NCBI GenBank assembly: GCA_001303245.1 | Contig: LJNS01000002.1 | Span: 2,933-66,932, forward strand | Length of the DNA: 64,000 bases | Reading direction: 5' to 3' | Source of the DNA: Gammaproteobacteria bacterium SG8_30 | GTDB taxonomy: Bacteria > Pseudomonadota > Gammaproteobacteria > Steroidobacterales > Steroidobacteraceae | Shown: in pieces, positions 1 to 64,000 of the stretch | Layout: every line of letters starts with the position of its first letter | Numbering within the stretch: position 1 is the stretch's first letter | Notes under the pieces: model-generated | Seen by the model: only the letters and a program-made list of their open reading frames with translations | Database searches by the model: none | What the model was told of the DNA's origin: nothing | Position numbers and translations under genes: made by a program

Positions 1-1112
1 CCGATCGACAGGGGCTCGCGGGAAATGCGGTGCGCACGGCCGGCGAAGACGACGTGCGTCGGTGCCGCGCCGCGTTCGCGATCTCCCCTTGCGTCTGTCC
101 GCCTGGGTGGGTGCGCCCGCGCGAGCTCGAGCAGCTCGGCATCTGGTGTCGCCGTGATCTCGTCGGCCCGCTGCAGCGCGCCGAGCGCGGCCGCGCCTGC
201 CGGAAGCGCGACGACCTCCGCATCGGCCAGTGCGCGGCATCGCTCTGCCAGCGCCGGGAGCGTGCCCGCTCTGGCCGAAAGCGCGACGGTCACCGGCTCG
301 CCCGCGCGCCGCGCGCCTTGGATGAGATCGGCAAGCTGCGTGTAGAACGCCTCCGCCGCGAACACGAACTGCTCGCGGCGCAGCGACACGCCGAACCGGC
401 CGGCGGCGCCCTCGAGCTCCGCGTCGATCGACTCCTGCTGCGCCAGGCCCGAGAGCCACACGGGCAGGCGGTCGAACAGCTGCTGTTCGGTCGCGGCCTG
501 GTGCAGCGGATCAAACCGCGTACGGCGAACCATCGCCTCGGCGACGAGCTGGGCCCACGCATCGTGCAGCGCCTTCAAGCCGACCCGGGGCGCGACCTCC
601 ACGCGCCGCCGCCGCAGCGGATCCCCGTGGAGCTCGGTCAGGACCGCCTGGTACAGGTGCAGGTCCAGGTGCAGCACGGTTTCCTGAGCCTCGAGTGCCG
701 CACAGGCCGCCACCGCAAGATCGACGTAGCCGGCCACCGGCACGTTAGCAGCCCTCGCGATACCGGCCAGCAGGCCGGCCTCGCCCAGGCGCATGGTTCC
801 CGGAAGCGCGAACAGTGCCTCGTCCTCCGCCCCGGCGACCGCCTTCCACAAGGCGGACAGGTGCACGTACGCGAGATCGGCACGCGAGCCTGCGCCGGCC
901 GCGGGTCGCGGCAGCGGATCCGTGCTGAGTTCGGACCAGAAGCGGTCGAAGGCCAGCACCGGCTGCAGGCGCGCCCGCGCTGCGGCCTCCGCGCCGACGG
1001 TGACGACGTCCGCCGGTTCGAGCAGCGCGATCCCGGGGCTCGGCGCGGACACCGCGCCCTCCCGGGCCGGGACGACGCCGGCGTCGACCAGCTCGAATGC
1101 GATACGCGGCAT
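1..1112 (-). CDS. Hypothetical protein, possibly actin/Hsp70 (ASKHA)-like ATPase-fold; 3' end truncated by window edge
   Basis: Frame read by hand on the minus strand from ATG at 1112 (MPRIAFELVDAGVVPAREGAVSAPSPGIALLEPADVVTVGAEAAARARLQPVLAFDRFWSELSTDPL...VLHLDLHLYQAVLTELHGDPLRRRR...). Open to position 1, so it is missing from the ORF track. Start overlaps the stop region of the MotA-like gene (stop at 1115-1117). Fold assignment is weak. Confidence 0.75.
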   Translation of the reverse strand, partial: MPRIAFELVDAGVVPAREGAVSAPSPGIALLEPADVVTVGAEAAARARLQPVLAFDRFWSELSTDPLPRPAAGAGSRADLAYVHLSALWKAVAGAEDEALFALPGTMRLGEAGLLAGIARAANVPVAGYVDLAVAACAALEAQETVLHLDLHLYQAVLTELHGDPLRRRRVEVAPRVGLKALHDAWAQLVAEAMVRRTRFDPLHQAATEQQLFDRLPVWLSGLAQQESIDAELEGAAGRFGVSLRREQFVFAAEAFYTQLADLIQGARRAGEPVTVALSARAGTLPALAERCRALADAEVVALPAGAAALGALQRADEITATPDAELLELARAHPPRRTDARGDRERGAAPTHVVFAGRAHRISREPLSI

Positions 1113-1114
1113 GC

Positions 1115-1912
1115 TCAGCGCACCTTCAGGTGCCTCAGCAACCGCTGGTCGAGGTACACCTCTGAGTCGAGCACCAGCCTCTCCTGCGCCCGCTGCAGGT
1201 TGTGCAGCAGGAACATCAGGAGCAGCGAGAGCATCAGCGCGAAGAAGGTGGAGTTGAAGGCCACGCCGAGGCCGGCCGTGACGCCCGCGATGTCGCCGGT
1301 CACGGCCTTGTGCGCCTCCGCCAGCGCGTCACCGATGCCGCGGACGGTGCCGATGAACCCGATCGCCGGGATCGCCCAGGCAATGTACCTCACCATCGAA
1401 AGCTCCGAGTCGAGCCGCTCCGCCTCTGCCTGGACCACGGCCCTCGCGGCCTCGGATACGTCCTGCACGTTGCGCGTTGCGCCGAAGCGTGCGAGCGCTG
1501 CCTTGAGCGCCCGCACCGTCAGCATCGACTGGCGCTCCGCCGGCAAGGACTCGAGCTGCCGCGAGTACTCACGCGTGTCCTCCGGAAGGATCCGCATGCC
1601 TTCCGGGACCTGCACGAGGTCCTCTTCCAGCGCGGCGCGCTCGCGCAACGTCGCACGGCCCTTGTAGCCGATGATGCCGATTGCCCACAGCATGAGGATC
1701 AGGCAGGACTCCTGCTCGTAGTCCTTGACGATGACCCAGAGCGATCGCTCGGGCACGTAGTCCGGGTCCGCCCTCATCGCCTCGGCCTGCGCCGTCAGCA
1801 CCGCTTGGGCGTTGGGCCGGACGAGCGCCACGTAGAACGCGTGGACGACGATGGTCGCAGCAAGCAGCGTGAAGATGCTGAACAGGAATTCGTTCGGGGT
1901 GCGTTTCGTCAT
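1115..1912 (-). CDS. MotA/TolQ/ExbB proton-channel family protein
   Basis: Hydrophobic N-terminal segments plus AIPAIGFIGTVRGIGDAL...GVTAGLGVAFNSTFFALMLSLLLMFLLH, typical of the MotA/ExbB family. Confidence 0.85.
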   Translation of the reverse strand: MTKRTPNEFLFSIFTLLAATIVVHAFYVALVRPNAQAVLTAQAEAMRADPDYVPERSLWVIVKDYEQESCLILMLWAIGIIGYKGRATLRERAALEEDLVQVPEGMRILPEDTREYSRQLESLPAERQSMLTVRALKAALARFGATRNVQDVSEAARAVVQAEAERLDSELSMVRYIAWAIPAIGFIGTVRGIGDALAEAHKAVTGDIAGVTAGLGVAFNSTFFALMLSLLLMFLLHNLQRAQERLVLDSEVYLDQRLLRHLKVR

Positions 1913-1939
1913 GGTCCTGCCACGGCCGCCAGCGGCCTT

Positions 1940-2284
1940 TCAGATGTCGATCGGGAAAGATACCGGGAAATCGGCGCGCACCTCCTCCGAGGGATCGAAG
2001 CGCTGCGGGGTCGGCCCGGTGCTGCGCTGCCCCGGCGGCAGGGGCGGCAGCTTCTCCTCCTGTTCCTCAGCCTGCTGCGGCTCCGCCTGGCCCTCGGCCG
2101 GTGCCGCTGCCGGAACCGGTTCCTTCGGAGCCTCCGCCGGCAGTTCGTCGAGAAAAGGTACGTCGTCCTCGGCGGTGGCAGCCTGGTCCGTCTGGGGCTC
2201 GTCGGCCGGGGGCGCCTGCTGTTGCGCCAGCGCAAGCCCGGCCAGCAACACCGCCGGAAGGAGGGTCCAGGGCAGCCGTGTCAC
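1940..2284 (-). CDS. Small secreted acidic, Pro/Glu/Gln-rich protein
   Basis: Signal peptide (MTRLPWTLLPAVLLAGLALAQQ) then low-complexity acidic sequence; in operon position between PEGA/FGE and MotA-like genes. Confidence 0.65.
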   Translation of the reverse strand: MTRLPWTLLPAVLLAGLALAQQQAPPADEPQTDQAATAEDDVPFLDELPAEAPKEPVPAAAPAEGQAEPQQAEEQEEKLPPLPPGQRSTGPTPQRFDPSEEVRADFPVSFPIDI

Positions 2285-2287
2285 GGT

Positions 2288-4708
2288 TCACTCCGCATAG
2301 CGCGCGATCCTGAATCCCAGGTCCGGCTTGCCCGCGGCGCCTACGTCGCGCCAGGCGAGCCGCAGGTCCGGCGTCTTCCCCGTCAGCCAGCTCGACCCGC
2401 GGACCACCCAGGTCTCACCCTGCTCCGGGCCGGCAGGGTCGGTCGCCACGGTATCGGCCCCCGTCACGTAGATCGAGTAGTGGTCGGTGGTCCACTCGGA
2501 GACGTTTCCGCCCAGATCGAAAAGGCCGAGCGGATTGGGGCCGAAGCTCCCGACGGGGGCGGCGACCCGGAAGCCGTCGTCGTAACCGCTGATCACCACG
2601 GGAGTCAGGTAGATCGCCGACTGGTCGGCATAGTTCCCCGACCGCGGGGCCACCGGCAGCGCGTCTCCCCAGGGATACTTGCGGGCCGCCTGGCTGCCGT
2701 CGTGGCGCGCCACGAACTCCCACTCTGCCTCGGTCGGCAGCCGGTAGCCGGTGGTCACCGGCTCCGCGAGCGTGAGCCGGCCGTTGCCGGACACGTAGGC
2801 GGGCGGCAGGCCCTCCTTGCCGGAGAGCCAGTTGCAGAAGGCTGCCGCGTCCTGCCAGCTGACCCTCGCTACCGGCTGCCGATCGAGGTCCAGCGACTCC
2901 TCCTTGAATATCCCGGAGGCGTGATTCGGACGGAACTCCCGGAACTCGCGGTTGGTGACCTCGCGCACGCCGATGTAGAAGGGTCGCTCGAGCTCGATCC
3001 GGCGTTCCGCCTCGTTCGAGCGCCGCCCGGGTTCGCGGCGCGGGCTGCCCATCGTGAACGTGCCGCCGCGCACGAGCTTGAGCTCGGCCCCGACGGGGCT
3101 CTGCACGAGCGGTGGCAGACGCGCGAGGCGTGCCTGTGCGGGAGAGGTCAGCTCGTACTCGACGACCTGCGGTAGCTCCGGCTTCGGCGTGACGGTCGCC
3201 TTGAACGTGGCGAGCCCGGGCTTGCGGATCTCGAGCGCATGGGGCGCCGCGGGCAGCGACAGGGTCTGGTTGGCCAGGCCCCGCGACCGGCCGTCCACGA
3301 ACAGCTCTGCGTCGGCGGGCTCACCTTTCACCGTAACCTGGCCGAGGACGGCCTCGAGCGTCAGCGTCAGCGTCTTTCGCTCGCCCGGGCTCACCGCGAT
3401 GTTGCGCGTCTGCGACGCGTACCCGGGGCGGCTGACGACCACCTCGTGCGCGAGTCCCGGCGCGAGGTCCAGGGTCGCCGGCGTCCGCCCACGATAGCGC
3501 CCCGATACGCTCACGTCGGCGCCCTCCGGCTCGGTGCGGACCGCGAGCATGCCGTCGGGCAGGCCGAGCTCGACCGGCCCGATGGTAAGCGGCTCACCCG
3601 CCTTGACGGTGATCGGCGTCTCGTAGCGCCGATAGTCCGGGTGCTCGAGCGCCAGCGTGTAACGCCCGGCGTCGACGTCCGCGACGAGCGGCGTGACGCC
3701 GAGTTCCTGGTCCTCCAGAAGCACGCGGGCGCCGGCCGGCACCGACTCGACCCTGACCTCGGCGAAGTCCGGCTCGAGGCGGACGTCGACCGACTGCGAC
3801 TCGCCGCCTCCCACGACGTCGAGGGACACGCGGTACTGCGCGTAGCGCTGCGCCTCGACCAGGACTTCCCGGGTTCCCGGGGCCAGCGGATATTCGCCGG
3901 GAACCGGGCCGAGCTCAGTACCGTCGACGGACAGCACGCCCTCGATGCCGCCCGTGTCGAATACGACGTTCCCAGGCAGCCGTTCTAGCGGGACGACGAA
4001 TTCCTGGGCATCGTCGCGGGACACCGTGACGGTCAGCGCCGCCGGCACATAGCCCTTCGCCTCCACCTCGAGCGTGTACTCGCCGGGAAGAACGAGATAC
4101 CGGCCACCTAGGGGCAGCTCGAGGCCGGTACCGACGAAGTCGACGCGGTCCGGCTCCAGCTCGGGCGTCGTGCGGACGCTGACAGCGACCGACAGCAGCA
4201 GCAGCGCCAGGATCGCCAGCACGGCAAGGCCCGCAACTCCCACGGCAAGCCGTCCCCGGGGAAGAGCGCGACGCCGCGGGCGCGGTCGGGCGCCGGGAGC
4301 CCGGTAGTCCACCGGCTCGATCCGGATGCGCGCCACGTCGCCCGGTGCCAGCGCGGGTTCCTCGGCGAGCGGCGGCAGCGTGACGTTGGCGACGGCCTCG
4401 TGCTCGACGACCAGAACCGGCCCGTCGTCACGGGACTCGAGCCGTAAAAGCGCACGACCGAGATCCGTGACGGACTGCTCCGACATCGGCACGGGTCCGT
4501 CGACCGGCCGGCCGTCCATCCGCAGGGTCGCTCCCTGGCGCGGCGCGAGGACGAACCGGCCGTCGCGCATCGCGACCTCCGCCAGGACCTCGTGTGGCGC
4601 GCAGCCAGGCAGCACCACCGTGCTTCCGGGTCCGCCCAGGGATATCGGGAAGTCGCCCGCGTCGAGCAAGCGCTCGCCGAGCGGATCGACGAGACGGATC
4701 CCGCTCAA
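2288..4708 (-). CDS. FHA-like N-terminus, TM segment, tandem PEGA repeats, C-terminal formylglycine-generating-enzyme (SUMF1/FGE-sulfatase)-like domain
   Basis: C-terminus GTFTMGSPRREPGRRSNEAERRIELERPFYIGVREVTNREF...YRLPTEAEWEFVAR...GLFDLGGNVSEWTTD...GFRIAR; about five PEGA-type repeats (e.g. VRTEPEGADVSVSGRYRGRTPATLDLAPG); one strong TM helix around residue 160. Confidence 0.85.
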   Translation of the reverse strand: MSGIRLVDPLGERLLDAGDFPISLGGPGSTVVLPGCAPHEVLAEVAMRDGRFVLAPRQGATLRMDGRPVDGPVPMSEQSVTDLGRALLRLESRDDGPVLVVEHEAVANVTLPPLAEEPALAPGDVARIRIEPVDYRAPGARPRPRRRALPRGRLAVGVAGLAVLAILALLLLSVAVSVRTTPELEPDRVDFVGTGLELPLGGRYLVLPGEYTLEVEAKGYVPAALTVTVSRDDAQEFVVPLERLPGNVVFDTGGIEGVLSVDGTELGPVPGEYPLAPGTREVLVEAQRYAQYRVSLDVVGGGESQSVDVRLEPDFAEVRVESVPAGARVLLEDQELGVTPLVADVDAGRYTLALEHPDYRRYETPITVKAGEPLTIGPVELGLPDGMLAVRTEPEGADVSVSGRYRGRTPATLDLAPGLAHEVVVSRPGYASQTRNIAVSPGERKTLTLTLEAVLGQVTVKGEPADAELFVDGRSRGLANQTLSLPAAPHALEIRKPGLATFKATVTPKPELPQVVEYELTSPAQARLARLPPLVQSPVGAELKLVRGGTFTMGSPRREPGRRSNEAERRIELERPFYIGVREVTNREFREFRPNHASGIFKEESLDLDRQPVARVSWQDAAAFCNWLSGKEGLPPAYVSGNGRLTLAEPVTTGYRLPTEAEWEFVARHDGSQAARKYPWGDALPVAPRSGNYADQSAIYLTPVVISGYDDGFRVAAPVGSFGPNPLGLFDLGGNVSEWTTDHYSIYVTGADTVATDPAGPEQGETWVVRGSSWLTGKTPDLRLAWRDVGAAGKPDLGFRIARYAE

Positions 4709-6990
4709 ATCGGCTCCTCGCAGCGCACCACCACGGGATCGGGCGCCGCGCCCGGTCGCACGACGACTTCCTCCCGGACGTCGCGGTAGCCCGGCCGGCT
4801 CCCCACGACGGCATAGCGCCCGGGCATCAACTCCACCTGCTGGTTGAGGAAGCTGCCCATGCGACCGACGCGGTATATCACGACTTCCGTGACCCCGTCC
4901 GACTCGAGACTCACGCGGACCGGCGTCTGCGCCGCGCGCAGCATCTCGGCGAGGGACGCCGCACGGCGCGCGAGCAATTGCCGCGGCGGCGGCGCAGTGG
5001 CGGCGGCGGCGAGCAGGCTCTCTGCCTCGCTGCGGCCCGCGGGCTGCCAGAGACGCTCAGGCTCGTCGAAGAGCTTGTCCATGCGCTCGTCGAGACCAAC
5101 GCGCGGCACGACGCGATCGAGCCCCGCCTGCGCCGGGGCGAGCGTCGGTTCCAGGGAAAGCGCCTCGGACCACGCCTCGCGCGCCTCTGGCCATCGCTCC
5201 GCCCGCTCGGCGGCCTCGGCCCGCTCCGTCAGTGCACGCAGCGTCGCTGCGCGGTCGTCGCGCTCGAGCTGGGCGAGCGCGTCGCGGACTTCCGGCGAAC
5301 CGGGGCGCATGGCGCCGGCCCGCTCGAAGGCCGCACGCGCTTCCTCGCCACGCCCGGCGGCCAGTGCCGCCATGCCGCGCGACACGACGGCCGCAAACGC
5401 GTCGTCGGACTGCCGGCGCGTGACCCGGTCGATGCCTTCCCGGGCTCCGGGTGCCTCGGCATCGACCGTGAGCGCCCGCCGATAGGCGGCAAGGGCTTCC
5501 GTGTACCTGCCGGCACGCTCCTCCCGGCCGCCCTCGTCGACGGCAGCGAGGACTTCGTCGAGCGTCTGCGTCCGCCGGAGCCCGGCCTCGGCCGCGGCGT
5601 CACCGGGCTCGATCGCCAGCGCGAGCCCAAACGCTTCGGCGGCGGCGGCGGACTGACCGCGAGCGAGTGCCTGGCGGCCTGCCTCGATGGCCGCGGCGAG
5701 CGCCTCGGGACGGCGTCCGTCGATGGCATCGACGGCCTGCGTGGCGTCCTCCCACGCGGCAGCCGCTTCGGCGTAGCGGCCGAGGTCGAACGACCGGCTC
5801 GCCTCCGCGCCGCGCCCCCGTGCCGTGGCGAGCTCGGCAGTCGCCCAGGTCGCTGCCCGTCTCGCCTCGACGGTGGCGAGCCTCTGCTCGAAGCCCTGGC
5901 GCGCCTGCTCCGCCGCGGCACGCGCCTGTGCGCTCGCTACCCGGTCCTGCTCCTCGCTCTTCAGCCGCTCGGCATCTGCGAGCGCAGCCGCGACCGCATC
6001 ATCGCCGGTGGCGTCCCGGCGCCGCTCGACATAGTCGGGCAGCCACAGGAACACGCCGAGGGCCACTACGACCAGCGCGACCACGGCGGCCGTGCCCATC
6101 GAGCGGCTGATGCCGGACCCGCGCGGCCTGCCGGCGGTAGCAGGCGGTCTGGCGGGGCGCTCCCTCGACGGGCGGGAAGGCTCCGGGGGACGGTCCTCGG
6201 CCGGCTCGCGCAACGCCTCGGCGAGTTGCCGACGAACCTGCTGCATCGACGCCGGACGATCCGCGGGGGATTTGGCGAGCAGGCGGAGAGCCAGCTCGCG
6301 CAGCCGCTCCGGGGCGGGCAGTCGCGGAATCAACGGTGGTACCGGCTCGTGCAGCACCCGCTCCGTCGTGATCTCCGGGTAATAAGGCGGGTGCCCCGAC
6401 AGCAGCTCGAACAGCATCGCCCCGAAGGCATAGAGGTCGTCCGCCGGGCTCGCCGCCTCACCTCGGAGCTGTTGCGGACTCATGTTGTAGGGCGATCCGC
6501 CGCGTTGCACCGCCCCGGTCCACGTCGCCAGACCGAAGTCGGCCAGTCGGGCACGGCCGTCGGCGTCCAGCAGCACGTTGGCGCACTTGAGGTCGCGGTG
6601 CACGAGCCCCCGCTCGTGCGCCGCGGCGAGCGCCTCGGCCACCCGGTCGAGGGCCGGTACGAACACCTGGAAGGAGCGCCCGCGAAACTGGCCGAGGTCG
6701 CCGCCGGGCAGGTAGTCCATGCCGAGCACGACGAGACCGTCGATGCAATGGAGGCCCAGGACCGGGACCACGAGCTCGAAGGGCAGCTGGCGCGCGACGT
6801 CGACCTCCGCGCGCAGGCGGGCCTCCGCCCCCGGCGCATCGAGCAGGCGCGCCTCGAAGACCTTGAGCGCCACGCGGCGCTCCTCTTCCCGGTCCTCGGC
6901 CAACCAGACCTCGGCCGCGCGTCCCTCGGACACGCGGCGGACGAGCGCGAATCGGTCCCCGAGGACCTGCCCGGGAGTGAGGTCGATCAT
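4705..6990 (-). CDS. Ser/Thr protein kinase with TM, helical/TPR-like region and C-terminal PEGA-like segment
   Basis: MIDLTPGQVLGDRFALVRRVSEGRAAEVWLAEDREEERRVALKVFE; catalytic loop HRDLKCANVLLD, DFGLA, DDLYAFGAMLFELLSGHPPY. Start placed at the internal Met at 6990; the ORF track start at 7104 overlaps the upstream gene. Confidence 0.9.
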   Translation of the reverse strand: MIDLTPGQVLGDRFALVRRVSEGRAAEVWLAEDREEERRVALKVFEARLLDAPGAEARLRAEVDVARQLPFELVVPVLGLHCIDGLVVLGMDYLPGGDLGQFRGRSFQVFVPALDRVAEALAAAHERGLVHRDLKCANVLLDADGRARLADFGLATWTGAVQRGGSPYNMSPQQLRGEAASPADDLYAFGAMLFELLSGHPPYYPEITTERVLHEPVPPLIPRLPAPERLRELALRLLAKSPADRPASMQQVRRQLAEALREPAEDRPPEPSRPSRERPARPPATAGRPRGSGISRSMGTAAVVALVVVALGVFLWLPDYVERRRDATGDDAVAAALADAERLKSEEQDRVASAQARAAAEQARQGFEQRLATVEARRAATWATAELATARGRGAEASRSFDLGRYAEAAAAWEDATQAVDAIDGRRPEALAAAIEAGRQALARGQSAAAAEAFGLALAIEPGDAAAEAGLRRTQTLDEVLAAVDEGGREERAGRYTEALAAYRRALTVDAEAPGAREGIDRVTRRQSDDAFAAVVSRGMAALAAGRGEEARAAFERAGAMRPGSPEVRDALAQLERDDRAATLRALTERAEAAERAERWPEAREAWSEALSLEPTLAPAQAGLDRVVPRVGLDERMDKLFDEPERLWQPAGRSEAESLLAAAATAPPPRQLLARRAASLAEMLRAAQTPVRVSLESDGVTEVVIYRVGRMGSFLNQQVELMPGRYAVVGSRPGYRDVREEVVVRPGAAPDPVVVRCEEPI

Positions 6991-6998
6991 TTTCCGGC

Positions 6999-8267
6999 TC
7001 AGCCGGCCCCGGGCGAGGTCGCTCCGCTGGCGCCGTCGGCAACCGAGGAGCCCCGGGCGAGCCCGGTGTCCTCGACGTACAGCTCGTGCAACAGGCGGCG
7101 CCACTCCGCGTACTGCTCCTCGGCCGTGCCGGTCAGGCGAAGCGTGCGTCCTTCGACGTCCACCACGAGCGGCGCTGCCTCGGACTCGAAGGAGGAAGAG
7201 AGCTCCTTGAGCGTCTCCGTGTGGATCTTCGACTCCTCGCGCTTCTTGAGGCCGCTCATCACGGCCGCGACGCCGCCGGCGGCGGCGCCGTAGCGGACTG
7301 CGTCGGTGATCCGCGCGCAGTTGCTGCTGCCGCAGCTGTCGGGCACGAGCACCGCGGCCGCCACGGCCAGCGCGCCGAGCGCCATGCGCGTCCTGGCCTG
7401 CGCTTTGAGCTTCTCCTCGGCCTTGATCTCGTCATAGGTGTAGCGGCGCCAGTTCGAGTACGGCTCGTCCATGCGCTCGCTGAACGCCGTGTAGCCGTCG
7501 CTGACAGTGTCGATCAGGTTCTCGTCGCGCTCGCGGATGGCCGCGACCCGCTCGAGCACCGGGTCGTTCTCGGCCGGCAGGCGGATCACCTCGTATCGGC
7601 CCGTCTTGTCGTCCTTGCCGAGGTACTCCTCGAAGGCGGCGGGCGCGAAGCCGCTCGCGAAGCGCAGGTCGGCGACCCGCTGCACCGTCTCGAGCTGCTC
7701 GTCGCTGAGCGCCTTGCGCGCCGCAAGCAGGTCGTTCGCGATCGTGACGTAGACGTTCTGGAAAGGATCGCGGCCCAGGTTGCCTCCCTCGCGGTAGGAG
7801 CGGGTGTCCGCCGGTCCCTCGTACTCCTTGTCGAGCCACTCGCGGCCGGTCGCATCCTCCGCCCGTACCCGGATCTTGAGCTCGGCCCCGGTCGACTCGA
7901 GAATCTCGCCGCTGACGATCAGGTCGGTCGAGTCCACCTGCGACGGCACGACGCGCACCGCGCCCCACTGCGCCGTGCCGACCAGCGTCTCGCGCAATCG
8001 GGTGGGGATGTAGCGGGCCTCGGCGCGACGGATTTCCGGATAGATGCGCTCCTCGTCGGCCTTCTCCGGGTCCTCCTCGACCTCCTTGGGGATCCCCGGG
8101 TCGAACAGGCGGATGCCCACGTCGATCAGGCGCTCCTCGCCGACTTCCTGCGTCGCCTGGGTGGCCTGCATCTGCGGCAGAGGACGCGTTTCCTGGACGA
8201 CGCAGCCTGCCGACACCACCGCCAGCGCGGCCACCGCAATCGAATAGCGAACCGTGCTCATGCTCAT
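6999..8267 (-). CDS. Conserved hypothetical lipoprotein
   Basis: Lipobox-like AALAVVSAGC; later hydrophobic/Gly-rich segment; 8 nt upstream of the kinase gene. Confidence 0.75.
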   Translation of the reverse strand: MSMSTVRYSIAVAALAVVSAGCVVQETRPLPQMQATQATQEVGEERLIDVGIRLFDPGIPKEVEEDPEKADEERIYPEIRRAEARYIPTRLRETLVGTAQWGAVRVVPSQVDSTDLIVSGEILESTGAELKIRVRAEDATGREWLDKEYEGPADTRSYREGGNLGRDPFQNVYVTIANDLLAARKALSDEQLETVQRVADLRFASGFAPAAFEEYLGKDDKTGRYEVIRLPAENDPVLERVAAIRERDENLIDTVSDGYTAFSERMDEPYSNWRRYTYDEIKAEEKLKAQARTRMALGALAVAAAVLVPDSCGSSNCARITDAVRYGAAAGGVAAVMSGLKKREESKIHTETLKELSSSFESEAAPLVVDVEGRTLRLTGTAEEQYAEWRRLLHELYVEDTGLARGSSVADGASGATSPGAG

Positions 8268-8304
8268 GTTCCGCCCCAGTGTGGCGCCCGGATCGTGCCG
8301 GCCG

Positions 8305-9918
8305 TCACTGCCCTTTCTTGTACTGGCGATACTCTTCCCAAAGCGCCTCGCGCAACTCCGGATCGGTCTCCTTCATCGCCGCCTCCCGGATCTGGCGTGC
8401 CACGATGTCGTCGTCGCTGCCATCCGGGATGTCCGGTGGAATGTTACGCGGACCCGAGCCGGTCGAGCCGATCGCCGTGCCCGACCCGCCGCCTTGCTGG
8501 GCGGCACCGCCCGCCTGGCCGTCGCCCTCGTCGCCGGCCCCTACGGACTCCAGGCCACCCCGCGAACCGGCTTCCGAGCCCGTCGCACCGTCGCCGTCCT
8601 GGCCGCGCTCCCGGTCTTCACCCGGTCCACCACCCGGCCCCTGCTGGTCCTCCGATTGCTGACCGGCACGTTCGCGAGCGATCTGTTCCTGGGTCGCCCG
8701 AACCGCAGCGTCGAACGCGCCGAACGTCTCCTCGAGGCGGCGGTCGATTGCCGCTCGCCGATCCTCGCCCCCCGGGACACTTGGCCCGGCGCCCACGCCG
8801 TCTCCGGCAGCCCCGGCTGGTCCGGCTGGTCCGGCCGATCCTGCCGACCCCGCCGTCGACCCCGCAACGGCACCCGAGGGTCCGCCGACGGATCCACTTG
8901 CTTGCCTACCCGCGCCGGAGCCCGGACTCCCAGCCCCGTCGGCCCCACCCCCCGAGGCGGTACTCCGTCCGGCCGGCCCGCCGCCCGCCGGTCCCGCGCC
9001 GCCAGGCGTGGAGCCTCCTCCCGCCGTGGCAGAAGTCCCGGCATCGCCGGCGCCCGCCTGCTCGCCCGGACCCTGACCGGCACTGCCGCCGCTCGAGGGA
9101 TCGGCGAACGGGTCGTCAGCACCCCGCCCGCTCGCGGCGGCGCCGCCGCCGGGCTCGGCGAAAGGATCAGTTTCTCCTTCCCCAGCGGAGCCACCGCCTG
9201 GCTCGGCAAAGGGATCGTTCTCTCCCGCGGCGGCGCCGTCCTCGGCGAACGGATCGTCTCCGGGTGCGCCTCCCTTCGCGAACGGATCCTCGCTACCGGG
9301 AGTTCCCGCCCCGCCGCCGCCGTCCTGCTGGGTCGCGTTCGGGCCGCTCCCGGCCTGCTGGTTGCCGGCAGCGCCCGCAGCACCTGCCTGGGCTCCCTGA
9401 GCAGCGGCTGAAGATCCGTCCGTCCCCGGCGTGCCGCCCGAAGTCTGCCCCGCCTGGCCGCCCGGCTGCGCGCCCTGCTGACCGGCGGTTTCCGCGCCGC
9501 CCGCAGTCGACCCTTGCGCCTCTGCCTGGGGAGCCCCGCCCGGCTGCTGGCCGCCCGCGCTGCCCTGCTGGCCCGGCGAAGAACTCGGGCTGCCGGCACT
9601 CTGGCCGCCGGTTGCGGTCGAGGAGGTCGGGCTCGGCTGCGGAATCGAGGCGGAACCACCGCCGCTGCTGGGGGAGGAGGACGGGAAACTGGACGATGGC
9701 CCGCCCCCGCTCGAGGGAGAGGAAGGCGAGGACGAGGGTGAACCCGAGGACGAAGGCGGCGATCCTGAACTGCCGCCGGACGGCGAGGAACTCGGCGGGC
9801 TGGGGGTGCCGCCGCTCGGGCTGGGCTGCGTCATCACGCTCTGCGACAGGCAGCCGGCGAGCAACAAGGCGGCCGAACCGGCCAGCAGTGCCCCGCGAAT
9901 GCGCGCCAAGCGGATCAT
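8305..9918 (-). CDS. Low-complexity Gly/Ser/Pro-rich lipoprotein with DPFA repeats and a structured C-terminal tail
   Basis: Lipobox LLLAGC; five DPFA[EDK] repeats; C-terminal PPDIPDGSDDDIVARQIREAAMKETDPELREALWEEYRQYKKGQ. Confidence 0.7.
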   Translation of the reverse strand: MIRLARIRGALLAGSAALLLAGCLSQSVMTQPSPSGGTPSPPSSSPSGGSSGSPPSSSGSPSSSPSSPSSGGGPSSSFPSSSPSSGGGSASIPQPSPTSSTATGGQSAGSPSSSPGQQGSAGGQQPGGAPQAEAQGSTAGGAETAGQQGAQPGGQAGQTSGGTPGTDGSSAAAQGAQAGAAGAAGNQQAGSGPNATQQDGGGGAGTPGSEDPFAKGGAPGDDPFAEDGAAAGENDPFAEPGGGSAGEGETDPFAEPGGGAAASGRGADDPFADPSSGGSAGQGPGEQAGAGDAGTSATAGGGSTPGGAGPAGGGPAGRSTASGGGADGAGSPGSGAGRQASGSVGGPSGAVAGSTAGSAGSAGPAGPAGAAGDGVGAGPSVPGGEDRRAAIDRRLEETFGAFDAAVRATQEQIARERAGQQSEDQQGPGGGPGEDRERGQDGDGATGSEAGSRGGLESVGAGDEGDGQAGGAAQQGGGSGTAIGSTGSGPRNIPPDIPDGSDDDIVARQIREAAMKETDPELREALWEEYRQYKKGQ

Positions 9919-10028
9919 TCGGTCTCTCCTCGCCGGTCTCGGACTGCAAACGCCTGTCCGAAAACCCGGCCGTCCTGGGGTTTATGACGCCCGGCAGGTC
10001 CCCAGGTTCCGCGTCCTTCGCCTTGCCG

Positions 10029-10745
10029 TCAGTGGGTTCCTGCCGTCGCGGCCATCGTCGGGTCCACGCCCCGCAGGAAGCCGCCGAGTTGCTCCGCGAG
10101 CCGGTCGCAGGCCGTCCCCTGGACGCGCGCAATGAAGGGCAAGGGCACGATCACCCCCACCAGCGCGGACGTCCCGGTCACGTTCGTCGAAATCGAGCCT
10201 GCCGACTTCGCGTTCTGCAGGTCCCAGACGATCGCGTCGTAGTCGGACTCCTTTTCCCACCAACCGAAACCGATGCAGCCACCGCCCCCTGGACCGATGG
10301 CGCAGCTGATGCTGCCGCCGCTGTCCGTCTGGCGCGTCAGGCCATCGACCCACACGATATACCGAACGCCGCTCTCCTCGATGCGTTGACGCACCGCTGG
10401 TCGCGTCAGCAGTCTGGCCACCCCTTCCGCCCGCTGTGGCGCCGTCGACGGCTCGAACCAGGGAAACATCGCGTCCTGGAACTCGTTGTTGCCGTGGACG
10501 CGGATGCCGTTGCGCCTCGCAATCTTCTTGCCGACGCAGTCCATGAAGTCGTCCTCGGCGGTGACGCCCTCGACGTGAGGCTTGGCCAGCAGGACGACGG
10601 CCTCGTCATCGGCGATGCTCGTGGCCAGGCTTCGGCTCTCTTCGAGCTGTGCGGTCATGCAGCCGGCGGCGAGAAGCGCCGTACCGACGGCCGTCACGGC
10701 CCGCATGCGCGGTGAGATGGCGAAAAGTCCTGACGTCCGTGCCAT
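10029..10745 (-). CDS. Conserved hypothetical lipoprotein
   Basis: Signal/lipobox VGTALLAAGC, GGAG-type RBS upstream of ATG, IGPGGGGCIGFGWWEKESDYDAIVWDL core; first gene of the cluster. Confidence 0.75.
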   Translation of the reverse strand: MARTSGLFAISPRMRAVTAVGTALLAAGCMTAQLEESRSLATSIADDEAVVLLAKPHVEGVTAEDDFMDCVGKKIARRNGIRVHGNNEFQDAMFPWFEPSTAPQRAEGVARLLTRPAVRQRIEESGVRYIVWVDGLTRQTDSGGSISCAIGPGGGGCIGFGWWEKESDYDAIVWDLQNAKSAGSISTNVTGTSALVGVIVPLPFIARVQGTACDRLAEQLGGFLRGVDPTMAATAGTH

Positions 10746-10804
10746 GACGGGACTCCTCTCATAAGAAGTGCATCCCGGCGTGACCAGGATGCGACGCGAT
10801 GTCT

Positions 10805-10833
10805 CAAATATACGCGAGAAACGTGAGCGTCAA
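10805..10833 (-). promoter_or_regulatory. Candidate sigma70-like promoter for the 10745->1 cluster
   Basis: Minus strand TTGACG-(15 bp)-TATATT, in the gap between the radical SAM stop and the first cluster ATG; spacer is shorter than ideal. Confidence 0.35.
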
Positions 10834-10846
10834 GCCGCGATCCTGC

Positions 10847-11926
10847 TCACCACAGGGCGAGCTGTCCTCGGACGGTCCGCGGCGGGCGGAATCGGCTCGT
10901 ATCCAGCGGATCCTGCGCGCGGGCGACGAGCCCGTGCCGGCGACAGGCGGCCTCGAAGCGGCGTTCTAGCAACTCCGCCCAGGGACCCGTCCCCCGCATC
11001 CTCGTGCCGAAGCGCGGGTCGCTGTCCCGCCCGTCGCGCATTTCGCGAATTCGGCTGCGGACGCGAGCGGCCCGGTCCGGAAAGTGCGCAGCGAGCCACT
11101 CGTAGAAAAGGTCCTTCACCTCACGCGGCAGTCGCAGCAGCAGGTAACCGACCGAGTCCGCACCGGCCTTCGCCGCCTCCCCCACGATGCGTTCGAGCTC
11201 ATGGTCGTTGATGGCCGGGACGACCGGCGCGTACATGACCCCCGCGGGCACGCCCGCCTCCGTCAGCCTGCGGACCGCGGCGAGCCTCGCAGCGGGCGAA
11301 GCGGCGCGCGGCTCCATCCTGCGCTTGAGGTCGTCGTCCAGCGTCGTGACGCTCAGGAAAACGCGGGTCAGGCGTCTTCGCGCCAGCTCGCCGAGCAGGT
11401 CGAGGTCGCGCAGCAGCAGCGCCGACTTGGTGACGATCGACACGGGATGCTCGCACTCGAGCATCAACTCGAGGATCGAGCGGGTGACACGGTACTGCCG
11501 CTCGATGGGCTGATAGGGATCGGTATTGGTCCCGAGCGCGATCGTCTTGCACACGTAGCGCGGCCTCGACAGCTCCTCCTTCAGCCGCTCGGCCGCGTCC
11601 TGCTTGAAGAAGAGCCGCGTCTCGAAGTCGAGACCCGCCGACAGGTTGACATAAGCATGGGCGGGGCGGGCGAAGCAGTAGACGCAGCCGTGCTCGCAGC
11701 CGCGGTAGGGGTTGATCGACTGCTCGAATGGCACGTCCGGGGAGTCGTTGCACGTGATGACGCTGCGCGCGGGCTCGGGGAGCACCGTGGTCTCGAGAGG
11801 TGGAAGCGGCTCCTCGAGCACGCCCCAGCCGTCGTCCTCCCGTCGCGTCCGGGTCGACTCGAAGCGGCCTGCAGGATTGGACAGCGCGCCGCGCCCCGCG
11901 CGCTGTTCCCGGGAGTGCCGGAACAT
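10847..11926 (-). CDS. PA0069-family (SplB-like) radical SAM protein
   Basis: NPYRGCEHGCVYCFARPAHAYVNLSAGLDFETRLFFKQDA radical SAM Cx3Cx2C motif. Confidence 0.9.
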   Translation of the reverse strand: MFRHSREQRAGRGALSNPAGRFESTRTRREDDGWGVLEEPLPPLETTVLPEPARSVITCNDSPDVPFEQSINPYRGCEHGCVYCFARPAHAYVNLSAGLDFETRLFFKQDAAERLKEELSRPRYVCKTIALGTNTDPYQPIERQYRVTRSILELMLECEHPVSIVTKSALLLRDLDLLGELARRRLTRVFLSVTTLDDDLKRRMEPRAASPAARLAAVRRLTEAGVPAGVMYAPVVPAINDHELERIVGEAAKAGADSVGYLLLRLPREVKDLFYEWLAAHFPDRAARVRSRIREMRDGRDSDPRFGTRMRGTGPWAELLERRFEAACRRHGLVARAQDPLDTSRFRPPRTVRGQLALW

Positions 11927-11928
11927 GC

Positions 11929-11944
11929 CTGTATGTTTATACAG
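11929..11944. promoter_or_regulatory. Putative LexA (SOS) box
   Basis: CTGTATGTTTATACAG = CTGT-N8-ACAG, 2 bp upstream of the radical SAM ATG. Confidence 0.75.
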
Positions 11945-11997
11945 TTCACGAGGCCAGAGTCAATCCGGGCTCCCGTCCGGCGCCAAGGCGGTTGCCG

Positions 11998-13203
11998 TCA
12001 GCGGCGCTCGGGTGCCGGAAACCGGTCCATGCGCCGCAGCTGCGGAAACCACCGCGCCCACAGGCCGGCGATCGCCACGCTCGCGACGCCCCCCACCACC
12101 ACTGCCGGCCGCAGACCCCACCAGGCAGCGGTGACGCCCGACTCGAACTCTCCGAGCTCGTTCGACGCCCCGATGAACACGGCGCTGACCGCGCTCACCC
12201 TGCCGCGGATCGCGTCCGGCGTCTCGAGCTGCACGAGCATGTGACGTATGTACACGCTGACCATGTCCGCCGCGCCGAGGACGGCCAGCGCGCCGAGCGA
12301 CAACAGGAAGTTCTCCGACACGCCGAACACGACGGTCGCCACGCCGAAGGCCGCCACGCCCCAGAGCATCGCCGGCCCCACGCGCTCCGCGAGCGGTCGC
12401 CAGGCCAGCCACAAGGCCACGAGCGCGGCACCGACCCCTGGCGCCGCACGCAGCATCCCGAGACCGTCCGGTCCGACCTGCAGGATGTCGCTGGCATAGG
12501 CCGGAAGCAGCGCGGTAGCGCCACCGAACAGCACGGCGAACAGGTCGAGCGAGATGGCGCCCAGGATCACCTTGCGCCTGAATACGAAGCGCAGACCTTC
12601 GAGCAGGGAGTCGAAATTCACCGAGCCGGCTCCCCCCTCGGGCCGGGGCGCCCGCACGCCGAACATCAGCACGACGGCGAGCGCGAGCAGCACCGAGACC
12701 GTCCCGTAGACGACCTCCGCGCCGGCCAGGTACACGATGCCCCCGATCGCCGGACCGACGATGGTCGAGAGCTGCCAGGTCGTCGAGTTCACTGCGACGG
12801 CCCGGCCGAAGAGCGCTGGCGGCACCACGTTCGGCAGCAGCGCCTGGCCGGTCGGCATGGCGAAGGCCCGTGCGGCACCGAATATCACCATCACGGCGAA
12901 TACCGGCCACACGACCGACAGCCCCGCCAGGGAAAACGCGAGCAGCAACAAGGCGCACAGCAGCTCCGTCGCGTAGCACGCCGAGAGAACCTTCTGCCGC
13001 GTGTGCCGATCGGCGAAGTGTCCCGCGGGGAGCACCAGCAGGACGAAGGGTAGGAACTGCGACAGTCCGATCAGGCCGAGGTCGAGCGGATCCCGCGTGA
13101 TGTCGTAGACCTGCCAACCCACCGCGACGGTCTGCATCTGGACGGCGACCGACGTTGCAAGCCGCGCCGAGAGGAAGCGGGTAAAGCCCGAGTGCGCGAG
13201 CAA
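11998..13203 (-). CDS. MFS transporter (EntS/MFS_3-like)
   Basis: Multiple TM helices; SVAVQMQTVAVGWQVYDITRDPLDLGLIGLSQFLPFVLLVLPAGHFADRHTRQKVL. Confidence 0.85.
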   Translation of the reverse strand: MLAHSGFTRFLSARLATSVAVQMQTVAVGWQVYDITRDPLDLGLIGLSQFLPFVLLVLPAGHFADRHTRQKVLSACYATELLCALLLLAFSLAGLSVVWPVFAVMVIFGAARAFAMPTGQALLPNVVPPALFGRAVAVNSTTWQLSTIVGPAIGGIVYLAGAEVVYGTVSVLLALAVVLMFGVRAPRPEGGAGSVNFDSLLEGLRFVFRRKVILGAISLDLFAVLFGGATALLPAYASDILQVGPDGLGMLRAAPGVGAALVALWLAWRPLAERVGPAMLWGVAAFGVATVVFGVSENFLLSLGALAVLGAADMVSVYIRHMLVQLETPDAIRGRVSAVSAVFIGASNELGEFESGVTAAWWGLRPAVVVGGVASVAIAGLWARWFPQLRRMDRFPAPERR

Positions 13204-13261
13204 CGCACGCAGCTCGCCGCGCCGGTCCGATCCAGTGTCCTGGCCGGGGGTGTCGATTCGG

Positions 13262-14374
13262 TCAGGCCTCGAGGAGGATCCGCAGCGTCCGCCGCAGCGG
13301 CTCGGCCGCGCCCCAGAGGAGCTGGTCCCCGACCGTGAACGCCGAGAGGAACTCGCCGCCCATGGCGAGCTTTCGCAGCCGACCGATCGGGACCTCCAGC
13401 GTGCCGGTCACCGCCGCGGGCGTCAGGCGTGCGAGGCTTGCCTCGCGCTCGTTCGGCACGACCCGCACCCAGTCGTTGGCAGCGGCCAGCAGCGACTCGA
13501 CCTCCGCCAGCGACACGTCGCGTGTCAGCTTGATGGTGAGCGCCTGGCTGTGCGAGCGCATGGCCCCCACACGCACGCACAAGCCGTCGATGGGGATAGG
13601 GTTCTGCCCGCGGCCGAGAATCTTGTTGCCTTCCGCACCGCCCTTCCATTCCTCCCGGCTCACGCCGTTGCCGAGGTCCTTGTCGATCCACGGCAGCAGG
13701 CTTCCCGCGAGCGGATACCCGAACTGGCCGACCGGGAAGTCGCCCGCCCGCATGGCGGCAGACACGTGGCGGTCGATGTCGAGGATGGCGCTCGCGGGAT
13801 CGGCCAACAGCCCGGATACGGCGTCGTGGAGGCGGCCCATCTGTCCGAGCAGCTCGCGCATGTTCTGGGCTCCTGCACCGGAGGCGGCCTGGTAGGTCAT
13901 GGAAGTGACCCACTCGACGAGCCCTTCCCGCATCAGGCCGCCTAACGCCATCAGCATCAGGCTCACGGTGCAGTTGCCGCCGATCCAGTCTCGCTTGCCA
14001 GCGCGCAGCGCCCCGTCGATGACGTGTCGGTTGACCGGATCGAGGACGATCACGGACTCGTCGTTCATGCGCAGCGTGGAGGCCGCGTCGACCCAGTGCC
14101 CCTTCCAGCCGGCTGCGCGGAGCGCAGGATAGGTGGCTCCCGTGTAGTCTCCGCCCTGGCAGGACACCAGGATCTCGCAGGTCGCCAGGGAGTCTAGGTC
14201 GCCTGCATCCGCCACGGGCTCGATGTCCCGGCCGATGGCGGGACCCGCCCCGCCCGCCTGCGAAGTCGAGAAAAAAACGGGCTCGAAGACTTCGAAGTCC
14301 TGCTCCTCGCGCATCCGTTGCACGAGCACCGAGCCCACCATACCCCGCCAGCCGATGATTCCCACGCGCCGCAT
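13262..14374 (-). CDS. asd: Aspartate-semialdehyde dehydrogenase
   Basis: [58 protein letters not shown] active-site Cys. Confidence 0.95.
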
Positions 14375-14471
14375 CAATCGGGCACTCGCCTTGTTGCGCT
14401 GCAAAGAAAGACACTATAGCGCGCGCCGGGTGATCGCGAAAACGCCACGCCGGCGGTGGCGGGGATGAGCA

Positions 14472-15044
14472 TCATCCCGCCGGGGGCTCTCCCCGCTCAC
14501 CGGCCACCACCACGAACAGCAGCCGGCAGGGCTCGTCGCCGCGATTGATCCAGGTGTGCAGGTTTCCCGCCTGGACGATGGTGTCGCCCGCGTGAAGCTC
14601 GATGTCCCGGCCGGGTATCCGCAGCAGGACGGAGCCGGACAGTACCGCCATGTAGTCCAGCGTGTCCTGCCGGTGCATGGGGATGTCGGTCTCGTCGCTG
14701 CCCGGAGGGATCTCTGCGACATAGAAGCCGGTACCGGCGAAGCCCTCCCGGTACGCGTTGCCGGCGCTGATACCGAGGTCCGTGGCGGCCGGCACTTCGA
14801 CCGGTACGCTCGGAGACTCCCACAGCCGCGCGATGCGGGTTCCGTTCATGACGAGCGTGTTCGTCGGTTCGCCGTCGGCAAGGACCACGGCGTTTCCATC
14901 GGCATCCTCCGACGTGACGATGCGTCGCAACGGACGGCGAGCGCCTCCGGAGCCTTCGGCGCAAGGGGCGAGGGTGGCTGCGGCCGTCGCCGAGGCCAGT
15001 GCCAGGACCCGACGTCGCGTGGTCGTAGTGCCTTCGCTCCCCAT
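14472..15044 (-). CDS. Cupin-domain protein with probable Tat/Sec signal
   Basis: MGSEGTTTTRRRVLALASATAAATLAPC signal; cupin core PMHRQDTLDYMAVLSGSVLLRIPGRDIELHAGDTIVQAGNLHTWINRG. Confidence 0.8.
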   Translation of the reverse strand: MGSEGTTTTRRRVLALASATAAATLAPCAEGSGGARRPLRRIVTSEDADGNAVVLADGEPTNTLVMNGTRIARLWESPSVPVEVPAATDLGISAGNAYREGFAGTGFYVAEIPPGSDETDIPMHRQDTLDYMAVLSGSVLLRIPGRDIELHAGDTIVQAGNLHTWINRGDEPCRLLFVVVAGERGEPPAG

Positions 15045-15109
15045 CTTCTCTGGTCTCCTAGATCCGGGCGCGGTGCGCGACGCCGTGACGATTACGGACG
15101 GTCCATGTC

Positions 15110-15586
15110 TCAATGGACCGCCGGCACCAGCGTCCGCGCCATGAGTGCCAGGCCGAGCGAGGCGCAGACGATCAGCGTGAGCCAGCGGCGCAGGGCGAGA
15201 TACTCCGGGGGCAGGACGCCGGCGCCGAGTACCCGGTGCTCGTAGAGCCAGAAGCCGCCGAAGGTCGCCACCTGCACGGCGACGGCCGTCTCGAACTGCA
15301 GCAGCAGCGTAGCCCAGGCAAGAAGCGACGGTACGACGCCGATCGCAAGCAATCCCGAGGCCTTGCCCGGCCGGCCGTATAGGACCAGGCCCCAGTGGAC
15401 GCCGCCCAGGAAGGCCAGGATTACCGCCCCGTAGCCGACCAGGACGCGTCCCGCGACGTGCCGGACGTCCGGTTCGGTCACGACCAGCATGACCAGCGCG
15501 CAGGCCACAAACGGCACGAGCCCGCCATAACCGAGCGCCTTCGTCCATCGCGGCAGGCCGGCGGGCGCGAGATTCCTGTCGGTCAT
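15110..15586 (-). CDS. DUF3429 family membrane protein
   Basis: ALGYGGLVPFVACAL...AILAFLGGVHWGL...; start assigned at MTDRN. Confidence 0.75.
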   Translation of the reverse strand: MTDRNLAPAGLPRWTKALGYGGLVPFVACALVMLVVTEPDVRHVAGRVLVGYGAVILAFLGGVHWGLVLYGRPGKASGLLAIGVVPSLLAWATLLLQFETAVAVQVATFGGFWLYEHRVLGAGVLPPEYLALRRWLTLIVCASLGLALMARTLVPAVH

Positions 15587-15741
15587 GAGCGGGGTTCCTG
15601 GTGAGCGGCAGCCGCGGATTATCCTCGGGCGGAGGGGATGGCGCCACGAAACCAGCCTGCGGTCTCCGGGATGCCATCTTCCCCGGCAGGCACTACACTG
15701 AGTCGTCATAAGTTCAAGATGACTTGGCGAAGGGGGCTGGC

Positions 15742-17055
15742 ATGCGATCCGTGCTGTTCGTGCTCGCGTTGTGCCTCGTCCATACGGCACACGCCGAGGG
15801 ACTGACCGTCAGCGATCCGGCACGGAGGGGCCAGGCGCCGGAAGTGGCTGTCGGCCCGGACGGCTCGGTCCACGTCATCTGGCTCGACAAGGGCCCGGTC
15901 GGTACCGCAGATCGGCACGGCCACGACAAGAGCGGCGGCCACAGCCACCAGTCCTTCACGGACCTGATGTACGCCCGCTCTGACGACGGCGGCCGGACAT
16001 TCACCGAGGCGCGCCGGGTCAACGCAACGGACGGCGACGTCTGGGGATTCGCCGTCGGCAAGCCGCGCATCGGCATCGGCCCGACCGGGATCGTTCACGT
16101 GTTCTATCCGGCGAACGCGACCTCGACCCGGACCGGCAAGGCAGTGGCCTCGTCGGTGTACGTCCGGTCGACGGACGGGGGCAGGACGTTTTCGGCTCCC
16201 GTGCAGATGAACGCGGACGCCGAGACCGACCTCTCGGAACTCGTCCACGGCGGGCTCTCGCAGGCGCACGTCTTCGGCACCATGGCCGTGGCGCCCGGCG
16301 GGGACGTGTACACGTTCTGGCTCGACACCCGCGACATGACGGCCGAGCGCACATTGTCGTCGATCTTCGTGCGCGCCTCGCATGACGACGGCGCGACCTT
16401 TGCCCCGGAGCGGCGCCTGTTCACCGGCGACGCCTGCCCCTGCTGCCAACTGACCGCCGCACTGGGGGCCGACGGCGCCGTGTACCTGGGCAGCCGGACC
16501 GTGTCTCCGGACAACCTCCGTATGCCCACGGTGACGGTGTCGCGGGATAGGGGCGAGCACTTCGGGCCGCGGGTCTCCACGGGCGGCGCGCCGTGGACGC
16601 TCGAGGGCTGCCCGCTCAAGCCGGTGGCCGTGGCCGTTTCGGGCGAACACGTCTACACGCTGGTGCACAACGGTGCGGAGCAGCCGCCTGGCGTGCTGTT
16701 TGCGCGCTCGGTCGACGGCGGCAGGTCGTTCGAGCCCGCCATCAGGATCCACCCGGAGGCGGCGGTCAGCGACAGCCCTGCGCTGGTCAGTGCCTGGCGT
16801 GGCCTCTATGCGTTCTGGCACGCGAAGGCCGGCGGCGAGCGCCGGATCTACATGCGAACCTCGACCGACCAGGGCGCGAGCTGGAGCGCGGTGACCGAGA
16901 TCGAGGCGCCTGCGGGCGCGGCCAGCTATCCGGCGGCCGCGGCCATGCCGGATGGATCCGCGTTCGTCGTCTGGCAGCAGGGCGAGCAGATCATGGCCGC
17001 GAAGGTGTGGACGCCCGTCACCTGCAGGCTCTGCGGCAGCAACGGCGCTTCATGA
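15742..17055 (+). CDS. Secreted BNR/sialidase-like beta-propeller protein with CPCC motif
   Basis: Signal peptide MRSVLFVLALCLVHTAHA; repeated SxDGGxTF Asp-box motifs; His-rich DRHGHDKSGGHSHQ; GDACPCCQL. Confidence 0.8.
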   Translation: MRSVLFVLALCLVHTAHAEGLTVSDPARRGQAPEVAVGPDGSVHVIWLDKGPVGTADRHGHDKSGGHSHQSFTDLMYARSDDGGRTFTEARRVNATDGDVWGFAVGKPRIGIGPTGIVHVFYPANATSTRTGKAVASSVYVRSTDGGRTFSAPVQMNADAETDLSELVHGGLSQAHVFGTMAVAPGGDVYTFWLDTRDMTAERTLSSIFVRASHDDGATFAPERRLFTGDACPCCQLTAALGADGAVYLGSRTVSPDNLRMPTVTVSRDRGEHFGPRVSTGGAPWTLEGCPLKPVAVAVSGEHVYTLVHNGAEQPPGVLFARSVDGGRSFEPAIRIHPEAAVSDSPALVSAWRGLYAFWHAKAGGERRIYMRTSTDQGASWSAVTEIEAPAGAASYPAAAAMPDGSAFVVWQQGEQIMAAKVWTPVTCRLCGSNGAS

Positions 17056-17546
17056 GCCTGCGTTCGCCGCTCGCCGCGCTGGCCCTCGCCCTCGCCGCCT
17101 GCGCCTCTCCGGCGCTCGCCGACGACGGGCTGCAGATGGCCACGGCGCAGGAGTTCGCACAGGTCCTCGCCGCCGAGCGAGGCAGGGTCGTCGTGCTCAA
17201 CCTGTGGGCGACCTGGTGCACGCCCTGCCTGAAGGAGATCCCGGACCTCGTGGAGCTCGAGCGGGAGCTTGCCGCCCGGGGAGTGAAGCTCCTGGCCGTC
17301 GGCATGGACGATCCCGAGGAGCGCGACCGGGTCGAGGCGTTCCGCAAGGAGCACTTCCCGGAGTTTCGCAGCTACCTGCGCAACGAGCTCGAGATGGACA
17401 CGCTGGTCAGCGTCGTCGACCCCGCCTGGAACGAGCTGCTCCCGACTACGTACCTGATCGATCGCGACGGCAAGGTGGCAAAGCGCATCCAGGGCAAGCG
17501 CTCGCTGGAGGCGTTCCGGACGGAAGTCGCCGCACTGCTCGACTAG
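17052..17546 (+). CDS. TlpA-like thioredoxin-family protein
   Basis: Signal peptide; VVVLNLWATWCTPCLKEIPDL (CTPC); ATGA overlap with upstream gene. Confidence 0.9.
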   Translation: MSLRSPLAALALALAACASPALADDGLQMATAQEFAQVLAAERGRVVVLNLWATWCTPCLKEIPDLVELERELAARGVKLLAVGMDDPEERDRVEAFRKEHFPEFRSYLRNELEMDTLVSVVDPAWNELLPTTYLIDRDGKVAKRIQGKRSLEAFRTEVAALLD

Positions 17547-17550
17547 CCAG

Positions 17551-19083
17551 CTAGCCGGAGCTCGGCACCAGGCCCTGCGGCGCCAGGCCAAGCAGGCGCG
17601 CGTCGCGCAGCACCTCGCGCGCGGCCTCGATGTCCGGCGCGAAGTGCCGGTCGTGATCGTAGAAGCCGACCTTCGCCCTGAGCAGTGCTTGCGCCGCCTC
17701 GAGCGCCTCCGACGACCTGAGCGGGCGGCGGAAGTCGATGCCCTGCGCGGCCGCGAGCAGCTCGATCGCCAGCACCCCGCGCGTGTTCTCCGCCATCTGT
17801 GCGAGCCGCCGCGCGGCGAAGGTCGCCATGCTGACGTGGTCCTCCTGGTTGGCGGAGGTCGGCAGGCTGTCGACCGACGCTGGATGAGCGAGCGACTTGT
17901 TCTCGCTGGCGAGTGCCGCGGCCGTCACCTGGGCCAGCATGAAGCCCGAGTTGAGCCCGCCCTGCTCCACGAGGAACGGCGGCAGCTGGCTCAGCGACGA
18001 GTCGATCAGCATCGCGATGCGCCGCTCGGAAAGCGCCCCGACCTCGGCGATGGCGAGTGCGAGGTTGTCCGCGGCGAACGCCACCGGCTCGGCGTGGAAG
18101 TTGCCGCCGGAGAGCACCTCCCCGGCCTCGCCGAGCACCAGCGGGTTGTCGGAGACCCCGTTCGCCTCGACCTCCAGCACCCGCGCGGCATCGCGGACCT
18201 GCTGCAGGCATGCCCCGGCCACCTGCGGCTGGCAGCGCAGCGAGTACGGGTCCTGCACGCGGTCGCAGTCGGCGTGGGAGTGCTCGATCTCGCTGTGCGC
18301 GAGCACCGCACGGAACGCCGTCGCGACGTCGATCTGGGCCTCGTGACCGCGCGCCTCGTGGATGCGCGCGTCGAAGGGCGTCCTGCTGCCGAGGGCCGCG
18401 TCGACGCACATCGCGCCGGTCAGGATCGAGGCGAGCAGCAGGTCTTCGGCCTCGAACAGGCCCTCCAGGGCGAGCGCGGTCGACACCTGCGTGCCGTTGA
18501 GCAGCGCGAGGCCTTCCTTGGGGCCGAGCTCGATGGGCTCGATGCCGGCGTCGGCCAAGGCCCGGGACGCGGGCAGCACACGTCCGCCGTAGTGCACGGC
18601 GCCCTCGCCGATCAGCGCGAGCGAGAGATGGGCGAGCGGCGCGAGATCGCCGGAAGCGCCGACCGAGCCTTGCGACGGCACCCGCGGCAGGATGCCGGCG
18701 TTCACGAGTTCGAGCAGCCGCTCGACCACCAGCGGCCGTACGCCCGACAGGCCACGCGCAAGGCTCGCGGCCTTCAGGATCATCGTGAGGCGCACCGTGG
18801 AGTCCGCGAGCGGCGGGCCGACCCCGGCGGCGTGCGAGCGGACGATGTAGAGCTGCAGCTGCGCGAGCTCCTCGGGTGCGATCCGCGTCTTGGCCAGTCG
18901 GCCGAAACCGGTATTGATGCCGTAGAGCGCCTCGCCGGCATCGAGCCGCGCCTTGACCGCCTCGACGGCCCGCTCCACGTCCTTGCGCCAGCCCATCGCG
19001 AGACCGACGTGCTCGCTGCCGCGCGCGAGGCGCCTCAGTTCGCCGAGCGAGACGGCACCAGCGCGGATCTGCAGTGTCGCCAC
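17551..19083 (-). CDS. hutH: Histidine ammonia-lyase
   Basis: [23 protein letters not shown] (Ala-Ser-Gly MIO motif), full length. Confidence 0.97.
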
Positions 19084-19088
19084 TTCGC

Positions 19089-20768
19089 TCAGTCCAGCGA
19101 CGGCAGGTCGAGGCCCTGCTCGCGGGCACAGGCGACGGCCCGCTCGTAGCCGGCGTCGGCGTGGCGCATCACGCCCGTACCCGGATCGTTGCGCAGTACG
19201 CGTGCGATCCGTGCTGCGGCCGCATCCGTTCCGTCGCAGACGATGACGACCCCCGCGTGCTGGGAGAAACCCATCCCCACGCCGCCGCCGTGGTGGATCG
19301 ACACCCAGGTGGCCCCGCTCGCGGTATTGAGCAGTGCGTTCAGGAGCGGCCAGTCGGACACCGCGTCCGAGCCGTCACGCATGCCTTCGGTCTCGCGGTT
19401 CGGGCTCGCCACGGATCCGGAGTCGAGGTGATCGCGGCCGATGACTACGGGCGCCTCGAGTTCGCCGCGCGCGACCATCTCGTTGAACGCGAGGCCGAGT
19501 CTGGCACGATCGCGCAGGCCCACCCAGCAGATCCTGGCCGGCAGCCCCTGGAAGCGGATGCGCTCGCGCGCCAGGTCGAGCCACCGGTGCAGGTGCGGAT
19601 CGTCCGGGATCAACTCCTTGACCTTGGCGTCCGTACGATAGATGTCCTCCGGGTTGCCCGACAGCGCGACCCAGCGGAAGGGACCGACGCCCTCGCAGAA
19701 CAGCGGCCGGATGTAGGCCGGCACGAAGCCCGGGAAGTCGAAGGCTTCGGCGAGCCCCTCCTCGAAGGCCATCTGCCGGATGTTGTTGCCGTAGTCGAAA
19801 ACGACCGCTCCGGCCGCCTGCAGGTCGAGCATCGCCTGAACGTGGATCCTCATCGACGCCCGCGCGGCGCGCTCGATGCGTGCCGGGTCGTCGCGACGGG
19901 CGGCAGCGGCCTGCTCGAGCGTCCAGCCCTGCGGCAGGTAGCCGTTGCGCGGATCGTGCGCGGAGGTCTGGTCGGTCACGGCGTCCGGCACGACGCCGCG
20001 TGTCGCGAGCTCGGGGAAGACGTCCGCGGCGTTGCCGAGGAGGGCGACCGACAGCGCGCGCTTCGCCGCCCGTGCCTCGTCGATCCAGCCGAGCGCCTCG
20101 TCGAGCGAGGCCGTCTTGCGGTCGAGGTAGCCGGTACGCAGCCGGAAGTCGATGCGCGAGGGGTCACACTCCACGGCCAACATCGAGAAACCGGCCATCG
20201 TCGCGGCGAGAGGCTGCGCGCCGCCCATGCCGCCGAGCCCCGCGGTCAGGATCCAGCGCCCGGCCGCCTCTCCGCCGAAGTCCTGGCGGGCGCAGGCCCC
20301 GAAGGTCTCGTAGGTGCCCTGCACGATTCCCTGCGAGCCAATGTAGATCCAGGACCCGGCCGTCATCTGGCCGAACATCATCAGGCCCTTTCGATCGAGC
20401 TCGTGGAAGTGCTCCCACGTCGCCCAGTGCGGTACGAGGTTGGAATTGGCGATCAGCACGCGGGGCGCATCCGGGTGGGTGCGGAACACCCCCACGGGCT
20501 TGCCCGACTGCACGAGCAGCGACTCGTCCTCGCCGAGGCGCTCGAGCACCTGCAGGATGCGGTCGAAGGCCTCCCAGTCGCGGGCGGCCTTGCCGATCCC
20601 GCCGTAGACGACGAGCTGCTCGGGATGCTCCGCCACCTCGGGATCGAGGTTGTTCTGGATCATCCGGTAGGCCGCCTCGGTGAGCCAGCTGCGGCAGGAG
20701 ATTTGGGCCCCGCGCGGCGCCCGGATGACGCGCCGCCCGGTGGCCGCCTGTGGTGATGCATGCTTCAT
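19089..20768 (-). CDS. hutU: Urocanate hydratase
   Basis: [51 protein letters not shown]. Confidence 0.97.
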
Positions 20769-20845
20769 GGTGCGCGAGGATACGCCGTCGGTGGGCCGCA
20801 CACAGCCCCCGCCCGGGCCGGCGCCGCTCGGTTAAGCTTCCGGCC

Positions 20846-22066
20846 ATGTCTCCAGCCAGCGGCACGCGGGCCATCACGAACGCCACTCTTGCGACCTGCG
20901 TCGGGGGTCGATACGGATTGCTGGAGCGGGGCGCCGTGGCCATCGCAGGCGAGAGGATCGCCTGGGTCGGGCACTCGGACGCGCTGCCCGCACTGCCGCG
21001 GGACACGGAACGACTCGACGTGGCCGGAGCCCTCGTCACGCCCGCGCTCACGGACTGCCACACCCACCTCGTCTTTGCCGGAAGCCGGGCACGCGAGTTC
21101 GAGCGTCGGGTGGAGGGTGCGAGCTACGAGGACATCGCGCGCGCCGGTGGAGGAATTCTTGCCACCGTGCGGGCGACGCGCGAGGCCGGCGAGGAAGCCT
21201 TGCTGGCGCTGGCCGTCGCACGCGCGCGCGCTTTGCTCGCCGAAGGCGTCACGACGATCGAGGTGAAGTCCGGCTACGGGCTCGATCTCGAGAACGAACT
21301 CAAGCTGCTTCGCGTCGCGCGCCGCGTCGGCCAGTCGCTCCCGGTCACGGTGCACACGACCCTGCTTGCCGCGCACACGGTCCCGCCCGAGCATGCCGGC
21401 CGCGCGGACGACTACGTGGACCTCGTCGTCGAGGATATCCTGCCAGCAGCAGCAGCCGAAGGCCTCGTCGACTCCGTGGACGCCTTCTGCGAGCGCATCG
21501 CGTTCTCGCCGTCGCAGGTGCGCCGGATCTTCGAGCGTGCGCGGCAGCTGGGCCTGCCCGTCCGGCTGCACGCCGAGCAGCTCTCCGACTCGCGCGGCGC
21601 CGCGCTCGCCGCCAGTTTCGGCGCGCTCTCGGCCGACCACCTGGAACATCTCCACGAGGACGGCGCGGTGGCGATGGCCCGGGCCGGCACCGTCGCCGTG
21701 CTGCTACCGGGCGCGTTCTTCTTCCTGCGCGAGTCTCGCCCTCCCCCCGTCGGACTGCTGCGCCGACACGGTGTGCCCATTGCGGTGGCAAGCGACTTCA
21801 ATCCGGGCTCCTCGCCGCTTCTCTCGCTGCGCCTGGCGATGCTCATGGGCTGCACGCTGTTCGGCTTGACACCTGCAGAGGCGCTGGCCGGCGTTACCGT
21901 GCATGCGTGCACCGCGCTGGGGCTCGGTGCAGAAAGGGGGACGCTGGAACCCGGCAAGCTTGCCGACCTGGTGGTGTGGGACGCCTCGCACCCTGCGGAA
22001 CTCGTGGCGCAGTTCGGGACCGACCGGCCACGGCTGATACTGCGACGCGGTCAGCCCGTCGGTTGA
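20846..22066 (+). CDS. hutI: Imidazolonepropionase
   Basis: PALTDCHTHLVFAGSRAREFERR; TTIEVKSGYGLDLENELKLLR; ADHLEHLHEDG. Confidence 0.97.
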   Translation: MSPASGTRAITNATLATCVGGRYGLLERGAVAIAGERIAWVGHSDALPALPRDTERLDVAGALVTPALTDCHTHLVFAGSRAREFERRVEGASYEDIARAGGGILATVRATREAGEEALLALAVARARALLAEGVTTIEVKSGYGLDLENELKLLRVARRVGQSLPVTVHTTLLAAHTVPPEHAGRADDYVDLVVEDILPAAAAEGLVDSVDAFCERIAFSPSQVRRIFERARQLGLPVRLHAEQLSDSRGAALAASFGALSADHLEHLHEDGAVAMARAGTVAVLLPGAFFFLRESRPPPVGLLRRHGVPIAVASDFNPGSSPLLSLRLAMLMGCTLFGLTPAEALAGVTVHACTALGLGAERGTLEPGKLADLVVWDASHPAELVAQFGTDRPRLILRRGQPVG

Positions 22067-22995
22067 GCGACGTTCCAGGCGATGCGCGCGACGAGCCGCG
22101 CGGCGAGGCGCGCCGTCCGGCCGTCGACATCGAAGGAGGGATTGAGTTCGGCGACGTCCGCGAGGCGCAGCTTGCCGGCCGCGCAGGCGGCGTCCACCAG
22201 TCGCTCGACCAGCCCGGGATCGATGCCGAGCGCAGCCGGAGCGCTGACGCCCGGCGCCACGGCCGCAGGGAATGCATCGAGGCAGATCGTCAGGTAGAGG
22301 TGGTCGACCTCGCCGGCGAGGATCCCGATCTCCCGGACCAGTACGTCGTAGCGCTCCGCCCGGGTTTCCTCGTCGAGCACCCAACGCACGCCGAGTGCGG
22401 CGGCACGGTTGAAAAGCGCCGCCGTGTTCGCGAAGCGACTGACGCCGATGCACAGGTAGCGCACCTGCCGCTCCTGTGCCGCGGCCTGCTCGAGGATCTG
22501 CCGGAATGGCGTACCGGAGGTCCCCGGCTCTCCCGCCCGCAGGTCGAAGTGAGCATCGAAGTTGAGGATGCCGATGGCGCCCCGGTCGCCGCGAGCTCGC
22601 AACGCGTCGTGCAACCCGCACCAGGACGCCAGCGCCATCTCGTGCCCCCCTCCCAGCCCGAGCGGCAAGCTGCCGGCCCGAAGCGTGTCGGCCACGACAG
22701 CGCTGAATTCCTCCTGGGCCGTCTCGAGGCCGTCTCCGGCACAGGCAACGTCGCCGAGATCGTCGATCGCGTCGATCGAGTGGGCCGGCAGGTTCGCCAG
22801 CGCCTGTCGCAGGGCATGGGGTCCGGACGCGGCGCCCCGTCGACCCTGGTTGCGGATGACGCCCGCATCACACGCGAAACCGATGAGGGCGATGCGCGCT
22901 GCCGCGGTGTCCCGAGCGCGCATGACCTGGTGCCAGCGCCGGCCGGTCTCGCCCTCGGCCTCGTCCACGCGACCCGTCCAGTCGGCCCTGACCAC
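22051..22995 (-). CDS. hutG: Formimidoylglutamase (ureohydrolase family)
   Basis: LGGGHEMALASW, ILNFDAHFDLR; N-terminus DWTGRVDEAEGETGRRWHQV fits HutG; likely GTG start at 22995. Confidence 0.9.
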   Translation of the reverse strand: MVRADWTGRVDEAEGETGRRWHQVMRARDTAAARIALIGFACDAGVIRNQGRRGAASGPHALRQALANLPAHSIDAIDDLGDVACAGDGLETAQEEFSAVVADTLRAGSLPLGLGGGHEMALASWCGLHDALRARGDRGAIGILNFDAHFDLRAGEPGTSGTPFRQILEQAAAQERQVRYLCIGVSRFANTAALFNRAAALGVRWVLDEETRAERYDVLVREIGILAGEVDHLYLTICLDAFPAAVAPGVSAPAALGIDPGLVERLVDAACAAGKLRLADVAELNPSFDVDGRTARLAARLVARIAWNVAQPTG

Positions 22996-23075
22996 GGGGC
23001 GCCTCACGTCACGCTCCGGACCGCCATGGCGGGGATTTCCGCAAGGAACGCTGTTCCCGGCATGGCGTACGCACG

Positions 23076-23396
23076 TCAGTCCACGGGCGGGGGCGCGTCC
23101 GCCGGCGGCTTTCCACCGGCGGGCTTGCGCCACAGGCGACCGTTGCGAACGCCGTTTCGCACACCGTTGATGATCTCGTCGGCGCGACTGCGGACCTCGG
23201 CGAGCCACCGACGGGCCCAGGCGAATTCGAGCCCGAGGATGCCGAGACCGATCGGGATCACCACGAGGGCCGGACCGGGAAGCACGATCATCGCGATCCC
23301 GATGAGCACGACGGTTCCGCCGATGACCGCGATCGCGATGCGGCGCGCCCACTTGTAGGTGATCGAGGCGGTTGCCTGCCAGTCAGGTTGCTGCAT
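23076..23396 (-). CDS. PGPGW-type small transmembrane protein
   Basis: AVIGGTVVLIGIAMIVLPGPALVVIPIGLGILGLEFAWARRWL. Confidence 0.8.
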   Translation of the reverse strand: MQQPDWQATASITYKWARRIAIAVIGGTVVLIGIAMIVLPGPALVVIPIGLGILGLEFAWARRWLAEVRSRADEIINGVRNGVRNGRLWRKPAGGKPPADAPPPVD

Positions 23397-23479
23397 GACC
23401 GTGCCGAATCCACGAACCGTGCCGTCGCTGCCGCGCCGTGGCTGCGCGGCTCCCGGCTCACGCCCGCTGCCGGACGAGA

Positions 23480-23962
23480 CTACCGGGGCATTCTAGCCCG
23501 CGCGCTGTGACAACACTGCGAACCGGGTCGTTCCAGCTGCCGATCGTGCGTCGCCGAGAGCATTACGAGCGACAGGATGGTACCTATCGTGGCGAGAAAC
23601 GTGTCCCACCGGGTGTCCCACATGTCGCCCTGCGTGGCGAGGAACTCGTCGGCCCCCGCCCCGACCAGGAGCGCCGCCCACCACTCGTCGAGCTCGTAGG
23701 TGGCGCTGATCGCGAGGCACACGCACACGGTGAGCAACGGCAGCCAGCAGCTGGACCCCAGGGTCGAGGTTCTGCTCAGTATCTCCCTGGTCGCAACGGC
23801 CGGGACGAAGCCCTGCGCGAAGTGGCCGAGCCGGTGGTAGCGGTGTCTCGACAGCTCGAACAGTTCCTGGAACCAGAAGCCGAGCGGCGTACGTGCGTAG
23901 GTGTAGTGGCCGCCGTAGACCAGGATCAACGCGAGGAGGCTGCGTTGCGCAGCCCGGCTCAC
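23480..23962 (-). CDS. DUF2238/YjdF-like membrane protein, apparently N-terminally truncated
   Basis: GGHYTYARTPLGFWFQELFELSRHRYHRLGHFAQGFVPAVATREIL...GDMWDTRWDTFLATIG; only candidate start is GTG at 23962 overlapping the upstream stop. Confidence 0.7.
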   Translation of the reverse strand: MSRAAQRSLLALILVYGGHYTYARTPLGFWFQELFELSRHRYHRLGHFAQGFVPAVATREILSRTSTLGSSCWLPLLTVCVCLAISATYELDEWWAALLVGAGADEFLATQGDMWDTRWDTFLATIGTILSLVMLSATHDRQLERPGSQCCHSARARMPR

Positions 23963-24585
23963 TCCATGCGTGCCTGGACCTGCTCGGTGAGGAGGTCCAC
24001 GAGCTGGCTCCTGTAGAAGTCGCCGCCCACCTGGCTCTTCGCGGCCTCGAGGAACCCGAGCATCTCCGCAGGGTCCTGTCTCACCGGGCAACCAGCGAAG
24101 GTGCCGTTCAACGACCAGCGGACGAAGCCCACCTGCCCGGCGAGCCGACCCTGTTGCGCCGAGCGCCGAATCAGCTCGGCAGCCCGGCAGGTGTCCTGCG
24201 GCTGCTGGTTGAGCCCGAGCAGGTGGAGGTATCCGACGACGAACAGGGACTGCGGGTAGTCGGCGTCCACGGCGGCCGCCCGGTAGGGAATCGCCTTCTC
24301 GCCCATGCCCGAGTACCCGTAGACGCGTGCCAGCTGGTAGTTCAGCCGTGGGTTGTCCGGGTCCTTCTTGACCGCCGCCTCGCACGCGGCCATCGCGGCG
24401 GGCAGGTCGATGTCCTTGCGCTCGTTTCCGGGCGCTACGTGGTAGGGATCGTCCGGGTGAGCGGCGAGCCGGTCGCAATCGGTGACTGTCTGGGAGTACT
24501 TCGACGGATCGAAGGGCCTGAAGTCCCCGTCCGCGAGGGCGGCGACCGGAAGCAGCAGCAGCACCGCGACGTCGAGCGAGCGCAT
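23959..24585 (-). CDS. Secreted Sel1/TPR-like repeat protein
   Basis: Signal peptide MRSLDVAVLLLLPVAALADG; NYQLARVYGYSGMGEKAIPYRAAAVDADYPQSLFVVGYLHLLG. Confidence 0.75.
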   Translation of the reverse strand: MRSLDVAVLLLLPVAALADGDFRPFDPSKYSQTVTDCDRLAAHPDDPYHVAPGNERKDIDLPAAMAACEAAVKKDPDNPRLNYQLARVYGYSGMGEKAIPYRAAAVDADYPQSLFVVGYLHLLGLNQQPQDTCRAAELIRRSAQQGRLAGQVGFVRWSLNGTFAGCPVRQDPAEMLGFLEAAKSQVGGDFYRSQLVDLLTEQVQARME

Positions 24586-24650
24586 GGGGCCTCTCCTTGC
24601 ATCGGCCGGCGGCCATGGGACCAGAGCGGCGTCCCGGACGCAACCGCGGG

Positions 24651-25547
24651 CTACTCCTCGAGCAGGAATCCCTCGACGATCCTGGCCACGGAGGCGGGCT
24701 GCTCGTGGTGCAGCATGTGGCCGGCACCCTCGACGCACTCGATCCTCACGCCCGGGATGTTGGCGCGGAAGCTCGCCTCCGAACCGTCCTCGCCCAGCCG
24801 CGGCAGGAACTCCGACTGCCCGGCCAGCACGAGCATCGCCGGCGCGACGACCTGCCGCCAGCAGGCCTCGGCTTCGTCGCGCCGGTAGCTGTACGGATTG
24901 AGCAGCTTGTGCGCCGGGTCCGCGACGATGCGCGCGCGCCCTTCCGGCGTCTGCGCGGCCCAGCTTCGCGCGATGAAGTCCGCGCGCTCTGGCGGCAGCC
25001 GCGGGCTCCGACGCAGCAGCACGTGAACGAGATCCTCGAAATCACGATACTCGCCGAAGGGCGGCGGCGCCCGCAGCTGTTGCAGCCAGTCGCGATAGCG
25101 GCCCGGGGCGTCCCCGGGGCGTCCCCGTGGGAGGCCGAATCCCTCGAGGCTGACCACGCGGCGCACCCGCTCCGGGCGGATGCCGGCGTAGAGCAGGGCG
25201 ATGTTGCCCCCCATGCTGTGTCCAACGAGCCGGGCGCCGGCGTCCGGGCAGAGGACGTCGAGCATGGCGTCGAGGTCGGCGAAGTAGTCGGGGAACCAGT
25301 AGCCTGCCGGTGACCACTCGGACCGACCGAAGCCTCGCCAGTCGAAGGCGGCGAGCGGCCAGTCGCGCTCGAGCTCGTCGACCAGGAACTGGAACGTGTC
25401 GGCCGTGTCTGCCCAACCGTGCAGCAGGACCACCGGGTCCCGCGCAGCGGGGTCGCCCCAGCGCGTGAGGTGATGCGCAAGGCCACGCACGGTCAAGAAG
25501 TCGTGCGCCGGCCTCCGGCGGATCCGATAGCGCGGCGGATCAGTCAT
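24651..25547 (-). CDS. Alpha/beta hydrolase
   Basis: VVLLHGWADTADTFQFLVDEL; GHSMGGNIALLYAGIRPERVRRVVSLEGFG. Confidence 0.9.
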   Translation of the reverse strand: MTDPPRYRIRRRPAHDFLTVRGLAHHLTRWGDPAARDPVVLLHGWADTADTFQFLVDELERDWPLAAFDWRGFGRSEWSPAGYWFPDYFADLDAMLDVLCPDAGARLVGHSMGGNIALLYAGIRPERVRRVVSLEGFGLPRGRPGDAPGRYRDWLQQLRAPPPFGEYRDFEDLVHVLLRRSPRLPPERADFIARSWAAQTPEGRARIVADPAHKLLNPYSYRRDEAEACWRQVVAPAMLVLAGQSEFLPRLGEDGSEASFRANIPGVRIECVEGAGHMLHHEQPASVARIVEGFLLEE

Positions 25548-25690
25548 CTGCAGGGAAACCGCGATCGCACATGGACGACGGCGTGCCAGGAGTGCGAGGA
25601 AGATGCCCGCAGTATAGGGGTCAGCACGATTGACAGTCAGCGGCCCAGGCGCGATCTGTACGGGTAGATCTTCACAGCCTGGAGCGGCAC

Positions 25691-26959
25691 ATGAGCACCA
25701 GACTCTACGATCCGGCCCGGGGCGCCGCGATCATGGAGCGGCACGGCCTGGACGGCCTGATTGCGGCGCAGAACCTGAACGTGTACTACGCCTCCGGGTA
25801 CTGGGGTGCACTAATGGGTTCGGGCAGGGAGCACCTCTACTACGCGGTGCTGCCGCGACTCGACAGGGAGCCCCCCGCCCTCGTGATGGGCAGCTTCGAG
25901 TGGCGTCGCCTGATGACCGAGGGCGGCACCTGGATTCCGAACCTCGTCGGCTACACGGCGCCGGTCGATGCCGATCACGCCTCCGAGGGTCCGGAGGGCC
26001 CGGAGGTCGGCGCCAGGCCGCGCGCGCCCGGTGCGCACCCGTATCAGGGATGGCCGGTGCGCGGGGGCGTTCGGCTGACGGCCAACGAGCGCGAGTGGCT
26101 TGCCGTGCAGGACCGCCTGCGTGGCACCGAGTCGGCGTCGCCCGTCTGGGCGCTTCTCAAGGCGGTCCGCGAGGCGGGCCTCGAGTACGGCACGATAGGC
26201 GTGGACGACCCGCGCATCGGGCACTGGCTGACGGAAGCTGGCCTGCCCGCCAAGTTCGTGCCCGCCGAGCACATCTTCTGCGAAATCAGGCGGGTGAAGA
26301 CGCCCGCAGAGATCGAGTTGCTCCGCGAGGCAGCACAGATCAACGAGGCAGCCTGCCTCGCCGCCTCCGGGGCGCTGCGCGACGGTGCGACGTGGAGCGA
26401 GCTCGAGGATCTCTACATGGCGGAGATGGCCCGGCGAGGCGGGCGGGGCGTGTATCTCTCGGGAGGCTCCGGCGGACTGCCCGACCGCCGCGTCCGGCGA
26501 GGCGAGCCCGTGATGATCGACGCGCTCGGCCACTACCGCCGCTACCACGGCGACTTCGGACGATCCATGGTCGTCGGCGAGCCCGACGAGGAGCTGCTGG
26601 CACGGAACCGCGCAATGCAGGAGGGATGGCGCGAGGTGCTGGAGTCGGTGCGCCCGGGGCTGCGTTACCGCGAACTGGCCCTGCGAGCCGTCAACGCGAT
26701 ACAGCGAGCGGGCTTCCCGGAGTTCTGCCTGGCGGTGCCGCACAGCGTGGGGCTGCAGCATACGGACGACCCGGCTCCCATGACGCGGGACGGGTTCGAC
26801 TACGGTGACCCCGTGCTCGAGGAGAACATGGTCATCAACGTCGACCTGCCGTACATCGAGATCGGCTGGGGCTCGGTCCACCTCGAGGACACGCTGCTCG
26901 TTACCGCCGACGGCTGCGAGCCGCTGACGTCGATGAAGATGGACCTGATCGTCCGCTGA
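25691..26959 (+). CDS. M24 family (Xaa-Pro) metallopeptidase-like protein
   Basis: IFCEIRRVKTPAEIELLREAAQINEAA; MIDALGHYRRYHGDFGRS; VPHSVGLQHTDDP; ENMVINVDLPYIEIGWGSVHLEDTLLVT. Confidence 0.85.
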   Translation: MSTRLYDPARGAAIMERHGLDGLIAAQNLNVYYASGYWGALMGSGREHLYYAVLPRLDREPPALVMGSFEWRRLMTEGGTWIPNLVGYTAPVDADHASEGPEGPEVGARPRAPGAHPYQGWPVRGGVRLTANEREWLAVQDRLRGTESASPVWALLKAVREAGLEYGTIGVDDPRIGHWLTEAGLPAKFVPAEHIFCEIRRVKTPAEIELLREAAQINEAACLAASGALRDGATWSELEDLYMAEMARRGGRGVYLSGGSGGLPDRRVRRGEPVMIDALGHYRRYHGDFGRSMVVGEPDEELLARNRAMQEGWREVLESVRPGLRYRELALRAVNAIQRAGFPEFCLAVPHSVGLQHTDDPAPMTRDGFDYGDPVLEENMVINVDLPYIEIGWGSVHLEDTLLVTADGCEPLTSMKMDLIVR

Positions 26960-27223
26960 ATTGCTCGGGATGCGCCTCGGCCTGTCGTTCGGGTCGGGCT
27001 GGCGCTGCCCCCGCGTGCTGTCCACTTTTCTCGAAACTCGCGCTGCGGGGAACACCGCTCGCCGCCAGCACGCCTGTGAGGTTCTGCCGGGCGTTCCCGC
27101 CGCGCGGCCGGGGTCCGGCGCGGTGTCCGCTCGATTCGCTCCCCGATACTCGCTCGGTCTCGCGGACACCCGCGCCACCACGGCCGCGAGGCGCGGCAAG
27201 TCCCGATCAAGACGGCACGCCGC

Positions 27224-28384
27224 TCAGCGGAAGACGCGCTGGTGCTCCTGGAAGGCGTAGCGGTCGGTCATGCCGGCGACGTAGTCGGCCACGGCCCTGG
27301 CGCGGCCGGCCGGGCCCTGCTCGGACTCGAGCCGCAGCGCAATGTCGCGGTGCTCCGCGGGCATCAACGCAACATCGTCGAAGAAGGCGCCGTAGAGGTC
27401 CTTGAGCGTGCGGACTGCGCCTTCCCGCATGCCCTGTACCCGCTCGTGCTCGTAGACATGCCGTCGCAGGAAGCGCTTGAGCTCGAGGTGCTCCTCGTGC
27501 TTGCCGTCGGAGAAGGCCACCAGCGGCCCAACCTGCGCGCGAACTGCGTCGATGTCGTCAGGACCGGCAGCGGCGAGCCGGCGACGGGTCTCCTCGATGA
27601 GGTCTGTGACCACGTCGTTGATCATGCGCCGGATGGTCTCGTGCACCAGCTTGCGGGACGGGATGTCGGGGTACGCGGAGTGCACGGCGTCGTGATGCCG
27701 GCGGAACAGCGTGACCTGCGCCAGGGTATCGACGGACACGAGGCCCGCGCGGATGCCGTCGTCGACGTCGTGATTGTTGTAGGCGATCGCGTCAGCGACG
27801 TTGGCGAGCTGCGCCTCGAGCCCCGGTTGACGACGCTCCAGGAAGCGCCGGCCGACGTCGCCGAGCCGTCGGGCGTTGGCCGCGGAGCAGTGCTTCAGGA
27901 TTCCTTCCCTTGACTCGAAGGTCAGGTTCAGGCCGGGAAACTCCGCATACCGCTCCTCGAGTTCGTCCACCACGCGCAGCGATTGCAGGTTGTGCTCGAA
28001 GCCGCCGAAGTCCCGCATGCATTCGTTGAGGGCGTCCTGGCCCGCGTGACCGAAAGGCGTATGGCCGAGATCGTGGGCCAGGCAGATCGCCTCGGTGAGC
28101 GGCTCCGACAGACCGAGAGCACGCGCCACCGTCCGGGCGATCTGCGCGACCTCGAGGGAGTGCGTGAGTCGCGTGCGGAACAGGTCGCCCTCGTGATTGA
28201 CGAAGACCTGGGTCTTGTAGACCAGCCGCCGGAACGCGTTCGAGTGGACGATCCGGTCGCGATCCCGCTGGAACTCGCCCCGGTAGCCCGCTGCCGGCTC
28301 CGGATGGCGCCTGCCACGCGACGTGGCTTCCAGCGCGGCGTAGGGCGCGAGTCCGTCATCGTGCAGGCCCTGCCGGTGGCTCAC
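27224..28384 (-). CDS. dgt: Deoxyguanosinetriphosphate triphosphohydrolase-like protein
   Basis: HD-domain [23 protein letters not shown]...[25 protein letters not shown] start overlapping aroB stop. Confidence 0.92.
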
Positions 28385-29475
28385 GCGACCTTGCCCACCG
28401 TGTCCTCGAGCAGCGAATCGAGGACGGCCGGCGGATAGTCGCCGGTCAGCGTCGCACGGCCGATGGCCTCCAGCAGCACGAGACGGATGCGGCCGGACGC
28501 GACCTTCTTGTCCATGCGCATCAGCTCGAGGGCCCGCGCCCGGCCGAGTCGGGGCGGATCCGGGGGCAGGCCGGCACGCTGCAGCAATGCCCGGATACGC
28601 CCGACGTCCCTCCGGCCGAGCCAGCCGAGCCTGGCGGACATCTCGGCCGCCATGGTCATGCCGACGGCAACCGCCTCGCCGTGGAGCCAGCTGCCGTAGC
28701 CGGCCGCCGCTTCTATCGCATGACCGAAGGTATGGCCGAGATTGAGCAGTGCCCGTTCGCCGCGCTCGTGCTCGTCGCGCGCAACGATCGCCGCCTTGCA
28801 TGCGCAGCAGAGCCGGATGGCGTACACCAGCGCTGCGGGCTCACGGGCGAGGAGGTCCTCGATGTGCTCCTCCAGCCAGGCGAAGAAGCCAGCGTCACGG
28901 ATGAGGCCGTACTTGATGACCTCGGCAAGACCGGCGCGCAGTTCGCGTTCGGGCAAGGTGTCCAGCGTACCCGTGTCGGACAGCACGGCGACCGGCTGGT
29001 GGAAGGCGCCGATCAGGTTCTTGCCGCCCGGGTGGTTTACGCCCGTCTTGCCGCCGACGGAGGAATCGACCTGCGCGAGCAGCGTCGTGGGCACCTGAAC
29101 GTAGTCGACGCCCCGCTGGTAGCAGGCCGCCGCGAAGCCGGCGATGTCGCCCACCACGCCGCCGCCGAGGGCGACGACGGCACAGTCCCGGTTCATCCGC
29201 GCCTCGACCAGCGCGTCCAGGACCCGGCCGACGATGGCGAGAGTCTTGTGCTCCTCGCCGTCCGGCAGGATGCACTCGCTGATCCGCCGGCCGGCGAGAG
29301 CAGCGCGCAGCGGCGCAAGCCACAGGGGCGCCACCGTCTGGTTGCTGACCACCAGGACGTCGCGCGCTCGGATGCATGCGTCGACCCGTTCGCGGGCGGC
29401 CAGCAGGCCCGGACCGATGACGATCGGGTAGCTACGGTCTCCGAGGTCGATGGTCAGCGTGCCGGCTTCAGTCAT
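28381..29475 (-). CDS. aroB: 3-dehydroquinate synthase
   Basis: [60 protein letters not shown]. Confidence 0.97.
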
Positions 29476-30020
29476 GCCCTCTCCGGTGCGGCCGCCAGCC
29501 CGTGAAGCCGGTCGGCGATCTCCTCTGCGACCGCACCGACCTTGCGACCGTCCGTGCGGACGGTGATCGCCGCGATCTCGCGGTAGAGCGGCTCGCGGAG
29601 GGCCATCAGCTGCTCGAGTCTCGAGCGCGGGTCTTCCGTATCGAGCAGCGGCCGGTTGCGGCTCCGGCGGGTCCGCGCGAGCTGCTGGTTGACCGAGGTC
29701 TCCAGGTACACCACGACGCCGCGGCGCGCCAGATTCGCGCGGTTCTCGGCCGCCAGCACGGCGCCGCCCCCCGTCGCCAGCACGATGCGGGAGCGTCGCG
29801 TCAGTTCGTCGATCACCTCGCGCTCGCGCGCGCGAAAACCCTCTTCGCCCTCCTTCTCGAAGATGAACGGGATGTCCACGCCGGTCCGCTCCTCGATGAC
29901 TGCGTCACTGTCGACGAAACCATACTCCAGGCGCCGGGCCAGGCGTTTGCCCACGGCCGTCTTGCCCGACCCCATCGGGCCCACCAGGAAAATGCTCGCG
30001 AGCGGTCGCGTCTCCATCAC
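29472..30020 (-). CDS. aroK: Shikimate kinase
   Basis: [30 protein letters not shown]; upstream of aroB. Confidence 0.96.
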
Positions 30021-30037
30021 TGCCGATCCCGCCCCGG

Positions 30038-30070
30038 AAAAAAGAGACGGCCGCCCCGGAGGGCGGCCGT
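30038..30070 (-). terminator. Rho-independent terminator downstream of pilMNOPQ
   Basis: Minus strand ACGGCCGCCC-TCCG-GGGCGGCCGT (10-bp perfect stem) followed by CTCTTTTTT. Confidence 0.85.
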
Positions 30071-30117
30071 GAGACTTTGCCGAGCGCCGCGCCGGCTGGC
30101 AAGCGGCGAGCGGCGGT

Positions 30118-32271
30118 TCAGTCGATATTCGCGCCTTCGCGCAGGATCTTCGGCGTGACGAAGATCAGCAGCTCGTCGCGATTGTTCGTGCGCTGCTTGC
30201 TCTTGAACAGGTAGCCGAGACCGGGGATGTCGCCCAGGAACGGCACCTTCCGCTCCGCCTCGCGGCGATCCGTCTCGAGGATGCCGCCGAGCACGACGGT
30301 CTGACCGTCGTTCACCAGCACCTGGGTCGAGATCGAGCGGGTGTCGATCGACGGCACGAAACCGCCCGTCGCGCTCGGCACGAGCTCGCCCACGCTGTCC
30401 TTGTTGACCTCGAGGTCGAGGATGACGCGGTCGTCGGGCGTGATCTGCGGGGTGACCTTGAGCGACAGCACCGCCTTCTTGAAGGAGGTCGTCGTCGCTC
30501 CGCTCGAGGCCGACTCCTGGTAGGGAACCTCGACGCCCTGCTCGATTACGGCCTCGCGCTGGTTCGCCGTGATCACGCGCGGCGAGGAGACGATCTCGCC
30601 CTTGCCCTCGGCCTGCGCGGCCGAGATCTCGAGGTCGATCAGGAAGTCGTCGAAGTCGAGGATCGCGAGCGCGATGCGGCCGGCCGGGTTGCTCACCGGC
30701 ATGTTGACGTTGTAGCGGTCGAAGTTGCCGAAGGGCACCTGGACCGGGTACGGCTGGCCGGTGTTCGCGAGGTTGTCGAGGGCAGAGCCCACGATCGAGT
30801 CGGTCGCCTGGGCGCTGCCGCTGATCGCGAACAGGTCCGACACGTCGTCGGACACGCGTGTGAAGCCCGCCCGGACGCCGAGCTCGCGCGAGAAGTCGTC
30901 GCTCACGATGACGATGCGCGACTCGATCAGCACCTGGCGGACCGGGATGTCGAGCGTGGCCACCATGCTGCGGATCTGCTCGAGCTGCTCGGTGGTGTCG
31001 CGCACGAGCAGCGTATTGGTGCGCTCGTCGATGCTGACGCTGCCGCGCTCGGACAACAGTGAGCCGCCGCCGCCCGCCTTGAGCAGGTTGGCGATGTCCG
31101 AGGCCTTCGCATAGTTCACCTGCAGGAACTCGGTCCGCAACGGCGCGAGTTCCTGGATGTCCTGATGCGCCTCGAGCTCGGCCTTCTCGCGGGCGGCGAT
31201 CTCGGCCTGCGGCGCCACCAGGATCACGTTGTCCTTCTTGCGCATGTCGAGGCCCTTGGTGCGCAGGACGATGTCGAGCGCCTGGTCCCAGGGCACGTTC
31301 TGCAGCCTGAGGGTCACGCGCCCCGTCACCGTGTCGCTGACGACGATGTTCTGGCCGCTGGTGTCGGCGAGCAGCTGCAGCACTGCACGGACCTCGATGT
31401 CCTGGAAGTTGAGCGTCAGGCGCTCGCCCGTGTAGACCTTCTCGGCCTCGGTCACCATCGCCTGCTTCGGCCGTTCCTTGACCTCGACGACATAGGTGTC
31501 GTCCGTCTGGTAGGCGAGCTGCTCGAAGTCGCCCGCCGCGGCGACGACCACGCGGGAGCCCGTTGCCGTGCGCACGGCGTCCACGGTGGTCACCGGCGTC
31601 GCGAAATCCACGACGTCGTAGCGCTTCATCAGCTCCTCCGGGAGCACGGCGCCCGTGAAGTCGACGACGACGCGGTTGCCTTCCTGGCGGAGGTTGGCCG
31701 GCACGCGCGCGTCCGAGAGCTTGACGATCACCCGCCCCGCGCCGTCGGCCGAGCGGCGGAAGTCGATGCCGCGAACCTGTCGCGGACCGGCCGACGGGGC
31801 GGCTGCCGCTGCCTGCGCCGGGGCGGCTGCCGCGGCGGCCTGCGTGCCGATGTTCACCACGACCGAGTCGCCCATCGCCTGGGCCGTGTACGGCACGAGC
31901 GAGTCGAGGTTGAAGACGACCCGAGTGCGGCCGCCGGCTTCGGCGACCACGATCGTGTCGACCCCGCCGGCGTTGACGTCGATGCGACGGTTGTCGAGCG
32001 CGAGCCCGACTCCCGGCAGGTCGACCGACAGCCTCGCAGGCTGGTCGATGGTGAAGGCCAGCGGATCCGGTGCCGGCCCGCTGGTCCTGAGCGTCACCTG
32101 CAGCGCATCGCCCGCCAGCGACTTGACGTCGATGTCGGTCAGCGCGGTGGAGCTCTGGGCGGCCACCTGTCCGCCCCAGGCGATCGCCAGCGCGGCCACA
32201 AAGCCGCCGAGCGCACGCCTGGCAGCCTTGCCGCCCCTATTCCAAACCGTTGCCCGGTCATTGCCAGCCAT
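30118..32271 (-). CDS. pilQ: Type IV pilus secretin
   Basis: AMIN-type N-terminus; YTGERLTLNFQDIEVRAVLQLLADTSGQNIVVSDTVTGRVTLRLQNVPWDQALDIVL; secretin C-terminus. Confidence 0.97.
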   Translation of the reverse strand: MAGNDRATVWNRGGKAARRALGGFVAALAIAWGGQVAAQSSTALTDIDVKSLAGDALQVTLRTSGPAPDPLAFTIDQPARLSVDLPGVGLALDNRRIDVNAGGVDTIVVAEAGGRTRVVFNLDSLVPYTAQAMGDSVVVNIGTQAAAAAAPAQAAAAAPSAGPRQVRGIDFRRSADGAGRVIVKLSDARVPANLRQEGNRVVVDFTGAVLPEELMKRYDVVDFATPVTTVDAVRTATGSRVVVAAAGDFEQLAYQTDDTYVVEVKERPKQAMVTEAEKVYTGERLTLNFQDIEVRAVLQLLADTSGQNIVVSDTVTGRVTLRLQNVPWDQALDIVLRTKGLDMRKKDNVILVAPQAEIAAREKAELEAHQDIQELAPLRTEFLQVNYAKASDIANLLKAGGGGSLLSERGSVSIDERTNTLLVRDTTEQLEQIRSMVATLDIPVRQVLIESRIVIVSDDFSRELGVRAGFTRVSDDVSDLFAISGSAQATDSIVGSALDNLANTGQPYPVQVPFGNFDRYNVNMPVSNPAGRIALAILDFDDFLIDLEISAAQAEGKGEIVSSPRVITANQREAVIEQGVEVPYQESASSGATTTSFKKAVLSLKVTPQITPDDRVILDLEVNKDSVGELVPSATGGFVPSIDTRSISTQVLVNDGQTVVLGGILETDRREAERKVPFLGDIPGLGYLFKSKQRTNNRDELLIFVTPKILREGANID

Positions 32272-32290
32272 CAGAAATTCTCCCACGAAA

Positions 32291-32821
32291 TCAGTCGCTG
32301 AGCGCCAGGGCCGCCGGCCGCTCCAGATATCCACCCAGTCCGTCCGGGACGATCTCGACGAGCGCGATGCGCGCGTCGTTCACCGATGTGATCCTGCCGT
32401 CGTTCTGGCCCAGGTGATTGCCCGGCAGCACCCGGTGGATCAGGCCGTCCTTGGTCTGCACGAGGCCGTAACGCGCGCCCCCGAGCTCCAGCGTCCCGAC
32501 CATCTTCAGCGTGTCGAGCGAGAACTGCTCGAGATACTCGCGCGGGCGCCTGGTGTCCGGCCGCGGGCCGTTCGCGCCGTCGCCGCCAAGCGTCTGCAGG
32601 AAGGGCGAGCGCTTGTCCGCCATCGTGTAGTCATACGACTCGTATGGCCTTACCTCCGGCAGCGGCTCGATCCGGCCGCCGGGGCGCTGCTTGGCCTGCT
32701 CGACCTTGGTCCTGAGTTCGCCGAGGTCGGCACCGCATCCCGCGAGGGCCAAGGCTGCCGCGAGGCAGGCCGCCGAGAGCATTGTCTTGTGCATCGTTTG
32801 CGTCATGGTCTCATCGCTCAC
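32291..32821 (-). CDS. pilP: Type IV pilus assembly lipoprotein
   Basis: Lipobox ALALAGC; position in pilMNOPQ; HRVLPGNHLGQNDGRITSV. Confidence 0.93.
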   Translation of the reverse strand: MSDETMTQTMHKTMLSAACLAAALALAGCGADLGELRTKVEQAKQRPGGRIEPLPEVRPYESYDYTMADKRSPFLQTLGGDGANGPRPDTRRPREYLEQFSLDTLKMVGTLELGGARYGLVQTKDGLIHRVLPGNHLGQNDGRITSVNDARIALVEIVPDGLGGYLERPAALALSD

Positions 32822-33510
32822 CGGCGCTTCTTGGTAGCGGCCTTGGCCTGCGCTTCCTGCTCGGCGATCTCGGACTCCTCGAGGTAGCGATAGGTCTTGG
32901 CCGTCAGGTCGAGCGTCAACTCATCCGTCGGCGTGGCGACTCCGCGCCTGCTGCCGCTCGAGCGCCGCGTCCCGTCGCCCTGCGTGATCTGAATGTCGTG
33001 CAAGGTCACGATCCGCGGCAGCGCTGCGATGCCGCTGACGAACGCGCCGAATTCGTGGTAGCCACCCGTCAAACGGATCTTGATGGGCAGCTCGGCATAG
33101 AACTCGCGGCGCGACTCCGAGCCGGGCTGGAAAAGCTTTTCCTGCAGGCCGGCGGCCAGGCCGGTCTGAGAGATGTCGACCAGCAGGCTCGGCACCTCGG
33201 TCTTGCCGGGCAGCTGCCGCAACATCGCGCCGAAGCTGCGCTCGATCTCGGCCAGCTGCTGGCGATAGGCCTCGAGGTTGGCCGCCTTGCGCTGCTTCGT
33301 GTCGAACGTGTTCCAGAGCTGCTGTTCCTCGGCCTCGACCTTGCGCAGGTCGGGCAGATTGCCCTTGTAGACGAACTGCCAGACGAGCAGGCCGGTCACG
33401 ATGACGAACACGAGCCCGACGGCGAGGGCCCGGAACACGAAGGGCCAGCGGCCGACGTCCCGCGCGTCGAGGTTCCGCAGCTGCTCGAAGAACTGCCTGA
33501 TGCCGTTCAT
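32818..33510 (-). CDS. pilO: Type IV pilus inner membrane protein
   Basis: One TM helix, coiled-coil, PilO core (LPGKTEVPSLLVDISQTGLAAGLQEKLFQPG); operon position. Confidence 0.95.
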   Translation of the reverse strand: MNGIRQFFEQLRNLDARDVGRWPFVFRALAVGLVFVIVTGLLVWQFVYKGNLPDLRKVEAEEQQLWNTFDTKQRKAANLEAYRQQLAEIERSFGAMLRQLPGKTEVPSLLVDISQTGLAAGLQEKLFQPGSESRREFYAELPIKIRLTGGYHEFGAFVSGIAALPRIVTLHDIQITQGDGTRRSSGSRRGVATPTDELTLDLTAKTYRYLEESEIAEQEAQAKAATKKRR

Positions 33511-34109
33511 CGGCTGGCCTCCTTGACCCGCTTCTTCTGCGGCTGTCCCTGCGCCTCGGCCTCGTCCTGGCCCTCGGGGCTCTTCAGCTGTGCGAACAGC
33601 GTGAAATTGGAGCCGGCGCCCGGCTGTCCGGTCTCGATGACCTTCAGGTCCGGCTTCTCCATGACCTCGGAGGCGTCGATGTTGCGCATGAATGCCGAGA
33701 CGCGGGTGCTCGACTGCGCCACGCCGTTGAACTCGAGGCGCCGGGCGTTCTGCCGGACGGAAGTCAGGTACACACCCTCCGGAAGGGTGGCCACCATGTC
33801 GTCGAACAGCTTGACGATCTCGGGCCGGCTCTTCTGCAGCGTCTCGATGACCTCCATGCGGGCGATCATCCTTGCCTTCTGCTCCTCGAGCGCGAGTATC
33901 TCCTCGATCTGCTTGTCGAGCTCGGCGATCTCGGCCTTGAGGTAGTCGTTGCGGCGCTCCTGCGCGTCGATCATGGTGCTGACCGTGAAGTGCGACAGCA
34001 ACGCGATCAGCATGCCGAGGCCGATGGCGGCGCCGAGGCCGACCAGGAATTCCTTCTGGCGCCGCTTGCGTAGCTCGGCGCGCCAGGGGAGTAGGTTAAT
34101 ACTTGGCAT
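33507..34109 (-). CDS. pilN: Type IV pilus biogenesis protein
   Basis: MPSINLLPWRAELRKRRQKEF. Confidence 0.96.
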   Translation of the reverse strand: MPSINLLPWRAELRKRRQKEFLVGLGAAIGLGMLIALLSHFTVSTMIDAQERRNDYLKAEIAELDKQIEEILALEEQKARMIARMEVIETLQKSRPEIVKLFDDMVATLPEGVYLTSVRQNARRLEFNGVAQSSTRVSAFMRNIDASEVMEKPDLKVIETGQPGAGSNFTLFAQLKSPEGQDEAEAQGQPQKKRVKEASR

Positions 34110-35190
34110 CGTCGTCGAAGCTCCGCAGTGCCAGCCCGCAGGCGGTGAGCAGCGCCGTGGCGTCCCGCGTCACGCCGAGCGCCTTGGCCTTGGAAGAGAC
34201 GCGCATCTGCCCGAGCGGATCGCCGCGCTCGGCCGCGATGCCCACGCGGCTCGCAATCACGTCTGCGACGCCCGGAATGTTCGCGCAGCCCCCGCAGACC
34301 AGGATCTGCTCGGGCTGCGCGCGGCCGCTTCCGGAAGCGAGGTAGAACTGCAGGGAACGGCTCACCTGCTGCGTCATGTCGTCGATGAACGGGTCGAGCA
34401 CTTCGGGCTGATAGTTGGAGGGCAGTCCGCCTTCCTTCTTGGCGCGGCCCGCCTCCTCCATCGACAGCCCGTAGGTCCGCATGATCTCTTCGGTCAGCTG
34501 CTGGCCGCCGAACGGGAAGTCACGCGTGTACACGACCTTCAGGTCCCGCAGCACGCTGAAGGTCGTGGTGCTGGCCCCGAAGTCGATGATCGCGATGGTC
34601 CGGTCGATGCCGCCGTCCGGCATCTGGTGGGTCATCAGCCGGCACGCGTTCTCGAGCGCGAAGGCCTCGACGTCGACCAGCTTCGGCACGAGGCCGGCCG
34701 CGGTGACCGCGGCGACGCGCTGGTCCACGTTCTCGGTGCGGGTCGCCACCAGCAGGACGTCCATCGTCTCGGGATCCTTCTCCGACGGTCCCATGACCTG
34801 GAAGTCGTAGCTGACTTCTTCCATCGGGAAGGGAATGTACTGGTCGGCCTGCATCTCCACCTGCTGCTCAAGCTCGGCGTCCGGCAGCGCGTTGGGCATC
34901 GGTATCGACTTCGTGATCACCGCGTCACCGCTGATGGCAACCGCGCACTCCTTCGACCGGACCCCGGAGCGCTTGACTGCCCGGCGGATCGCCTCGCCGA
35001 CCGCGTTCGCATCGACGATGGCCTTCTCGTTCACGGCGTTGTGCGGAGTCGGCTCGGCCGCATAGGCCTCCACGCGGTACTGGCCGCCGGACTCGGCAAG
35101 CTCGATGAGCTTGATCGAGGAGGTGGTGATGTCGAGGCCCACCAGCGGTCGGTGCCTTGTGCGCAGCGAAATCTGAGGCAGCTTCAGCAC
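34096..35190 (-). CDS. pilM: Type IV pilus actin-like ATPase
   Basis: RHRPLVGLDITTSSIKLIELAE; AIIDFGASTTTFSVL; LVCGGCANIPGVADVIASR. Confidence 0.96.
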   Translation of the reverse strand: MLKLPQISLRTRHRPLVGLDITTSSIKLIELAESGGQYRVEAYAAEPTPHNAVNEKAIVDANAVGEAIRRAVKRSGVRSKECAVAISGDAVITKSIPMPNALPDAELEQQVEMQADQYIPFPMEEVSYDFQVMGPSEKDPETMDVLLVATRTENVDQRVAAVTAAGLVPKLVDVEAFALENACRLMTHQMPDGGIDRTIAIIDFGASTTTFSVLRDLKVVYTRDFPFGGQQLTEEIMRTYGLSMEEAGRAKKEGGLPSNYQPEVLDPFIDDMTQQVSRSLQFYLASGSGRAQPEQILVCGGCANIPGVADVIASRVGIAAERGDPLGQMRVSSKAKALGVTRDATALLTACGLALRSFDDDAKY

Positions 35191-35577
35191 AAATCTTTTC
35201 CTTTTCAGGTCAAGCGCTTGCGACGCCTAAGCGCTACGCGGATCAAGTTTGCCCGCAACTATATAGCAAGCAACTGTTAAATTGAACGTGACCCGGATCG
35301 CAGATCGAAGCCCGTCGTCAACCCCCTGCCGCTCTCCCTGCCCGTGTCGTGACGGCCGTCCGGTTTGGCCCGGTCCGGCCAAGTTGTCGGCCGGGTTGCT
35401 GCTCTCTTGAGCGGCCACCGGCTCGACGCCTGTGACGGATGCTGCACGCAAGGGCTGGACGGCTCCGTGCGGAACTTCACGATCCACGCAACTCGCCGGT
35501 CCGCACCGCGGGGACCCGCTCGAATCTGCGAGCGTGCATAATCGTTTCCCTCCTCTGGTTCTGGACCCGGACTGACG

Positions 35578-38070
35578 TTGAAGCTTCGCCCCGGTCGGAT
35601 CGTCCTTGCCGCCACTGCCGTCGTCGTCGCGCTGGCAGGACTCGTCGGTCTTGCCTTCCTCTCGACCTGGTTCTATCTGAAGCCCACACTCCCGGACGTC
35701 GCGCAGCTCAGGCAGCTCCGGCTGCAGATGCCGCTCCGGGTGTACAGTCGCGACGGCCTGCTGCTCGCCCAGATCGGCGAGCAACGGCGCATTCCGGTCG
35801 CCTATCGGGACGTGCCGCAGATCGTCGTCCAGGCATTCCTCGCAGCCGAGGACGACCGCTTCTTCGAGCACCCCGGCATCGACTGGCAGGGAATGCTGAG
35901 GGCGGTACTCGTGGCCGCCGGCCTGCCCGGGCCCCGCCAGGGCGGCAGCACGCTCACCCAGCAGCTCGTGCGCACCACGCTCATCGAGAACGAGCGCACC
36001 ATGCGGCGCAAGCTGCGGGAGATATTCCTCTCCGTGACGCTCGAGCGGGAGCTCACCAAGGAGGAGATCCTCGAGCTCTACCTCAACACCGTGTTCCTCG
36101 GTCAGCGCGCCTACGGCGTCGCCGCCGCCGCCGAGACCTACTTCGACAAGCCGCTGGCCGGGGTGACAGTGGCCGAGGCTGCCACGCTCGCCGGCATCCC
36201 GCAGGCGCCGTCACGCTACAACCCGGTGGCGAGCCGTGAGCAGGCCGAGCGTCGCCGCGCCTACGTCCTCAGACGCATGCGCGAGCTCAATTTCATCAGC
36301 GATGCCGAGCAGCAGGACGCCCTCGCCGGGCCGATCACCGGTGAGCTGTATGGCCCGCGGGTCGAGATCGAGGCGCCGTACGTCGCCGAAATGGTCCGGC
36401 AGGCCCTGTTCGACCAGTTCGGGGGCAGGATCTACGCGGACGGTTTCCGGGCGTACACGACCGTCGACAGCCGCCTGCAGCGAGCGGCGGACGTGGCATT
36501 GCGCAGCGCGCTGATCGAGTACGACCGGCGGCACGGCTATCGCGGTCCCGCGGGACGCGCGGAGCTGCCGCCCGTCGAGACGGCCGCGGTCGTGGAGGCC
36601 GCGCTCGCGCCCGTACCGACAGTGGGTGGTCTGCTGCCCGCTCTCGTGCTCTCCGTCGATGCAGCATCCGCGACGGTCGCGACCCGCGGCAGGGGGAACT
36701 TCACGCTGCCTTTCGAGGGAATGCGCTGGGCACGCCCGTCGCTGCCCGACCAGAACGTCGGCAAGGCCCCCGAGCGGCCGGCGGACGTCCTCGCCCGCGG
36801 CGACATCGTGTACATCCTGCCGAAGGCCGGGACCGAGGCCTACCTTGCCCAGGTACCGGATGCGCAGGCGGCGATCGTAGCGATCGATCCGCACGACGGC
36901 GGGATCGCCGCCCTGTCAGGTGGATTCGACTACTACGCCTCGAAGTTCAACCGCGCGACCCAGGCCCGCCGCCAGCCGGGCTCGGCCTTCAAGCCCTTCA
37001 TCTACTCGGCGGCGCTCGAGAACGGCTTCACGCCCGCCTCGATCATCCTCGACGCGCCGGTAGTCTACGAGGCGCCCGAAGGCACGGAGGAGAAGGACTG
37101 GCGTCCCGAGAACGTGGACAGCCGGTTCTACGGGCCGACGCGCCTGCGGGACGCTCTGGCGCGTTCGCGAAATCTGGTGTCCATCCGGCTGATGCGTGCC
37201 TTGGGCATCGGGACTGCCCGTGAATACGCGTTGCGGTTCGGCTTTCCGCCAACGCACGTTCCCGAGGATCTCACTGCGGCGCTCGGCACGGCCCAGCTGA
37301 CGCCCCTCGAGGTGGCGGCGGCATATGCCGTCTTCGCCAATGGCGGTTTCCGCGTGGGGCCTTACTTCCTCGACCGCGTCGAGGACTCGACCGGCGAGCT
37401 GCTGCTCGAGGCCGACCCTGCCGTGGCCTGCCTGGACTGCGAGCCCGAAACACAAGGCGGTCCCGTCGGCCTGCTCGGCGGCTTCATGCCGTCACTGCGT
37501 TCCATCGTCTCGGGAGACGGATCCGGTGCGACCTGGGCGCGCGACGTCGGCGGCTCCCTGCGCGTCGGCCCCGAGCACCGGGCCGGGCTCGCGATCAGCA
37601 CCGCAAACGCCTTCATCATGACGGACATGATGAGCGACGTGATACGCGTCGGCACCGGCCGGCGCGCGCTGGCGCTCGGCCGCCGCGATCTCGCCGGCAA
37701 GACGGGCACCACCAACGACCGCCGCGACGCGTGGTTCTCCGGCTTCAACGGCAACCTGGTCGCGACGAGCTGGATCGGATTCGACCAGGAACGCAGCCTG
37801 GGCGCGAGAGAGGAAGGCGGCCGCACGGCGCTGCCGATGTGGATCTACTTCATGCGCGAGGCGCTGCGCGACCGGCCGGTGAGCCGCCTGCCGATGCCGG
37901 AGGGCGTCGTGACCGCCCGGGTCTCGGCCGTGACCGGAGAGCTCACCGGGCCGGACGATCCGGACGCCGTACTCGAGTATTTCCTCGCGGGCTCGGCTCC
38001 CGGCGGTCCGGCGAGCGACGGCGAGACCGCACCCGCGTCGCCGGCACGCCCCGACGAATCCATCTTCTAG
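35578..38070 (+). CDS. mrcA: Penicillin-binding protein 1A
   Basis: AAEDDRFFEHPGIDWQGMLRA, GGSTLTQQLVR, RQPGSAFKPF, KTGTTNDRRDAWFSGF; TTG start; divergent from pilM. Confidence 0.95.
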   Translation: MKLRPGRIVLAATAVVVALAGLVGLAFLSTWFYLKPTLPDVAQLRQLRLQMPLRVYSRDGLLLAQIGEQRRIPVAYRDVPQIVVQAFLAAEDDRFFEHPGIDWQGMLRAVLVAAGLPGPRQGGSTLTQQLVRTTLIENERTMRRKLREIFLSVTLERELTKEEILELYLNTVFLGQRAYGVAAAAETYFDKPLAGVTVAEAATLAGIPQAPSRYNPVASREQAERRRAYVLRRMRELNFISDAEQQDALAGPITGELYGPRVEIEAPYVAEMVRQALFDQFGGRIYADGFRAYTTVDSRLQRAADVALRSALIEYDRRHGYRGPAGRAELPPVETAAVVEAALAPVPTVGGLLPALVLSVDAASATVATRGRGNFTLPFEGMRWARPSLPDQNVGKAPERPADVLARGDIVYILPKAGTEAYLAQVPDAQAAIVAIDPHDGGIAALSGGFDYYASKFNRATQARRQPGSAFKPFIYSAALENGFTPASIILDAPVVYEAPEGTEEKDWRPENVDSRFYGPTRLRDALARSRNLVSIRLMRALGIGTAREYALRFGFPPTHVPEDLTAALGTAQLTPLEVAAAYAVFANGGFRVGPYFLDRVEDSTGELLLEADPAVACLDCEPETQGGPVGLLGGFMPSLRSIVSGDGSGATWARDVGGSLRVGPEHRAGLAISTANAFIMTDMMSDVIRVGTGRRALALGRRDLAGKTGTTNDRRDAWFSGFNGNLVATSWIGFDQERSLGAREEGGRTALPMWIYFMREALRDRPVSRLPMPEGVVTARVSAVTGELTGPDDPDAVLEYFLAGSAPGGPASDGETAPASPARPDESIF

Positions 38071-38080
38071 GAGGTCCGAC

Positions 38081-38686
38081 GTGGCCAAGCGAAGCGTCCG
38101 GGGTGACCTGCTGCGGCACGCGCTGGCCGCCGAGGCGGCCCGCCTCATGGTGGAGCACGGCGTGGACGACTTCCTGTTTGCGAAGCGCAAGGCCGCAGAG
38201 CGTCTCGGCGTGAGCGATCACGCCGTGCTGCCGAAGAACACGGAGATCGAGGCGGCCATCGAGGAACACCACCGGCTGTTCGGCTCCGAGACGCACGAGG
38301 ACGAGCTGGCGGACCAGCGCCGCCACGCCCTAGCCGCGATGCGGCTGCTCTCGGACTTCGAGCCACGCCTCGTGGGCCAGGTGCTCGCGGGCACGGCCAG
38401 TCCGCACAACGAGATCGAGCTGCACCTGTTCGCCGACACGCCGGAGGCGGTCGTCTTCCAGCTGATGGAGCACGGCGTCAGGCATCGCGTGGCCGAGCGC
38501 CGGGTCCGCCTCATGCGGGACGAGCCCCGGAGCTTTCCGTCGGTGCAGTTCGCGAGCGGCCGCTACGACGTCGATGCGGTCGTGTTCCCGCGCGACGGCA
38601 TCCGCCAGGCTCCTTTCAGCCCGGTCGACGGCAAGCCCATGCGGCGCGCCACGCGCGCCGAGGTCGAGGCGCTCGTCGCCGGTTAG
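38081..38686 (+). CDS. Conserved hypothetical protein, possibly a degenerate nucleotidyltransferase-like fold
   Basis: [44 protein letters not shown]; 10 bp after mrcA. Confidence 0.75.
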
Positions 38687-39978
38687 CGCTCGGACAGGGG
38701 AACGTAGTCCCGCTGCGTGGGCCCGCGGTACAACTGCCGCGGGCGTCCGATCTTCATCGCCGGGTCAGCAATCATCTCGAGCCAGTGGGAGACCCAGCCC
38801 GCCGTGCGGGCCAGTGCGAACATCACCGTGAACATCGAGCGCGGGATGCCGAGCGCGCTGTAGATGATGCCGGAGTAGAAGTCCACGTTCGGGTAGAGCT
38901 TGCGCGACACGAAGTAGTCGTCGGAAAGCGCTATCTCCTCGAGCTTGAGCGCGAGCTCGAACGTCGGGTTGTCGGAGCTGCCGAGTTTGCCGAGCACCTT
39001 GTGACACATCGCGCGGATGATCTTGGCGCGCGGGTCGAAATTCTTGTACACGCGGTGCCCGAAGCCCATCAGACGGACGCCGCTCTCCTGGTTCTTGACG
39101 CGGTTCAGGAAGTCAGGGACGTTCTCCACGCGGCCGATGCGCTCCAGCATCTGCAGCACCGCCTCGTTGGCGCCGCCGTGAGCCGGGCCCCACAGGGCGG
39201 AGACGCCCGCCGAGATCGCCGCATAGGGATTGCAGCCCGTGCTGCCTGCGAGCCTGACGGTCGAAGTGCTGGCATTCTGCTCGTGGTCGGCGTGCAGCAT
39301 GAACAGCAGGTCCATCGCCTTGGCGTGCAGCGGGTCCACGTCGTAGTCTTCGCAGGGCACGGCGAAGAACATGTGCAGCATGTTCGCGGTGTACTCGAGG
39401 TCGTTGCGCGGGTAGATGAACGGCTGCCCGAGCGCATGCTTGTAGGCGGCCGCGGCGATGGTCGGGATCTTGGCGATGATGCGATGCGCGAAGATCTCCC
39501 GGTGGCGCGCGTCGTGGATGTCCATGGAATCGTGGTAGAACGCCGCCATCGACGCCACGATCGCCGACACCATCGCCATCGGGTGGGCGTTGTGGTGAAA
39601 GCCGTCGTACATCTTCAGCAGTGACTGGTTCAGCATCGTGTGCCGGCTGATCGAGCCGGCGAAGCTCTCGAACTCGGCCTTGCTGGGCAGCTGGCCGTTG
39701 ATCAGCAGGTAGGCCACCTCGAGGTGCGAGCTGTGCTCCGCCAGCTGCTCTATCGGGTAGCCCCGGTAGAGCAACACCCCGGCGTCGCCGTCGATGTAGG
39801 TGATGTGGCTCTCGCAGGAGGCCGTGGCCATGAAGCCCGGGTCGAAGGTGAAGACACCCTGCTCCTTGTAGACGCCGGCCAAGCTCACGACGTCCGGCCC
39901 GACGGTGCCGGAGAAGGCCTCGAGCTCGGTGGACTTGCCGGAGGAGAGGTCGGTCAGCTGGAACTTCTTGTTGCTCAT
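38683..39978 (-). CDS. gltA: Citrate synthase
   Basis: [66 protein letters not shown]. Confidence 0.97.
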
Positions 39979-40089
39979 GGTCGTTTCTGCCCGGTCCTGA
40001 GGACGTTAGGTGACGTGGCGCGGTGACACCCGAGCCTGTCATGATGCACCGCAATAATCAATACGATTTCCCACGCGTAAAATGAGTAC

Positions 40090-41256
40090 ATGCGTCGGTC
40101 CCTCGCCGTCTACGTCCACCTGCCCTGGTGCGTCCGGAAGTGCCCGTACTGCGACTTCAACTCGCACCAGGCACCGGCACGACTGCCGGAAGACGCCTAC
40201 GTCGAGGCCCTGTGCCGGGACCTCGACTGTGACCTGCCGCTCGCAGGAGATCGGGTGGTCTCGAGCGTGTTCTTCGGGGGAGGTACCCCGAGCCTGTTCA
40301 AGTCGGCCTCGATCGCGCGCTTCCTCGCGGAACTTCGCGGGCGTTGCCACGTCGCATCGGACGTAGAGGTCACGCTCGAGGCGAACCCCGGCACGATCGA
40401 GCGGGGACGTTTCGAAGGGTATGCCGAGGCAGGCGTGAACCGTGTATCGCTCGGTGCCCAGAGTTTCTGCGCCTCGGCACTCGAGACGCTGGGCAGGATC
40501 CACGTGCCTGCCGACATCGAGACCGCCGTCGCGGACCTCCGCTCGGCAGGCATCGGCAACTTCAACCTGGACCTCATGTACGGGCTGCCGGGGCAGGGTC
40601 TCGACGCGGCCGTCGCGGACGTGCGTCTCGCCCTGGGGCTGCGTCCCGCCCACCTGTCCCACTACCAGCTGACGCTCGAGGCGGGGACACCCTTCTTCCG
40701 CCAGCCGCCTGAACGGCTGCCGGATGACGACGCGACCCTGGAGATGCAGCTCGCCTGCCAGGAGGTGATCGCCGGCGCCGGTTTCGGCCAGTACGAGGTT
40801 TCGGCCTACGCGCTACCCGGCCGCTCCTGCCGCCACAACCTCGCCTACTGGACCTTCGGGGACTACCTCGGCCTGGGGGCCGGCGCCCATGGCAAGGTGA
40901 CGATGGACGAAGCCGTCCTGCGGACCGAGAGGCTGCGGCGTCCGCGCGAGTACCTGGCCGGGGGCGGCGGATCGCCGGTGACCCGCCGCAGGCGCGTGGA
41001 GCCCGCGGAGCTGCCTTTCGAATATGCGCTCAACGCCCTCCGGCTGACCGGCGGCTTCGAGCTCGGCCACTTCGAGTCCGCGACCGGCCTGCCCCGCACC
41101 GCGTTGTCAGGCCCCCTCGACTCGCTCACCGCCCGCGGCCTGCTCGAGCTCGACGACGAACGGGTCCGTCCCACGTTGCTGGGCTTTCGGTTTCTCAACG
41201 ACGTCCAGCAGGCGTTCCTGCCCGACCCCGAGGCGGGACCCGGGAGAGCCGCTTGA
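40090..41256 (+). CDS. hemW: Radical SAM HemW / oxygen-independent coproporphyrinogen III oxidase-like protein
   Basis: YVHLPWCVRKCPYCDFNSHQ; FFGGGTPSLF; NFNLDLMYGLPGQ. Confidence 0.95.
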   Translation: MRRSLAVYVHLPWCVRKCPYCDFNSHQAPARLPEDAYVEALCRDLDCDLPLAGDRVVSSVFFGGGTPSLFKSASIARFLAELRGRCHVASDVEVTLEANPGTIERGRFEGYAEAGVNRVSLGAQSFCASALETLGRIHVPADIETAVADLRSAGIGNFNLDLMYGLPGQGLDAAVADVRLALGLRPAHLSHYQLTLEAGTPFFRQPPERLPDDDATLEMQLACQEVIAGAGFGQYEVSAYALPGRSCRHNLAYWTFGDYLGLGAGAHGKVTMDEAVLRTERLRRPREYLAGGGGSPVTRRRRVEPAELPFEYALNALRLTGGFELGHFESATGLPRTALSGPLDSLTARGLLELDDERVRPTLLGFRFLNDVQQAFLPDPEAGPGRAA

Positions 41257-41516
41257 ACGGTTACCGGATCGTCGACTGCGATCTGCACGACCTGTACGAG
41301 ATTACGATCCTGCGGCGGCGCCGGCTGTTGCTCAACTGGCTCGACGAGCACGGCCTGGCGCACCTCGAGGTCGTGTGGCCGAACGATCTGGAGACGACGC
41401 CCGACGGAGAGTTCCTTTTGGGTACAGGCAGTTGCGGCCGATCGTTACGAATCAGGCTCGATCGGATCGTCCACGCGCGGGATCCGGTTGCTGGCGAGGA
41501 CTTCACAAAGCCCTGA
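41253..41516 (+). CDS. Rof (Rho-binding antiterminator)-like small protein
   Basis: NGYRIVDCDLHDLYEITILRRRRLLLNWLDEHG...GRSLRIRLDRIVHA; TTG start overlapping hemW stop (TTGA). Confidence 0.6.
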   Translation: MNGYRIVDCDLHDLYEITILRRRRLLLNWLDEHGLAHLEVVWPNDLETTPDGEFLLGTGSCGRSLRIRLDRIVHARDPVAGEDFTKP

Positions 41517-41538
41517 AATCGGTCGGCTCGCAGGGCAG

Positions 41539-41751
41539 TTGTGCACAGCCGGTCGGGACGGGTGATGCGACCGGGACTTTCGTCATATTCTTCCTGCTAT
41601 GCGTTAACTCGATCAGTCTAATTATTTGAAATATCTGGTCAAAATTGGCTGCTCAAATTTTAATCAAAGTGACATTAAGGCGATTTTGCGCGAAGTTCGC
41701 GGGACGGAGCGGACCCTGGTCCACAGAGTTATCCACAGGATTTGTGGATAA
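41539..41751. promoter_or_regulatory. AT-rich region with DnaA-box-like sites; candidate oriC or DnaA-binding locus
   Basis: TTATCCACA (41729-41737) and its inverted copy TGTGGATAA (41743-41751), near-match TGGTCCACA (41717-41725), near-match TTGTGCACA (41539-41547), AT-rich stretch ~41581-41690. Confidence 0.6.
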
Positions 41752-41940
41752 GGGGAAAAGCCTCTCAGTTTCGGTCACTTAGGTCGGCCCGCGGCCGACC
41801 GTATCGTACGCGGCGACGGCCCAAGGGTTGCGGCCTTGCCATGACCGGCGGCCGAGCTTGTAACGAGGATCCGGCCCGGCTAGACTCCCCGGCCCTTTTC
41901 CACACCGATGGGCCATAGAGCTGCCCCGGACGAGACGGCC

Positions 41941-42147
41941 ATGAAGGCGGACATCCACCCCAAGTACCAGGAAATCACCGTCACCTGCACCTGCGGGAAC
42001 TCCTTCCGGACCCGCTCGACGCTCTCCGAGGACCTCCAGATAGAGGTCTGCTCGCAGTGCCACCCGTTCTACACGGGCAAGCAGAAGATCGTCGACACCG
42101 GCGGCCGCGTGGACAAGTTCCGCAAGAAGTACGGCCTGTCCCGCTGA
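41941..42147 (+). CDS. rpmE: 50S ribosomal protein L31 (zinc-binding, C+ form)
   Basis: [28 protein letters not shown]...[31 protein letters not shown]. Confidence 0.97.
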
Positions 42148-42176
42148 CGTCGGGCGGGACCTCCCTGTTGGCAGGA

Positions 42177-42202
42177 CGAAGGGCGCCGAGCGGCGCCCTT
42201 CG
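42177..42202 (+). terminator. Terminator-like hairpin downstream of rpmE
   Basis: CGAAGGGCGCC-GAGC-GGCGCCCTTCG perfect 11-bp stem; weak T-tract. Confidence 0.55.
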
Positions 42203-42314
42203 CGTCTGTGGCAGCCTTTAGGGGCGACCGCGGGTCAACTTTTCGCTCCCTCGGTCGTCAAACCGAGTAACTACCCGCCACGGCGGGCAGAATGCCCAGT
42301 CCGACACGAGCGCC

Positions 42315-43781
42315 ATGACGTCATTCAGCACGAAGAGCACCGCGGCGGCCGGAGCACTCGCCATGCTCCTCGGTGGCACCGGCGGCCCAACGGTGGCCGC
42401 CGACGCTGCGACCGTTTCCAAGTCGGAGATCAAGCGCGCGCAGCAGATGCACGTGCAGGTCACGCAGTCGCAGGGCGTGTACCCGGATCCGGCCGTAAAC
42501 GACTACGTCCGCGAACTGGGACAGAAGATGGCCGCCGTCAGCGACATGCCCGACCTCGAGTGGCAATTCACCGTCCTCGATACCGACGCGATCAACGCCT
42601 TCACGACGGGTGGCGGTTACGTCTACGTCTCGCGCGGCCTGCTGGCCTATCTCGACTCCGAGGCCGAGCTGGCAGCCGTGCTCGGGCACGAGATCGGTCA
42701 CGTCACCGGCAAGCACCCGTCGCGACAGCAGACGCAGGGCACGCTCGCCGGAATCGCGAGCGCCGCCGCGGCGATCCTCACCCGGCAGCCTGCCCTCGGC
42801 GACCTGACGAGCGTCGCCGGAACGGCGATCGTGCGCGGCTACGGGCGCGAGATGGAACTCGAGGCCGACGAGATAGGTGCGCGCTACCTCGCGCGCGCGG
42901 GCTACGACCCCGAGGCGATGATACGGGTGGTCGCCACGCTCAAGGACCAGGAGCGCTTCGAGAAGGACCGCGCGCGCGCCGAAGGCCGCGAGCCACGCGT
43001 CTACCACGGCCTGTTCTCCACCCACCCCGACAACGACACGCGGCTCAAGGAAGTGATCGCCGCGGCCGGCGTGGCCAAGGTCTCGGCCACCGGCGAGGAG
43101 CAGAACCGCGAGCGCTTCCTGCACGCCATCAACGGCCTGGCCTTCGGCTCGAGCCGCGGCCAGGGCATGGTGCGCGGCAACCGTTTCTACCACGCCAACT
43201 ACCAGTTCACGATGGCCTTCCCGCAGGACTGGCGGGTCGACAACAACGCGAACGAGCTCGTGGCTGTTTCGCCCGACAAGAACCACTACCTGCAGCTCAC
43301 GGCGCAGGCGCCGCCGCCAGGCGTGACCAGCCCGCGCGAGTTCGCGCTGCGTGGACTGGCCGATCGCCGCCTGGACCGTGCCGAGGAGCTCGAGATCAAC
43401 GGGCTCGATGCCTACAGCGTCATCGTGCGCGGCGATCCGTCACCGTATGACAACAGCTCGAACGTCCGCTACGTCATCATCAGCTTCAACAACCTGATGT
43501 GGATCGTGCGCGGCGCCAGCCGGGCGGACGACCCGGTGCCGTCGGGCGACGTCCTGTTCATGTCCGCCGCCAAGACGTTCCGGCAACTGCGGTCCAACGA
43601 GTTCCGGCTCGCCGAGCCGTACCGGCTGCGGATCGTCAAGGTACCCGAGGGCTACGACATGGAGAAGATCGCGGCACGCTCGCCGCTCGAGGAGTACTCC
43701 CTCGAGGAGCACCGGCTGATCAACGGGCTGTACCCGGACGGCGAGCCGCAGACCGGCGACTACATCAAGTTCGTCCGCTAG
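42315..43781 (+). CDS. M48 family Zn metalloprotease
   Basis: Signal-like N-terminus; AAVLGHEIGHVTGKH; GREMELEADEIGARYLARAGYDPEAM. Confidence 0.92.
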   Translation: MTSFSTKSTAAAGALAMLLGGTGGPTVAADAATVSKSEIKRAQQMHVQVTQSQGVYPDPAVNDYVRELGQKMAAVSDMPDLEWQFTVLDTDAINAFTTGGGYVYVSRGLLAYLDSEAELAAVLGHEIGHVTGKHPSRQQTQGTLAGIASAAAAILTRQPALGDLTSVAGTAIVRGYGREMELEADEIGARYLARAGYDPEAMIRVVATLKDQERFEKDRARAEGREPRVYHGLFSTHPDNDTRLKEVIAAAGVAKVSATGEEQNRERFLHAINGLAFGSSRGQGMVRGNRFYHANYQFTMAFPQDWRVDNNANELVAVSPDKNHYLQLTAQAPPPGVTSPREFALRGLADRRLDRAEELEINGLDAYSVIVRGDPSPYDNSSNVRYVIISFNNLMWIVRGASRADDPVPSGDVLFMSAAKTFRQLRSNEFRLAEPYRLRIVKVPEGYDMEKIAARSPLEEYSLEEHRLINGLYPDGEPQTGDYIKFVR

Positions 43782-44379
43782 CCCGCCCGCTGAGGGCCGC
43801 CACGAGAGCGCGCAGCGCCTGCCCGCGATGGCTGACGCGGTTCTTCAGGTCGTCCGGCATCCCGGCGGCCGTGAGACCCGACGACCCTGCGATCAGGAAC
43901 AGCGGGTCGTAGCCGAAGCCCCCGGACCCCTGGCGCTCGGTACCGATCCGTCCTTCCCACGAAGCCTCGCAGACGAGCGGCGCGGGATCGGCGGCGTCTG
44001 CCACGAACACGATGGCACAACGGTAACGCGCCGTGCGCCGCTCCGGGGGCACTCCCGAGAGGTCGGCCAGCAGCCGGTCGTTGTTGTCCTCGTCGCTCGA
44101 GCCTTCGCCGGCGTAGCGCGCCGAGCGGACCCCCGGCGCCCCGCCTAGCGCATCCACCTCGAGGCCCGAGTCGTCGGCGATGGCCGGCAGCCCGCTGCCG
44201 CGAGCGGCGTGGCGCGCCTTGACGAGCGCATTGTCGACGAAGCTCTCGCCGTCCTCGACCGGCGGCTCGATGCCGAAGGCGGACTGAGGAACCGCCTCGA
44301 AGCCCACGTCGGCCAGCAGCTGCCGCATCTCGCGCAGCTTGCCGGCATTGCCGGTGGCGAGCACGACCTTGTCCACCAC
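43765..44379 (-). CDS. rdgB: RdgB/HAM1 family non-canonical purine NTP pyrophosphatase
   Basis: VVLATGNAGKLREMRQLL; DDSGLEVDALGGAPGVRSARYAG; GFGYDPLF; GTG start at 44376 or 44379. Confidence 0.95.
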   Translation of the reverse strand: MVDKVVLATGNAGKLREMRQLLADVGFEAVPQSAFGIEPPVEDGESFVDNALVKARHAARGSGLPAIADDSGLEVDALGGAPGVRSARYAGEGSSDEDNNDRLLADLSGVPPERRTARYRCAIVFVADAADPAPLVCEASWEGRIGTERQGSGGFGYDPLFLIAGSSGLTAAGMPDDLKNRVSHRGQALRALVAALSGRASGRT

Positions 44380-44396
44380 GCCGCCGGGCGGGCCGC

Positions 44397-45152
44397 TCAG
44401 GGCAAGCGGCCGTCGAGCGCCTCGAGCTGCAAGGCGCACAAACCGGCGATCCCCGCGACAGCGAGGTCGAGCAGGGCATCGAGTTCCTCGCGGCGGAACG
44501 CGTGGCCCTCGGCCGTCCCTTGCACCTCGATGAATGCGCCGCCCGAGTTCATGACCACGTTCATGTCCGTCTCCGCTTCCGAGTCCTCGGCGTAGTCGAG
44601 GTCGAGCACGGGCAGGCCCGACACGATGCCGACGGAGACCGCCGCCACCTGGCCGTGCAGCGGGCTTGCTTCCAGCGCCTTGCGGCGCCTGAGGGCGCGT
44701 ATGGCGTCCGCGAGGGCGACGTAGCCGCCGGTGATTGCGGCGGTGCGCGTTCCGCCATCGGCCTGCAGTACGTCGCAGTCGATCGTGATGGTGCGCTCAC
44801 CGAGCGCGCGCAGGTCGATGCAGGCTCGGAGCGAGCGTCCGATCAGGCGCTGGATCTCGAGCGTCCGGCCGCCCTGCCGCCCGCGGGCGGCCTCTCGCGG
44901 ACTGCGCGTGTGCGTGGCGCGTGGCAGCATCCCGTACTCGGCCGTCACCCAACCCTGCCCGCTGTTCCGCAGGAAGGCCGGGACACCGGTTTCGACGCTG
45001 GCGGTACACAGCACGCGGGTGTCGCCGAACTCGACCAGTACGGAACCCTCGGCGTGCCGGGTGTAGCCGCGGGTAAAGCGCACGGGGCGAAGCTCGTCGG
45101 CGGCGCGGCCCTGGCGTCGTCCCGCTCCCGCGGGCGGCGTCAGCCCAGCCAA
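44397..45152 (-). CDS. rph: Ribonuclease PH
   Basis: [51 protein letters not shown]; probable TTG start. Confidence 0.93.
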
Positions 45153-45883
45153 CGCAGCGCCGCCACGGTGGTGTTGTCGCTGTTCGGCGCCGAGGCTGCG
45201 ACCGCCCGGTCCACCAGCTCGGACAGCGCCTCGGCCAGCGGCTTTCCGTCCGGGCGCCAGAACGAAGCGATGTCGGCGTCCTTGAGGTTGGCCCAGAGCC
45301 CGTCGGAACAGACGAGCAGGATGTCGTTGGGCACGAGCGGACGGCGCGGCGAAACGGTCATGTCCGGCAGGGCCGCCTCCCCCCCGATGCACGACTCCAC
45401 GTAGTTGCGCATCGGGTGGCCGTGAACCTCATCCTCCCGGATCATGCCCTCGCGCAGCAGCTGCTCGACGTGGCTGTGATCGCGGGTCCGTTCGACGAGG
45501 CCGCCGTTGCGGATGTGGTAGACACGGCTGTCGCCCAGGTGCGCCCAATACGCGGAAGCGCCCTGCACGAGGCACACCGCGCAGGTGGCGCGCGGCCGCT
45601 TGTCCACCGGCAGCTTGGTCCCGGCCGCCACCACCGCCTCGTGCGCGCGGCCGAGCGCCAGGTGCAGGAATCCGAGCGGGTCGAACAGCGGGTGCTCCTC
45701 GGCACTGAAGGCGTCGATCAGCGCCTTGCGGCCGATCTCGGCCGCGAGCGCGCCGTCCGCATGCCCGCCCATGCCGTCCATCGTCACGAGGAGGGCACAG
45801 TTCCGGTCGGCGACGACCGCGGCGCGATCCTGGTTTTCCTCGCGATGCCCGACGTCGCTGACGTCCGCAAACTCTATCTGCAA
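45140..45883 (-). CDS. PP2C-family Ser/Thr protein phosphatase
   Basis: [56 protein letters not shown] start with GGGAGGT upstream. Confidence 0.92.
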
Positions 45884-45992
45884 GCGACCTCCCGGCCCGG
45901 TCCTGTCCCATCTGTTATTCTGGCGCAAAAGCTTACATGAGCGGCGCCGGATTCGTGAGCGGACGGCGGCGAGCCGCGGCGGGGATGAATCG

Positions 45993-46859
45993 ATGATTCG
46001 CAGCATGACCGGCTTTGCCCGGAGCGAGCAGAGCACCTCATTCGGCAATCTCGCCTGGGAGCTGCGCAGCGTCAATCACCGCTATCTCGAGATCTCGCTG
46101 CGCCTGCCTGAGGATTTCCGTGCGGCCGAGGGCGAGTTCCGCCAGGCCATCGCGGCCATCGCACGGCGCGGGAAGGTCGAGGCCATTCTCTACTTCCGGC
46201 CCGTGACCGCGGCCGCTCCGGAGTTCGAGCTCAACGAGCCGCTGCTCGAGCGGTTGATCGAGCGCGCCACGCAGATCCGCAGCCGGCTCGCCGATGCCGC
46301 CGACATCAACGCCGTCGACCTGCTGCGCTGGCCGGGCGTCGTCCGCGAGGGCGAGCGTGACACCGGTCCCCAGCTCGCCGCGGCGCACGTGCTGCTGCGA
46401 GAGGCCCTCGCCGCATTCGCGGACTCGCGGGCGAGCGAGGGTGGCCGCATCGCCGACCTGCTGGCCAGCCGCTGCGACTTGGTCGAGTCGCTCGCCAACG
46501 AGGTGAGCGGTCGCCTGCCCGAGGTCCGGCAGCGGATCCGGGACAGGCTCAACGAGCGGCTGGCGCAGGTCGCCGTCGAGCCGAACGCGGACCGCCTGGA
46601 GCAGGAGATCGTGATCGCGCTGCACAAGATGGACGTCGACGAGGAACTCGACCGTTTGCGCAGCCACGTCGTGGAGATGCGCAAGGTCATCGCTGCCGAC
46701 GAGCCGGCGGGGCGCCGGCTGGACTTCCTGATGCAGGAGTTCAACCGCGAGGCCAACACGCTGTCCTCAAAGTCCCAGGACGTCGAGACCAGCCGGGCGG
46801 CGGTCGAGATGAAGGTCCTGATCGAGCAGATGCGCGAGCAGGTGCAGAACGTCGAGTAG
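45993..46859 (+). CDS. yicC: YicC/YloC family endoribonuclease
   Basis: MIRSMTGFARSEQ; LRSVNHRYLEISLRLPEDFR; GRRLDFLMQEFNREANTLSSKSQD. Confidence 0.95.
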   Translation: MIRSMTGFARSEQSTSFGNLAWELRSVNHRYLEISLRLPEDFRAAEGEFRQAIAAIARRGKVEAILYFRPVTAAAPEFELNEPLLERLIERATQIRSRLADAADINAVDLLRWPGVVREGERDTGPQLAAAHVLLREALAAFADSRASEGGRIADLLASRCDLVESLANEVSGRLPEVRQRIRDRLNERLAQVAVEPNADRLEQEIVIALHKMDVDEELDRLRSHVVEMRKVIAADEPAGRRLDFLMQEFNREANTLSSKSQDVETSRAAVEMKVLIEQMREQVQNVE

Positions 46860-46932
46860 CTCCCGACGCCCTGACGCTGCGCGACCGGTGCAGTATCCGA
46901 GTCGCCACCCCCGGGGGTCGGCGCGATCCCGC

Positions 46933-48357
46933 CTAGAGCCGGACCATCACGTGGCGGACCACGCTGTAGTCTTCCAGCGCGTAGGACGACAGGTCCTTGC
47001 CGTATCCGGAGCGCTTGAAGCCGCCGTGCGGCATCTCGCTGACCAGCATGAAGTGCGTATTGATCCAGGTGCAGCCGTATTGGAGGCGGGCGGCGACCTG
47101 CATCGCGCGGCCGACGTCCCGCGTCCACACGGAGGAGGCCAGGCCGTACTCGGAGTCATTGGCCCAGGACACGGCCTGGTCCACGTCTTTGAAGCGTGTC
47201 ACCGAGACCACCGGTCCGAAGACCTCGCGCCGGACGATCTCGTCGGCCTGGCGCGCACCGGCCACGACCGTCGGCTCGTAGAAGAAGCCACGTCCCGTCG
47301 GGGCGCTCCCACCCGCGGTGATCTCCACGTGCTTCAGCGCAGACGCGCGCTCGACGAACCCGGCGACCCGCTCGCGTTGCGCCGCGCTGATCAGCGGGCC
47401 CATCTCGACGCCCGGCTCCTCCTGGCGGCCCACCTTGATCGAGGAAGCCGCCGAGCTCAGGTCGGCCACCAGCTTCTCGTAGATCTTCGGGCCGGCGTAG
47501 AGCCGGCAGGCGGCCGTGCAGTCCTGGCCCGCGTTGTAGAAACCGAAGCCGCGGATACCGGCGACCACCTCGTCGAGATCTGCGTCGTCGAAGACGATGA
47601 CGGGCGCCTTGCCGCCCAGTTCGAGGTGCGTGCGCTTGATGCCCTTCGAGGCGGCCTTGAGGATCTTCTGTCCCGTCGAGATGTCGCCGGTGAGCGAGAC
47701 CATGCGCACACGCGGGTGGCTCACCAGCGAGGCGCCGACGGTCTCGCCGCGGCCCGCGACCACGTTGACGACGCCCGCCGGGAACAGTCCGGCCAGCGCT
47801 TCGGCGAGCTTGAGCGTCGTCAGCGGCGTCTGCTCGGAGGGCTTGATGACCACCGTGTTGCCCGCGGCCAGCGCCGGCGCGAGCTTCCACGCCGCCATCA
47901 TCAACGGATAGTTCCAGGGAGCGATCGAGGCCACCACGCCGACCGGGTCCCGGCGGATCATGCTGGTGAAGCCGGCCAGGTACTCCCCCGCCACCGCCCC
48001 GTGCATGGCGCGGGCCGCGCCCGCGAAGAAGCGGAACACGTCGGCGATCGCCGGGATCTCGTCGCTGAGCGCCGCCGGGAGCGGCTTGCCGCAGTTGGCC
48101 GACTCGAGGCGCGCATACTCCGCGCCCTCCTGCTCGATGTGGTCGGCGAGGCGGAGCAGCAGCGCTGCGCGATCCTTAGGCGGCGTCGCCGCCCAGCCAG
48201 GAAAGGCGGTCTCGGCAGCACGCACGGCGGCGTCCACCTGCTCGCGCGTGGCCTCCGCGATGCGGGCAATCACCTTGCCCGACGCCGGATCGAGGACGTT
48301 CTCCAGCTCGCCCTGGCCGGCCACGAGGCGGCCGCCGATCAACAGTTTCTTCTGCAT
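46933..48357 (-). CDS. patD: Gamma-aminobutyraldehyde dehydrogenase-like aldehyde dehydrogenase
   Basis: [50 protein letters not shown]; 474 aa; next to putrescine-type ABC transporter. Confidence 0.85.
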
Positions 48358-48380
48358 GGTCCGATCTCCGGGTAGGTGGC

Positions 48381-49193
48381 TCACAGGTTCGGTTCGGTCG
48401 TCCCGGGACGCGTCAGCCGGTAAGCCAGCAGGATCGGGACGAGCGTCACCAGCACGACGGTGACGGCGACGACGTTGGTGATCGGCCGCTCGCGCGGCCG
48501 GAACAGCTCGTTGAAGAACCAGATGGGCAGGGTCCGCTCGTGACCCGCCGTGAACAGGGTGACGATGATCTCGTCGAAAGATAGCGCGAACGCCAGCATC
48601 CCGCCGGCGAGCAGCGCCGTGGCGATCTGCGGCAGCAGCACGTAGCGGAAAGTCTGCGCGCCGTCGGCACCGAGGTCCATCGAGGCCTCGATCCAGCTCT
48701 GGGGCAGGCGGCGGAGCCGCGCGATGACGTTGTTGTACACGATCACGATGCAGAAGGTGGCGTGTCCGGTCACTATCGTCCAGAAGCCGGGCTGGATGCC
48801 GCCGAGCTTGAACGCCGACAGCAGGGCGATGCCCGTAATGATCCCGGGCAGCGCGATTGGCAGCACGAACAGCAGCGTGACCGCCTCGCGGCCGCGGAAC
48901 CGGCTGCGCGCGAGTGCGAAGGCCGCAAGCGTGCCGAGCACCAGCGCCATGGCCGTCGCCACCGTCGCGACCGCGAGTGAGAGCCTGAGCGCCGCCCAGA
49001 TGTCCTCGCGAGCGAAGGCCACGGCGAACCAGTGCAGCGTGAGTCCGGGCGGCGGGAACTGGTAGGTCCGGTCTTCGGTAGTGAACGCATAGAGCAGGAT
49101 GACCCACACCGGAAGGTGCAGGAAGGCGAGGCCTGCGAAAGCGGCGATCCGCGCGCCCGTGGACGGCCGGTTCCAGTCGCGGTCAGAGCGCAT
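48381..49193 (-). CDS. potI: Polyamine-type ABC transporter permease
   Basis: PotC/PotI-like permease; [16 protein letters not shown]-type motif ([26 protein letters not shown]). Confidence 0.85.
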
Positions 49194-50091
49194 CGAAGGC
49201 TCCCAGACGCTTCGCCAGCGCGAGATAGAGGCCGATCAGCACGATCGGCACCACCGAAAAGGCTGCCGCGAGCGGAATGTTCCCGGCGGTGCCCTGCTGC
49301 TGGTAGACCATCATCCCGATGAAGTAGCCCGGTGCCCCCACGACGCTCGGGATGATGTAGTCGCCCAGCGTCAGCGAAAAGGTGAACACCGAGCCCGCCG
49401 CCAGCCCGGGCAACGCCAGCGGCAGCACGACGTTGCGGAAGGTCTGCCCGGGACGCGCACCGAGATCCGCCGAGGCCTGCAGCAGCGAGTCCGGCACGCG
49501 CTCGAGCGCGGCGGCAAGCGGCAGGATCATGAACGGCAGCCACATGTACACGAACACGATGAACATGCCGAGGTAGGACGAGGCCAGCGACGGCCCGCCG
49601 ACGACCGGCGCGGCGAGCGCGCCCTCGAGCGCCGGCGTGAGCCCGAGCTGGTCGACGAACCAGGACAGGATGCCCTGCTTGGCCAGCACGAGTCGCCAGG
49701 CATAGACCTTGACAAGGTAGCTGGTCCACATGGGCATCATGACACCGACGTAGAAGAACCCCTTCATGGCCGGTCCGGCATGCCTGGCCATGTAGTTGGC
49801 GACCGGAAAGGCGATGACCGCAGCAGCCAGCGTCACCGCCACCGCCATGCCGAGGGTGCGCAGGATGATGTCGACGTTGGCCGGATGGCTCAGCAGCTGG
49901 CGGTAGGTCGCGAGTGTCAACTCCGGTACGATCCGGGCCGTGAACTCGTCTATCGCGTACAAGCTCTGCAGCAGCAGCGCAAGAAGCGACCCGAGATAGA
50001 CGATTCCGAGCCACAGGAGCGGCGGCAACAACAGCAAGGCGAGGTAGAAACCGCGCCGGCCGTACAGCTTGGCCGACAGGACCCGCATCAT
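49183..50091 (-). CDS. potH: Polyamine-type ABC transporter permease
   Basis: PotB/PotH-like permease; [30 protein letters not shown]. Confidence 0.85.
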
Positions 50092-51122
50092 GGTATCGGA
50101 GGGCCTTCGACGAGAGGCACCGCGCTTTCCGGTGACCACGCCAGCAGGACCCGGTCGCCCGCTGCCGGCATCTGCCCGGCGGGCTCGGACTCGGGACGTG
50201 CCGCCGTCAGCACTGGGCCCGCATCGATCCTGACGTGCCAGCGGCTCGCGGCGCCGTGGTACTGGACGTCCTCCAGGCGTCCTTCACAGGTGATCGCGCC
50301 GGCGCGTACCGGCTGGGCCGGCACGAGGACTTCGATGAGCTCGGGCCTGATCGCGAACGGCCGTGCCTCGCCGGTCAGGCGTGCCGCGACGTGGGCTTCC
50401 ACCACGTTGGCGCTGCCGACAAACCGGGCCACGAAGGCGGTGCGTGGCCGCACGTAGAGGACACGAGGTGCATCGAGCTGTTCGATGCGACCCTCCCGGA
50501 ATACGGCGATGCGGTCGGCCATGCTGAGCGCCTCGCCCTGGTCGTGGGTCACGTAGACGAACGTGATGCCGAGCCTGTGCTGCAGCGTCTTGAGCTCGGT
50601 CTGCATCTCCTCGCGCAGACGCAGGTCCAGCGCTCCGAGCGGTTCGTCGAGCAGCAGCACCTTCGGTCGGTTGATCAGCGCCCTGGCGAGCGCCACCCGT
50701 TGTTTCTGGCCGCCCGAGAGCTGGCCGGGCCGGCGGTCGGCCAGTTCCTCGAGCTGCACGAGCCCCAGCACCTCGAGCGCACTACGCCTGCGGGCGGTCG
50801 CGGGCACGCCGCGCACCTTCAGTCCGTAGGCTACGTTGTCCGCCACGCTCATGTGCGGAAACAGTGCGTAGTCCTGAAAGACGGTATTGACGTTGCGCTC
50901 GAACGGCGGGGTGGCCGTCACGTCCTCGCCGTCGAGCAGGACCGAGCCCTGTGTCGGCCGGTCAAAGCCGGCGATCAACCTGAGGCACGTCGTCTTGCCG
51001 GAGCCCGAGGGGCCCAGGAGGGCGAAGAACTCCCCCGGCGCGACGGCGAGCGATACCTGCTCGAGCGCCGTGACGGACCCGAAGCGCCGGCCGACGCCCC
51101 GGAGCTCTATTGCCGCGGTCAT
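50088..51122 (-). CDS. potG: Polyamine-type ABC transporter ATP-binding protein
   Basis: Walker [56 protein letters not shown]-terminal TOBE-like. Confidence 0.9.
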
Positions 51123-51178
51123 CGCGGTCCCGGCACCGCGAGGCGCGGATGCGCCTCGCGGCCCGGACTCCCGGTACG

Positions 51179-52366
51179 TCAGCGTCCGCCCATGACGGCG
51201 ACGTAGTCCGTGCTCCAGCGGCTGTACGGCACGCACTCACCCTGTGCGCACGCCGCCTCCGGCGTCCGCCAGAACCAGATCTTCTCGAAATTGCCGAAGC
51301 CGTTGGTGTCGCATCCGTTCGGGCCTAATAGCTCGTTGCCCGTGCAGGCGGCCGGCACCGCCGGATTCGATCCGAACCACGCGGCAACGTCTCCCTGCAC
51401 CTTCGGGCTGATGGACCACTCCAGCCACTCGTACGCGCAGTTGGGGTGCGCTGCCGTCGCGCTCATCATGGTCGTGTCGGCCCAGCCCGTGGCGCCTTCC
51501 TCGGGTACCACGCTGCCCACCGGCTGCCCGTTCGCAACCAGGGTGTTGACCTGGAACGGCCATGACCCGGAGGCGACGACGCCCTCCGTCGTGAAGTCCT
51601 GCACCTGGACGTTGGCGTCGTGCCAGTAGCGGTGCACCAGCGGATGTTGCGTCCGGAGGAGGCCCAGGACCGCCGCATACTGCGTCTCCGTGAGTGCGTA
51701 CGGGTCGTTGATGCCGAGATCCGGCTGCTTCGACATGAGGTAGACGGCCGCGTCGGCGATGTAGATCGCCCCGTCGTAAGCCTGGATGCGTCCCTTGTTC
51801 GGCTTGCCATCCGGCAGGTCCATGGGCTCGAACACGACGGCCCAGGACGTCGGCGGCTCCGTGAAGGCGACGGTGCTGTACATGAGGACGTTTGGACCCC
51901 ACTGGTACGGGACCCCGTAGTGCTTGCCGTCCACGTAGTGCCACGACGCCCGCTGCAGCCGGGCATCGACGCTCGCGTAGCTAGGCACCCGGGTGACGTC
52001 GACCGGCTGCACCGTATTGCCGCGGATCAGGCGTACCGAAGCGTCGCCGGATGCCGTCACCAGGTCGTACCCGCCCTGTGTCATGAGCGAGACCATCTCG
52101 TCCGAGGTTCCCGCCGTCTTGACATTCACCTTGCAGCCCGTCTTGGTCTCGAAGCCCGTGACCCAGTCGTAGGCGGCGTCGGTCTCCCCCCTTTCGATGT
52201 AACCGGGCCAGGCCACGATGTCGAGCCGACCTTCGAGCTCACCGGCCGCCTTCGCCGGTGGCGGCGTCTCGGCCTGCTTCTTGCCCTGGCAGCCGGCCGT
52301 GGCCATCGCCAGTCCGATCGATAAGGCGGCAGCCCGTGCCGCCAGGACGGATACTCGCAGAGACAT
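51179..52366 (-). CDS. potF: Polyamine-type periplasmic substrate-binding lipoprotein
   Basis: Lipobox AMATAGC; LDIVAWPGYIERGETDAAYDWVTGFETKTGCKVNVKTAGTSDEMVSLM. Confidence 0.85.
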   Translation of the reverse strand: MSLRVSVLAARAAALSIGLAMATAGCQGKKQAETPPPAKAAGELEGRLDIVAWPGYIERGETDAAYDWVTGFETKTGCKVNVKTAGTSDEMVSLMTQGGYDLVTASGDASVRLIRGNTVQPVDVTRVPSYASVDARLQRASWHYVDGKHYGVPYQWGPNVLMYSTVAFTEPPTSWAVVFEPMDLPDGKPNKGRIQAYDGAIYIADAAVYLMSKQPDLGINDPYALTETQYAAVLGLLRTQHPLVHRYWHDANVQVQDFTTEGVVASGSWPFQVNTLVANGQPVGSVVPEEGATGWADTTMMSATAAHPNCAYEWLEWSISPKVQGDVAAWFGSNPAVPAACTGNELLGPNGCDTNGFGNFEKIWFWRTPEAACAQGECVPYSRWSTDYVAVMGGR

Positions 52367-52571
52367 GATGGATTCCCCTGAAGATATGACCGTGATCGTC
52401 AAGCCCGTGCCTCGCGTGGGCACATGCGCGAATCTTATGCCCGGCGCGGGCCGCAAGCCACGGTGACCGCGCGGCGGCGGGGCGTACCATCCTCGCCGAC
52501 GCCGGTCCGGACCCGCGCGCGGCCGGCGGAGAGTTCCGAGCGAAGGGAGGAGTCGTGAGGACGGGGACCCG

Positions 52572-53279
52572 ATGAACGACGGCGGCTTGAGTGTACGCGA
52601 ACGGACGGCGAGCATCGTCACCCGCCCCGGGTTCACCGTTGCCGTGGTGCTCGCTGCGACGGCGCTGATGGCGCTTTACGGCGGCATCGGCTTCCTGGCG
52701 GGCCTCGCAGTCGCGTTCGTCGTGCTGTGGGCCACCCGCTGGGACTGGGCACGTTTCGGTTTCGGAACTCCGCTACGCGGGCAGCTCGGGCGGACGCTCG
52801 GGCTGGCGCTCGCGTGGGTCGCCGTCGGCATCCTGGTCGTGGACCTGTGGATGACGCCGCTCGCGGAGCGCCTGACGGGAGAGCCGCACGACTACTCGCA
52901 CTTCGCCTTCCTCGAGGGGAACTTGCGCAACCTGGTGCTGTTCACGCTGTTCATGTGGGTGGCAGCCGCCTTCGGCGAGGAGTTCTTCTATCGCGGCTAC
53001 GTGATGCGGCAGCTGGCGCTGCTGCTCGGCGACTCGAGGGCGAGCTGGACCGCGGCCATCTTCCTGTCCGCGCTGCCCTTCGGCGTCGTACACCTCTACC
53101 AGGGGTGGAGCGGCGTCCTGACCACCGGCGCGATGGGCGTCGTTCTCGGCGCGGTCTACTACTTCAATCGCCGCAACCTCGCCGTCTGCGTGCTCGTCCA
53201 CGGCTTGTACAACATGGTGGGACTGACGCTGATCTACCTGGGCCAGGGCGACGCGTTGCGGCGCCTCGCCGGGGGGTGA
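52572..53279 (+). CDS. CPBP family intramembrane glutamic endopeptidase
   Basis: FGEEFFYRGYVMRQLALLLG; FLSALPFGVVHLYQGWSGVLTTGAMGVVLGAVYY. Confidence 0.88.
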   Translation: MNDGGLSVRERTASIVTRPGFTVAVVLAATALMALYGGIGFLAGLAVAFVVLWATRWDWARFGFGTPLRGQLGRTLGLALAWVAVGILVVDLWMTPLAERLTGEPHDYSHFAFLEGNLRNLVLFTLFMWVAAAFGEEFFYRGYVMRQLALLLGDSRASWTAAIFLSALPFGVVHLYQGWSGVLTTGAMGVVLGAVYYFNRRNLAVCVLVHGLYNMVGLTLIYLGQGDALRRLAGG

Positions 53280-53291
53280 GCGCGTGGCTGC

Positions 53292-53672
53292 TCAGCGCGA
53301 CTCTCCCTGCCCCTCATCGCGTTGCACTGCAGGCCGGCTGCGACTCCACCGCCGGGTCACTGCGAACAGGACCAGAACGATCATCGCGAACGCGACTTTT
53401 GCCAGGTCCTCGAAGTCCGCACCTGCGGTCTCGCGCAGGAACAAGAGCCCCACCACCAGAAATGCGATCGCGATCGCGACGGCGAAGCTCGAGGGACCCG
53501 GGCGGCGTCTGAAGGGATCCTGCTCCGCGCCACTGCGCCGCCGCGGGAACCGGTGGCGTGACGAGGCGGCTCCCGGCGCCGATTCCACGGTCCACGGATT
53601 GGCGTCGCGCGCCGTCGGAGCGGGCGGTGGCGGCAGTTGGGTCGTCTCGTCGCTGGCTCTACGCGGCTGCAT
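53292..53672 (-). CDS. Hypothetical small membrane protein
   Basis: Two hydrophobic segments (FAVAIAIAFLVVGLLFL, VAFAMIVLVLFAV); no family recognised. Confidence 0.45.
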   Translation of the reverse strand: MQPRRASDETTQLPPPPAPTARDANPWTVESAPGAASSRHRFPRRRSGAEQDPFRRRPGPSSFAVAIAIAFLVVGLLFLRETAGADFEDLAKVAFAMIVLVLFAVTRRWSRSRPAVQRDEGQGESR

Positions 53673-53725
53673 CGGGGGGTTGCTCCGGAGGCCCGATCAT
53701 ACCTCGACCGGCCGATTGCGCGGCG

Positions 53726-54391
53726 TCAGCCGCGCTTGCGCGCGAGCGTCAGTCCGTCGCCGATGGGCACGAGGCTCAGGTCGACCCGCTCGTCGATCCG
53801 CAGAGTCTCGTTGAAGCGGCGGATCGCCTGGGTGTCCCCGGACTGGTCCGCCGCGTCGGCGACGGCACCGTCCCAGAGGGTGTTGTCCACGGCGATCAGG
53901 CCGCCCGGGCGCAGCAGGCGAAGTGCGCGCTCGTAGTACGCCGGGTAGCCTGCCTTGTCCGCGTCGATGAAGGCAAAGTCGTAACTAGCCTCCTCGCCCG
54001 CGGCCAGCCGCGCATCGAGCGTGTCGATCGCGGGCGCGAGCACCAGCTCGATCCGGTCGGCGACGCCTGCCTCCGCCCAGTAGCGGCGGGCGATGGCCGT
54101 GTACTCCGGATTGACGTCGCAGGCCAGGAGGTACCCGTCCGCAGGCAGCGCGAGCGCCACGGCCAGGCTCGAGTAGCCGGTGAACACGCCGACCTCGAGC
54201 GCGCGCCGCACACCGGCCAGGCGCACCAGCAATTGCATGAACTGTCCCTGCTCGGGCGAGATCTGCATGCCCGCAGCCCGGTGGGACGCGGTCTCGTTCC
54301 GCAAGCGGCCCAGAATCTGCGGCTCGCGCAGGCTCACGGAGAGCAGGTACTCGTACAACCGGTCGTCGACCGCGATCGTCTTCCGGGACAA
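53726..54391 (-). CDS. Class I SAM-dependent O-methyltransferase (CCoAOMT-like)
   Basis: RALEVGVFTGYSSLAVALALPADG; FAFIDADKAGYPAYYERALRLLRPGGLIAVDNTLW; TTG start. Confidence 0.88.
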   Translation of the reverse strand: MSRKTIAVDDRLYEYLLSVSLREPQILGRLRNETASHRAAGMQISPEQGQFMQLLVRLAGVRRALEVGVFTGYSSLAVALALPADGYLLACDVNPEYTAIARRYWAEAGVADRIELVLAPAIDTLDARLAAGEEASYDFAFIDADKAGYPAYYERALRLLRPGGLIAVDNTLWDGAVADAADQSGDTQAIRRFNETLRIDERVDLSLVPIGDGLTLARKRG

Positions 54392-54537
54392 GGTGCCCTC
54401 CTTCGGGTTCCGGATCTCGGATCGCCAGACTCCCCGATCGGCGGGCCCACGTCCAGCGCCGGACCCTGGTGACCCGACCGAGCCTCTCGGGTCTGCGCGG
54501 GGAGTCGCCGGCCGGCTTCCCGGTATCATCATGGCGC

Positions 54538-55367
54538 ATGCGCACTGCCAAATCGGGACCCCGAACCCCACCGACCGTGGCCATCCCTCTCGCGGTCGCT
54601 CTCCTGGCATCCGGGTGCCCGCTCATGACGAGCGCGGACACCTTGCGCCAGGCGGAACGCGATCTGGTCAATTTTGCCTTTGCGACCCAGCTCGGCAGCG
54701 GCATCTACACCGTCGACGGGCGCACGGTCCAGATCTACCGGCTGCCGTTCTCATGGCAATTGCCGGAACCGGAGGACGGCCGCCCGCGTGTCCGACTGGC
54801 CTTCCCCGTGACCCTGGGCCTGTTCGACTTCGAGATCGGCGACATCGTGGAGGAAGGCATCCCCACCGACTTCGAGACGCTGAGCGCGGCCGTCGGAGTC
54901 GAGCTCGACTTCCCCGTCGGCGAGTCCTGGCACCTGCTGCCTTACGCCGAGGCCGGACACGCCTGGGACTTCCACAGCGACCAGGACGCCATCTTCTACT
55001 CTATCGCTCTGCGCGCGCGCCGGGACTTCGAGCGGCAGGACCGGTTGATCCGCTTCAAGGCCACTCGTCGCTGTTCCGGCTCGAAACCGGGGTCGAGTCG
55101 CGGTGGACGCTGGAGAGCGAGTTCCGCGGCCACCAGGTCGACTGGGGCCCCTACGGAGTCGTCGAGTGGTACGCGGACCGTCCGGAGCAGCCGGTCGAGC
55201 GCTCCTCGACCTCGAGTGGCATCCCGCTGCAGGCCGAGGTGGGATTCACCATCGGGACCCGGACGACAGCGAAGCTCTGGGGCATTCCCGTCCCCAGGAT
55301 CGGCTTCGGCTACCGGTTCGGAGACGGGCTGTCTGCCTACCGGCTCGCTTTCGGCGCGCCGTTTTGA
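54538..55367 (+). pseudogene. Outer-membrane/beta-barrel-like protein, frameshifted near 55060
   Basis: First frame reads MRTAKSG...RRDFERQDRLIRFKA; the homologous-looking continuation HSSLFRLETGVESRWTLESEFRGHQVDWGPYGVVEWY...PRIGFGYRFGDGLSAYRLAFGAPF* lies in another frame; a 1-bp insertion (GG->GGG at ~55059-55060) would restore one ORF. Confidence 0.75.
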
Positions 55368-55450
55368 GTCGCCGCGCTTTCGAATGAGCGCTTGCAATGG
55401 CGCCTGGGCGGCGCAATCTGCTCACTCGTACCCCTGAATCCCGGCGAGCC

Positions 55451-56323
55451 ATGGAGACACTGGAACTTGCAGCGGCGATCCCGCCGGCACTCGCCTCGGA
55501 CTGTTCGCTGGTGCTGACGTCGACTGGAATCCGCCACGAGTTGCGTACGGCACCGGGGCTCGTCGAGGTCTGGGTCGCGGCCGCGGACGCCGGCCGCGCC
55601 CGGGCGGAGCTGTCGGCCTACCTGCGCGAGAACCTGGACCACGTCAGACCGCTGCCGGACCTTCCGCGCCACCCCCACGCGCTGGCGGGCATCGTTGCGT
55701 ACGTCCTCGTGCTCATCGGCGTCACCGGCGCGGCGCTGTTCCGGCTCGGAAATCGCAGCTGGGTGGACCGGGGTGTGCTCGACATCGGCGTGTTCGAGCG
55801 CGGGGAGTGGTGGCGGGTGTTCACTGCCCTGACGCTGCATGCAGATCTCGGCCACTTGCTGGCGAACCTTGCCTTCGGCGTCCTATTCGCCTGGCCCGCA
55901 AGCCAGTTCCTCGGCGTCGGCGTGGCGTGGCTCGCGATCGTGCTCGGCGCCGGCGGCGCCTATGCGCTCGACATGCTCCTTCACCCGCCGAGCCACACGG
56001 TGCTCGGCGCCTCGACGGCCGTCTTCGTGGCGCTGGGAATTACGTCTGCGTTTTCCTGGCGCCGCAGGGCATCACGCCGTGCCACGCCATTCCAGCGGGC
56101 AGCCCCCCTGGTAGCCGGTCTCGCCCTGCTCGCCTTCACCGGTGCGGGGGGTGAAAGGACCGACCTGATGGCTCACGTCCTCGGATTCGGAGTCGGCGTC
56201 GGAACTGGTATCGGTCTCGCGCACTCTCGGCTGCCGGCCATGGGTGATGCTCGGCCACAGTGGATTGCCGGCGCAGCGGCATTGGGGGTCCTGGCAGTCA
56301 GCTGGGCCACCGCCTTCGCCTGA
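55451..56323 (+). CDS. Rhomboid family intramembrane serine protease
   Basis: WWRVFTALTLHADLGHLLANL; HTVLGASTAVFVALG (GAS Ser); MAHVLGFGVGVGTGIG (His). Confidence 0.88.
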   Translation: METLELAAAIPPALASDCSLVLTSTGIRHELRTAPGLVEVWVAAADAGRARAELSAYLRENLDHVRPLPDLPRHPHALAGIVAYVLVLIGVTGAALFRLGNRSWVDRGVLDIGVFERGEWWRVFTALTLHADLGHLLANLAFGVLFAWPASQFLGVGVAWLAIVLGAGGAYALDMLLHPPSHTVLGASTAVFVALGITSAFSWRRRASRRATPFQRAAPLVAGLALLAFTGAGGERTDLMAHVLGFGVGVGTGIGLAHSRLPAMGDARPQWIAGAAALGVLAVSWATAFA

Positions 56324-56346
56324 GCCCGCACGTCAGCACAACGTCC

Positions 56347-56374
56347 TTGATATGTCATTAAAAGCATATAAATT
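56347..56374 (+). promoter_or_regulatory. Candidate sigma70 promoter upstream of gmk
   Basis: TTGATA-(16)-TAAATT in an AT-rich patch. Confidence 0.35.
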
Positions 56375-56547
56375 CGGTTAAATGTGGCGATCCTTCCGCT
56401 AACTCGCCCCGACAATCGCAGCATGAAGACACCTCGCCAGTCACTCGGCTGGGGTCGGATCCAACGGATCCGGGCTTCGAGCTCACCTTGGCAGGCGCTT
56501 CCTGCTCGCGCATCCTTGCCGCCCCCCTTGCCGGTGCCGCCAGGCCG

Positions 56548-57177
56548 ATGCCAGCAGATCGCCCCCACCGAGGCCGTTTGTTCGTGATTGCCGCCCCCTC
56601 GGGCGCCGGCAAGACCAGCCTCGTGCGGGCCCTGATGGAGCGCATCCCCGCGCTCGCCTTCTCGGTCTCGTTCACGACGCGCCCGCCGCGCCCCAATGAG
56701 GTCGACGGCCGCGACTACTTCTTCGTGAGTCCGGAGGAATTCGAGCGGATGGCGCAGGCCGGCGAGTTCCTGGAGCACGCGCGGGTCTTTGACAACCGCT
56801 ACGGAACGGGACGTGCCCGGGTCGAGGCTGCGCTGGAGGCGGGACAGGACCTGATCCTCGAGATCGACTGGCAGGGCGCGCGTCAGGTGCGCGAGCGGCT
56901 GCCGGAGGCGATCGACATCTTCATCCTTCCTCCGTCCCGTGCGGCCCTGGAAGAGCGGCTCCGGGCTCGGCGATCCGACAGCCCCGAGGTCATCGCGCGA
57001 CGCCTCCGGGACTCCGTGGCGGAGATGTCGCACTGGGCCGAGTTCCGCTACGTGGTGGTCAACGACCGCTTCGAACAGGCGCTCGAGGACATGGCGGCGA
57101 TCGCCACGGGCCGGGGAGAGGCGCTCGCCGCCGACCGCGCGGGCCTCGCCGCCTTCGCCGCCCGACTGCTGGATTGA
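56548..57177 (+). CDS. gmk: Guanylate kinase
   Basis: [52 protein letters not shown]. Confidence 0.97.
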
Positions 57178-57262
57178 CGGCCCTGTCGATCCGAGGCTGG
57201 CGGGCCCACTGCAGCTTGCGATATCCTGTAAGGCCGTTTCGCTGACTCTCACCGGTTTTCCC

Positions 57263-57550
57263 ATGGCCCGAATCACCGTCGAAGATTGCCTGCAGAACGT
57301 CGACAACCTGTTCGACCTCGTCCTCCTTGCCGCCAAACGCTCGCGCCAGCTCGCGAACGGCGCCGAGGCCCGCGTCGAGTGGGAGAACGACAAGCCGACG
57401 GTGGTGGCGCTGCGCGAGATCGCCGAAGGGCAGGTCACCATCGACCTGCTGAACGAGCCGGAGCCCGAGCCGGAACCGGAGTTCATCCCGGAGAATCCGC
57501 TCGACCTCGCGGCCGACTTCCGCGCCCCGCAGCTCGGCCTGGGAGACTGA
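57263..57550 (+). CDS. rpoZ: RNA polymerase omega subunit
   Basis: [33 protein letters not shown]. Confidence 0.97.
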
Positions 57551-57569
57551 TCCCGGGGCAGCGCGCCCC

Positions 57570-59720
57570 ATGAGCTACGCCTCCACGCTGTTGGGTTTCT
57601 TGCCCGGCGGGAGGCGCGCCCCCGGGATCGCGCAGCTCACCTCCAAGCTCGAGTCCTACCTGCCGCCCGATCACGTCGAGCGGGTCCGCGACGCTTACGA
57701 CTACGCCGAGGCGGCCCACAAGGGACAGAAGCGCCGATCCGGCGAGCCCTATATCACGCACCCGGTCGCGGTCGCCGACATCCTGGCCGACCTGCGCATG
57801 GACGGGGCCACCCTCGCGGCAGCCATCCTGCACGACGTGGTCGAGGACACCGGCGTCTCGACGGCCGAGATAGCGGAGCACTTCGGCGGCGAGATCGCCG
57901 AGATCGTCGACGGGGTCACCAAGCTCGATCAGATCCGCTTCAAGAACCGCCAGGAAGCCCAGGCCGAGAGTTTCCGCAAGATGATGCTGGCGATGGTGCG
58001 GGACATCCGCGTCATCATGGTCAAGCTGGCCGACCGTGTGCACAACATGCGCACCCTCGGCGCGATGCCGCCGGCCAAGCGGCGACTCGTGGCGCGCGAG
58101 ACGCTCGACATCTACGCGCCGATCGCCAATCGCCTGGGCATCCACTCGATCAAGCTCGAGCTCGAGGAACTCGGCTTCAGGTCGCTCTACCCGAAGCGCT
58201 ATCGCGTGATCGAGCGCGAGCTCAAGCGCTCGCGGGGCAACCAGAAGGAGTTCCTGCCAAAGATCACGCGCAACCTCGCCGACGCGCTGAAGCGGGCGGG
58301 CATCGACGGCCGCGTCGAGGCCCGCGAAAAGCACCTGTTCAGCGTCTACGCGAAGATGCGCCGCAAGAAGGTGCAGCTGAGCGAGGTGATCGACGTCTTC
58401 GGCCTGCGCATCGTCGTCGCTACGGTCGACGAGTGCTACCGTGTCCTCGGACTTGCGCACGGCCTGTACCGGCCGATGCCCGGAAGATTCAAGGACTACG
58501 TGGCCATACCGCGCGTCAACGGCTACCAGTCGCTGCACACGACCCTGTTCGGCCCTAACGGCATGCCGCTCGAGCTACAGATCCGCACCAGCGAGATGCA
58601 CGAGATGGCCGAGTCGGGCATCGCAGCGCACTGGGCGTACAAGACGGGCGAGACCGACCGCGGTGCGCGGCAGGAGCGTGCGCGCGAGTGGCTCAAGAAC
58701 GTCGCCCAGCTGCAGGATGCCTCCGCCGAAGAGGTGATGGAGAACGTCAAGGTCGACCTGTTCCCGGACAAGGTCTACGTCTTCACGCCCAAGGGCGACA
58801 TCATGCGCCTGCCGCGTGGCGCGACCTGCGTCGACTTCGCCTACGCCGTGCACACCGGAGTCGGCAACCGCTGCGTGGCAGCCAAGGTCGACCGGCGGCT
58901 TGCTCCGCTGCGGACGGTGCTGCGCAACGGCCAGACCGTCGAGATCATCACCGCCAAGGGCGCGCAGCCGAACCCGGCGTGGGCCAGCTTCGTGGTGTCG
59001 GCCAAGGCGCGCGCCGCGATCCGGCAGTACCTCAAGGGGCTCAGGCGAGGCGAGGCGATCGACCTCGGCGGCAGACTGCTCAACCAGGCGCTCGAGGAGT
59101 TCAAGCTCAACATCCGCGCGTTGCCCCCCGAGCGGCTCGACCAGGTCGCCGTCGCGCTCGGCCTGGAGGACGGCAAGGATCTGCTCGAGAAGATCGGCCT
59201 AGGCGAGCGGCCCGCGCCGCTCGTCGCGAGGCGTGTCCTGCCCCGCGAGGAAGACTTGCACGAGGGCGGCCCGCAGGCGCCGCTCGCGATCGCCGGCACC
59301 GAGGGGCTGGTGGTCGCCTACGCCCGCTGCTGCTTCCCGGTCCCGCCGGACCCGGTCGTCGCCTACCTGTCGAGCGGGCGCGGCGTGGTGATCCACCGGG
59401 ACAACTGCGGCAACGTGGCCGGCTTCCGCAAGCAGCCGGAGAAGTGGATCCCGGCCGTGTGGCAGAAGCAGGCGAACCGCACGTTCCGTTCCGAGATCAA
59501 GGTCCACGTCACCAATCGCATGGGCGTCCTCGCCCAGGTCGCGGCGCAGATCGCGGCCAACCAGACCAACATCGACCACGTCAACGTGACACCCGAGGGT
59601 GACGACACGTCCATGATCACGCTGGAGATCGACGTGCGCGACCGCGGACACCTGGCGCAGGTGATGCGCGCCATCAAGTCCATGCCCGACGTCATCGAGG
59701 TGGAGCGGACGCTGGCCTGA
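57570..59720 (+). CDS. spoT: Bifunctional (p)ppGpp synthetase/hydrolase
   Basis: HKGQKRRSGEPYITHPVAVADIL; AAILHDVVEDT; synthetase, TGS and ACT domains; full length. Confidence 0.97.
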   Translation: MSYASTLLGFLPGGRRAPGIAQLTSKLESYLPPDHVERVRDAYDYAEAAHKGQKRRSGEPYITHPVAVADILADLRMDGATLAAAILHDVVEDTGVSTAEIAEHFGGEIAEIVDGVTKLDQIRFKNRQEAQAESFRKMMLAMVRDIRVIMVKLADRVHNMRTLGAMPPAKRRLVARETLDIYAPIANRLGIHSIKLELEELGFRSLYPKRYRVIERELKRSRGNQKEFLPKITRNLADALKRAGIDGRVEAREKHLFSVYAKMRRKKVQLSEVIDVFGLRIVVATVDECYRVLGLAHGLYRPMPGRFKDYVAIPRVNGYQSLHTTLFGPNGMPLELQIRTSEMHEMAESGIAAHWAYKTGETDRGARQERAREWLKNVAQLQDASAEEVMENVKVDLFPDKVYVFTPKGDIMRLPRGATCVDFAYAVHTGVGNRCVAAKVDRRLAPLRTVLRNGQTVEIITAKGAQPNPAWASFVVSAKARAAIRQYLKGLRRGEAIDLGGRLLNQALEEFKLNIRALPPERLDQVAVALGLEDGKDLLEKIGLGERPAPLVARRVLPREEDLHEGGPQAPLAIAGTEGLVVAYARCCFPVPPDPVVAYLSSGRGVVIHRDNCGNVAGFRKQPEKWIPAVWQKQANRTFRSEIKVHVTNRMGVLAQVAAQIAANQTNIDHVNVTPEGDDTSMITLEIDVRDRGHLAQVMRAIKSMPDVIEVERTLA

Positions 59721-59781
59721 CTCACGGATCTGATCCATCCGCTAACATCCGAGCCTCCTCCCACTTCTTCCGGACCGCGCC

Positions 59782-60165
59782 ATGACCCGCCAGATCATTT
59801 CGAGCCCCGACGCCCCGAAGGCGATAGGTCCCTACTCCCAGGCCGTTCGCGCAGGTGACACCGTCTACTGCTCCGGCCAGATTCCCCTCGATCCGGCAAC
59901 CGGGGAGCTCGTGGCGGGCGACTTCGAAACACAGGCCAGGCGCGTCTTCGACAACCTGCAGGCCGTCGCCCGCGCGGCGGGCGGGAGCCTCGACGAGGCC
60001 GTGCGCGTGACCATCTACCTAACGGACCTCGGCAAGTTTCCGCTGGCCAACGCGGTCATGGCCGAGTACTTCTCGGAGCCTTATCCGGCGCGCGTGACCA
60101 TCGGCGTCGCCTCGCTGCCGAAGGGGGCCGAGGTCGAGGTGGACTGCGTCCTTGTCACCGGATAA
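59782..60165 (+). CDS. ridA: RidA family reactive intermediate/imine deaminase
   Basis: PKAIGPYSQAVRAGDTVYCSGQIPLDPATGELV; PARVTIGVASLPKGAEVEVDCV. Confidence 0.96.
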   Translation: MTRQIISSPDAPKAIGPYSQAVRAGDTVYCSGQIPLDPATGELVAGDFETQARRVFDNLQAVARAAGGSLDEAVRVTIYLTDLGKFPLANAVMAEYFSEPYPARVTIGVASLPKGAEVEVDCVLVTG

Positions 60166-62329
60166 GCGCAGCCACGAACCGGTTGCGCCTGCGAGGAACA
60201 CGAGCCCCGCGGTCCCCGGCCGCCCGCCCGGGACAGCCGTGACCGACGGTGGCGGCACGTCCGAGGCCAGGCCCGTCACGGCCCTGAAGGGAGTAGGGCA
60301 GGCCCTCGCCGACAAGCTCGGCAGGCTCGGCGTGGAGACGGTCCAGGACCTCCTGTTCCTGCTGCCGTTGCGCTACGAGGATCGCACCCGCACCGTGCCG
60401 ATCGGCTCGCTCCGGCCCGGCGACCGCGCCGTCGTGGAGGGCGAGGTGGAACTCGCGGAGGTCGTGTTCCGCAGGAAGCGCACGCTGCTGGTGAGGCTCT
60501 CCGACGGCACGGGGTTCCTGACGCTGCGGTTCTTCTATTTCTCGGGCGCGCAGCAGCAGCAGTTGCAGCGCGGCCTGCGGCTCCGGTGCTTCGGCGAAGT
60601 CCGTCGCGGCCCGGTCGGCCTCGAGATCGTCCACCCCGAGTACCGCCGGGCGGATGTGCCCGATGCGCAGGCCGTCGAGGACGTGCTGACGCCGATCTAC
60701 CCGGCCACCGAGGGCGTGCAGCAGGGCCGGCTGCGCATCCTGACGGCCATGGCACTCGAGCAGGCCGCACGCAGCACCGTCCGTGACTGGCTGCCGCCGG
60801 AGTTGCTGGCGGACCTCGGGCTGCCACCGCTCCAGGCAGCGCTCGAGTACGTGCACCGGCCGCCCCCCGACGCCCGGCTCGACCTGCTGGCCGCCGGCCG
60901 GCACCCCGCGCAGCGACGGCTCGCATTCGAGGAACTGCTCGCGCACCAGCTTTCCCTGCGGCAGCTGCGCAAGGAGGTCCGCCGCGACCCCGCCTGGCCC
61001 TTCGGGGGGCCCGGCGAGCTGGAGCGCAAGCTGCTCGACTCCCTGCCCTTCGCGCTCACCGGCGCCCAGCGCCGCGTCGTCGCCGAGGTGCGTGCCGACC
61101 TCTGCCAGTCGAGTCCCATGTTGCGGCTCGTGCAGGGCGACGTGGGCTCGGGCAAGACGGTCGTGGCCGCTTTGGCTGCACTGCGCGCCGTCGAGTCCGG
61201 CTGCCAGGCGGCGCTGATGGCGCCGACCGAACTGCTCGCCGAGCAGCACGCCCAGAACTTCGAGCGCTGGCTGCGACCGCTGGGCCTGCCGGTCGCCTTC
61301 CTGTCGGGCAGGCTCACCGGCAGGGCGCGGCAGGCTGCCCTCGACGCCATCGCCTCCGGGGAGGTGCCGCTCGTCGTCGGCACCCACGCGCTGTTCCAGG
61401 AAGGCGTCCGTTTCGCGCGCCTCGGGCTGGCCATCGTCGACGAGCAGCACCGCTTCGGCGTGCACCAGCGGCTCGCACTGCGTGAGAAGGGCGCGGGCGG
61501 CGGCCGCTTCCCGCACCAGCTGATCATGACTGCGACCCCGATCCCGCGAACGCTGGCGATGACCGCGTACGCCGATCTCGACGTGTCGGTCATCGACGAG
61601 TTACCCCCGGGCCGCACGCCGGTCAGCACGGTCGCGGTCGCGGAGTCCCGACGCGACGAGGTCGTGGCGCGGATCCACGCCGCAGTGCGCGAGGGCAGGC
61701 AGGCCTACTGGGTCTGTCCCCTCATCGAGGAGTCCGAGGTCCTCGAGGCCCAGGCCGCAGAGGAGACGGCGGCGACGCTGGCGGCCGCGCTCCCCGAGAT
61801 CCGGGTCGCTCTCGTGCACGGCCGGATGTCCAGCGCGGACAAGGAACGGACCATGGCGCGCTTCAAGGCCGGCGAGATCGGCCTGCTGGTGGCGACGACC
61901 GTCATTGAGGTCGGCGTGGACGTCCCGAACGCCAGCCTGATGGTCATCGAGAATGCCGAGCGCATGGGACTCGCCCAGCTGCATCAGCTCCGCGGGCGCG
62001 TCGGCCGAGGCAAGCACGCCAGCAGCTGCGTGCTGCTGTACCGGCCGCCGCTGTCCGACACGGCGCGCCAGCGCCTCAAGGTGCTGCGCGAGACCACCGA
62101 CGGCTTCGAGGTCGCGCGACGTGACCTCGAGCTGCGCGGGCCCGGCGAGCTTCTCGGCACGCGCCAGACCGGGCTCATGCAGATGAAGGTGGCGGACCTG
62201 GTGCGCGACGCCGACCTCCTGCCCCGGGTCCAGGACGCGGCGGAGATGATGCTCGCGCGCCATCCGGCTAACATTGGGCCGCTGAAGCGGCGCTGGATCG
62301 GCGCCGGAGCCCGCTACGGCAAGGTATGA
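60152..62329 (+). CDS. recG: ATP-dependent DNA helicase RecG
   Basis: ALKGVGQALADKLGRLGVETVQDLLFLLPLRYEDRT; RLVQGDVGSGKTVVAALAAL; VDEQHRFGVHQR; probable TTG start. Confidence 0.97.
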   Translation: MSPDKRSHEPVAPARNTSPAVPGRPPGTAVTDGGGTSEARPVTALKGVGQALADKLGRLGVETVQDLLFLLPLRYEDRTRTVPIGSLRPGDRAVVEGEVELAEVVFRRKRTLLVRLSDGTGFLTLRFFYFSGAQQQQLQRGLRLRCFGEVRRGPVGLEIVHPEYRRADVPDAQAVEDVLTPIYPATEGVQQGRLRILTAMALEQAARSTVRDWLPPELLADLGLPPLQAALEYVHRPPPDARLDLLAAGRHPAQRRLAFEELLAHQLSLRQLRKEVRRDPAWPFGGPGELERKLLDSLPFALTGAQRRVVAEVRADLCQSSPMLRLVQGDVGSGKTVVAALAALRAVESGCQAALMAPTELLAEQHAQNFERWLRPLGLPVAFLSGRLTGRARQAALDAIASGEVPLVVGTHALFQEGVRFARLGLAIVDEQHRFGVHQRLALREKGAGGGRFPHQLIMTATPIPRTLAMTAYADLDVSVIDELPPGRTPVSTVAVAESRRDEVVARIHAAVREGRQAYWVCPLIEESEVLEAQAAEETAATLAAALPEIRVALVHGRMSSADKERTMARFKAGEIGLLVATTVIEVGVDVPNASLMVIENAERMGLAQLHQLRGRVGRGKHASSCVLLYRPPLSDTARQRLKVLRETTDGFEVARRDLELRGPGELLGTRQTGLMQMKVADLVRDADLLPRVQDAAEMMLARHPANIGPLKRRWIGAGARYGKV

Positions 62330-62889
62330 GTCCCCCGTCCACGAGTCCCGCGCTCGGGCAGCCGCCGGCATCAGGCTGGACTGCCGACATCGATCGCCTC
62401 GCGCCGCCGCGCGAGGCGCGCGGGTGGCTGACCGAATCGGGACTGCTCACGGAAAGGGTGCGCTCGCTTTGCGGCGGCACGTTCGGTCTGCGGATCGTCG
62501 ACGAGCGCCTCGACCTGCTCTCGCCCGAGGATGCCGCGGCCCTCGAGGTGGCCGACCTGTCGGCGTTCGTGCGCGAGGTCGAGCTGACGTGCGACGATCG
62601 CCCGCAGGTATTCGCGCAGACGCTGGTGCCCTCCGCAACCCTCGCGGCCCAGCCTTGGCTCGCGCAGCTCGGTGACACGGCGCTAGGGCCCAGGCTCGCG
62701 AGCCTCGGCGGCGCCCTGCGCGATCCGTTGGAATATTCGCTGCTGTCCCCGGGAGAGTCGCTCTGCGAGCGGGCGCTGCACGGTTCCGGCCTCGACCGCA
62801 ACGGGTTGTGGGCGAGGCGCGCCCGGTACCGGCTCGGGCCGCACTGCCTGGTGGTTCAGGAGGTGTTTCTTCCCGAGGCGCTCGCATGA
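62326..62889 (+). CDS. ubiC: Chorismate lyase
   Basis: GWLTESGLLTERVRSLCGGTFGLRIVDE; FVREVELTCDDRPQVFAQTLVP; LSPGESLCERAL; upstream of ubiA. Confidence 0.88.
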   Translation: MSPPSTSPALGQPPASGWTADIDRLAPPREARGWLTESGLLTERVRSLCGGTFGLRIVDERLDLLSPEDAAALEVADLSAFVREVELTCDDRPQVFAQTLVPSATLAAQPWLAQLGDTALGPRLASLGGALRDPLEYSLLSPGESLCERALHGSGLDRNGLWARRARYRLGPHCLVVQEVFLPEALA

Positions 62890-63845
62890 GCGCCGAGCTC
62901 CGTCCAGCCCAGCCGCCGCGACCACCGCGCGACCCCACCTACAAGCCGGCCTGGCGACCAACGCCGTTCCGCGATGCCCTGGGCGCGCTCGGGCGTACGC
63001 TCATCGACTATGCGCAGCTCACGCGCCTGCATCGGCCGATCGGCATCTGGCTGCTGATGTGGCCGGCCCTCTGGGCTCTGTGGATCGCCGGCGCCGGTCA
63101 TCCGGACGAGCGCGTATTCGTCATCTTCATGGCGGGCGTGCTCGTCATGCGCTCGGCCGGCTGCATCATCAACGATTATGCGGACCGGGACTTCGATCCC
63201 TTCGTGCGCCGCACGGCCGGCCGGCCGCTTGCGTCGGGCCGCGTCAGCCCGGGCGAGGCGCTGACGCTGTTCGTCGCGCTCGGCCTCGTCGCCGCCTGGC
63301 TTGCACTCCAGCTCGGGCCCCTGGCACGGCTGTACGCGGTGGCTGGGGCCGTGCTGGCGATCACCTACCCGTTCACCAAGCGCTACGTTCACGTGCCCCA
63401 GTTCTACCTGGGCCTCGCGTTCGCATGGTCGATCCCGATGGCGTTTGCCGAGATCGGCGAGTCCGTGCCGCGCCTGGGCTGGCTGCTCGTCGTGGCGGTC
63501 GTGCTGTGGGCGGCCGTCTACGACACGCTCTATGCCATGGTCGATCGCGAGGACGACCTGAAGCTCGATCTCAAGTCGACGGCCATCCTGTTCGGCGACG
63601 CCGACCGGGTGATCGTCGCAGCGATGCAGGCCATGGTGCTGCTCGCGCTCTACCTCGCGGGCAGGGAAGCGGGCCTCGGCGACTGGTACGCCGTCGGGCT
63701 CGTCGCGGGTGGCGTCATCTTCGCCTACGAGCAGTGGTTGATCCGCGGACGGGAGCCGCTGCGCTGCCTCCAGGCGTTCAACAACAATCACTATTTCGGC
63801 CTGGTGGTCTTCGTCGGCATCGCCCTCGACTACCTGTTCCGATGA
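62886..63845 (+). CDS. ubiA: 4-hydroxybenzoate octaprenyltransferase
   Basis: YAQLTRLHRPIGIWLLMWPALWALWIAG; NDYADRDFDPFVRRTAGRPLASG; YDTLYAMVDREDDLKLDLKSTAILFG. Confidence 0.97.
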   Translation: MSAELRPAQPPRPPRDPTYKPAWRPTPFRDALGALGRTLIDYAQLTRLHRPIGIWLLMWPALWALWIAGAGHPDERVFVIFMAGVLVMRSAGCIINDYADRDFDPFVRRTAGRPLASGRVSPGEALTLFVALGLVAAWLALQLGPLARLYAVAGAVLAITYPFTKRYVHVPQFYLGLAFAWSIPMAFAEIGESVPRLGWLLVVAVVLWAAVYDTLYAMVDREDDLKLDLKSTAILFGDADRVIVAAMQAMVLLALYLAGREAGLGDWYAVGLVAGGVIFAYEQWLIRGREPLRCLQAFNNNHYFGLVVFVGIALDYLFR

Positions 63846-64000
63846 AGCGCTGGCTTTCGCGACTGCTGCAGGTAGCGGTCCTGCTCCTGCCCGCCCTCGC
63901 CCTCTACGCCTGGCAGACGCGCGACCTGCTGCCGCACGGTGCCCGCAGCCCGGCGCCCGGTCTCGACCTGCGCCGGCTGAACGGAGGGAACTTCGACGGG
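63842..64000 (+). CDS. Membrane-anchored protein, 3' truncated by window end (possibly redoxin/TlpA-like)
   Basis: ATG at 63842 overlapping ubiA stop; MKRWLSRLLQVAVLLLPALALYAWQTRDLLPHGARSPAPGLDLRRLNGGNFDG; too short for firm assignment. Confidence 0.4.
   Translation, partial: MKRWLSRLLQVAVLLLPALALYAWQTRDLLPHGARSPAPGLDLRRLNGGNFDG

Follow-up and report, generated by a model that had tools for sequence, protein, structure and literature searches.

The inverted pair of DnaA boxes found between hemW and rpmE is the core of a regulatory DNA module of about 215 bases, and it is not the replication origin. By analogy with E. coli, we consider it likely that this site forms the core of a DnaA-reactivating element of the DARS2 type, rearranged and close to the origin. 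The window (the whole 64-kb stretch of DNA analyzed) had previously received a first-pass annotation from its letters, which proposed a chromosomal origin away from dnaA, a secondary origin, or a datA-like or other DnaA-regulatory site at this place. The perfect inverted pair of consensus boxes that it described, TTATCCACA-GGATT-TGTGGATAA, is real and occupies 41729-41751, with the two boxes separated by the 5 bp GGATT, and both of the extra boxes that it claimed could be confirmed. The features of the locus are as follows:

40090..41256, plus strand: hemW, radical SAM heme chaperone (Pfam PF04055 and PF06969; synteny), the conserved left neighbor
41253..41516, plus strand: rof-like small ORF of 87 aa, overlapping the end of hemW; its tblastn relatives adjoin hemW in other genomes, and the frame has no Pfam match
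41539..41547, plus strand: distal DnaA box, TTGTGCACA, 190 bp upstream of box II
41619..41631, plus strand: predicted IHF-consensus site, TAATTATTTGAAA, one mismatch to TAAnnnnTTGATW, at -110
41651..41665, plus strand: predicted Fis-consensus site, GCTCAAATTTTAATC, exact match to GnnYAnnnnnTRnnC, at -78
41717..41725, plus strand: core DnaA box III, TGGTCCACA, separated from box II by GAG (3 bp)
41729..41737, plus strand: core DnaA box II, TTATCCACA, letters confirmed in the window and aligned in the hemW loci
41743..41751, minus strand: core DnaA box I, TTATCCACA on the minus strand (reading TGTGGATAA on the plus strand), head-to-head with box II
41941..42147, plus strand: rpmE, ribosomal protein L31 (Pfam PF01197; synteny), the conserved right neighbor

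An M48 protease gene comes after rpmE, and Rfam and tRNA scans of the 64-kb window gave no match. The motif TTWTNCACA is matched three times in the window against an expectation of 0.24, a count reached by 0 of 100 shuffles. The striking AT-rich stretch of the first-pass annotation proved to be the most AT-rich 90-mer of the window (starting at 41598, 69% AT), and it is explained by the IHF and Fis sites located there. A further consensus-type box, TTTTCCACA, lies at 41896-41904, just 5' of rpmE; at this spot it is unlisted in the loci of other relatives.

The window belongs to a draft assembly of 2.82 Mb in 113 contigs that is 74.6% complete (G000). Across the whole 2.8 Mb, TTATNCACA sites number two, both within the box II/box I pair, and no second copy of the pair was found in the draft even when three mismatches were allowed. 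The reversed TTATNCACA pattern occurs seven times in this genome compared with two for TTATNCACA itself, which hints at avoidance elsewhere. Neither dnaA nor Hda was found in this 74.6%-complete assembly. The sole Pfam match to DnaA, on contig C53 (L003), was rejected as a false match because it is an IstB-like ATPase adjoining an IS21-type transposase; dnaA is therefore unassembled, and the origin tests were done on relatives. The IHF-alpha and Fis genes are present in the assembly, the latter cut by a contig end, and Hda was found in 11 of 11 relatives searched. IHF-alpha, Fis, and Hda are parts that the DARS cycle needs.

The exact pair with a 5-bp spacer is present in 40 of 59 genomes (this one and its relatives), as a single copy in each except G027, which has two, while the reversed-pattern pair was found in none of the same 59. 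When two mismatches were allowed in 20 genomes, nearly all of them without the exact form, the pair was recovered in 17. The boxes are conserved 5' of rpmE, a point that the first-pass annotation had listed for checking: nearly all exact-match loci examined lie downstream of hemW and upstream of rpmE, and one relative without a hemW match at the locus still carries the pair between rdgB and rpmE. Steroidobacteraceae genomes are among the named members with the module at hemW; the named hemW loci of Xanthomonadaceae, Pseudomonas, and Betaproteobacteria have no module there.

We aligned 42 hemW-type loci from relatives, measuring distances from box II and taking the Fis and IHF consensus strings from PMC8682772. 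Four conserved blocks stand at set distances in these loci: the core is at 0, the Fis site at -78, and the IHF site at -110, with a DnaA box farthest out, near -190. All 42 have the core, in which 3 bp separate box III from box II and 5 bp separate box II from the inverted box I, with gaps and orientation kept; the CACA of box III is invariant throughout, and its gap to box II is always 3 bp. An exact Fis consensus occurs in the segment in 31 of the 42 loci, mostly at -78 (shuffles: mean 3.7, maximum 11), and an IHF consensus with at most one mismatch in 27, at a conserved aligned position near -110 (shuffles: mean 2.6, maximum 8). The distal DnaA box lies at -188 to -202 in 41 of the 42 loci and reads TTATGCACA in most relatives. 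Judged from these sequences, the blocks are under strong positional conservation, and the module is distinct from oriC.

To our knowledge, nearly all work on DARS elements has been done in E. coli. Their definition comprises boxes I-III, equally spaced in both DARS, of which box I is oriented against the other two (PMC5742627), and the head-to-head arrangement on boxes I and II is essential, being the basis of ADP release (PMC10380432). DARS1 is 101 bp long and active without IHF or Fis in vitro (PMC5742627), whereas DARS2 additionally needs IHF and Fis (PMC5742627, PMC10380432, PMC4245941); the DARS literature cited describes conservation of DARS2, at similar positions, among close relatives of E. 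coli. In MG1655, the DARS1 core reads TTATCCACT-5-TGTGGATAA-3-TGTGTATTA, and the DARS2 triple beside IBS1-2 has 5-bp and 3-bp gaps, as in DARS1. For DARS2, positions 2452-2486 of the fetched region (L067) were dropped as the core in favor of the triple at 2136 after we checked the separation of the IHF sites, because those flanking the latter are 3 bp apart as in PMC4245941; this assignment is inferred from the text of that paper.

The core of the module conforms to the structural definition of a DARS in its boxes I-III, their orientation, and their spacing, and it is intergenic, between rof-like/hemW and rpmE, and distinct from oriC. With DARS1 (bioD-uvrB) it has in common the core boxes I-III, the same gaps, and strong boxes I and II, but it differs in keeping a conserved 190-bp flank with IHF and Fis sites. 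With DARS2 (rppH-mutH intergenic) it shares the three-box core, its gaps and orientation, and, on the side of box III, consensus sites for IHF and Fis and an additional DnaA box; the sites beside the core of the module are predicted, from consensus matches at set positions well above shuffles. The IHF sites of DARS2 are at -99/-83 and that of the module at -110, and the consensus DnaA box (box V) of DARS2 is at -197 compared with -190 in the module. Such a module, with its DARS-like core, would by analogy work like DARS2.

Several differences from DARS2 are nonetheless apparent. The required Fis sites of DARS2 lie beyond IHF, whereas the module places Fis (-78) between the core and IHF (-110), so that the order is core-Fis-IHF instead of core-IHF-Fis. 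The distal box has the opposite orientation, there is one IHF site rather than two, and the core boxes are nearer to consensus. The gene context is hemW-rpmE or priA, and in this bacterial order the module lies near dnaA rather than mid-replichore, although mid-replichore copies exist elsewhere in the class; in E. coli, moving DARS2 near oriC weakened timing (PMC5742627). A sequence profile of the module scored DARS1 at an E value of 0.03 and DARS2 at about 1, the latter not beyond chance, so homology to both is by geometry only. We count three of these points against the DARS2 reading, namely the Fis/IHF order, the dnaA-proximal position (the E. coli DARS are mid-replichore), and the weak profile score; the absence of dnaA and Hda from the 74.6%-complete assembly also weighs against it.

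A datA-like or titration site, which would sit near the origin and sequester DnaA or promote ATP-DnaA hydrolysis with IHF, thereby restraining initiation, is an unlikely reading, though one with which several observations agree. The module is origin-proximal in this order, at 32-212 kb from dnaA, and datA is closer to the origin than DARS; like the module, datA has DnaA boxes and an IHF site and needs both (PMC5742627). In addition, the string ACAGAGTTATCCACAG, given in the first-pass annotation as the flank of oriC box R4, is indeed present at E. coli oriC box R4, but the datA region that we fetched has it too, and it is therefore not specific to origins. Against this, the fetched datA region has no head-to-head triple with 5- and 3-bp gaps (best match with five mismatches), and minimal datA is described as boxes 2, 3, and 7 plus one IBS only, without a Fis site (PMC5742627). 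Four boxes would titrate little, and copies in the class lie as far as 36% of the genome length from dnaA. Of the datA or DnaA-regulatory alternative offered earlier, the DnaA-binding regulatory part is supported, whereas a datA-like role, although possible, fits worse than a DARS-like one.

The DARS2-type reading is also supported by the recurrence of the layout in unrelated gene contexts across the class and by the presence of two modules in some relatives. Of 369 Gammaproteobacteria genomes, 138 carry the core triple TTATCCACA-N5-TGTGGATAA-N3-TGTG in exact form, and the reversed control is absent from the matches listed. When gaps of 0-14 bp were allowed, exact inward box pairs had a 5-bp gap in 50 of 50 cases (37 of 85 genomes). 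Among 30 class-wide loci, 12 were at priA, 3 at hemW, and 1 beside rpmE, and the remainder were in the vicinity of unrelated genes; not one was near dnaA, dnaN, rpmH, mnmG, or mioC. Most of them show the -190/-110/-78/0 layout, either complete or partial. As an independent test, a profile that was trained on the upstream part of hemW loci and lacked the core gave E < 0.01 at 23 of the 33 loci away from hemW (best 1.9e-12), compared with scores of no more than 3.4 bits for the opposite flank of the core and 1.5 bits for shuffles. Many Gammaproteobacteria have this core a short distance upstream of priA (replication restart), as in L169, L170, L171, L175, L178, and L183, and likewise in L275-L278, L282-L284, L286-L288, L294, and L295. 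We found no paper on DnaA boxes at rpmE/hemN or upstream of priA, or on DARS in Xanthomonas; an earlier listing elsewhere is possible.

Genomes usually carry one or two modules. In chromosomes that are complete or nearly so, these lie 2-36% of the genome length away from dnaA, and paired copies are on opposite replichores in four cases. Some pairs are nearly symmetric about dnaA: G137 (+36/-34% of genome length), G193 (-15/+13%), and G179 (+5.7/-5.7%). G238 and G344, like G098, have three or four core copies, and in the first two genomes just 0.4-0.6 kb separates two of these copies. Two modules each were found in G036 and G051; one copy in G051 is upstream of priA, and the other has the same sequence as the copy that G036 carries between hemW and rpmE.

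Regulation of rpmE, priA, or the hemW operon by DnaA, IHF, and Fis acting at a transcriptional operator would suit the location of the core, which is 190 bp before rpmE in the window and, in many genomes, a short way 5' of priA. We regard this reading as quite improbable, as the identical 190-bp layout is found beside unrelated genes (alpha/beta hydrolase, LptG-like, lon/ppnN, atpC, and proS), which argues that what is conserved is the module and not a target gene.

GC skew drifts flat across the window, without a turn at 41.6 kb; this counts against the origin proposed in the first-pass annotation, which had named a chromosome-wide skew minimum at this point as supporting it. In the complete relative G032, skew is negative from 3.10 Mb through the syntenic site (3.25 Mb) to the contig end; dnaA is at 3.462 Mb, near that end, and skew turns positive about 20 kb past the circular join. 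In G057, skew remains below or close to zero across the site (2.596 Mb) and starts turning just past dnaA (2.686 Mb). In both genomes, then, the skew changes at or next to dnaA and not at the site, and the site-to-dnaA distances are 212 kb in G032 and 90 kb in G057; in a third complete relative, G015, the skew is too weak to be read alone. With these skew data, the bias in gene orientation around the site that had been counted as a sign of divergent replication became moot. The 32-212 kb range comes from seven relatives with both the site and dnaA on one contig, and in three complete genomes of this order the site is 1.9-6.1% of the genome length from dnaA. Separate DnaA boxes flank dnaA in most of the dnaA loci examined. 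The module resembles a gammaproteobacterial oriC in its DnaA boxes, IHF and Fis sites, and AT-rich DNA, but it is off the skew switch and not beside dnaA/mnmG, and it has a DARS-type head-to-head core where oriC has head-to-tail box arrays. An oriC away from dnaA, or a secondary origin, is therefore exceedingly improbable despite these origin-like features, being refuted by the skew in relatives and rejected also on position and on copy number, as an origin is expected once per chromosome and the core occurs twice per chromosome in several genomes and up to four times per genome.

As a DARS2-type element, the module probably helps to set the timing of the start of chromosome replication. Following E. 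coli biochemistry, ADP-DnaA would bind boxes I and II head-to-head, with box III stabilizing the assembly. By bending the DNA on the flank, IHF and Fis would let the assembly open the nucleotide pocket, with release of ADP; the apo-DnaA could then rebind ATP. In this order, where the element lies between the rdgB-hemW operon and rpmE, at 32-212 kb from dnaA, ATP-DnaA would thereby be raised before initiation at a separate oriC adjoining dnaA. The distal box may sense ATP-DnaA and switch the element off, as box V does in DARS2.

We also put forward, tentatively and as a possibility that we rate below an even chance, that this module represents the ancestral and canonical form of DARS in Gammaproteobacteria. 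It would be a 190-bp DnaA/IHF/Fis machine whose layout stayed constant while it moved between intergenic sites (priA, hemW-rpmE, and others), with E. coli DARS1 and DARS2 as diverged descendants, and its single origin-proximal copy in this order would link the recharging of DnaA to early gene dosage.

DnaA boxes in a perfect inverted pair 5 bp apart would be a mark of DARS and not of an origin, which calls for caution in origin prediction. A layout recognizable across the class would make DARS findable by sequence in hundreds of genomes, and questions could be tested about the sites of DnaA recharging, the need for Fis and IHF, and the way in which distance from the origin sets the timing of initiation.
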